Shown: positions 1 to 33,155 of the stretch, in pieces
Numbering within the stretch: the stretch's first letter is position 1
How the letters are laid out: each line of letters opens with the position of its first letter
From: a virus
DNA length: 33,155 nt
Virus record (IMG/VR): IMGVR_UViG_3300010403_000043
Coordinates: 1-33,155 of that record
Direction: 5' to 3' (one strand)
Translations under genes and position numbers: made by a program
The notes under the pieces: model-generated
Told to the model about the DNA's origin: nothing
Databases searched by the model: none
What the model saw: the letters and a program-made list of their open reading frames with translations, nothing else

Positions 1-2
1 CG

Positions 3-170
3 GTAGCGCTCCCCCTCCCGCCCCCTCCGGCTCACATCGTTGCGGAGCCGCCTCCCCCGGTTCCTGAGACGCCCGCCCGCAAGCCCGGCCGGCCCCCGAA
101 GGATCAAGCCCTGCTCGTGTTCGCGGACGTGCTCGAAGCCGCGGCGAAAGCCTTGCGGGCGATGTCATGA
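3..170 (+). CDS. Partial proline-rich protein, C-terminus only
   Basis: An open frame enters from the left edge and ends at TGA 168-170, giving 55 residues of a truncated protein. The visible part has proline runs, then a basic RKPGRPPK stretch resembling an AT-hook core (GRP flanked by basic residues), then an alanine-rich helix. Its TGA overlaps the ATG of the next gene (ATGA), as is usual in this genome, which supports translation. An AT-hook would suggest minor-groove DNA binding, but that is inference from one short motif. The N-terminus lies outside the window, so no function is assigned. Confidence 0.5.
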   Translation, partial: VALPLPPPPAHIVAEPPPPVPETPARKPGRPPKDQALLVFADVLEAAAKALRAMS

Positions 171-412
171 GAACGGCAATCGTCGAACCCAACGGCAACG
201 CCCGGATCCACCCGTTCGAGGAAGACAGGATCCATCGCGCTCGGTTGATCGAGCGAGGGATCATCACCCCCAATCCCTCGCCGATCTATGACCCGTACTA
301 CGTGCGGGACCTTCCGGCGCTCATGCTGGACGATGCCGGCCGTGCCGCCGCGAGCCGACATCAAGCCGAGCCAGGGGACTACATGGGCGGGCACGCGGGG
401 GAGTATCACTAG
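167..412 (+). CDS. Small hypothetical phage protein (81 aa)
   Basis: The ATG at 167 overlaps the stop of the upstream partial gene, and the frame closes at TAG 410-412, two bases before the helicase start. The protein is acidic-to-neutral and rich in Arg, Pro and Asp, with no membrane segment, signal peptide or cysteine motif. The N-terminal half (ARIHPFEEDRIHRARLIERG) looks helical. I recognise no family. Its place directly upstream of a SNF2-type helicase and its coupled start suggest it is co-expressed with the replication genes. Confidence 0.6.
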   Translation: MRTAIVEPNGNARIHPFEEDRIHRARLIERGIITPNPSPIYDPYYVRDLPALMLDDAGRAAASRHQAEPGDYMGGHAGEYH

Positions 413-414
413 CC

Positions 415-2004
415 GTGCCGATCGTGCAACGGACGAAAGAACTAGCGCGGATCCGGGCCCTACCGGTTCGGACCGAACTAATCGACCCGGAAGAGGTTTC
501 GGCGCTATTCCGCCGCGGTATCGGTGGGTCACTTCGTCCGTTGCAGGCTCAGGCTCTTTTCGAGATTTGGCAAGCCAAGGGAGGGTTGTTTCCGTTGGGT
601 GTTGGGGTGGGTAAGACACTGATTACCCTGCTCGTGCCTACGGTTTTCAAGTCCACTCGGCCGCTGCTACTAGTCCCGGCCAAGCTTGTCGAGAAAACCA
701 AGCGAGACCAAAAAGCTCTATCGGCTACGTGGAAGATAGTTAACCACATACACATCCAAAGCTATGAGCTGCTCGGCCGGGTCGGACACGCGAAGATGCT
801 GGAACAATACCGCCCCGACCTGATTGTGTGTGACGAAGTGCACAAGCTCAGGAATCAGGGCGCAGGCGTCACGCGACGGGTCAACCGTTGGATGCGGGCG
901 CAGCCCGAAACCGTTTTCGTAGGGTTGTCAGGTACCATAACCAAGCGCAACCTAACCGACTATGCGCACCTTTTGGAATGGGGACTCGGACCGGTGCACT
1001 CGCCCCTCCCGACGAAATACAACGAACTAAGAGATTGGGATGCATTCCTGGGCGGACGGCCGTATACTGACAACCCCGGGGCGCTAGTGGACCTTCTAGC
1101 CCCGTCGGACAACGGCGATGTGCATAAAGCGTTTTCCCGTCGGCTGACGTCCACCGTTGGGGTTGTCGCGAGCGTGCAAAGCCCATGTGATGCGACGCTG
1201 ATAATCGAACGTGTTCCGGTCGCCCGCCCGGCCGCGGTCGAGGCCGAATTAACCACGCTCGAAAAGACGTGGACGCGTCCGGATGGGTGGGGACTAGTGG
1301 ACGCGAAGGATGTATGGCGGACGCGTCGCCAGCTTGTGTTAGGCTTCTACTACCGCTGGGATCCAGAACCGCCCGTCGAGTGGTTGGAAGTCCGCAAGGC
1401 ATGGTCGAAACGGTGTCGCGAGATCCTGTCGACCAACCGCCGGGGGCTCGACACCGCGCTAGCGGTAGCTCAGGCAATCGACCGCGGAGAGTATCCGGCC
1501 GACGAGCTGTCTGCTTGGCGCGGGATAAAACACACTTTCAAGCCGCACACCGTACCGGTTTGGATTGACCGTTTCGTCGCTCCGGCCGTGTCGAATTACA
1601 TAACGGGGCGCCAGGCTATCGTGTGGGTCGAGCATGATGCGGTGGCCCAAATGCTCGCCACGGCCCTGAGCTTGCGGGTGTATGGCGAGAAGGGTTTCGC
1701 CGGCAGTCACTACATCGACGACCACCCCACCGATTGGCCGATGATCGCGACCCTTGGCAGTAACCTCGAGGGAAGGAATTTGCAGCATTGGAGCGATTCT
1801 CTAGTGGTATCTCCCCCGCCCAATGGTGTACAATGGGAGCAACTAATCGGCCGGACTCACCGGCCCGGACAGGCCGCGGACGAAGTGCGTTACGCGGTCA
1901 TAGAAACCGGATGCGGCGCGCTGGACAGGGCTAGGGAAGACGCGCTTTACATCCAAAGCACGACCGGACAACCCCAAAAGCTTTTACAGGCTACGTACGT
2001 TTGA
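415..2004 (+). CDS. SNF2/DEAD-box family DNA helicase
   Basis: This is a superfamily 2 ATPase of 529 residues. Walker A is GVGVGKT at about residues 62-68, preceded by a Q-like motif (LRPLQAQAL). Motif II is DEVH at 140-143, motif III is LSGT near 171, and the C-terminal motif VI is LIGRTHRPGQ near 475-485, whose arginines complete the ATP site. The HRPGQ form is typical of the SNF2 group rather than classical DEAD-box RNA helicases. In phages such proteins sit with the replisome and probably translocate on or remodel DNA during replication or recombination. The GTG at 415 is chosen because it lies just after the previous stop, with a GGGGGAG run 12-18 bases upstream. GTG 424 is an alternative. 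Confidence 0.88.
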   Translation: MPIVQRTKELARIRALPVRTELIDPEEVSALFRRGIGGSLRPLQAQALFEIWQAKGGLFPLGVGVGKTLITLLVPTVFKSTRPLLLVPAKLVEKTKRDQKALSATWKIVNHIHIQSYELLGRVGHAKMLEQYRPDLIVCDEVHKLRNQGAGVTRRVNRWMRAQPETVFVGLSGTITKRNLTDYAHLLEWGLGPVHSPLPTKYNELRDWDAFLGGRPYTDNPGALVDLLAPSDNGDVHKAFSRRLTSTVGVVASVQSPCDATLIIERVPVARPAAVEAELTTLEKTWTRPDGWGLVDAKDVWRTRRQLVLGFYYRWDPEPPVEWLEVRKAWSKRCREILSTNRRGLDTALAVAQAIDRGEYPADELSAWRGIKHTFKPHTVPVWIDRFVAPAVSNYITGRQAIVWVEHDAVAQMLATALSLRVYGEKGFAGSHYIDDHPTDWPMIATLGSNLEGRNLQHWSDSLVVSPPPNGVQWEQLIGRTHRPGQAADEVRYAVIETGCGALDRAREDALYIQSTTGQPQKLLQATYV

Positions 2005-2018
2005 AAGGAAAAGAGACC

Positions 2019-2657
2019 ATGGGTTTTGGAGATTTGAATAACGTTCAGCCGTCCGCAGGGCGCTTGCCCTACATCGAGCCGGGTAAGTACGTGCTCGAAA
2101 TCAACGCTTGCAAAGAGATCAATGGCACCAAGGGTACAAGCTTCGTCGTGGAATTCACGGTCCTGGAAAGCGACACGGATAGGCTCCCCGTGGGGTCCGA
2201 GTGTTCTTGGGTGTGCGGGATGGCGGGCGGGATCCAGCTACAGCAGCAGAACATCAAGGGCTTTCTCTGCGCCGCGATGGGCGAGGACCCCGGCCCGAGC
2301 ACGAACGCGCTACTCAACCTCGCGACGGGCGCTGACAACGCGCTGGCGGGGCGCACCATTCGCTGCTTCGCACAACTCACCAAGACCAAGCCGAAGCCTG
2401 GTTTCCCTCAGGGCACGGATTTCACGCGCATGAATTGGAGCCCCAACGCGTACCCCCCGGGCGAGGGTCCTCCGACGCTGGCGGCCCTGCTCGGCGCTAC
2501 CCCGGTCGGGCGCCAAGGGCCGAGCCAACCTATCCCCCCACCCCCGGGCGCTCCGCCGCCCCCTCCCCCGCCGCCCGGCCCGCCCTGGGCCGGTTTGCCC
2601 GCTACGCATGTCACGGCAACGCACTGGTACAACGGAAGCGCTTGGGTGGCTAAGTGA
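2019..2657 (+). CDS. DUF669-like phage protein with proline-rich tail, possible ssDNA-binding OB fold
   Basis: The protein has 212 residues. The ATG at 2019 is preferred over the TTG at 2001 because a purine-rich site (GAAAGGAAAAGAG) lies just upstream and the protein then begins MGFGDLNN. The N-terminal ~145 residues resemble DUF669-type proteins found beside phage helicases and polymerases: a PGKY entry, alternating beta strands, a short helical patch with GFLCAAMGED, then strands again. This is consistent with an OB-like single-strand DNA-binding role, inferred from family and context. A polyproline linker follows, with a final aromatic segment (HWYNGSAWVAK). Leucine codons here are mostly CTC/CTG, unlike most neighbours. 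The stop overlaps the GTG of the next gene. Confidence 0.65.
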   Translation: MGFGDLNNVQPSAGRLPYIEPGKYVLEINACKEINGTKGTSFVVEFTVLESDTDRLPVGSECSWVCGMAGGIQLQQQNIKGFLCAAMGEDPGPSTNALLNLATGADNALAGRTIRCFAQLTKTKPKPGFPQGTDFTRMNWSPNAYPPGEGPPTLAALLGATPVGRQGPSQPIPPPPGAPPPPPPPPGPPWAGLPATHVTATHWYNGSAWVAK

Positions 2658-2977
2658 AACCGAAGATCGGATTTACACCGCCTGAGAACCGGCGCGAGGT
2701 ATCAGAGACCCCGCTAATTGACGCGGTATTGGCAGATATAGCAAGCGCCCCGAAAAGGCCCGAGCCTGTACAGGTCAATACGCGGCTCGATTCTCGCGAC
2801 TATCTAGTCGAACAATTGCGGGAGGCGATGTTGCGGGAAATCGAGCGGCAAGGGCTCCGCGCTACTCCGTACGGCCCCGCATACGGACCCACGTACAGGT
2901 ATTCCGATCCGTACGCATCGGACTTCTGCGATATCTGTCGAGGCATGGATCCGCGTTGCCCTCGCCGGAGGTACTAA
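2654..2977 (+). CDS. Hypothetical protein with C-terminal Cys cluster (107 aa)
   Basis: It starts at GTG 2654, overlapping the previous stop (GTGA), and ends at TAA 2975-2977. The first half is a likely helical region (YLVEQLREAMLREIERQGL). The second half holds a Tyr/Pro-rich stretch and ends with FCDICRGMDPRCPRRRY, a three-cysteine cluster with a basic tail that may bind a metal or nucleic acid. No family is recognised. The C-terminal codons contain GGAGG, which also serves as the ribosome binding site of the next gene. Confidence 0.6.
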   Translation: MKPKIGFTPPENRREVSETPLIDAVLADIASAPKRPEPVQVNTRLDSRDYLVEQLREAMLREIERQGLRATPYGPAYGPTYRYSDPYASDFCDICRGMDPRCPRRRY

Positions 2978-2979
2978 AG

Positions 2980-3192
2980 ATGAAAATTCCCGAACGCTTG
3001 CTCAAATACACCGCGCTCTTGTCCGAGCAAACCGGTATCCCCTTGGTGTTGATTCGGTCAATCGCCATGGCCGGTATGTGCGAGGGTTTGCTTTTGGCTT
3101 CGGAGACGACCGCCAAGCTAGTCGACGAAGCCGAAAAGACAACTCAAAAGCTAATCAATACGGTCGACGACGAGAAAGGCGTAACGCAATGA
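2980..3192 (+). CDS. Small hypothetical protein (70 aa)
   Basis: The ATG at 2980 is chosen over upstream in-frame TTG because a perfect GGAGG lies at 2967-2971, eight bases before it. The protein begins MKIPERLLKYTALLSEQTG, followed by a hydrophobic stretch (GIPLVLIRSIAMAGMCEGLLLA) and a charged helix ending in Glu/Lys/Thr. The hydrophobic part looks more like a buried or amphipathic helix than a clear membrane span. Its stop overlaps the start of the methylase gene (ATGA), so the two are likely translationally coupled. Function unknown. Confidence 0.65.
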   Translation: MKIPERLLKYTALLSEQTGIPLVLIRSIAMAGMCEGLLLASETTAKLVDEAEKTTQKLINTVDDEKGVTQ

Positions 3193-3914
3193 AACCGATC
3201 GGCCCGCTCTTTAAATGGTTTGGGTCTAAGTGGCTTTCGGCGCGGCTGCTACCACCGCCCGAGCATGATACGATCGTCGAGCCGTTTGCGGGGTCGGCCG
3301 GTTACTCTCTCCGGCACGCGGATCGTAGGGTTATCCTTTGCGAGATTAACCCTCTCGTCGGCTTGCTCTGGTCGTGGTTGATCGACACCGCAACCGAGCA
3401 GGCGATAAAGGACATTCCGATCAACGTACCGGAAGGGACGGATATCCGCTCGCTTGGCCTGTCTCAGGGTCAAGCCTTGCTCCTAAAGCACTGGCAACGG
3501 ACTAATAACGTAGGGGATTGCTGGACGATTAGCCCATGGGGTAACAAGCCCGGACAGTGGACCGCCAACACCCGGGCGCGAGTGGCGGAAGAAGTCCAAG
3601 CGGTCAAGCATTGGCACATTCGGGCGGATGGTATCCTTTACATGTCTCGCGGCCATTGGCCCTCGACTTGGTTTATCGATCCGCCCTATAAGTATAATTA
3701 CACTTACAAGAGTGATCCGATTGATTATGACACTTTGGCCGGTCTGATTCGGGTGTTACAAGGGCAGAAAATCGTTTGCGAGGCTGCCTGTCCCAAAACC
3801 GGGCGCATACCCGATTGGCTTCCGTTTCAGCCGTTCGGGGAGCGGATTACCTCACGTCGTAAGGTTGGCGAGCACACCCATAGCCGAGAGCTAATCTGGC
3901 ATGATCGCTCTTGA
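3189..3914 (+). CDS. D12-class N6-adenine DNA methyltransferase (Dam-like)
   Basis: This 241-residue protein transfers a methyl group from S-adenosylmethionine to adenine N6. Visible motifs are FKWFGSK at residues 8-14 and EPFAGSAGY at 31-39 (SAM binding, motif I) and the catalytic DPPY at 164-167, in the order expected for the D12/Dam group. It is slightly shorter than E. coli Dam. The ATG at 3189 is preferred to an upstream in-frame start at 3078 because it overlaps the previous stop and puts FKWFGSK at the N-terminus, as in the family. A phage-borne methylase could protect DNA from host restriction or mark it for regulation. The target site cannot be read from the sequence. The C-terminus overlaps the polymerase start by 14 bases. 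Confidence 0.85.
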   Translation: MKPIGPLFKWFGSKWLSARLLPPPEHDTIVEPFAGSAGYSLRHADRRVILCEINPLVGLLWSWLIDTATEQAIKDIPINVPEGTDIRSLGLSQGQALLLKHWQRTNNVGDCWTISPWGNKPGQWTANTRARVAEEVQAVKHWHIRADGILYMSRGHWPSTWFIDPPYKYNYTYKSDPIDYDTLAGLIRVLQGQKIVCEAACPKTGRIPDWLPFQPFGERITSRRKVGEHTHSRELIWHDRS

Positions 3915-5718
3915 CACTGAAACGAACCTAATTCGGCCCGGATGCCAGCTGCCTCCGCTGGTGTGCGTTTCGGTGTCCAACGGCTCGACCCTCGCCGATG
4001 TCTTACCGTGGACATCGGCGAGGGATACCGTCGAAGCGTTCTTGTCGACCATGCCGCTATGTGGCTTGAACGTGGCTTTTGATATGGGTGTCATTATGGC
4101 CCAGTGGCCGGAGATGATTCCCCTAGTCTTCCGGGCCTATGACGAGGATAGGGTAACCGATGTCGGAACACGACAAAAGCTACTCGATATCCGAGATGGT
4201 AAGCGGACGTGGCAGGAAGACGAAGAGACGGCCCAGGTCCGAAAGTCGACGTACGGACTCGACGCGCTAGCCCAACGCTTGCTAGGCCGGAAGCTCGCTA
4301 AGGACAGCGGCATACAGCTCACGTTCGAGCAATTAAGGGCGGTGCCCTTTGAGTCCTGGCCAGCGCTGGCGGTGGACTACTCGCGCGATGATGCGCTTGC
4401 GACTTGGCAGATTTGGGCCGTGCAGGAGCGGCGCGCCGACCACCTAGCGGACCAGTATCGGCAGGCCCGGGCCGCCCTGTTCTTGATGCTCGCCCGAGCG
4501 TGGGGGCTCGTGCCCGATCCGACGGCCGTGCGGTTGTTTAAGGAGCGCGTGCAGCGGGAATTTGACGAGTGCGGCGCGACCCTGCGCACGCTCGGCTTGG
4601 TGCGGTCCGACGGTTCGCGGAACATGTCGCTTGTAAAGGACCGCATCCTAGGGGCCTATCAGGCCCGGGGGATGATGCCGCCTATGACCGAGAAGAGCGG
4701 CCCGAAAACCGACCGCGAGACGTGCGAGATGGCGGGCGACCTGATGCTCGACGTGTATGCGACGTTTAGCAAGCTTCGGTCGGTCATAGGCAAAGATTTC
4801 AAGATCCTTGATATGCCTATCATTCACTCCCGATTTGAGGAATTGGTTGAGAACGGCCGGACCGCGAGCACGAAACCCAACGTCCAAAATTTCGCTGTGG
4901 ACGGGGGTATGCGCGAGTGTTTCCACCCGCGGCCGGGGTGCGCCTATGTCGTGGCGGACTATGGTGGTTTCGAGCTCAGCACGTTCGCGCAAGTCTGTTA
5001 CACACTGCTCGGACACTCGACGCTGAGGGACATCCTCCTACGCGGGGAAGACGCACACCTAAGGCTCGCCGAGCGTATACTACGCCGGCCGTACGAAGAG
5101 CTTAAAGCTATCAAGGCCGCGGGATCGGATCATCCCGAGTATGAAACGGTTAACCACGCTAGGCAAACCGGCAAGGTTGGCAATTTCGGTTTCATGGGCG
5201 GGGCCGGAGCAAAGCGTGTAGCGGATGAGGGCCGGAAGAAATATCAAGTCAACATGACCGAGAACGAAGCGCGCCAGCTGAAACAGGTGTGGCTCGGCAT
5301 GGTGCCCGAAGCGGGGCAATACTTCCAATGGGTCGACAATCACGGCGGCACTGTAGAGCAATTGTTTTCCGGTCGAGTGCGGAACGGTTGCGGGTTCACT
5401 GACGCGTGTAACTCGCCCTTCTCAGGCCTCGCGGCGGACTGTGCAAAGGATGCCGGATATCATATCGCGAGGGCGCAGTATATGGGCGAGATGGTTGCGC
5501 GGACGGTGAATTTCGTACACGATGAATTTGTACTAGAGACGCCGCTCGATTGCATTGACGACACCGCGCACAAGCTGGAAGCCATCATGCTCGACGCGGC
5601 CCGGCGCTGGATTCCGGACGTGCCCTGCTCGGTCGAAGTCTTGGCAACGATGGCCTATAGCAAGAAAGCAAAACGCATTGTGAGAGAGGGAAGGCTCGTG
5701 CCATGGCAACCTACGTAA
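3901..5718 (+). CDS. polA: DNA polymerase I, family A, with 3'-5' exonuclease domain
   Basis: The protein has 605 residues and no 5'-3' exonuclease domain, as usual for phage replicative family A enzymes. Exonuclease motifs: LDTET at residues 4-8 (Exo I), NVAFD ending at 61 (Exo II), and YSRDD at 160-164 (Exo III). Polymerase motif A is ADYGGFELS with D353 and E358, motif B is RQTGKVGNFGFMGG from R421 with K425 and F429, and motif C is VHDEF with H540, D541 and E542. Both metal-binding aspartates are present. Motif A and the O-helix diverge from the E. coli consensus (see findings). It presumably copies the phage genome together with the upstream helicase and the DUF669-like protein. Confidence 0.93.
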   Translation: MIALDTETNLIRPGCQLPPLVCVSVSNGSTLADVLPWTSARDTVEAFLSTMPLCGLNVAFDMGVIMAQWPEMIPLVFRAYDEDRVTDVGTRQKLLDIRDGKRTWQEDEETAQVRKSTYGLDALAQRLLGRKLAKDSGIQLTFEQLRAVPFESWPALAVDYSRDDALATWQIWAVQERRADHLADQYRQARAALFLMLARAWGLVPDPTAVRLFKERVQREFDECGATLRTLGLVRSDGSRNMSLVKDRILGAYQARGMMPPMTEKSGPKTDRETCEMAGDLMLDVYATFSKLRSVIGKDFKILDMPIIHSRFEELVENGRTASTKPNVQNFAVDGGMRECFHPRPGCAYVVADYGGFELSTFAQVCYTLLGHSTLRDILLRGEDAHLRLAERILRRPYEELKAIKAAGSDHPEYETVNHARQTGKVGNFGFMGGAGAKRVADEGRKKYQVNMTENEARQLKQVWLGMVPEAGQYFQWVDNHGGTVEQLFSGRVRNGCGFTDACNSPFSGLAADCAKDAGYHIARAQYMGEMVARTVNFVHDEFVLETPLDCIDDTAHKLEAIMLDAARRWIPDVPCSVEVLATMAYSKKAKRIVREGRLVPWQPT

Positions 5719-6023
5719 TCAAAGCGCCGTTGGGGTACTATCTTATGGGTCCGAGCAAAGCTGGACCGCCCGGTACAATGTGGGCGACATCCAAAAAGGA
5801 TGCCCGCCGCTACTTGACACGGGAAGACGCGGAAGCGGCTATCTGTCTCTACCGGTTCGATAACGCTCGAATCGTAAAGCTTGTCCCGAACCGCAAGACA
5901 GCCGCGCGGAAGGCGTTGCTTGATGTAGCACTAGGCTACGGCTCAGGGACAAGGAATCTAGGCCAGCTAGCTGATAGGGCTGTCGGATATTGGAGCGCTT
6001 GCAATGGATCTCCTGGCAATTGA
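5703..6023 (+). CDS. Hypothetical protein (106 aa)
   Basis: The ATG at 5703 lies inside the last codons of the polymerase gene, preceded by a purine-rich GAGAGAGGGAAGG site. The N-terminal half reads as strands with aromatic residues (YVIKAPLGYYLMG, then TMWATSKKDARRYLTREDA), a pattern common in small phage proteins of unknown role. The C-terminal half is helical. No catalytic motif, cysteine cluster or membrane span is seen. Its 3' end overlaps the resolvase gene by 20 bases, so the three genes are likely co-translated. Confidence 0.65.
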   Translation: MATYVIKAPLGYYLMGPSKAGPPGTMWATSKKDARRYLTREDAEAAICLYRFDNARIVKLVPNRKTAARKALLDVALGYGSGTRNLGQLADRAVGYWSACNGSPGN

Positions 6024-6420
6024 CCCCGGCGATGCGACCGGTTGGGCGCACTTCAAAGGCTACCAGCTGACCTCGTGTGGCCTACTTACGTCGGATAGCT
6101 ACTCGGTGTTGCCGGTGTGCCAAAACGTTATCGTAGAAGAGCCGCAAGTCTACCGATTCGGGCAGGCCGATCCGAACCGCCTACTCATCTTGAGTGAAAA
6201 AGTCGGCCGCATCCTGCAGCTATTCCCACACGCAAACAAGGTAAAGCCGCGAGTGTGGAAAGGGCAAATGCCGAAAGAGATATGCCACGCTCGCTTTCTG
6301 CCCAAGCTCGGGCCTCTCGAGCGGGTGGTGTTGGCGGACAGCTTGGAAGGCGTAGCCAAGGGCTTGCGGCACAATGTCAAGGATGCGGTTTGCATGGGGC
6401 TTTGGAGGTTGCGGCGATGA
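6004..6420 (+). CDS. RuvC-like Holliday junction resolvase
   Basis: The protein has 138 residues. The N-terminal MDLLAIDPGDATGWAHF carries the first RuvC-fold aspartate (D7 in the DPG motif). The middle strand VIVEEPQVYRF supplies the expected glutamate, and the C-terminal HNVKDAVCMGLW carries the final aspartate in the usual DA..xG setting. This arrangement matches RuvC-like resolvases and poxvirus/phage relatives that cleave four-way junctions or branched replication intermediates before packaging. Assignment to the RNase H-like RuvC superfamily is confident; the substrate is inferred. Its stop overlaps the ATG of the next gene (ATGA). Confidence 0.82.
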   Translation: MDLLAIDPGDATGWAHFKGYQLTSCGLLTSDSYSVLPVCQNVIVEEPQVYRFGQADPNRLLILSEKVGRILQLFPHANKVKPRVWKGQMPKEICHARFLPKLGPLERVVLADSLEGVAKGLRHNVKDAVCMGLWRLRR

Positions 6421-6599
6421 CACGAGACGAATTCACGGATCATATTCTAGCGGGAATTGACGCGGGGATTATGGCATCGTACGGAAGACGCCCGACACCG
6501 GACGAGCAAATCCAATCCCTGAAACTTTGGATCGCCGGAACGCTGTACGAGCTACACGTTTTGCGATTGGAACTTGGGCGCGAGACGGTGCTAAAATGA
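6417..6599 (+). CDS. Small hypothetical protein (60 aa)
   Basis: It starts at ATG 6417, overlapping the resolvase stop, with GGAGG at 6404-6408 upstream. It is predicted largely alpha-helical: MTRDEFTDHILAGIDAGIM, a short loop, then a second helix (IQSLKLWIAGTLYELHVLRL). No motif is recognised. The TGA overlaps the start of the HTH gene (ATGA), keeping it in the same translational unit. Confidence 0.6.
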   Translation: MTRDEFTDHILAGIDAGIMASYGRRPTPDEQIQSLKLWIAGTLYELHVLRLELGRETVLK

Positions 6600-6823
6600 G
6601 ATTCCGTGAATGGTGCGAGGGCAGGGTGCGGGATGCGGGCACGACGGGCGCGATCCGGTCCGCCCGGTCACGCCTATTCGAAGACATCGCCAGAGAGCTA
6701 GGCCTATCGGTGCGTATCGTGAGAGAGTACCACCGAGGGCTTTTGGTGACGGAATACGGGATAGCTAAAGCGCTCTCGGGCTATACCGACGGCGCGGTAA
6801 CGATTGAGGAGCTTTGTGAATGA
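6596..6823 (+). CDS. Cro/YdaS-like helix-turn-helix protein
   Basis: The protein has 75 residues. The pattern LFEDIARELGLSVRIVREY looks like a helix-turn-helix with helix, Gly turn and recognition helix. The C-terminus ends GAVTIEELCE, matching the TGGAVTxEEL tail typical of Cro/YdaS-type regulators. A sequence-specific DNA-binding or regulatory role is likely. It lies in the middle region and could control phage gene expression. An alternative is a diverged small terminase, since none is otherwise recognised before the large terminase, but the tail motif favours Cro/YdaS. Starts and stops overlap both neighbours. Confidence 0.6.
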   Translation: MRFREWCEGRVRDAGTTGAIRSARSRLFEDIARELGLSVRIVREYHRGLLVTEYGIAKALSGYTDGAVTIEELCE

Positions 6824-7029
6824 GCACACTACTAATCAGCACGGACGGCACGGCTAAGGGTACCTATATCAGCGTCGACGGGCGGGCGATAACACATAAG
6901 GAGCTATCACGCCTGCATATTGATGTCCAATGGTTTGCCGCTGACCTATGGCACTCGGTTGGAACATACATCAAGCGTAAGCAATTCGCCGAGGTGGCCA
7001 TCGTACCGGAAGACGGGACGGTACCGTGA
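6820..7029 (+). CDS. Small hypothetical protein (69 aa)
   Basis: The ATG at 6820 overlaps the stop of the HTH gene and the TGA at 7027-7029 overlaps the GTG of the next small ORF. The sequence alternates beta-like segments (TLLISTDGTAKGTYISVDG) with a helix containing Trp (VQWFAADLWHSVGTYIKR). It has no cysteines, membrane span or known motif. Function unknown. The gapless coupling on both sides supports it as a real gene. Confidence 0.55.
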   Translation: MSTLLISTDGTAKGTYISVDGRAITHKELSRLHIDVQWFAADLWHSVGTYIKRKQFAEVAIVPEDGTVP

Positions 7030-7127
7030 GATCTCTTTGGCGGCTATTTCTGCTATCGCTCGTATCGGTAGCAGAGCACCTAGTCAAGATGGCGCGGACG
7101 CGTTGCGAAACGGAGCTAGAAAAATGA
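7026..7127 (+). CDS. 33-residue hydrophobic small protein
   Basis: A short ORF starts at GTG 7026 (GTGA overlap with the previous stop) and ends at TGA 7125-7127, overlapping the ATG of the next gene. It therefore exactly fills what would otherwise be a 94-base gap. The product begins MRSLWRLFLLSLVSVAEHLV: a basic start, about 14 hydrophobic residues, then a charged tail with one cysteine. This could be a short membrane-associated peptide or a lipoprotein-less signal-like peptide. The coupling at both ends is the main evidence that it is translated; no family is recognised. Confidence 0.5.
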   Translation: MRSLWRLFLLSLVSVAEHLVKMARTRCETELEK

Positions 7128-7669
7128 CAACCCAATGGCTCGCGAGCCCTCAGGAGGCGGAGCTAGTTGACGAAGCGAACGGTTTGGCGCCGATTGTCGA
7201 CGCCGCCCGGGCGTTCGAGGTAGCGGATCCGGTCACTTATGAGCTTGCGATCGAGCGCGTGCGGCTGGCCAAGAAACACCGGGCGACGTTCGACCAGAAA
7301 CGCAAAGAGATTACCGGCCCGATCCTGCTCGCAAAGAAGCGCGTGGACGACTTGTTCCGGCCCGTTCTCGCCGCACTAGAGGCGATAGAAACCGAGTACC
7401 GGGTCAAGGCGAATCACTACGCGTCCGAGCTATCCAAGGCGCGGGAAGCGGCATCCCAGGCGCTAGAACCCGTGCCCCCTCCGCCCGAGGCCAAGGGGAG
7501 CACGACGATTCAATATTGGGTGGTAAGCGTGACCGACCCGGACCTAGTTCCGCGTGAATTCTGCTGCCCGGATTACGACAAGTTACAGGCTATCGCGAAC
7601 GCGGAAGGCTCGGTCCGTGAGATCCCGGGGGTCAAATTCGAGCGTAAGGAAAGGATCGTGGTACGATGA
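7124..7669 (+). CDS. Coiled-coil phage protein of unknown function (181 aa)
   Basis: The ATG at 7124 is used because it overlaps the preceding 33-residue ORF. Residues ~25-110 form a long charged helix (ELAIERVRLAKKHRATFDQK and onward) with coiled-coil character. A Pro-rich linker follows, then a compact domain with YWVVSVTDPDLVPREFCCPD and IPGVKFERKERIVVR. This layout (helical arm, linker, a strand with a VPRE...PD motif, then IPGVxF near the end) is familiar from phage and prophage proteins near recombination and replication genes, but I know no proven function. Confidence 0.65.
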   Translation: MTTQWLASPQEAELVDEANGLAPIVDAARAFEVADPVTYELAIERVRLAKKHRATFDQKRKEITGPILLAKKRVDDLFRPVLAALEAIETEYRVKANHYASELSKAREAASQALEPVPPPPEAKGSTTIQYWVVSVTDPDLVPREFCCPDYDKLQAIANAEGSVREIPGVKFERKERIVVR

Positions 7670-7941
7670 ATCGAGCCGAAGCCCTGAGGGAGATAGAGCG
7701 CCGTCGACAGCCGTATACGACGGTCGGAGTCCTGCAACGTGTACGTGTCACGAACCCTTTTGACTACATCTCCGAGCTAGAAGGGTGGCTAGCGGACCTA
7801 TTGACCGAGCCGAAGCTTGAACCGGCCCGCTGCGAAGAGTGCGACGAATTGGCCACGCATTGTGTCTACTGTGGCGATCCGGTCAAATGTTCGTGTGGTG
7901 ACCCGGCAACGGTTTGCGGCGGCTGTACGGTGTTACCGTGA
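7666..7941 (+). CDS. Small cysteine-rich zinc-binding-like protein (91 aa)
   Basis: The ATG at 7666 overlaps the upstream stop. The N-terminal half is helical and charged. The C-terminal 40 residues hold eight cysteines in CxxC pairs (CEEC, CVYC, CSC and CGGC segments), strongly suggesting one or two zinc sites. Such modules mediate nucleic-acid or protein contacts in small phage proteins. The stop overlaps the GTG at 7938. No family assigned. Confidence 0.6.
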   Translation: MNRAEALREIERRRQPYTTVGVLQRVRVTNPFDYISELEGWLADLLTEPKLEPARCEECDELATHCVYCGDPVKCSCGDPATVCGGCTVLP

Positions 7942-8108
7942 AAGAGCCGAACCAAATCGCCTTTGTCGCAAAAGGGCCGGACGGGAAGCCAACCGTCGCA
8001 GTCAATGGCGAGGAAGGACATTTAGTGGCTTGGAACGTTGACACCAATTATCCCGGCGGAGTGTTTAAGGTCATGCTCCTAATCCGACCCGGAGAGGAAA
8101 CCGCTTAG
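7938..8108 (+). CDS. Small hypothetical protein (56 aa)
   Basis: The GTG at 7938 overlaps the previous stop (GTGA) and is preferred to the in-frame TTG at 7914. The protein is beta-rich: KEPNQIAFVAKGPDGKPTV, then VAWNVDTNYPGG and a hydrophobic strand FKVMLLIRPG. The TAG at 8106-8108 directly abuts the terminase ATG at 8109. It may be a small accessory protein of unknown role. Its place immediately before the large terminase does not by itself make it a small terminase, and it shows no HTH. Confidence 0.55.
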   Translation: MKEPNQIAFVAKGPDGKPTVAVNGEEGHLVAWNVDTNYPGGVFKVMLLIRPGEETA

Positions 8109-9596
8109 ATGGGTTCGCCGGACTTCGATCGCACGTACGTACGGAAAGCCGGTTTGCACGGTCTCGTCCGTTTGGCGTGGCATCAGGTCGACCCGGCTCC
8201 GTTCTTGGATAACTGGCATATCGGTCTCGTGTGTCGACACTTGGAAGCGCAAAGCCGATTCGAGTTAAAAGAGCTTGTAATCAACGTTCCGCCCGGGTGT
8301 TCTAAGTCCCTGCTCGTCAACGTCTTTTGGCCGGTATGGGATTGGATCGCGGTCAACCCCCAAAGCAAGTGGATCTATGGCTCATACGATCAATCACTCG
8401 TCGGACAACGCGACGGGGGTAGGATTCTCAATCTACTCCGCTCTACTTGGTTTCGCGAGCGATGGGGAGATATCCTTGACTCCGCGGTTTCGAGCGCTTC
8501 TAACTTCGACACTGCTAGCGGAGGGTTTCGATTTGCGACAAGTCCGGGCGGAAAGGGTCTCGGGCGCCACGCGGATCACGTTGTCTGTGACGATCCAATC
8601 AAGCCGCAAGACACCCTAGGCGCCGCGGCGGTCACCAAACGGGCGATCCAAAAGGTGTCGGATTGGTGGGCTAATAACATGAGCCTACGCCAAACCGACC
8701 CGACCCGACACACTCGGACCATTATCATGCAACGCCTACATAGGGACGACCTAGCCGGCGAGATGATAGACAAGGGGTATACTGTCCTACGGCTCCCGAT
8801 GCGAGCCGAGATGCGACCGTGCGTCACGTCTATTGGCCAGGACCCGCGGAAGCCGGGGGACCTACTATTCCCCAAACGCTTCCCGCTGGACGTGGTAGCC
8901 AAGAACGAAACGACCCTGGGCCCTCGAGGGGCTGCGGCTCAATATGGGCAAAAGCCGATAGTCGACGGCGGAAACATATTCAAGCGGCAATGGTTCAAGT
9001 TTTGGGGTCCTGGTAACGAACCGTGCACATGTGACGAATGCATGCGAGAGGGCTGCTCGCTACACGATACGCACCGGCCGTGCACGTTCGCCGAGCTACC
9101 CGAGCGCGGCTGGGATGTGCAATCGTGGGACTTGGCGTTCAAGGGCAACGCGCGGAGCGATTTCGTAGCCGCCACGGATTGGCGCGGATCGGGCGGGTTT
9201 TTCTACCTGAGAGATATTCTTAACGAGCGCTTGGACTTCGCCGCCACGAAGGCGCGCATGCTAGGCTGGTCGAAATCTCCCGTGCGCCTGGTAGAAGATG
9301 CCGCGAACGGGCCGGCCATCCAAAGCGAGCTAGCGTCGTCGGTAGCGATCGAGCTTGTGAAACCGTTGGGCGGGAAGGAAGCGCGAGCGCACTCAGTTAC
9401 CCCGATGTTCGATAGCGGTAAGGTCCTATTCCCGCGAGCGCATCCGAAGCTATACGAAATGCTAGCCCAGCTAGAAGCGTTCCCCCTCGCCGCAAACGAC
9501 GATATCGTTGACAGTATCACGCAAGGGCTCAGCCATTTCCGGGCCTCAGGTAATCAAGGTTTGGTCGACGGTATGGGAAAGCTCCTAAAGCGATGA
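8109..9596 (+). CDS. terL: Terminase large subunit
   Basis: The protein has 495 residues and powers DNA packaging and genome cleavage. The ATPase domain shows a Walker A-like INVPPGCSKS (PPGCSKS at 61-67) and Walker B HVVCDDP with D161-D162. The C-terminal RNase H-like nuclease shows SWDLAFKGNARSDFVAATDW near residue 340, VEDAANG near 397, and NDDIVDSITQ near 463, supplying the acidic metal ligands. Length and domain order are normal. It starts the head gene cluster and overlaps the next small gene by 4 bases. Confidence 0.94.
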   Translation: MGSPDFDRTYVRKAGLHGLVRLAWHQVDPAPFLDNWHIGLVCRHLEAQSRFELKELVINVPPGCSKSLLVNVFWPVWDWIAVNPQSKWIYGSYDQSLVGQRDGGRILNLLRSTWFRERWGDILDSAVSSASNFDTASGGFRFATSPGGKGLGRHADHVVCDDPIKPQDTLGAAAVTKRAIQKVSDWWANNMSLRQTDPTRHTRTIIMQRLHRDDLAGEMIDKGYTVLRLPMRAEMRPCVTSIGQDPRKPGDLLFPKRFPLDVVAKNETTLGPRGAAAQYGQKPIVDGGNIFKRQWFKFWGPGNEPCTCDECMREGCSLHDTHRPCTFAELPERGWDVQSWDLAFKGNARSDFVAATDWRGSGGFFYLRDILNERLDFAATKARMLGWSKSPVRLVEDAANGPAIQSELASSVAIELVKPLGGKEARAHSVTPMFDSGKVLFPRAHPKLYEMLAQLEAFPLAANDDIVDSITQGLSHFRASGNQGLVDGMGKLLKR

Positions 9597-9835
9597 TGCT
9601 GGACCCACAAGGCGTCCTAGAAGAATTCGCGGAACGAGCGGCCCGCTCGGAATGGCGCGACCGGGCTATTTCGCCGCGGCAAACCCCCCACGCTTGGACG
9701 GTAATCCGTCGCGTCGTGTGCAAACATTGCGGGCGGACGTTCCAAGCCACGACGCAACGGCCGAATCGGGTTTATTGTAGCCGGGTATGTAGTAACAGAG
9801 ACACGGCAAAGACAAAAAGGGTTCACCATGGTTGA
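9593..9835 (+). CDS. Small zinc-finger-like protein between terminase and portal (80 aa)
   Basis: The first of two adjacent ATGs (9593, 9596) overlaps the terminase stop. The C-terminal half has a CKHC ... YCSRVC arrangement (C-x2-C-x16-C-x3-C), typical of treble-clef or HNH-like zinc knuckles, but the His/Asn residues of an HNH nuclease are not evident. It could be a degenerate HNH relative, as those often sit beside terminases, or a DNA-binding accessory factor. Its end overlaps the portal gene by 8 bases. Confidence 0.6.
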   Translation: MMLDPQGVLEEFAERAARSEWRDRAISPRQTPHAWTVIRRVVCKHCGRTFQATTQRPNRVYCSRVCSNRDTAKTKRVHHG

Positions 9836-11270
9836 CGAAAATAACGAGTGGCGTCTCCGTATGCGCGAGGACATGACGGAAGATGGTTGGTCTAACCTCG
9901 TTAGCGGAATGAATACCGCGCGGGATAAAACCTACTGGACCGCGTGGGATGCTGAGACGCAGTTACACTTACTCGACCTAACCGACATGTTCAATTTTGA
10001 CGGGATCGCCCGTCGGATTGTATCGGCCTTGCCTGAGGAAACCTTTCGCGAGGGGTACACCGCACACGCTACCGCGCCCGACCGGACCACGTTCTTGCGA
10101 AAAGCGTCCGAGCGACTAGGCGTCGACCAAGCCTACCAGGAAGCCGACACCTGGGCGCGGCTTTACGGCGGTTCGGTTATCCTGCCACACGTAATCGACG
10201 GCCGGGATTGGCGCGACCCGTTGGACGTGTACAACGTTAAGTCAGTCGGGCGATTGGAAGTATTCGATCGGCGGTACGTTTGGCCCTGGGCCTGGTATCA
10301 GACCGACGGTATCGACGATTTCCTGCGCCCGCGAATCTATCAGATTTCGCCACTCGCCGGGAAGCCGAAGCTAGTCCACGAATCCCGCCTGATTATCTTC
10401 CGCGGAGCGTTGACGGACGCGAGCACCCGCATTCGGAATAACTCATGGGACCTGAGCTCGCTTGACGCACCCATTGAAGCAGTCAAAGCGTTTTGGGAGG
10501 CTTTCTCGTCCAGCCGTAGCATGGTCTCGGAAGCATCGATCGGAGTCGTCAAACTCCGCGGTCTAATCGCCATGCTCGCCGGGCCGAACCAAGATATCAT
10601 CACCAAACGCCTGAGTTTGATGGATCAAGCCAAATCGCTGGTAAGAGCTCTAGTGCTAGAGGCGGGCGACGGTAATTCCGCGCCCGAATCGTTCGAGCGC
10701 GTAGCTATGCAGTTTTCCGGCGTTCCGGAAATGCTAGACCGGTTCGCTAACTTGCTCTCGGCCGTGACTGGCATTCCCGTAACGCGTCTCATGGGTATGG
10801 CCCCGGCCGGGCTCAATGCGACCGGTGACAGTGATATGCGGCAGTGGTTTGATTCGGTCCGGTCCTACCAGAATCGATCTATCAAGCCGAAGCTCCTACG
10901 GCTATTCGACCTTATCTGCCGCGCCGAGGGTTGGACGGGCGAGAATGTGACGATCGAATTCAATAAGCTCTGGCAAGAAACACCGAAAGAGGAAGCCGAT
11001 CGGCGGAAGACGGTGGCTGAAACGGACGCGCTGTATATCACAAATCAGGTGGTGTCGCCCGAGCGCGTTGCGGCTAACCGTTTCGGTCCGGTCTACTCGG
11101 CCGAGATGTCCGAGCCCGAACCGACCGGCGAGAGCCCTGCCGCGGCGGACCTAGCGGCCTACCAGGAAGCGCTATCGAAGGCGCGGGGGCAGGTGAACGC
11201 GCCTGCTACGCCCGAACCGCCCGTCGCTCCCCCGGCCGCGCCGCCCGTGCCAGGGGCTAGCGAACGATGA
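9828..11270 (+). CDS. Portal protein, DUF1073-type
   Basis: The protein has 480 residues. The N-terminal layout (a DGWSNLVSGMNTARDKT loop, then IARRIVSALPEETFREGY, then DTWARLYGGSVI) matches portal proteins annotated as DUF1073 / anti-CBASS Acb1-like N-terminus. The middle carries the hydrophobic and Gly-rich segments of the wing and stem and the IPVTRLMGMAPAGLNATGDSD segment. The C-terminus is a Pro/Ala tail. It should form the dodecameric DNA gate at one capsid vertex. An AAAAGG site at 9814-9820 precedes the ATG. Position directly after the terminase agrees with the call. Confidence 0.88.
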   Translation: MVDENNEWRLRMREDMTEDGWSNLVSGMNTARDKTYWTAWDAETQLHLLDLTDMFNFDGIARRIVSALPEETFREGYTAHATAPDRTTFLRKASERLGVDQAYQEADTWARLYGGSVILPHVIDGRDWRDPLDVYNVKSVGRLEVFDRRYVWPWAWYQTDGIDDFLRPRIYQISPLAGKPKLVHESRLIIFRGALTDASTRIRNNSWDLSSLDAPIEAVKAFWEAFSSSRSMVSEASIGVVKLRGLIAMLAGPNQDIITKRLSLMDQAKSLVRALVLEAGDGNSAPESFERVAMQFSGVPEMLDRFANLLSAVTGIPVTRLMGMAPAGLNATGDSDMRQWFDSVRSYQNRSIKPKLLRLFDLICRAEGWTGENVTIEFNKLWQETPKEEADRRKTVAETDALYITNQVVSPERVAANRFGPVYSAEMSEPEPTGESPAAADLAAYQEALSKARGQVNAPATPEPPVAPPAAPPVPGASER

Positions 11271-11644
11271 TGCTGACCCCCGAGCAGGAGCGGGCGATCC
11301 GGGAGCGCGTGGCGGCCAAATATGTCCGATTCGAGCCGGGAACTTGGCGGCGCGACGCTCCCGAAGAGAGGGACACGGCGATCGCCGATGTTCGCGCTCT
11401 TTTCGCCGCGCTTGACGCCGAACGCGCGGAGAACCGAGATCTGCAGCTAATAGCTGAACATGCAGTCGGAAGGGCGCAAAAATACTCGGCCGAGATCGCG
11501 AGGCTCCGCGCGGCGTTGGGGCCGTATCCGCGGTGCGGGGGCAAGGGCGAGCAGCCACCGTTGGATTGCTACTGCGGGCGATGTCAGTCGACGCCCTGCC
11601 CCGACTGCGGCGGCACGGGCGAGCACCCGGCGGGGCGCAAGTGA
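11267..11644 (+). CDS. Coiled-coil protein with DnaJ-like Cys/Gly knuckle (125 aa)
   Basis: It starts at one of two tandem ATGs (11267 or 11270) overlapping the portal stop. Residues ~1-80 are helical and Glu/Ala/Arg-rich, with coiled-coil character (ALFAALDAERAENRDLQL). The C-terminal third contains cysteines in CGGKG, CYCGRC and CPDCGGTG; the last matches the CxxCxGxG zinc knuckle of DnaJ-type proteins. It probably binds zinc. It lies between portal and Mu F-like genes, and its GTGA overlap with the next gene suggests co-translation. Function unknown. Confidence 0.6.
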   Translation: MMLTPEQERAIRERVAAKYVRFEPGTWRRDAPEERDTAIADVRALFAALDAERAENRDLQLIAEHAVGRAQKYSAEIARLRAALGPYPRCGGKGEQPPLDCYCGRCQSTPCPDCGGTGEHPAGRK

Positions 11645-12288
11645 ACAAGCCGACCCTGCAAATCGAGCGCACCTATATGCGCTTGCTCCGGGCGTATGTC
11701 AACGCGTTACAAGCTGCGGCGTTTCGAGTTATTGCCGGACGGTTGGATGCCCGGGAAGCGGTCGACATTCGCGTAGCTATGCATGATATCCCGATACCGG
11801 ACACCAAAACCATAGCCTCCCGCGTCGCAAAGGGGGCTAGCGCGTCGTTTCAGAGGCTTACGGGTATCACGCCCCTCGGGGCCGGGTCGGGGCCGCTGAT
11901 TGACCATTGGCGCGCCGTTAACGTCCACTTGATTCGCTCTATCGCGGACGACTTACTGCCCGAGGTAACCAAGATCCTAAACACGTCCGAGGACATCCGG
12001 GGCGATCTAATCGAGCGGTTCGACGTGACCAAAAGCCGCGCGGACCTAATCGCTCGCGATCAAACGCTAAAGCTAAACGGACAGATAACGGAACACTTGC
12101 ATACGGATGCGGGAATCACCCGTTACCGCTGGAGCACGTCGCACGACGACCGCGTACGGCCGGAGCACGACGAATTGGACGGCACGGAACAAGAATGGGC
12201 TAACCCTCCCGACACTGGCAACGGGCAGAATCACCCCGGCCAGGACATTCAATGCCGTTGTGTCGCGATTCCGATAATTGAGGATTGA
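11641..12288 (+). CDS. Mu F / SPP1 gp7-like minor head protein
   Basis: The protein has 215 residues from GTG 11641, which overlaps the previous stop. The C-terminal third carries the family signature: TRYRWSTSHDDRVRPEHDEL followed by HPGQDIQCRCVA, the conserved Cys-Arg-Cys ending of the Mu F domain. The N-terminal part is helical. Such proteins are minor capsid components that bind portal or DNA and may be ejected. The position between portal and capsid protease is standard. Confidence 0.86.
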   Translation: MNKPTLQIERTYMRLLRAYVNALQAAAFRVIAGRLDAREAVDIRVAMHDIPIPDTKTIASRVAKGASASFQRLTGITPLGAGSGPLIDHWRAVNVHLIRSIADDLLPEVTKILNTSEDIRGDLIERFDVTKSRADLIARDQTLKLNGQITEHLHTDAGITRYRWSTSHDDRVRPEHDELDGTEQEWANPPDTGNGQNHPGQDIQCRCVAIPIIED

Positions 12289-12291
12289 CCC

Positions 12292-12501
12292 ATGTGTGAT
12301 CGATACTGTCTCGCGTGCAACCCCACCGAACTAACGCAAGGCCTAGCAGGGTATTTCTCCGATCGTTGCAAGGTCGACCTAACCCGCTTGTCCGTCTCCG
12401 CCCACCACTTGCAGTCGGGCGAGGTAGCGATTGGCGGCTACATCGAAGATGCGAAGGACGGCGAAATCGCGGACCTGTACGAATTCGTTAGGGCACTATG
12501 A
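12292..12501 (+). CDS. Small hypothetical protein with N-terminal Cys residues (69 aa)
   Basis: The ATG at 12292 follows the Mu F-like stop by three bases. The N-terminus MCDRYCLAC places three cysteines within nine residues, with a fourth further on (SDRCKV), giving a possible metal site. The rest is beta/alpha with an acidic end (GEIADLYEFVRAL). No family recognised. The stop overlaps the ATG of the next short basic ORF. Confidence 0.55.
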   Translation: MCDRYCLACNPTELTQGLAGYFSDRCKVDLTRLSVSAHHLQSGEVAIGGYIEDAKDGEIADLYEFVRAL

Positions 12502-12647
12502 AACAGGTTTACGCCACGAAAGGGCACCTAGGTACGGCTACGGCTCGGCGCGAGTATAAGCGGGCTGTGCGACGCTGGCGCCGTCGAGAGGAGCGCCGGC
12601 TTTTGGAAGACGCACCCAAACGCTTGATGCTCAAGGGTTGGTGGTGA
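12498..12647 (+). CDS. 49-residue highly basic small protein
   Basis: The ATG at 12498 overlaps the previous stop (ATGA) and the frame ends at TGA 12645-12647. The product is arginine-rich: RREYKRAVRRWRRREERRLL forms a strongly basic helix, and the C-terminus ends KGWW. It could bind DNA or RNA or interact with the acidic scaffold, but nothing proves this. It is the last gene before the only sizeable intergenic gap in the window. Confidence 0.55.
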   Translation: MKQVYATKGHLGTATARREYKRAVRRWRRREERRLLEDAPKRLMLKGWW

Positions 12648-12731
12648 CGAAGCGTTAGGGCACCATCGGTCACCTAGTGCAATATTAACTTTCTTGTTGC
12701 GTGACAACCGCGCTCGGATCATCATCCGAGC
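12648..12731 (+). promoter_or_regulatory. Intergenic gap with AT-rich patch, candidate promoter region
   Basis: This 84-base gap is the longest gene-free stretch here. It contains an AT-rich patch (AATATTAACTTTCTTGTT, about 12681-12698) that stands out in GC-rich DNA. TGC-AATATT could act as an extended -10 element (4 of 6 bases match TATAAT). No convincing -35 box is visible. It may start transcription of the capsid operon. This is weak, composition-based evidence. Confidence 0.3.
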
Positions 12732-12732
12732 G
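12711..12732 (+). promoter_or_regulatory. Perfect 9-bp inverted repeat abutting the protease start codon
   Basis: CGCTCGGAT (12711-12719) and its exact complement ATCCGAGCG (12724-12732) are separated by a 4-base CATC loop. The last stem base is the G of the GTG start of the protease gene. No U-run follows, so it is not a classical intrinsic terminator. As RNA it could hide the ribosome entry region of that start; as DNA it could be a dyad operator. A small GTTG/CAAC hairpin lies just upstream (12696-12707). Confidence 0.5.
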
Positions 12733-13931
12733 TGCGCGTTCCTCGGCTCGACATTTCGCCGCTAGGCAAATTCGAAAGGACCCCTACGGGCGGACTTCGA
12801 ATCCCGGCGACACCCGCTCGAGTCGGGGTCCAAATCTACTTGAACGCGGACGGTTCCGAACGGCGCGAGTACCGCCCGCCGGAGGAAGTGTTCTCGCCCG
12901 CGTCGCTCGCATCCTTCCGTGCCGCGGCCGTGACGGACCTTCATCCGTCACAACGTGGCGACTCCGCTTGGGTCGCGCCTGAGAATTGGCGCCGGCTCGC
13001 GGTCGGGCATATCGGCGAGGCGGTCAACCATACCGATACGCACGTTATGTGCGACGCGTTAATCCAAGACGCGGAAGCGATTGACCTAATCGAGCAGGGC
13101 AAGCGCCGCGAGCTGTCGTGCGGGTATACGTGCGATTACTTCGATACGCCTGGCGTTACCGCGGACGGCGAACGTTACGACGGTATCCAAAAGAACATCA
13201 TTCTAAACCATGTCGCGTTGCTCCCCCCTGGCGCTGGCCGGGCGGGGTCTAGCGCAGCGCTACGGCTCGACGCGGCGGACCTTTACCAGGCAACGGAGAC
13301 ACCAAAAGTGAAAATCGTAATCGATGGGCGGGAATTCGAGAAAGGCTCGGATGAGCATTTGGCCTATGTGACCGATGCCGCGAACGCTCGCGCTAAGGCC
13401 GCGGAGGATAAGGCCGCGGCTGAGGTCAAGGCGGCCAAGGAACGGGCCGACGCAATCGAGAAAGCCGCGAAGGAGCTTCCCGGCCGCATCGCCCGCCGCA
13501 AGCGTTTTTGCGAGGATATCGCGATCGTCCGCTCCGCTATCGAAACCGCGGGCGGGCGTTGTGACGCTCCGCCTCCGAGCGAGGAACCGGGCGACGGGAA
13601 GGACGAACCGGGCGTGATTGCAGCGGTTCTCGCCGAGCTAATGCCGGACTTCGACACGGCCGGCAAAGACCCGGTTTGGCTTGAGGGCGCGCTAATGATG
13701 CTCGTGCATGAGCTAAAGGCGAGCGCCGGCCCCGACACGGATGCGGCGGACGACGTGGGAGAACTTGACGCGGGTCGTACGGTTGACCCGGGCGACGCTC
13801 CCATGGGCCCGACGGCCCCGCCCCCTGCTCGCACGGACTCGCGTCCGCGGCGTACCGTTGACGCGTATACCCGAAACCTCGAAACCACCGAAAACCTTTG
13901 GAAGCGGCCCCTAGCGGCCAGCCGGAGCTAA
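12732..13931 (+). CDS. DUF2213 prohead protease with scaffold-like C-terminus
   Basis: The protein has 399 residues. Residues 1-~170 match the DUF2213 maturation protease pattern: N-terminal LDISPLGKFERTPTGGL, then VTDLHP with H71, RELSCGY with S129, and NHVALLP with H160. H71 and S129 are the likely catalytic pair. From ~190 it becomes a lysine/alanine/glutamate-rich coiled coil, then an acidic Asp/Gly/Pro tail, as expected of a capsid scaffold. GTG 12732 is the only usable start after an in-frame stop at 12702 that keeps the conserved N-terminus. It lacks a good ribosome site and touches a hairpin. The protein should shape and then mature the procapsid. Confidence 0.82.
   Translation: MRVPRLDISPLGKFERTPTGGLRIPATPARVGVQIYLNADGSERREYRPPEEVFSPASLASFRAAAVTDLHPSQRGDSAWVAPENWRRLAVGHIGEAVNHTDTHVMCDALIQDAEAIDLIEQGKRRELSCGYTCDYFDTPGVTADGERYDGIQKNIILNHVALLPPGAGRAGSSAALRLDAADLYQATETPKVKIVIDGREFEKGSDEHLAYVTDAANARAKAAEDKAAAEVKAAKERADAIEKAAKELPGRIARRKRFCEDIAIVRSAIETAGGRCDAPPPSEEPGDGKDEPGVIAAVLAELMPDFDTAGKDPVWLEGALMMLVHELKASAGPDTDAADDVGELDAGRTVDPGDAPMGPTAPPPARTDSRPRRTVDAYTRNLETTENLWKRPLAASRS
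13308..13931 (+). CDS. Candidate nested scaffold protein from an internal start
   Basis: An in-frame GTG at 13308 (residue 193 of the protease) is preceded by GGAG at 13295-13298, nine bases upstream. It would make a 207-residue product beginning MKIVIDGREFEKGSDEH. This start resembles stand-alone phage scaffold proteins, and the product covers exactly the coiled-coil and acidic tail. Phage lambda makes its scaffold Nu3 from an in-frame start inside the protease gene C, so the arrangement is known in principle. Here it is an inference from the ribosome site and domain boundary. Confidence 0.4.
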   Translation: MKIVIDGREFEKGSDEHLAYVTDAANARAKAAEDKAAAEVKAAKERADAIEKAAKELPGRIARRKRFCEDIAIVRSAIETAGGRCDAPPPSEEPGDGKDEPGVIAAVLAELMPDFDTAGKDPVWLEGALMMLVHELKASAGPDTDAADDVGELDAGRTVDPGDAPMGPTAPPPARTDSRPRRTVDAYTRNLETTENLWKRPLAASRS

Positions 13932-13935
13932 TCAC

Positions 13936-14448
13936 ATGGCAATCATGCCCCAGACTTCTTACGGCGTTCGGCCCGACAAGTGGCTAGCCGGACAGCGCCC
14001 CTATTCGGACCAAACCGATTTGGTTATCGCTAAGATGTCCGAAGACGGGATCAACCCCGGTCTGTTCGTTGCCATGGGCACGGATACGGACATGGGAGTT
14101 ATCGCCCCCGCGGCGTCCACCGACGTGACCGACCTGGGCTCGCTACAGGGTGTCGTGCTTTACAAGCCCGCTCTTGAGCCGGCCGACCCCAATTTCCCGA
14201 TTGGGGCGACGCTCGCGGTTCTCCGCCGCGGCATCGTCGCATGCTTGTGCGACGGTACGGTTACCGACGGCGGACCGCTCTTTATCTGCTACGGCGCGGG
14301 TGCTAGCTCGGCCGTCCTCGGCTCGGTCCGGGCCGATGCGGGTTCGGGCACGTACGCCGCGGTTGCCCCCAAAGGGTGCCGAGTTTACAAGGGCGCGACC
14401 GGCAAGGGGTCGATTTGCCTAGTCGAAGTTAACCTCCCCGGAGCGTAA
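13936..14448 (+). CDS. Structural cement / head decoration protein
   Basis: The protein has 170 residues and sits between protease and major capsid protein, the usual place for a cement protein. The sequence is Gly/Ala-rich and beta-like, with the family-typical early part PGLFVAMGTDTDMGVIAPAA and later GATLAVLRRGIVACLCDGTV. No signal peptide or transmembrane span. It likely trimerises on the capsid surface to stabilise it. The call rests on context and general pattern; an exact family is not certain. Confidence 0.72.
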   Translation: MAIMPQTSYGVRPDKWLAGQRPYSDQTDLVIAKMSEDGINPGLFVAMGTDTDMGVIAPAASTDVTDLGSLQGVVLYKPALEPADPNFPIGATLAVLRRGIVACLCDGTVTDGGPLFICYGAGASSAVLGSVRADAGSGTYAAVAPKGCRVYKGATGKGSICLVEVNLPGA

Positions 14449-14452
14449 TACC

Positions 14453-15487
14453 ATGCGTTTCAAGCATCTAATCAAGCAGGCGGAAACCCGCTACGATTGG
14501 GCTAAGGACCCCGTCCTTATCCGTAAATACATGGCGGATATGCGCGCTCAGGGCGAGCGCGTTGACGCTAACGAGACGGCGCTATTCCTCCGTTCGCTGA
14601 CTGAAATCAGTAATAAGACGTGGGATACGATGTTTCCGGAGCTCAAGGCCCGGACGCTTATCCCTGTCTCTCACGAGGTACCCACCGGGGCCGAGTATCA
14701 CGCTCTACAGGCGTTCGATCCGACCGGTCGCGCGACCGTAATCGATGATTACTCGCAAGACTTCCCGGCCGTCCAGATCCGGGCGGGCGAGAAAATCATC
14801 GGTATCAAGAGCATCGGCGGGTCCTACAAGTATTCGATCCAAGATGTCCGCTCCGCGGACTTCGCTCGGCGCCCGCTGGACGCCAAGCGCGCCGCGTACG
14901 CTCGCGAGATGATTGAAAGGAAGCTAGAGGATATCGCCGCAACGGGCGTTGTCCTCGGGTCGACTAAGGTCCTAACCGGCCTCCTTAACTCGGGCGACGT
15001 GGCGGTTACCACGGTCACTAACGGATCGTGGAATAGCCTTACCTATTCGGCCGACGGCACGAATAGCGGCAAGATCCTAGCGGATATGCACCAAATGTGC
15101 AACTATCCCTTTATCACCACGAATACGATTTTCGGGAACCCGGATACCCTCCTACTCCCGACCACGCGTTTCGCTCAGGTCAATTCGCAGCAAATGAGTC
15201 AGTACGATAGCCGTACGATTCTTGAGGCGTTCTTGGCCCAGTCGACCATCGTTAAAAACGTTGATTGGTGGTTGCCCTGCAACACTGCCAGCGCTACCGC
15301 GGGTGAGCGTGCGATGGTCTATCGCCGGGATCCGAACTATATCGCCTTGCAGATCCCGCAGGAATTCGAGCAATTCCCGCCTCAGGTCAAGGGGATGGAG
15401 TGGATGGTTCCGTGTCACATGAGGACCGCCGGCGTCGAAGTCTACCGCCCCGGCGTGTGCGCCTACTTCGATAACCTGCACAGCTAA
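14453..15487 (+). CDS. Major capsid protein, DUF2184 family
   Basis: The protein has 344 residues. The N-terminal half contains ALFLRSLTEISNKTWDTMFP, then TLIPVSHEVPTGAEYHALQA and RAGEKIIGIKSIGGSYKYSI, the characteristic order of DUF2184 capsid proteins (HK97 fold). The C-terminus ends in the segment VEVYRPGVCAYFDNLHS. It follows the cement gene and a CCGGAG site lies upstream of the ATG. It should form the icosahedral shell after proteolytic maturation. Confidence 0.9.
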   Translation: MRFKHLIKQAETRYDWAKDPVLIRKYMADMRAQGERVDANETALFLRSLTEISNKTWDTMFPELKARTLIPVSHEVPTGAEYHALQAFDPTGRATVIDDYSQDFPAVQIRAGEKIIGIKSIGGSYKYSIQDVRSADFARRPLDAKRAAYAREMIERKLEDIAATGVVLGSTKVLTGLLNSGDVAVTTVTNGSWNSLTYSADGTNSGKILADMHQMCNYPFITTNTIFGNPDTLLLPTTRFAQVNSQQMSQYDSRTILEAFLAQSTIVKNVDWWLPCNTASATAGERAMVYRRDPNYIALQIPQEFEQFPPQVKGMEWMVPCHMRTAGVEVYRPGVCAYFDNLHS

Positions 15488-15498
15488 CCGGGCCACCC

Positions 15499-15738
15499 AT
15501 GGTGCGAGTAACTAACAAGCATTCCGCGCGGGTGTGCGAGGTAGAGCCGGGCCAAACCGGCTTCGTTCGGGAGGCGGACTTGGCGTGTCTTGGGGTGTAC
15601 CTAGTCCCGGTCGAGCCGGAACCGCCTCCGCCTCCCGAGGTTTCGCCGCTCGCGGTCGAGCCGCCCCCGCCGCCCGACCCGGAGCCGTACCACCCGGATC
15701 CTGAGCCGGCATTCCCTAGGAAGCGAGGAAAGCACTAA
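15499..15738 (+). CDS. Proline-rich small head-region protein (79 aa)
   Basis: The protein starts MVRVTNKHSARVCEVEPGQT, a short beta-like module, then becomes a Pro/Glu-rich tail (PEPPPPPEV and related) ending in basic RKRGKH. The first ~35 residues align with the N-terminus of the next gene (NKHSARVCEVEPGQTG versus NMHTARVYEIEPGETG). The repeated module may be a capsid- or neck-binding anchor. The TAA overlaps the ATG of the next gene (TAATG). Function unknown. Confidence 0.6.
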   Translation: MVRVTNKHSARVCEVEPGQTGFVREADLACLGVYLVPVEPEPPPPPEVSPLAVEPPPPPDPEPYHPDPEPAFPRKRGKH

Positions 15739-16343
15739 TGACTACTCACTCCCTAAAGAACATGCACACTGCTCGGGTGTACGAAATCGAACCGGGCGAA
15801 ACGGGCGAATTCGGGGATACCGAATATCTAGCCCTTTGCCAAGGGCCGCTAGTCCTAGGCGGTTTGCTAGTCGACCCTAACAGTTTCACCGAAGCGGAGG
15901 ATGACGTGTCTACTGTCACGATTACCGAAGAGTACACCAACACTGGCGCGGCCGACAACATCGATGCTTTCCTCGTTACCGGGGGATTCGTCGAGATTTA
16001 CGACTTGTGCGCTCAGGTTACGACGGCGCTTAGCGCGGACGTGTCGACCGGCAAGTTTCAGATTGTGGCGGACGAGGGTCCGACCACAACCGACCTTTGC
16101 ACGACCACTAGCGTTGCGAGCGCCGCGGTTGGCAAGTCCCTTACCCGCCCCGCCGCGGTCGGCTCGGCCCTAATCGTGTCCGCGGTCGGCGAGGGCCTTA
16201 TCGCCGGCATCCCGACGATCAAGGTCGGTCCTGGCAAGCTCCGCCTTGTGCTGAGCGGCAACACCACGGGGGCCATGGTTTTCAAGTGCCGCTGGCGCAA
16301 GCTTGACCCTGACGCGGTTGTGAGCGGCAACGTTAGCGCCTAA
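15738..16343 (+). CDS. Head-associated structural protein with repeated N-terminal module (201 aa)
   Basis: It starts at ATG 15738 within TAATG. The N-terminus NMHTARVYEIEPGETGEF repeats the module of the upstream gene. After residue ~55 there is a beta-rich, Thr/Val/Gly-rich domain (VSTVTITEEYTNTGAADNID and onward) with a C-terminal strand GAMVFKCRWRKLDPD. This looks like a surface-exposed decoration or head-fibre-type protein. The position just after the capsid gene supports a virion role; the exact family is not recognised. Confidence 0.6.
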   Translation: MTTHSLKNMHTARVYEIEPGETGEFGDTEYLALCQGPLVLGGLLVDPNSFTEAEDDVSTVTITEEYTNTGAADNIDAFLVTGGFVEIYDLCAQVTTALSADVSTGKFQIVADEGPTTTDLCTTTSVASAAVGKSLTRPAAVGSALIVSAVGEGLIAGIPTIKVGPGKLRLVLSGNTTGAMVFKCRWRKLDPDAVVSGNVSA

Positions 16344-16348
16344 TCGTC

Positions 16349-16642
16349 ATGGATCGAACCGCGTTCCGCGTAGCCTACCCCGAATTTGGGGGTACCGATA
16401 ACACTAGTGACGCTCAGATCGACGCGGCGTTGGCTGCTGCGGCTTCGGAAATGGCTCCCCCGGGCGGCGCCCCGTGGTTCGATCAATACGACCATGCGCA
16501 CGGCCTACTGACCGCGCACAATCTAGCGCTGTCGCCTAGCGGGAAGATGGCGCGGCTCGACCCGAAGGAATACGAGACGACATACGGAATCAAGTTCAGT
16601 CAGATACGTGAGCAAGTAGTGTGCGGTTTGCGGGTGTTCTAA
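16349..16642 (+). CDS. DUF4054-type head-tail connector protein
   Basis: The protein has 97 residues, starting MDRTAFRVAYPEFGGTDNTS, followed by DAQIDAALAAAASEM and a helical segment DHAHGLLTAHNLALS. The FRxxYPEF opening and the later HxxALxxAHxLAL-type helix are typical of DUF4054 adaptor/connector proteins, which bind the portal and start the neck. The position after the capsid genes fits. The TAA overlaps the ATG of the next gene. Confidence 0.82.
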   Translation: MDRTAFRVAYPEFGGTDNTSDAQIDAALAAAASEMAPPGGAPWFDQYDHAHGLLTAHNLALSPSGKMARLDPKEYETTYGIKFSQIREQVVCGLRVF

Positions 16643-17106
16643 TGACTGTCAAGGTCAAAGATACAGGCTTTGATGCCCTAATGAAAGTGGCAAAGGAGCT
16701 AAATCGCCCGCGGTCGATGTCCGTAGGGGTGCACCCGTCCGCGAACGGCCAGGGCCGTAACGGTGTCTCGGTCGTGGACTATGCGAGCTACAACGAATTC
16801 GGGACGCGGTTTATCCCGGAACGTTCGTTCCTCCGCGCGTGGTTCGACGAAGCTAAGCCGCGGCTTGACGACTTGATTACCCAAGTTACGCGCGATGCGC
16901 TCGAGGGAAAGAGGCCTTACGAGCAGGGCCTAAAGCGGCTAGGTGTGCAGTGTGTCGGCGAGATTCAAGAGCGAATCGCGAGCAACATTCCGCCGCCCGA
17001 CAAGCCGCACACGATCGCCCGCAAGGGCAGCGATACGACGTTGATTGACACCGGGGTTCTCCGCTCGAGTATTACCTTCGAAATCAAGGATGTGGGCGAG
17101 GGATGA
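16642..17106 (+). CDS. Tail completion / Mu gpG-like virion morphogenesis protein
   Basis: The protein has 154 residues from ATG 16642 (TAATG overlap; preferred to the in-frame GTG at 16621). The middle VVDYASYNEFGTRFIPERSF is the classic YNEFGT...IPxRxF segment of Mu gpG / HK97 gp10-type neck and tail-completion proteins. The C-terminus has LIDTGVLRSSITFEI, another recurring family segment. It likely joins head and tail. The stop overlaps the next start. Confidence 0.8.
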   Translation: MTVKVKDTGFDALMKVAKELNRPRSMSVGVHPSANGQGRNGVSVVDYASYNEFGTRFIPERSFLRAWFDEAKPRLDDLITQVTRDALEGKRPYEQGLKRLGVQCVGEIQERIASNIPPPDKPHTIARKGSDTTLIDTGVLRSSITFEIKDVGEG

Positions 17107-17636
17107 ATTTCGCCAGCGTCAAGCCTGCAATCCTCTCGGTCGTCGCAAGCGGCTGTGGTTGCCCTGCCCGATGGCGAGACCAAAAAGCCCCCTATGTCGG
17201 GACCGATAGGGTAATCGCCTATTGCACGCTCAGTCGCGGTAAAGCGCGCGGTTCGGTTGACGAAGTGCGGACGACTTACGACCCGGATCAAGAGCAAGGC
17301 GAGGAAATGCTTGATACCGTCGTCGCATGGCGCGAGATGGTTCTAAGCGTTCAGGTTCAAAGTCTCGACACGACCGATACGAAGGATGCGATCGGCTACC
17401 TCGAAACCCTCCGCGCCCGTCTCCGGATGCGCTCGTATATTGATGCTCTGGCCGCGGTCAACGTCTCATACGTCGGGACGCTGGCGATTGTACCTAACTC
17501 CGCTCCAATTGACGAGCACATTGCGAGCATGGCAACGCTAGACGTGCGGCTAACCATGACGATCAACGAAGTGGACGAAGCAGGCCGCTACGGCTGGATC
17601 GAAACTGTAGACATGCAAGGGACGATTACATCATGA
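17103..17636 (+). CDS. Neck terminator protein gp12-like
   Basis: The protein has 177 residues. Its order is helix, a GTDRVIAYCTLSRG strand, then DTVVAWREMVLSVQVQS, a long helix with TLRARLRMRSYIDAL, and finally a beta segment ending ETVDMQGTI. This resembles the phage neck terminator/tail terminator group (LIC_12616-like). It lies directly before the sheath gene, as expected for a terminator that caps tube polymerisation. Identification is from pattern and place. Confidence 0.7.
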   Translation: MNFASVKPAILSVVASGCGCPARWRDQKAPYVGTDRVIAYCTLSRGKARGSVDEVRTTYDPDQEQGEEMLDTVVAWREMVLSVQVQSLDTTDTKDAIGYLETLRARLRMRSYIDALAAVNVSYVGTLAIVPNSAPIDEHIASMATLDVRLTMTINEVDEAGRYGWIETVDMQGTITS

Positions 17637-19348
17637 GCGTTCTATCCGATATCGTTCTAGTCACCACCCTTCTAAGCGGTCCGACCCCGACGCAACAGGG
17701 TTTCGGCCTAATCATGTTGGCGGCGTATCACACTGAAACGCCGAACATGACCGACACTTACGGGTCTATCGATGAAGTGGCGGTTGACTTTGCCACGACC
17801 CATCCGGTTTACAAGATGGCAAACCGGGTCTTTTCTCAGGACCCCGCGCCGCAGTCGGTCATGGTCGGGAAGCGCCTAACCCCGTACACCAAGACGGTTG
17901 ACCTCGCGCCCGTCAACGTCAACGAAAACTTCGTTTACGGTTGGTCGGTTACGGCGCCGGACGGGACCAAGAAAGCTGTTACCTACACCGTCCAGAATGG
18001 CGACACGGAGGACGATATTGTTGACGGTTTGGTTGCGTCGGCCGGGTCGATTACCGGTCTCACGATTACCGGCTTTCACGATGCTTCGGTGCCGTCGACC
18101 CCTGCGACCCTTGTCGGTACGGTCGACTTGTCGCAACTCACGCTCGCGACCCTAAACACCCTAACGTTCAAGTTGACGGCGGACGTTGGCGGACTCGACA
18201 CCACGACTTTTACCACCCCGACGAGCGTCGAAGATATCGTTGACCAAATCAATACGGCTGAGGGCTCGGACGGTACCGCGAGCCTGGACTACGATACATA
18301 TCCGGGCGAAGTGCACCTAGCGCTTGCGAGTGCGACCGTTGGAGATACCGGAACCCTACTCGTCGGAAACGGTACCGCTAACGCGACGCTGGGCTTCACG
18401 GACAATCAAAGTGCGACCGGGACCAACACTCCCAGCGGCGGCGCACGCATGCGCATTGCCGCTACGGTCGACGGGACGCTATTTGATCTGACTAGCCTGC
18501 CGAAGCCTTGGAACCTTACGGTTTCCGATGTCACAGCTGACCCTGGAGTCGCAACGGATTTGCAGGCTATCGCGGACGACGACGATACTTGGTATGGGCT
18601 CGCGTTGGATTCGTCCAGCCAGGCCGAAGCCGAGGAAGCCGCGTCTTGGGTCGAATCCCATAAAAAGCTTTTCGGCAACAATACGAGCGATAGCGCTTGC
18701 GGCGATTCGGGCGACGATACCGACGTCATGAGCTCGCTCGCCGCAGATAACTATCTGCGAACGTACTCGTTTTATCTGTCGAACCAATTCCTACATTGGG
18801 GCGGTCTAGGCCTCATGGCGAATCGGTTCGTTCAGGACCCCGGTACCGCCACGTGGAATGATGTAACGATTCGCGGCATCGCGGCGGACAATCTCCGTAG
18901 CGGTTTCCAGCACGCGATTTCCGGTGTCCCTTCGGTCGGTACGCACGGGAAAAAGGGCCTTGTGTATATCAAGGTCGCGGGCCTGAGCGTCACCCAAAAC
19001 CCGGTCATGGCCGGCGAGGAATGGATCGATATCATTCACGGTCGCGATTGGCTCGACGCCCGCCTAGCAGAGGCGAATTTCGGGGCGATGAAAACCGCAT
19101 CCGATAACGGCTCGCGCATCCCGTTCACGGATGATGGTATCGCAATCATTAAGGGCACGACGAAAGCCGTCCTTATTCTGGCTCAGAAGAAAGGCTTTCT
19201 CGCTTCGTTCACTGGGCCTGATGCGCCGCTCGCAAAAGACGTCGAGCCGGCCGATAAGCATAACCGGTTGCTCACGCCTGTAACGTGGTCGGCCATCCTG
19301 GCCGGAGCGATTCACGCGGTCAAAATTAACGGCGTGCTATCCGAATAA
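17633..19348 (+). CDS. Contractile tail sheath protein, DUF3383 family
   Basis: The protein has 571 residues. The N-terminus (TPTQQGFGLIMLAAYHTE, then VYKMANRVFSQDPAPQSVMVG) is the DUF3383 sheath pattern. The C-terminal portion includes DIIHGRDWLDARLAEANFG and IPFTDDGIAIIKG, which form the conserved polymerising core. Residues ~160-262 form a Thr/Gly-rich inserted domain with DIVDQINTAEGS and TLGFTDNQSATGT. The presence of a sheath defines the phage as a myovirus. The ATG overlaps the neck gene stop. Confidence 0.9.
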   Translation: MSVLSDIVLVTTLLSGPTPTQQGFGLIMLAAYHTETPNMTDTYGSIDEVAVDFATTHPVYKMANRVFSQDPAPQSVMVGKRLTPYTKTVDLAPVNVNENFVYGWSVTAPDGTKKAVTYTVQNGDTEDDIVDGLVASAGSITGLTITGFHDASVPSTPATLVGTVDLSQLTLATLNTLTFKLTADVGGLDTTTFTTPTSVEDIVDQINTAEGSDGTASLDYDTYPGEVHLALASATVGDTGTLLVGNGTANATLGFTDNQSATGTNTPSGGARMRIAATVDGTLFDLTSLPKPWNLTVSDVTADPGVATDLQAIADDDDTWYGLALDSSSQAEAEEAASWVESHKKLFGNNTSDSACGDSGDDTDVMSSLAADNYLRTYSFYLSNQFLHWGGLGLMANRFVQDPGTATWNDVTIRGIAADNLRSGFQHAISGVPSVGTHGKKGLVYIKVAGLSVTQNPVMAGEEWIDIIHGRDWLDARLAEANFGAMKTASDNGSRIPFTDDGIAIIKGTTKAVLILAQKKGFLASFTGPDAPLAKDVEPADKHNRLLTPVTWSAILAGAIHAVKINGVLSE

Positions 19349-19359
19349 GGAGCTAGGCA

Positions 19360-19794
19360 ATGGCTGGCGAGAACGTAAAAGACTTTTCAATCCTGGATTG
19401 CAGCCTAAACTTTGCTGCGATCAACCTCAATCAGGGCGCGGGCGAGGGAGATTTCGTCAAGTTCGAAAAGGTAACCCCTGACTTTAAGACGAAAGAAGGG
19501 AGCGACGGAAGCGTTATCCGAATCTACACCGGGTCGACGCTTTGGAAGATTACCCTAACACTCCTACAAACGAGCGCGATTAACGCTATCCTTGCAGGGA
19601 TTAACGCGCTAGATACGTCACTGCGCGCAGGTGTCGCACCGTTCTTTTTCAAGAACAATCGCGGCGTGGACACGTTCGCCTCCCCCTCGGCTTGGATTGA
19701 GAAGCCGGCGGATGCAGCCTTCGGCGCGGATGGCTCGAATCGGGAGTGGACAATCTATGCGGCTCAGGGGGTCGCTCTATTCGGGGGGTCGTGA
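19360..19794 (+). CDS. Tail tube protein, DUF3277 family
   Basis: The protein has 144 residues with AAGGAG at 19346-19351 upstream. Segments FSILDCSLNFAAINLNQGAG, then FKTKEGSDGSVIRI and STLWKITLTLLQTSAINAIL, match DUF3277 tube proteins that stack as hexameric rings inside the sheath. The C-terminal IEKPADAAFGADGSNREWTI is another recurring segment. The sheath-tube order is canonical. Confidence 0.9.
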   Translation: MAGENVKDFSILDCSLNFAAINLNQGAGEGDFVKFEKVTPDFKTKEGSDGSVIRIYTGSTLWKITLTLLQTSAINAILAGINALDTSLRAGVAPFFFKNNRGVDTFASPSAWIEKPADAAFGADGSNREWTIYAAQGVALFGGS

Positions 19795-20105
19795 TGCCTT
19801 CCCGGGGGAGCCAAGACGATCTAGAAGTGTATAAACTTCTGGTCGAAATCAAAGAAGATATCGGCGAACTAACCGGTACCATCCGCGCGCATATCCAACA
19901 CGATCAAGAGTCTTTCGCCCGCCTTACGGAACGATTGGACCGCCTAGAAACGGCCCGAGCAGCGGACGCGACGGGGGCCCTTGTCGCCGTCAAGAGCGCA
20001 TCCGACAAAACGAAAGACATGCTTTGGAAGGTTGCCGGCTCGGTCGGGCTCGCCGCCCTTGGCGCGGTCGGCGCCGTTATCGCTCACGCGTTTGGATTGA
20101 AATAG
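19794..20105 (+). CDS. Coiled-coil protein with C-terminal membrane anchor, holin-like candidate
   Basis: The protein has 103 residues from ATG 19794; GTG 19791 is an alternative one codon upstream. Residues ~10-55 form a charged heptad-like helix (VEIKEDIGELTGTIRAHIQ, then LTERLDRLETARAAD). The last ~22 residues are hydrophobic (VAGSVGLAALGAVGAVIAHA), giving a tail-anchored topology similar to XhlA-type lysis-associated proteins. It could be a holin, holin partner or tail-associated membrane protein. This slot between tube and chaperone genes usually has no such gene. Confidence 0.6.
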   Translation: MPSRGSQDDLEVYKLLVEIKEDIGELTGTIRAHIQHDQESFARLTERLDRLETARAADATGALVAVKSASDKTKDMLWKVAGSVGLAALGAVGAVIAHAFGLK

Positions 20106-20115
20106 GGAGGTTTCG

Positions 20116-20337
20116 ATGGCCGCTCTCGTCGCTTGGTTCGCAGCACATCCGGAAGCCGTGGTCCTCGGCTGGCCGCTCGTCTCCGGGCTCGCGTCGTTTG
20201 GCTACCACAAGGTGGAACACCGGTTCCCGCAGCTTGTGGCGGCCCTCCGCGCGTCGGGCGTGGACTTCCCAGCAATCCTCCGCGCCGTGGTCGCAGCGTT
20301 CACTCGCAGGCGCGTGACGCTCCCTCCGGCCCCATGA
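20116..20337 (+). CDS. Small hydrophobic protein (73 aa), possible membrane protein
   Basis: The ATG at 20116 follows a GGGAGG site at 20106-20111. It has a hydrophobic core (EAVVLGWPLVSGLASFGY), a polar middle with His/Lys, a second weakly hydrophobic helix (FPAILRAVVAAF) and a basic end. One membrane helix is plausible, so it might partner the upstream tail-anchored protein in lysis. All eight leucines after the start use CTC or CTT, never CTA, unlike most neighbouring genes, hinting at a different origin. The stop overlaps the next ATG. Confidence 0.55.
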   Translation: MAALVAWFAAHPEAVVLGWPLVSGLASFGYHKVEHRFPQLVAALRASGVDFPAILRAVVAAFTRRRVTLPPAP

Positions 20338-20663
20338 AATGCCCCGCGTGCGCCGCGGACCTGGGCCTAGCTGCGGTCGGTTGGGCGTTCTGCCCGAAGT
20401 GCGGCGGGGCGATGGTGCCGATGCGGTCAACCGGACAAATGCGCGCCGCAAGTGAGGATACCGAAACGCTCTTACACATGGTAGAAGAGCGTTTCGAGGA
20501 TTTGCGCCGGCATCCGGGCGCTCCGGATGAGTTGCTAACCGAAGGGCAGCGCTTGATCGAAATCGTCCGACGGCGGGACGTGCTGGCCAAAGATGTATGG
20601 CGAACCGAATTCGACGCGCTGCTTCGGTGGGTTCGTTCCGTAGGAGAGTTTAGGACCAAATGA
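20334..20663 (+). CDS. Zinc-ribbon protein (109 aa)
   Basis: The ATG at 20334 overlaps the previous stop. The N-terminus has C3-x2-C6 and C20-x2-C23 (MKCPAC and FCPKCGGAM), a standard zinc-ribbon pair. The rest is helical and charged (ETLLHMVEERFEDLRR, then LIEIVRRRDVLAKDVW). It could bind nucleic acid or a protein partner. No family known to me. Its last codons lie in an 11-base tandem repeat that extends to the next start. Confidence 0.6.
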   Translation: MKCPACAADLGLAAVGWAFCPKCGGAMVPMRSTGQMRAASEDTETLLHMVEERFEDLRRHPGAPDELLTEGQRLIEIVRRRDVLAKDVWRTEFDALLRWVRSVGEFRTK

Positions 20664-20673
20664 GGACCAAATG
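20652..20673 (+). repeat. Perfect 11-bp tandem repeat at a stop/start junction
   Basis: AGGACCAAATG occurs twice in direct tandem (20652-20662 and 20663-20673). The second copy supplies the ATG of the tail chaperone gene and the first supplies its upstream AGGA-like ribosome site neighbourhood. The first copy's ATG (20660) opens a four-codon minicistron ending at TGA 20672-20674, which overlaps the real start. Confidence 0.75.
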
Positions 20674-21078
20674 AGTCTCACTGTAGAAACCAAAACCATC
20701 GGGGAACATACCTACGAAGTGACGCAGTTAGGTGCGCTCGTCGGCCGGAAGGTCCTATTCCGCTTGGGCAAGCTACTCGGCCCGCTTATGGCCGGCGGAG
20801 ACAACCCCGCAGCGGTCGCGGGCGCCACGGCGAGCCTACAAGACGCGGATTTTGATTGGCTTTGCGACGTTTTTGCCGGCTCGACGAAGCTTATTCAGCA
20901 ATCCACGAACGGCCCAATCAAGATCGCGCTAGGTGGAGTGTTCGATTCACACTTCGCAGGCCGGTATGATGCCATGATACAGTGGCTAGGGACTTGCGTA
21001 CAGGTCAATTTTGCAAGTTTTTTAGCCGGTCTCGGGAGCGAAAACCCCCTAAACTCGCTAAAGATGCCAAACGCTTGA
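20671..21078 (+). CDS. Tail assembly chaperone (G-like)
   Basis: The protein has 135 residues and lies immediately upstream of the tape measure, with a second frame overlapping its 3' end. The sequence begins MSLTVETKTIGEHTYEVTQL and continues with a helical region typical of small phage chaperones that coat the tape measure. Codons 116-118 (AGT TTT TTA) contain the -1 slippery heptamer. Ribosomes that do not slip end at TGA 21076-21078 and make this short form. Confidence 0.8.
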   Translation: MSLTVETKTIGEHTYEVTQLGALVGRKVLFRLGKLLGPLMAGGDNPAAVAGATASLQDADFDWLCDVFAGSTKLIQQSTNGPIKIALGGVFDSHFAGRYDAMIQWLGTCVQVNFASFLAGLGSENPLNSLKMPNA

Positions 21079-21224
21079 ACCTAAAAGGAGGCGTTGACTG
21101 GTTTTTCTGGCGCTTGCTAACCCACGATAGGCTGAGCGTGACTCTAACCGACCTAGAAACGATGTCTCTGGACGAAGCGCTAGACGCGCATTTCGTCCTA
21201 GATGCGTTTGACGAGGTGCAATAG
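20970..21224 (+). CDS. Frameshifted extension of the tail chaperone (GT-like)
   Basis: This is the -1 frame open from 20970 to TAG 21222-21224. It has no convincing independent start. After a slip at T TTT TTA it continues with SRSRERKPPKLAKDAKRLN, then VDWFFWRLLTHDRLS and an acidic end, giving a fusion of about 184 residues (118 from the short form plus 66). This G/GT organisation is established for lambda and many tailed phages, where the T part contacts the tape measure or tube protein. The next gene starts within its stop codon. Confidence 0.75.
   Translation, partial: CHDTVARDLRTGQFCKFFSRSRERKPPKLAKDAKRLNLKGGVDWFFWRLLTHDRLSVTLTDLETMSLDEALDAHFVLDAFDEVQ
21018..21024 (+). other. Programmed -1 ribosomal frameshift site T TTT TTA
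   Basis: In the chaperone frame the codons read AGT TTT TTA, so the heptamer T TTT TTA fits the X XXY YYZ rule exactly. A -1 slip re-pairs as TTT TTT and the next codon read is AGC at 21024. The new frame is open from 20970 to 21221, so the site lies in the required window. The sequence just downstream (GGTCTCGGGAGCG) is GC-rich, but no strong stem is obvious by eye. Confidence 0.75.
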
Positions 21225-22903
21225 TGGCCGACGGTGGTGCGCTTAGGTCCGTTCTAGCGTTTTTTGGTGTCAAGGTCGACACTAAAGAGCTAGATAAGGC
21301 GTCGTGGAAGGTCCAAAGCTTTACCGACGTCCTAAAGGATGCATCCAAAAAGCTAAAGGGTGGTTTCGGCTTCGAAGATTTGGGGACCGGTTCGCTCGTT
21401 AAGTCTCTCCAAAGCGACGCGGGCGCCATCGGGAAGGCCGCTAAGACGGCCGGAGTAGGCGTTAACGATATCCAACGCCTAATGCACCAAACCGGAAAGG
21501 GTGCGGATGACCTAACACGCGTCTTCCGCGTGCTTGGCCGGAACATGTCCCTTGCTACAGCCAAGCAAGGCGCCGACAATCTGAACGAACTAGACGACGT
21601 GATGGGGGGTGAGCTTCCCGGAAGCGGGAAGAAAGCGACTCAGCTATTCAAATCGCTCGGTATTTCGCTTGACGAAGTGAATACTTCGTCCCCTGCCGAG
21701 CTATTCCAGAACATGGCGGAAAAAATCAACGCCATGGGGTCGTCAGTCGACCGCAATCGAGCGGCTGTTTTGGCGTTCGGCCCCGACGGGCCGAGCCTAA
21801 TCAAGGATGCCGAGACCCTAAAAGCCCTAGGCGAGGAATACGATCGGATCGGTGGGTTCACCGAAGACAATATTAAGGCTTTTAAGAACCTGGGCCGAGT
21901 CCAAAAGGAGAACGATCTAGCCTGGAACAAGCTAAAGATCCTGCTCGGGTCGACTTTGATCCCGCTATTTACCATGCTATCGAAGGCTGGAACGGCGGTA
22001 TATAAGTTTATCATCGATGCGACTAAGGGCACGAACGCCTGGACGGTAGCGGCCGGGTTCATTGTGACGGCGCTCATTGCAATGAACGCGCAAAGCGCCT
22101 TGCTACTAGGTAAATGGGCGCTCATGGCGCTTCCGTGGCTAGCGCTATTCCTAGTCGTCGAAGATGTCTTCGGGTTTTTCGAAGGCTCGGACTCCCTAAT
22201 CGGACACCTTCTAGACGAATTCGGTAAGTTAATTGGCATCGGCGAGATTGGTAAAGAAGCCCAAAAGGAATTCGCTAAGCTTTGGGAGTCACTCTCGGGC
22301 GGGTCTAACTTCGTAGAATCCCTCGCCGAAGACTGGGAAGACGTCAAGCGCATTTTCCGATTCGGCTTCGGCGAAACGTGGTCGGGGTTCCTGCAATGGG
22401 CGGACAATCTCGACGCCGCAATAGCAAACTTTGCTACCACGTTCCCAGGACACGCCAAAACTGCGGCAGAAGAATTCATTAAAGGCCTAGTCGACGGTTT
22501 GACCGGCGGAGCGTCCAGGGTTTGGGAAGCGGTTAAGAACGTCGGGAAGGGGATGATCGACGGCTTCCGGAACGTGCTAGGGATACACTCCCCGTCGACA
22601 GTCTTCCGCCTAGCAGGCGCGCAAATTGACGAGGGGGCCGCGGAGGGCATCGGGACGGGGCGCGCGGTTGACGCCGCGGCGGACATGGCGTCCGCTACCT
22701 CGGACGCGTTTGCGCCCCGCGTGAGCGGCGGGCGGGGCGGTCCCACGACAGTGGACGCCCGCCAAACGATCCAATTGGAGCAGAATTTCCACGGCATGGG
22801 CGGCGCGGAAGACGTCGCAGCTGCGGCGCGGGACGGGGCCATGGCACCGTTCAATGACGAGCGCCGGAGCATCCTAGAAGCGCTCGAACCGGTGCTAGAG
22901 TAG
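21224..22903 (+). CDS. Tail tape measure protein
   Basis: The protein has 559 residues from GTG 21224, which overlaps the preceding TAG. The N-terminal half is helical with repeated charged segments (VSSFGVK-like start, KELDKASWKVQSFTDVLKDA). Two hydrophobic stretches follow (AAGFIVTALIAMNAQSALLL, then WALMALPWLALFLVVEDVFG). The C-terminal GIHSPSTVFRLAG is the hallmark IHSPS motif of tape measures. It sets tail length and is threaded through the tube. At 559 residues it is short, which implies a fairly short tail if the usual ~0.15 nm per residue rule holds. Confidence 0.88.
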   Translation: MADGGALRSVLAFFGVKVDTKELDKASWKVQSFTDVLKDASKKLKGGFGFEDLGTGSLVKSLQSDAGAIGKAAKTAGVGVNDIQRLMHQTGKGADDLTRVFRVLGRNMSLATAKQGADNLNELDDVMGGELPGSGKKATQLFKSLGISLDEVNTSSPAELFQNMAEKINAMGSSVDRNRAAVLAFGPDGPSLIKDAETLKALGEEYDRIGGFTEDNIKAFKNLGRVQKENDLAWNKLKILLGSTLIPLFTMLSKAGTAVYKFIIDATKGTNAWTVAAGFIVTALIAMNAQSALLLGKWALMALPWLALFLVVEDVFGFFEGSDSLIGHLLDEFGKLIGIGEIGKEAQKEFAKLWESLSGGSNFVESLAEDWEDVKRIFRFGFGETWSGFLQWADNLDAAIANFATTFPGHAKTAAEEFIKGLVDGLTGGASRVWEAVKNVGKGMIDGFRNVLGIHSPSTVFRLAGAQIDEGAAEGIGTGRAVDAAADMASATSDAFAPRVSGGRGGPTTVDARQTIQLEQNFHGMGGAEDVAAAARDGAMAPFNDERRSILEALEPVLE

Positions 22904-22906
22904 GCC

Positions 22907-23695
22907 ATGGGCCAAACGGACGTTTTCATCCTACCGGCGAGCGGGACGGCTATTGTCTTCGATATCGTCGAGTCCGAAACGCACACGTCTAAGTCCACGG
23001 TGACGGACCATCCCGTGGAATTGGGCTCGAACGTTTCGGACCATATCCGAAACGACCCGGACCGGATTTCGATCAAAGGGACGGTGACGAATACACCACT
23101 CCTACTAGGCGACAACGGCTCGACCTTGCAGGGCATGGGCATTCCCGGTCGGCAAACCCAAATCAGGCAAACCAAAAGCACAACCCTAAACATCCCTAAA
23201 CCCCCTCCGGCCCTGTCTATCACCGGCGCCATTTCGGCGCTAGGGGATTTGCTTTTCGGCACTCCCCCGGTTGTGGCCCAATTGAGTCCCTACGTTGTAG
23301 GTAACTATCCCGCCGTTACCGTACAGGTACAGGCGTTTTCGGATCCAACGTTTGACAACGTGCTAGAAACTCACAATAACCTAACCGCCATTCGTCAAGG
23401 GGCTATTATCTGCGAAGTGTTCACTTCGACCAAAGCCTATGATTCAATGGTGATTGAGTCTATCGAGTATACTAAGGAGGATTTGGGAGCGGGTAATTTC
23501 TCGGTCGAGTTGCGGCGGATGATCCAAGTCCAGAGTGCGGTTGTGGCTGCGCCCGTTCCGCTAATCAAAGCCGGCTCGCCACCCGCTCCGAAGGGCTCTC
23601 AGGTACCGGAAGATATGTCCGCGGCCGAGAAGAAAACACTACTCCGGAAAGCGACCGGCAAGGTTTGGGACCTAGCGGCGAACGCGATTAAGTAA
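22907..23695 (+). CDS. Dit-like baseplate/tail protein
   Basis: The protein has 262 residues. The N-terminal FDIVESETHTSKSTVTDHPV, followed by ELGSNVSDHIRNDPDRISI and KGTVTNTP, is the Dit-like N-terminal pattern found just after tape measures. The middle has a Pro-rich linker, and the following segment has a beta pattern (YPAVTVQVQAFSDPTFDNVL) with a second conserved part ending SVELRRMIQVQ. It probably joins tube, tape measure and baseplate hub. The ATG sits three bases after the tape measure stop. Confidence 0.78.
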   Translation: MGQTDVFILPASGTAIVFDIVESETHTSKSTVTDHPVELGSNVSDHIRNDPDRISIKGTVTNTPLLLGDNGSTLQGMGIPGRQTQIRQTKSTTLNIPKPPPALSITGAISALGDLLFGTPPVVAQLSPYVVGNYPAVTVQVQAFSDPTFDNVLETHNNLTAIRQGAIICEVFTSTKAYDSMVIESIEYTKEDLGAGNFSVELRRMIQVQSAVVAAPVPLIKAGSPPAPKGSQVPEDMSAAEKKTLLRKATGKVWDLAANAIK

Positions 23696-23696
23696 C

Positions 23697-24014
23697 ATGG
23701 CGACGACCGTAATCCTTCCCGTCCCGACCGATACCCCGGACACGTCTATTCGTGTTCCGTTGGGCGATGTTGATTACATCGTCCGCCTGAACTATCACGA
23801 GCGCGAGGATAGGTGGTATCTCGACCTATTGACGGCTGAGAACGTGGAAATTGTTTGCGGGATTAAGCTTGTCTCGAATTGGCCGCTACTCCGCCGGTTG
23901 GTCGATATCCGCCGGCCGGGCGGCGAGCTAATCGCTTTGCGCGCGGTCGGGGACGCTCCGCCCGGTTTCTCCGACCTGGGTCGGGGCGTGCAATTGGCCT
24001 ATGTCACCTTCTAA
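23697..24014 (+). CDS. Baseplate plug protein (Pam3 gp18-like)
   Basis: The protein has 105 residues. The middle VDYIVRLNYHEREDRWYLDL followed by WPLLRRLVDIRRPGGELIAL and a final GRGVQLAYVTF is characteristic of small baseplate plug proteins that follow the Dit-like gene (Pam3 gp18-type). It likely seals the tube between Dit-like protein and hub. The 3' end overlaps the hub gene by 14 bases. Confidence 0.78.
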   Translation: MATTVILPVPTDTPDTSIRVPLGDVDYIVRLNYHEREDRWYLDLLTAENVEIVCGIKLVSNWPLLRRLVDIRRPGGELIALRAVGDAPPGFSDLGRGVQLAYVTF

Positions 24015-24861
24015 CCTACTATTCAACCGCGCATGCGCCGTTATCGTCCAAACGGACGGCGCCAAAGCGATTAAGATTGCCCCTCAGGGTGGGCAGAAGG
24101 AAGCTTTATCCGTCAAGTTTACAGTTAAAAAGGATCTGACGAGCAAGCCTAACACGGCCGAGTTGCAGATTTACAACCTATCCCCCGACACCCGTCTAGC
24201 GCTGCAAAAGCTAAAGGATGCGACGGTACAGATTGATGCAGGTTACGTCGGGAGCACGTCAACCATCTTCCTAGGCGATATGCGCACGGGGTTCGGCGCG
24301 CATACCGGACCGGACTGGATTACTACCCTATCCGCGGGCGACGGAGAGGCCAAGCTTCGGACCGCTCGAGTGCAAACCGCGCTACGGGCAGGGACGGACA
24401 TCGCAACCGTGTTCCGGGCGCTGTCGACCGCACTAGGGGTGTCCAAGGGCAACCTAGACGCCGCGGTGTCTGCCATCCAAGGCGCCGGGTTTTCGTCGCA
24501 ATTCTCCCTTGGAACGGTCCTATCAGGCTCGGCCGCGAGTGAGATGGATCGGATTACCGCGAGCGTTGATTATACGTGGTCGGTACAGGGCGGGAAGTTA
24601 CAGCTAGTCCCGAGGGGGCAAGCGCTCGCCGGAAGTGCGATTCTGTTGACCGAAAAAACCGGTATGATTGGCTCGCCGACCGTGGACAAGGATGGTGTTG
24701 TCTCGGTTAAAATGCTCATGGTTGCGGACGTTTATCCCGGCCGCAAAATAGTTTTGCAGGCGAGCGAGATAAAGGGTCAATACGCTATCCAAGAAACCGC
24801 CCACACCGGCGATACGCGCGGGCAAGACTGGTATATTGACGTCAAGGCAAAGCCTTATTGA
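24001..24861 (+). CDS. Baseplate hub protein (gp27/gp44-like)
   Basis: The protein has 286 residues, starting at ATG 24001 inside the plug gene. The N-terminal part (LSVKFTVKKDLTSKPNTAEL, then QIYNLSPDTRLALQ) and later VQIDAGYVGSTSTIFLGDM are standard hub features, with a second domain (ASVDYTWSVQGGKLQLVPRG). Hubs of this class trimerise around the spike base. The C-terminal half ends YAIQETAHTGDTRGQDWYID, another recurring hub segment. Confidence 0.8.
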   Translation: MSPSNLLFNRACAVIVQTDGAKAIKIAPQGGQKEALSVKFTVKKDLTSKPNTAELQIYNLSPDTRLALQKLKDATVQIDAGYVGSTSTIFLGDMRTGFGAHTGPDWITTLSAGDGEAKLRTARVQTALRAGTDIATVFRALSTALGVSKGNLDAAVSAIQGAGFSSQFSLGTVLSGSAASEMDRITASVDYTWSVQGGKLQLVPRGQALAGSAILLTEKTGMIGSPTVDKDGVVSVKMLMVADVYPGRKIVLQASEIKGQYAIQETAHTGDTRGQDWYIDVKAKPY

Positions 24862-24862
24862 T

Positions 24863-24943
24863 ATGCGACGAGACGACTTTGCCTATACCCTAATCGTAGG
24901 GGTTTTCGTGGTTCTAATGCTGCTACTTTTGGAGTCCAAATGA
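24863..24943 (+). CDS. 26-residue single-membrane-span small protein
   Basis: The ATG at 24863 begins one base after the hub stop (TGA 24859-24861), and the TGA at 24941-24943 overlaps the spike ATG at 24940. The product is a charged start (MRRDDFAY), a hydrophobic run of about 15 residues (TLIVGVFVVLMLLLL) and a charged end (ESK). It is a textbook minimal membrane peptide. It fills the whole hub-spike gap and is coupled to the spike gene. No family recognised. It may be a lysis, superinfection or membrane-contact peptide, all inferred. Confidence 0.6.
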   Translation: MRRDDFAYTLIVGVFVVLMLLLLESK

Positions 24944-25617
24944 GCGGCCCGGATCCGCGTCAAGTCGAAGTCTTGGACCGCGTGACGGACGCCAAAACGG
25001 CCAAGATTTGGACATCGACCCAAGGCATTATCGTTACGTACGATGCGGCCAAGATGGTTGCAGATATACAGCTAGTCTCACCATCGAAAGAACTAGCTAA
25101 AGACGGGAGTTACAAGAACGAAAAGCTTCCTATCCTGGCAGACGTTCCGGTATTGTTCCCGGGGGGTGGCGAATTCAAGCTACATTGGCCGCTCAGCGCG
25201 AACGATGAAGTATTGATCCTATGCACTAAGCAATCCCTTCGCGCGTGGTACGATCAAGGCAAAGTCGGACTTGATCCAATCGACCCGAGGAACCATCATC
25301 TAGCGCACGCGCTCGCGATTCCGATCCTGGGCCGAGTGCCCCCGACGGTGGACCCGGACGGCGCGGTTGTGCTAGAGTGCTCGCTTGTCAAGATCGGTGA
25401 CCCGACCACGGCCGATTTCGCGGCCCTCGCTTCAAAGGTTGACACCGCGATAGGAAATCTTGTGCTCGCGCTAACCGACCCCGCAAATTGGTCCGGCGTG
25501 ACCGGGGGCTCAGCCGTTGCAACCGCGCTAGCAGTTGCTTGGGTTCCGACGCTTCCGGGCCCGCCCGGCGCGCATCCGATCGACCCCACACCTTGTGAGA
25601 GGGTAAAGATAACGTGA
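24940..25617 (+). CDS. Baseplate spike protein, Gp138 N-terminal-like
   Basis: The protein has 225 residues. The N-terminal OB-like domain (IWTSTQGIIVTYDAAKMVAD, then LPILADVPVLFPGGGEFKLH and WPLSANDEVLILC) matches the Gp138/gp45-type central spike fold. A later block HHLAHALAIPILGRVPP and the segment VVLECSLVKIGDP precede a helical/Ala-rich tail with a Pro/Gly end. It should form the trimeric membrane-piercing tip. The position after the hub gene is canonical. Confidence 0.82.
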   Translation: MSGPDPRQVEVLDRVTDAKTAKIWTSTQGIIVTYDAAKMVADIQLVSPSKELAKDGSYKNEKLPILADVPVLFPGGGEFKLHWPLSANDEVLILCTKQSLRAWYDQGKVGLDPIDPRNHHLAHALAIPILGRVPPTVDPDGAVVLECSLVKIGDPTTADFAALASKVDTAIGNLVLALTDPANWSGVTGGSAVATALAVAWVPTLPGPPGAHPIDPTPCERVKIT

Positions 25618-27311
25618 CAAGCCCTATTCAAGTCAACGGCGGCACCATCGGTGCCCTGTACGTTCTAGAGCTTGCCTCTGACGATCCGGTTGCGCTGGTA
25701 GACACGTCCGGCGCTAGCTCTTCGGTTTGGTCGGCAGTCTCGTATCCGTCGGGCCTAACCGATGCTCCGCCCGTCACGAACCCGACGAGCGCTAGCGCGA
25801 CGTTCCCCGCTCAGGATCGTCCGGGCACCACGTATACAATCCGTCTCTTGTCGGACGGGAAACCCTATTACGTCGCGCTAGTCTATCCGAATTCGGCAGG
25901 CGGGGCGCTTCCGTCACCAGGGTTTAACCCTTTTGGAATCAACCCAAACGCTCTATCGGATTCATATGCAGGCAAAGGCCCGACCGGAACGGCGCTACTA
26001 AATGCCTTTCTTACTGACATCTCGGAAAAGACGGACGGTCTCGAAAATCTAACCGTTGACGAAACCGGGGCACACTTCGCCGATACAACCGACAATCCTG
26101 TTTATGTCGGGGTTGAGCCGGCCGTAGCACCGGGCACGCCTGTTTTTGGTAAGGCGATTGTCCTATCCGGCCAATCGTACACTAGCGGGACGCTCGAGGG
26201 CTCGAAGGGCGGTATCGCTGCGGTGCAGGGCGGCAAGGGCGGCCATGGTGGTGACGCGTATACCATCGGTGGCGATGCTGAAGTAAGCACTAAAGAAGCC
26301 GGCGACGCGTATCTAGTCGGCGGCTACTACAGTAATCCGGACGGCTCGCCCCTGGCGCCGGGCGTTGGTTCGCGGGGCGGAAACGTAGAAATCCAAGCCC
26401 GTTTCGCGGATGCTGAGACGTCCGGCGAAGTCCGTATTAAGATCGAAACGTCTAACCGCATCCTGGTGGACGCTACGAAAGTCTACATCGGCGCGGACAA
26501 CGCGGCATCGGTCGAGCTCGGGGCCACCCTGGGGCACACGATCAAGATCGCGGGGAATACCCTCGTTTCTATCAGCGGAGCCAGCATCGAATTAGGCAAG
26601 CCCTTGACGTTCGGTGGGCCTGTGTCGACGGGCCTTATCCGCATCCCGAACCCGCACGACGATTACGCCGATGTTGCGATTGCTATCAGCAACTATGCCG
26701 GCAACGCGGATATTCCGGTTGTCAAGGTCGACCAAAACGACAAGGTATCCTTCGTAGGGCTGCTCACCGGCGGCGGTAACCTGGAATTCGACAACGCCGG
26801 CAACGCTACGCTGAACGCAACGCTGGCTCAAGTCGTCGCGACGTCGGTCATCCTCCAGGCGGCCGGTGGGGATCAGTCCCTCAACCTGAACGACGACGGC
26901 ACGGCCAATCTCAACGCCAATACGGAGTTAACCCTTGGCGGCGGAGGTATACAACAGAAGATCAATAACACCGGGATCGTGACCCAGGGGCTGGTGTACG
27001 GGGCGGACCACGTCCTGGCAGACGGGAACACCACCAAAAGTGTTTCCACTGGCCGTAACTGGGTTCTGCCGGATGGCACTCTCACCGGTAACGGCTCCGT
27101 CTCGTTCGATTCGAGCGGCGCCACGGGGAACGATCTTATCGGTGCATGCGTCACCCGCATTGACGTAACCGCGCACACGTACACCGTGAAGGACAGCGGT
27201 ACCGGGGCGACGCTCTATACCTTCCCGTCAATGACCGGCGGGAAGGTGTGGATCCAGTGGGATGATGTGAATGGGATTTGGCGTAAAGCCGACCTGGAGC
27301 TTGTGGCGTGA
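25614..27311 (+). CDS. Tail fibre-like structural protein (565 aa)
   Basis: It starts at GTG 25614, overlapping the spike stop. The N-terminal ~90 residues look like a beta domain (Ser/Val/Thr). A Gly-rich stretch with GGKGGHGGDAYTIGGDAE lies near residues ~200-225, followed by repetitive beta structure with N/G/A and alternating Val/Ile, typical of trimeric fibres. The C-terminal segment (YTVKDSGTGATLYTFPS, then IQWDDVNGIWRKADL) is a common distal-fibre pattern. It may bind host surface sugars together with the next gene. CTA codons and CTAG sites vanish after about 26,316, pointing to a recombined 3' part. Confidence 0.65.
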   Translation: MTSPIQVNGGTIGALYVLELASDDPVALVDTSGASSSVWSAVSYPSGLTDAPPVTNPTSASATFPAQDRPGTTYTIRLLSDGKPYYVALVYPNSAGGALPSPGFNPFGINPNALSDSYAGKGPTGTALLNAFLTDISEKTDGLENLTVDETGAHFADTTDNPVYVGVEPAVAPGTPVFGKAIVLSGQSYTSGTLEGSKGGIAAVQGGKGGHGGDAYTIGGDAEVSTKEAGDAYLVGGYYSNPDGSPLAPGVGSRGGNVEIQARFADAETSGEVRIKIETSNRILVDATKVYIGADNAASVELGATLGHTIKIAGNTLVSISGASIELGKPLTFGGPVSTGLIRIPNPHDDYADVAIAISNYAGNADIPVVKVDQNDKVSFVGLLTGGGNLEFDNAGNATLNATLAQVVATSVILQAAGGDQSLNLNDDGTANLNANTELTLGGGGIQQKINNTGIVTQGLVYGADHVLADGNTTKSVSTGRNWVLPDGTLTGNGSVSFDSSGATGNDLIGACVTRIDVTAHTYTVKDSGTGATLYTFPSMTGGKVWIQWDDVNGIWRKADLELVA

Positions 27312-27994
27312 GTCGTCGTATCGCGATCCCGCGACCTTCGGATTTCGGCACGGTCGGCGGGTGGTATCCTCCAGGCGACCGCACAGCGACGCTCATCTCC
27401 GGAAAGTACAGCGTCTCGCCGGACCGCTCCGGCAACGGATGGGACTTGCTACAGGGCACGGCCGGACAACGACCGTCGAAGGTAACTTCGGGCGGCCGGC
27501 CGGCGAGACGCTACGTGGCAGCTAACTCTACCTACATGGCCACCGCTTCTTTCGGAGCCATTGCGCACCCGATCGTTTACTGGATCGTGCTGAAGCTCAC
27601 GACGCAGACCGGGGTCTCCCCGCCAACCCCCTTTTACACGTACGTCGGAGGTGGCGTCGGCGATGCGCTCTATGCGCCTGATGGGACGCACGTCAACCTT
27701 TATGGCGACACTCTGACGATCGGGGCCGCGTTCGACATGACGGCCGGTTTCGCGTCGTACGTCGGGATCTGCAACGGGGTCAGCTCGTCCCTCCGGATCA
27801 ACGGAACGCAGGTGGCAAGCGGTACGCTGGCCGGAAGCAGCTTCACAGCATTCACCGAGGGGTCTATCGCCCCCGTCGGTGGGGGCCAGGAGATCGACGG
27901 CGACGTGCTGGACTCGGGCTTTTTCTTAGGCCTACCACCGTCGATTCCGGACTTCGAAAAGTACTACCTCCGCCGGGAGTTTCAAACGTGGTAA
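27308..27994 (+). CDS. Concanavalin A/LamG-like lectin-domain protein (228 aa)
   Basis: GTG 27308 overlaps the fibre stop. The protein has the beta-sandwich feel of LamG/ConA-like lectins: SPDRSGNGWDLLQGTAGQ, then IVYWIVLKLTT, a long run of alternating strands, and SLRINGTQVASGTLAGS typical of a sugar-binding jelly roll. The start MSRRIAIPRPSDFG has no obvious signal. It is likely an accessory receptor-binding or fibre-tip protein. The base composition differs from flanking baseplate genes (no CTAG). Confidence 0.6.
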   Translation: MSRRIAIPRPSDFGTVGGWYPPGDRTATLISGKYSVSPDRSGNGWDLLQGTAGQRPSKVTSGGRPARRYVAANSTYMATASFGAIAHPIVYWIVLKLTTQTGVSPPTPFYTYVGGGVGDALYAPDGTHVNLYGDTLTIGAAFDMTAGFASYVGICNGVSSSLRINGTQVASGTLAGSSFTAFTEGSIAPVGGGQEIDGDVLDSGFFLGLPPSIPDFEKYYLRREFQTW

Positions 27995-27997
27995 GCT

Positions 27998-28507
27998 ATG
28001 CCTATTAGCTGGGGCGGCGGTTCGTGGGGTTCCGGGGTTTGGGGCGGCGGTATATCCGCCCCTGAGCCGGATACGCTCGGCGCCTCGCCCGCAGTTGTCG
28101 GCCGAGGTATCTTTAAAACCCTCGCGCTGGATACGGACGGCGACCTTTTGGTTCCAGTGTCAATCGCTGCCGGCCCTATTGCTTACATACACCGGATCAA
28201 TTCGCGATTGCGCTTCTATGCGGGCGAATACTTCCTGGATACACGTCTAGGCGTCCCGTACTATCAAACAATATACGTCAAAGGAACAAGCCTCGCGGTG
28301 ATGAATGCCATTCTTCGGAAGGCGATTATCACGTGCCCCGGGGTTGTCTCGTGTGACGAATTCGAATCATCGATCGACACTCGAAAGCGTATCGCTACCG
28401 CTAATTGGAAAGCGACGATTGACGACGGTACGATCCTAACCGCCCGAGATGAGCCTTTCATTGTGCGCGGGGATTCGTTCGGACGGTCCTACGGGCAGCA
28501 AGGATAA
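27998..28507 (+). CDS. Baseplate wedge protein gp46-like
   Basis: The protein has 169 residues. The conserved core is INSRLRFYAGEYFLDTRLG, then VPYYQTIYVKG and AILRKAIITCPGVVSCDEFE, matching the Mu gp46-like / phage wedge family that pairs with gp47/J. The extreme N-terminus is unusual: SWGGGSWGSGVWGGG, a Trp/Gly/Ser repeat absent from the minimal fold. The stop lies just before the gp47 start. Confidence 0.82.
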   Translation: MPISWGGGSWGSGVWGGGISAPEPDTLGASPAVVGRGIFKTLALDTDGDLLVPVSIAAGPIAYIHRINSRLRFYAGEYFLDTRLGVPYYQTIYVKGTSLAVMNAILRKAIITCPGVVSCDEFESSIDTRKRIATANWKATIDDGTILTARDEPFIVRGDSFGRSYGQQG

Positions 28508-28509
28508 CT

Positions 28510-29775
28510 ATGAGCGTCGGAGATTACGTTACCGAAAACGGTTTGGTTTTGCCGAACCTAACCGACGTTATGGCCGACGTTTCGGACCAACAAAAGGCGG
28601 CTATCGATCCGAACCTGGACACGTCGCCTGAATCCCCTATCGGACAGTTTAACGGTATCTTCCTCGCCGCCCTACGCGACGCGTTCGAAACCCTAACGAT
28701 TGCCTATAACGGTTTTAACCCTGACGCGGCCGAGGATTTCCTACTTGAAGGAACCGCCGCGATTACCGGTACCATCCGAGCCGCCGCTACGTTCTCCCGT
28801 TTCACTCTGCTAACCGAGCAAACCGGAAAGAAACTAAAGCTAACGCTAGAGGCGAATAAGACAGTCTCGGCCGGAACCATCATCGCACAAGAGGGAAACA
28901 CTCAGGTTCAATTCGTCACGACGGAAGACGTTTCAAGTACGACCGCGGGCGATTACTACGCCGCGGCTAGGTGCGCCGTTACCGGTCCGGTCGCCTGCAA
29001 CGCTGGAACGCTAACCGTTATCCAAACCCCAGTCTCCGGCTTGACGGCGGTCACGAATGAATTCGACGCTATTCTCGGCCGCAACGTGGACACGGACGAA
29101 GAATTGCGCGCCCGCCGCGTTGACGAATTGCACGGACAGGGTACTAGCGCGGTCGATGCTGTCGCGTCTCTACTCGCGGCAATTGAGTTGCCGGACGGCT
29201 CGAAGCCTATCCAAGACGTCTCGGTGGTTGAGAATGCAACCGACTATCCGGACGCTTTGGGGCGTCCACCTCATTGCATCGAAGCTATCATCTATGACGG
29301 CGAGGGCTTGGACTGCCCGAACGATACGATCGCGCAAGTCCTATGGGATGCACACGCGGGCGGGATCCGAACCTACGGAATGACAACCGGCATTGCCGTG
29401 GACAAGAACGGCGCGGACCAATTAATGCACTTCAATCGGCCAGCACTCCGGCCGATCAAGATCCAAATTGACCTTACCGCCGGCCCAGACTACGCGGGCG
29501 ACGATCTAGTCAAGAGCGCAATTGAAAGTATCTTCCTCGCGACCCGGCAACGTATGGGAGTCGCGAACCGCGCGATTGAGGCGCTACTCTTTGCAGCTAT
29601 CCTAGACCGCAGCAACCTAACCGACAACCTGGGCTCAGGGGTTAAGGGTGTTACCCGTATCTCCAGCATCAAGATCCAATTCGTTGGATCGTCCTATCCT
29701 GCAAGCTATGTCGACCTAGCGATCAATCCTCGCGACCTTCCCACACTCGACACAAGCGACATTGAAATCCTATGA
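28510..29775 (+). CDS. Baseplate J/gp47-like wedge protein
   Basis: The protein has 421 residues. Segments such as DLDTSPESPIGQF-type (DPNLDTSPESPIGQFNGIFL), then LTIAYNGFNPDAAEDFLLE and the middle GRNVDTDEELRARRVDELHG are the expected J/gp47 pattern. It builds the baseplate periphery that triggers sheath contraction. The order gp46-gp47-DUF2612 is standard, except for the lysozyme gene inserted after it. Confidence 0.88.
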   Translation: MSVGDYVTENGLVLPNLTDVMADVSDQQKAAIDPNLDTSPESPIGQFNGIFLAALRDAFETLTIAYNGFNPDAAEDFLLEGTAAITGTIRAAATFSRFTLLTEQTGKKLKLTLEANKTVSAGTIIAQEGNTQVQFVTTEDVSSTTAGDYYAAARCAVTGPVACNAGTLTVIQTPVSGLTAVTNEFDAILGRNVDTDEELRARRVDELHGQGTSAVDAVASLLAAIELPDGSKPIQDVSVVENATDYPDALGRPPHCIEAIIYDGEGLDCPNDTIAQVLWDAHAGGIRTYGMTTGIAVDKNGADQLMHFNRPALRPIKIQIDLTAGPDYAGDDLVKSAIESIFLATRQRMGVANRAIEALLFAAILDRSNLTDNLGSGVKGVTRISSIKIQFVGSSYPASYVDLAINPRDLPTLDTSDIEIL

Positions 29776-30422
29776 ATAACCTGCGTCTATCCGATACCGG
29801 TCTATCATTCATCGCCCGCTGGGAAGGCTTTATCGGCCACGTGTACAACGACGTCGGAGGTAAAGCGACGGTGGGTTACGGCCACCTAGTCCTACCAGGC
29901 GAGCATTTCACAACGCTAACCCAAGCTCAGGGTTTGGACCTACTCCGGCAAGACGTCGGAAAGGCAGAGCACGCGGTCAACTCACTCGTCAACGTCCCCC
30001 TAGTCCAACGTCAATTTGACGCGCTCGTTTCGTTCGTTTTCAATGTCGGATCGGGCATTAATGGTTTCGCCGGCTCGACCTTGCTCCGCCTACTAAACCG
30101 CGGAGACTACTCCGGCGCCGCGTCGCAATTCACCCTTTGGGACCACGTTGGCGGGGTAGAAAATGCCGGGCTGCTCGCGCGGCGTCAGGCGGAGAAAGCG
30201 ATGTTTGGAGGCTTGCCCGACCTGTCCACGACTCGCGGTGTGCAAACCGCTCTTAATCTGCTAGGTTGGAAGCCGGCGCTGGCGGAAGATGATAAACTCG
30301 GACCGCTTACGAAAGCGGCCATCACGTCATGGCAGGCCGCGCATGGGTTGGACGATGATGGCAAGCCGGGCCCTAAGACACGCGCTGCACTTGCTCTCGC
30401 GCTGGCAAAATTGGGCACTTGA
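29772..30422 (+). CDS. GH24 endolysin with peptidoglycan-binding domain
   Basis: The protein has 216 residues. The N-terminal lysozyme domain carries the Glu-8-Asp-5-Thr triad: WEGF (E18), YND (D27) and GGKAT (T33), followed by VGYGH. The helix VQRQFDALVSFVFNVGSG is also diagnostic. Residues ~150-216 form a PG_binding_1-type domain (TTRGVQTALNLLGW, then PLTKAAITSWQAAHGLDDDG). It cleaves peptidoglycan, either at lysis or as a virion-associated enzyme. No signal peptide or SAR helix is visible, so a holin would be needed for lysis. It sits within the baseplate cluster, an uncommon position. Confidence 0.9.
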   Translation: MNNLRLSDTGLSFIARWEGFIGHVYNDVGGKATVGYGHLVLPGEHFTTLTQAQGLDLLRQDVGKAEHAVNSLVNVPLVQRQFDALVSFVFNVGSGINGFAGSTLLRLLNRGDYSGAASQFTLWDHVGGVENAGLLARRQAEKAMFGGLPDLSTTRGVQTALNLLGWKPALAEDDKLGPLTKAAITSWQAAHGLDDDGKPGPKTRAALALALAKLGT

Positions 30423-30474
30423 CAAGGCTATCGCCGTCCTCGATTGGCTGGACGGGATTAACAGGCGGATATGA
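30343..30474 (+). CDS. Possible embedded small ORF overlapping the endolysin end
   Basis: An alternate-frame ORF runs from ATG 30343 (other ATGs at 30355 and 30358) to TGA 30472-30474, whose stop overlaps the ATG of the next gene. It covers the only gap in the local cluster (30423-30470). The predicted 43 residues are basic with an amphipathic helix ending in AVLDWLDGINRRI. It could be a small lysis or regulatory peptide, or chance. No strong ribosome site is seen. Confidence 0.3.
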   Translation: MGWTMMASRALRHALHLLSRWQNWALDKAIAVLDWLDGINRRI

Positions 30475-31091
30475 GCCTAACCAAGAAAACTGATTATATC
30501 GAGCAAGGCTTAGACCGACTGCTCGAACAATACAAGAACAAGCCGCGCCTGCAAGGCTTGATCGAACCGTGGTTGGGCTGGATCCAAAAACTTGAAGATG
30601 CTGTCTGGGAGGTTATCACCCTTCGATACCTCGAAACCGGTAGCGGCGCACAACTTGACATTCTAGGTAAAATCCTAGGCGCCCCTAGAGCAAACCTATC
30701 GGATGAAAATTACCGTGTCCGTCTCAAGGCCCAGGGGATTATCCTTCGAACAAAGGGAAACCCGGTCGACATCGAAAGCCTTTTGCAGCTCTGCTCGCCA
30801 TACGACTTTGCAGTGACCGAGCACGCTATCGCGACGCTGCTAGTCGAATTGACCGAACCGGTCGACGTCGACACGTTCGACATTTTCGTTCTATGGCAAA
30901 TCCTGATAGAGGCTAAGGCGGGCGGCGTACGGCTAGAGCTAACCTACTCCCCGAACCTAGATGATGACGATTTGACGTTCGCCGAATGGTCCGCGGACTA
31001 CTCGACACCGGTATTCGATACCGACCACGGTCTAGGCTACACCGACGATGCGACGGTGGGCGGACTACTCATTTCCACCATTTCGCAATAG
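30471..31091 (+). CDS. DUF2612-type baseplate/tail protein
   Basis: The protein has 206 residues. The central portion LRYLETGSGAQLDILGKIL followed by NYRVRLKAQGIILRTKGN is the DUF2612 signature (gp48/tail protein I-like). It links the wedge to fibre proteins. The C-terminus after residue ~165 is acidic and Asp-rich (LDDDDLTFAEWSADYST). The ATG overlaps the previous small frame's stop. A long fibre-like gene follows. Confidence 0.82.
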   Translation: MSLTKKTDYIEQGLDRLLEQYKNKPRLQGLIEPWLGWIQKLEDAVWEVITLRYLETGSGAQLDILGKILGAPRANLSDENYRVRLKAQGIILRTKGNPVDIESLLQLCSPYDFAVTEHAIATLLVELTEPVDVDTFDIFVLWQILIEAKAGGVRLELTYSPNLDDDDLTFAEWSADYSTPVFDTDHGLGYTDDATVGGLLISTISQ

Positions 31092-31101
31092 GACTTGACC
31101 C

Positions 31102-33155
31102 ATGACGCGACCGGTTGGACCGCTCCCCGTTATCGCAACGGATGCCACTTACACCGCACCCGGGAAACCGTGGGATGGGCAACCTACTAAGGTCGCCTTT
31201 ACGACGACCGAGAAAGAGCAAGGTTTCCAGCCGAAGCAACGCGTTCCGGCGGAAAAACTTGGGTGGAAGCTAAACCAAATCGACCGGTGGCTAAAGTACC
31301 TAGACGGTATCGAAGCCAAGAATTGGGATGCCGGCGCGGTCGTTACTGAACCAACCGGTTCGAGCGATCTTGGTGTCGGGACTGAGAAGGATCTAGTTAT
31401 CCCGCTAATCGGGACTCCGTTCGGAAACGGTATCACCAAAGACACGTCCGGCGGAATCGGGTCCGGCTTCGGCTGGATTGGAGACGGGACCGGGGGAGGG
31501 TTGATTGTCTATCTCGACCTTCCGGACGAAACCGTCATTACTGGTATCGACGTATACATCAATCCCGCGGCAGGTGGGGCCATCCCGACCGGGACCGATC
31601 TTCCCTCGCTCGCATTCCAAAAGCGCCTGCTATCCCAAAGCGCAACCGCGGATATCATCTTTCAGATATTCGACCCGACCACGCCTAATTCGGCCTATCG
31701 GCTTTTGCACTCGTTTGGAGTCTCAGGCTTTTACGAGCGAATCAATACAGATCTCCGGACGCACTGTCTCTATCTCTCGGATGAAAATGGCGCGAACGCA
31801 CACCCGAACCTAACGATCGATAACGTCAAGCTAACGATCCGAGACACCCCTCTCTTTAACCTGTACGAAACCCCCGGAGCGCTTGCCAATTCGTGGCAAC
31901 GTAAAGCCGTTTGCTGGAACCCTATCACTAAGGCTTTCTACGCTATCACAAGCCTTGATAGCGTGACGACTCCGCTTGTTTCCTACGGTAAGGCGTGGGA
32001 GGTTTTAGCCACCGGGCTAAGCGCGCCGACGCAATCCACCGTCGACTTGACTTTCGTTCTGGCGAACGCTGGCGACCTACTCGAAGGGTCGAAGTATTAC
32101 GACGCGACCAATCACGTTTGGACGTTGGACGCCGACCACTTGGGCCTGAGCGCCGGAACCCGAGGACCGTACGCTGCCACGATTTACTCCCCCGGCGGGA
32201 CCGCGTACTACGGCCCGATTGAGGGCGAAGCCGGGACCATCACCGGCATCCTCGAACCGAAAGTTGTCCCCTCGGGAGGCGGACCGCTATTGACGTCGGT
32301 TAACAATTCCTCGGACGCGACCCCTGGCGTCGATTCGTTGTGCGGCTACGGGGGAAGCATCGCCGCGGACCGATACGGCGGTATGGTCGTCGCTCTCAGG
32401 AGCTACGTCAACCAATTCCTAGGGCAGACGTGCGATACCGTCTATCGGCTTCCGGTTACCGATCCGACGTCTTGGGCCGCTCAGACAAGTGATTTCGATC
32501 CGACCTTGCACGGAACCTTTTCGGTCTCGTGGTCGGATACCGTGACGAATACAACCAATTTTGACGGGGCGTTCCTACTTCCGGCTTTCGAGTTTTCCGG
32601 TTCGCGCCCGGCCCTGTTTTGGATTCCAGATCTAGGGAGCGGTATTCCTAACGGACCGGTGCAGGAAACGCTCCCGAACAAGAACACGTATACCGCTATC
32701 ACCGGCTTTGCTGCGGCCGGAACACGGGTTTGCTACGTGTCGCACAACGGCTCAACCAACGCCTTTTGGACCGCGGACAGTCTCGGGGGCGTTTATACGG
32801 AGCATGGCGACATTGCCGAGATTGACGGGCGCGTGACGGGCCTGGAATGGTCGGACGCGGATTTGCTCTTTATCCTGACGACCAACACCGGCCACGTGTA
32901 CACGTCGACGGACGGGTTCACCTGGACAGAACCGTCTGCCCTCGGCGCCGACAGTTGCGAGCACGTGGCCGTGGTCGGCGGATCGTGGCTAGTGGCCGCC
33001 ACAACCGACGGGGCGCAGTCCCTCTATTGGACGGGCGATCAAGGCGTCACCTGGACCGGCTTTGCGGCACCCTGGCCGCAAGACGGAACCCTTATGTCGC
33101 TCGTCGCCTTGGATGGGGGGTTCGGTGGCTTCCACGTCACGGCCGACGGGACCGC
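31102..33155 (+). CDS. Tail fibre / receptor-binding protein with BNR-like Asp-box repeats, partial
   Basis: The frame is open from ATG 31102 (11 bases after the DUF2612 stop) to the right edge, giving at least 684 residues without a stop. The N-terminal part (QGFQPKQRVPAEKLGWKLNQ, then IDRWLKYLDGIEAKNWDAG) looks like a baseplate-attachment helix. A beta-rich middle domain follows. Near the end, Asp-box-like motifs STDGFTWTE (~residue 600) and GDQGVTWTG (~645) indicate a sialidase/BNR-type beta-propeller. It is likely the host-recognition fibre or tailspike. The C-terminus is outside the window. Confidence 0.72.
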   Translation, partial: MTRPVGPLPVIATDATYTAPGKPWDGQPTKVAFTTTEKEQGFQPKQRVPAEKLGWKLNQIDRWLKYLDGIEAKNWDAGAVVTEPTGSSDLGVGTEKDLVIPLIGTPFGNGITKDTSGGIGSGFGWIGDGTGGGLIVYLDLPDETVITGIDVYINPAAGGAIPTGTDLPSLAFQKRLLSQSATADIIFQIFDPTTPNSAYRLLHSFGVSGFYERINTDLRTHCLYLSDENGANAHPNLTIDNVKLTIRDTPLFNLYETPGALANSWQRKAVCWNPITKAFYAITSLDSVTTPLVSYGKAWEVLATGLSAPTQSTVDLTFVLANAGDLLEGSKYYDATNHVWTLDADHLGLSAGTRGPYAATIYSPGGTAYYGPIEGEAGTITGILEPKVVPSGGGPLLTSVNNSSDATPGVDSLCGYGGSIAADRYGGMVVALRSYVNQFLGQTCDTVYRLPVTDPTSWAAQTSDFDPTLHGTFSVSWSDTVTNTTNFDGAFLLPAFEFSGSRPALFWIPDLGSGIPNGPVQETLPNKNTYTAITGFAAAGTRVCYVSHNGSTNAFWTADSLGGVYTEHGDIAEIDGRVTGLEWSDADLLFILTTNTGHVYTSTDGFTWTEPSALGADSCEHVAVVGGSWLVAATTDGAQSLYWTGDQGVTWTGFAAPWPQDGTLMSLVALDGGFGGFHVTADGT

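Follow-up and report, generated by a model that had tools for sequence, protein, structure and literature searches.

Does the narrow interval between the baseplate hub and spike genes of this phage hold a gene of its own, and if so, what would its product do? The window analysed here, a 33,155-base virus record taken at its full length, has the gene content of a small contractile-tailed phage. Profile and family scans identified terminase, portal and capsid genes, the sheath, the tape measure, a Dit-like protein, a plug of the Pam3 gp18 family and baseplate wedge proteins. The window is an incomplete fragment, with a fibre ORF that runs open at its 3' end, and no integrase family was found among the window proteins scanned. 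The features at the junction are the following:

24001..24861, plus strand: baseplate hub gene, 286 aa (PHROG 196, E 2.8e-61; Pfam E217_GP41; E217 gp41 family)
24859..24865, plus strand: stop-start junction read from the sequence, with the hub stop TGA (24859-24861), a T at 24862 and the micro-ORF ATG at 24863
24863..24943, plus strand: micro-ORF, 26 aa, MRRDDFAYTLIVGVFVVLMLLLLESK, predicted single-pass membrane peptide
24878..24934, plus strand: predicted membrane helix, best 19-residue segment FAYTLIVGVFVVLMLLLLE (Kyte-Doolittle mean of 2.84 over 17 residues; insertion score)
24940..25617, plus strand: baseplate spike gene, 225 aa (PF18352, E 9.4e-20; aligned with the spikes of loci L013-L016)

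The initial annotation had described a short ORF that exactly fills the gap between hub and spike and shares an ATGA with the spike start. Its coordinates and sequence are correct; the spike starts with ATG at 24940 and thereby overlaps the micro-ORF stop TGA (24941-24943). The flanking genes had also been named properly, as PHROG 196 and E217_GP41 agree with the hub, and PF18352 and tblastn with the spike. The hub scores 30.3 bits against Pfam E217_GP41, above the cut-off of 27, and is 48-52% identical to its nearest IMG/VR relatives. The spike matches proteins annotated 'baseplate spike' in tblastn searches. The peptide has the layout MRRDD-FAYTLIVGVFVVLMLLLL-ESK, that is, a hydrophobic core with charges at both ends, and the membrane helix with charged ends that had been proposed agrees with prediction, since the core is more hydrophobic than that of any other among 500 ORFs in the window.

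In the initial annotation, the peptide was associated with the membrane-piercing spike, and it was asked whether related phages conserve a transmembrane micro-ORF at this place. We compared 214 readable related junctions, for which IMG/VR was scanned with profiles made from hub alignments, GTDB genomes were scanned once, and annotated phage records were added. The micro-ORF is not conserved. Hub and spike abut in 188 of the 214 junctions, with the spike start at most 15 nt from the hub stop and often with an ATGA overlap. This includes all 11 closest relatives (L013-L017, L093-L097 and L120), with hubs 37-52% identical to the window hub, in which the junction measures -4 to +3 nt and leaves no room for a gene. 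L014 even has the identical TATTGATATG string, the ATG of which is there the direct hub-to-spike start. Because the relatives abut and the spike of the window aligns with theirs from its own ATG, about 78 nt have been gained in the lineage of the window. Junctions without any ORF were what the initial annotation had named as a refutation. With respect to conservation this applies, yet such junctions show that the ORF is restricted to one lineage, and do not show that there is no gene here.

The related loci that were searched yielded no homologue of the peptide, the best match of a relaxed tblastn search (E 1.1) being antisense and at chance level. Single-protein scans for closer relatives found none with the hub or the spike and one, at 35% identity, with the terminase. 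The IMG/VR profile scans recovered hubs that are at most 52% identical, and the GTDB scan only two distant prophages.

The comparison bears directly on the reading that the initial annotation had put first, according to which the peptide is a membrane part associated with the spike and serves in genome entry. Only the position beside the spike speaks for it. The closest relatives carry the same hub, spike and baseplate genes without the micro-ORF, and the spike machinery therefore works without the peptide; a conserved component of the spike would be present at related junctions, and there it is absent. The lineage restriction thus argues against a role in entry, which we regard as very improbable. 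What the analysis supports is a membrane-peptide gene between hub and spike, and not its tie to the spike.

The micro-ORF could also be a piece of a neighbouring gene. A misannotated N-terminus of the spike was rejected on the basis of the spike alignment, in which the relatives start at the same ATG. A C-terminal extension or frameshift product of the hub was discarded as well: the micro-ORF is in the +1 frame relative to the hub, the hubs of relatives terminate at the corresponding position, and no slippery heptamer was seen by eye near 24936-24943. The frame shared by hub and spike is also open across the gap (YATRRLCLYPNRRGFRGSNAATFGVQ), but has no start codon. A duplication was considered too, but nothing in the rest of the window or in the DNA of the relatives matched above chance, and neither similar DNA nor a similar peptide was detected in the rest of the window.

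Is the ORF then a product of chance? With the ATG given, 26 open codons occur in 50% of Markov-generated sequences and in 28% of shuffles of the gap, so that openness alone proves nothing, and the signal has to be sought in the hydrophobicity together with the flush fit. The six frames of the window contain 500 ORFs with 20 aa or more, and none of the others equals the micro-ORF in its best 17-residue Kyte-Doolittle mean of 2.84; the runner-up is an antisense ORF at 2.35. Among 5,962 mechanical ORFs of 20-40 aa from the window and the related loci, two reach 2.83, the micro-ORF itself counted. The summed insertion score of the 19-residue helix segment is -1.15. Such hydrophobicity was found in none of the open Markov nulls and in 0.014% (1.4e-4) of the open composition-matched gap shuffles. 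The threshold in these comparisons was the observed value, and the ORF had originally been picked for its hydrophobicity; in our judgement the chance level is better taken as roughly 1e-3 than 1e-4.

If the ORF were fortuitous, the 78 nt would be a lineage-specific spacer that at most gives the spike a Shine-Dalgarno of its own, uncoupled from the hub. The frequency of open frames among the nulls fits this explanation, and so does a neutral synonymous codon usage (22% of in-frame windows are lower, and 27% of off-frame windows higher). There is no homologue, a strong Shine-Dalgarno for the spike sits inside the insert, and four related junctions (L027, L029, L053 and L201) have short gaps of 30-41 nt that no ORF fills. 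However, hydrophobicity at the 1e-4 level and a flush fit at both ends are unexpected of a spacer. We therefore hold a chance ORF to be unlikely, if still a serious contender. Conservation or dN/dS lend no support to coding, as the related loci collected contain no homologue. The micro-ORF is probably a real gene, an add-on private to its own lineage, and we are fairly confident that its peptide is translated and inserted into a membrane.

Two further features bear on translation at the junction:

24931..24934, plus strand: Shine-Dalgarno GGAG of the spike, inside the last codons of the micro-ORF (duplex of -5.9 kcal/mol)
24845..24884, plus strand: 8-bp perfect inverted repeat AGGCAAAG...CTTTGCCT around the hub stop and the micro-ORF start, identified by folding

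The Shine-Dalgarno of the micro-ORF is weak (-2.6 kcal/mol), and reinitiation after the hub stop is therefore likely. Translational coupling from the micro-ORF to the spike via the ATGA is possible, but the spike is also preceded by a good Shine-Dalgarno. The inverted repeat is a possible coupling hairpin and may equally be due to chance. The fold around it has a z-score of -2.8 against its own shuffles, and the 33 kb contain 38 such repeats, about one per 870 bp. A structured RNA element was considered and rejected, with no Rfam match and a folding energy that is ordinary for the genome.

These signals could mean that the insert is a regulatory leader, in which translation of a hydrophobic peptide, or the hairpin around its start codon, either adjusts how much spike is made or directs the spike mRNA to the membrane. 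The insert does carry the Shine-Dalgarno of the spike, and the repeat encloses both the hub stop and the micro-ORF start. Against this stand the frequency of comparable repeats, the 164 of 570 genome windows that fold equally well, the empty Rfam search, and the relatives, which control their spike dose without this one. We consider a leader function quite improbable.

The explanation that we prefer, and that we rate as somewhat probable, is that of a lineage-only small cistron for an accessory peptide acting on the host envelope rather than for a structural part of the spike. The cistron would have been inserted, in the lineage of this phage, at the point where the hub gene otherwise runs directly into the spike gene. 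Ribosomes that end the hub would reinitiate 1 nt further on, produce the 26 residues and terminate within the start of the spike. To judge from its position in the operon, the peptide would be synthesised late, along with the tail proteins, and would enter the host inner membrane as a single helix. Its function on the envelope would be that of a lysis helper, holin-like or holin-modulating, in the first place, and superinfection exclusion in the second. The analysis establishes the ORF, how flush it fits, how extreme its hydrophobicity is, the insertion in comparison with other phages and the lack of a homologue in the loci collected; translation, membrane insertion, late timing and function are all things that we infer. 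The function is placed outside the spike because the spike machinery of the relatives does without the peptide.

A role in lysis is our first choice because the peptide has one membrane helix, the endolysin has no signal anchor, and there are few other candidate membrane proteins in the window. The endolysin is encoded within the baseplate cluster:

29772-30422: GH24 endolysin with a C-terminal peptidoglycan-binding domain (Pfam)

Its top NCBIfam model is the gene transfer agent endolysin BgtA, with 104 bits, far under the cut-off of 315. The protein has no strongly hydrophobic segment, and a holin would therefore be needed. Since the window is incomplete at the 3' end, a standard holin may lie outside the fragment. 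Like small single-helix lysis peptides and class III holins, the micro-ORF product combines a hydrophobic helix, as predicted from hydrophobicity, with charged ends, in a phage with a soluble endolysin. Unlike them, it is shorter (26 residues is, to our knowledge, smaller than any lysis protein), it is encoded 4.8 kb upstream of the endolysin and not next to it, and it has no family match, neither in Pfam or PHROGs (26-aa form) nor in NCBIfam (35-aa form), a search in which a 26-aa query has little power. If the gene is real, a lysis helper is its leading candidate function, though less likely than not.

Two other proteins are of interest with respect to lysis. At 19797-20105, a 102-aa protein that begins with a charged, coiled-coil-like region and ends in a hydrophobic helix is another holin candidate. 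By eye, its layout resembles that of XhlA-type holin accessory proteins, and it has no Pfam match and no significant match in PHROGs or NCBIfam. The two closest relatives carry a 111-aa lipoprotein-like ORF (MRRHALMLLSLSIILTALVCLSC...) downstream of the baseplate genes (L013 6408-6743 and L014 6398-6733), which is possibly an outer-membrane lysis protein and has no match in the window.

Alternatively, the peptide might be directed against other phages. As a moron-like agent of superinfection exclusion or host-membrane modification, it would alter the inner membrane and block the entry of competing genomes. There are precedents in P22 SieA and HK97 gp15, inner-membrane proteins that block DNA injection (PMC10883804). 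The micro-ORF product resembles these proteins in its predicted location in the inner membrane and in being accessory to phage assembly; it differs in comprising only 26 codons, in having no promoter-like site, in being a cistron of the tail operon, and in that no exclusion is known for it. HK97 gp15 and P22 SieA come from temperate phages and are far longer than 26 aa, which counts against the analogy. Like a moron, the micro-ORF is an extra gene that is absent from the same place in relatives. It has no promoter-like site of its own, and the only terminator-like hairpin inside it is weak, with 5 bp, where 0.5 are expected by chance. In another lineage, an antisense gene for a product with a signal-like N-terminus occupies the same junction, which favours exclusion. 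The lack of a promoter-like site, the apparent late tail operon and the lack of an integrase family do not indicate expression early or in a lysogen, and altogether exclusion seems rather doubtful.

The hub-spike junction is used by other lineages for unrelated inserts. The antisense gene just mentioned is found at 13 loci of a prophage-bearing lineage (L005 3481-3939, minus strand; L126, L135, L137, L139, L141, L146, L148, L151, L154, L156, L160 and L161), among them Burkholderia phage BgManors32 and two Pseudomonas genome loci. It lies in an insert of 380-465 nt and encodes 124-152 aa with a signal-like N-terminus. All four of the antisense ORFs scanned match PHROG 38062, and a C-x-LP...CWG pattern recurs in the antisense ORFs of this lineage. 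In L069, a 57-aa ORF (3924-4097) fills the interval exactly, overlapping the hub as well as the spike by TAATG. Its N-terminus is moderately hydrophobic (Kyte-Doolittle 1.8) with an unfavourable insertion score, it has no family match, and a scan for close relatives recovered only L069 itself. Six near-identical loci (L038-L043, 3837-4041) have a 203-nt insert at the junction, nearly filled by a 61-aa basic ORF, with an overlapping 55-aa acidic ORF in another frame that shares an ATGA with the spike. In L223, 695 nt (3879-4575) separate hub and spike. An insert at a neighbouring junction is present in Aggregatibacter phage S1249 (L011 2243-2422), where a 59-aa hydrophobic-helix ORF of PHROG 4493 lies between plug and hub. 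As in the window, a small hydrophobic-helix ORF is thus inserted into the plug-hub-spike cassette of a related baseplate; it differs in its length and in its place at plug-hub and not at hub-spike, and the micro-ORF search reported no similarity to it.

It is tempting to regard the Pam3/E217-type hub-spike junction as a recurrent slot for envelope-directed cargo genes, the set comprising the 26-aa helix described here, the 57-aa ORF of L069 and the PHROG 38062 antisense ORF. The pattern is suggestive only, since these inserts share no relationship and the case for a membrane segment in L069 is weak, and we consider such a slot unlikely.

Membrane peptides of small size are familiar from phages, as are accessory genes inserted between conserved ones, and the micro-ORF is a new and unusually small candidate without homologues. 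The view of spike function is unchanged, because the relatives do without the peptide. If the micro-ORF is translated, it would be a further functional phage gene below annotation cut-offs, in a spot, flanked by core tail genes, that annotators take to be non-coding, and its product would be a very small membrane effector. Should the interpretation of the junction as a cargo slot be true as well, few phage membrane effectors would be smaller than the 26-aa peptide.
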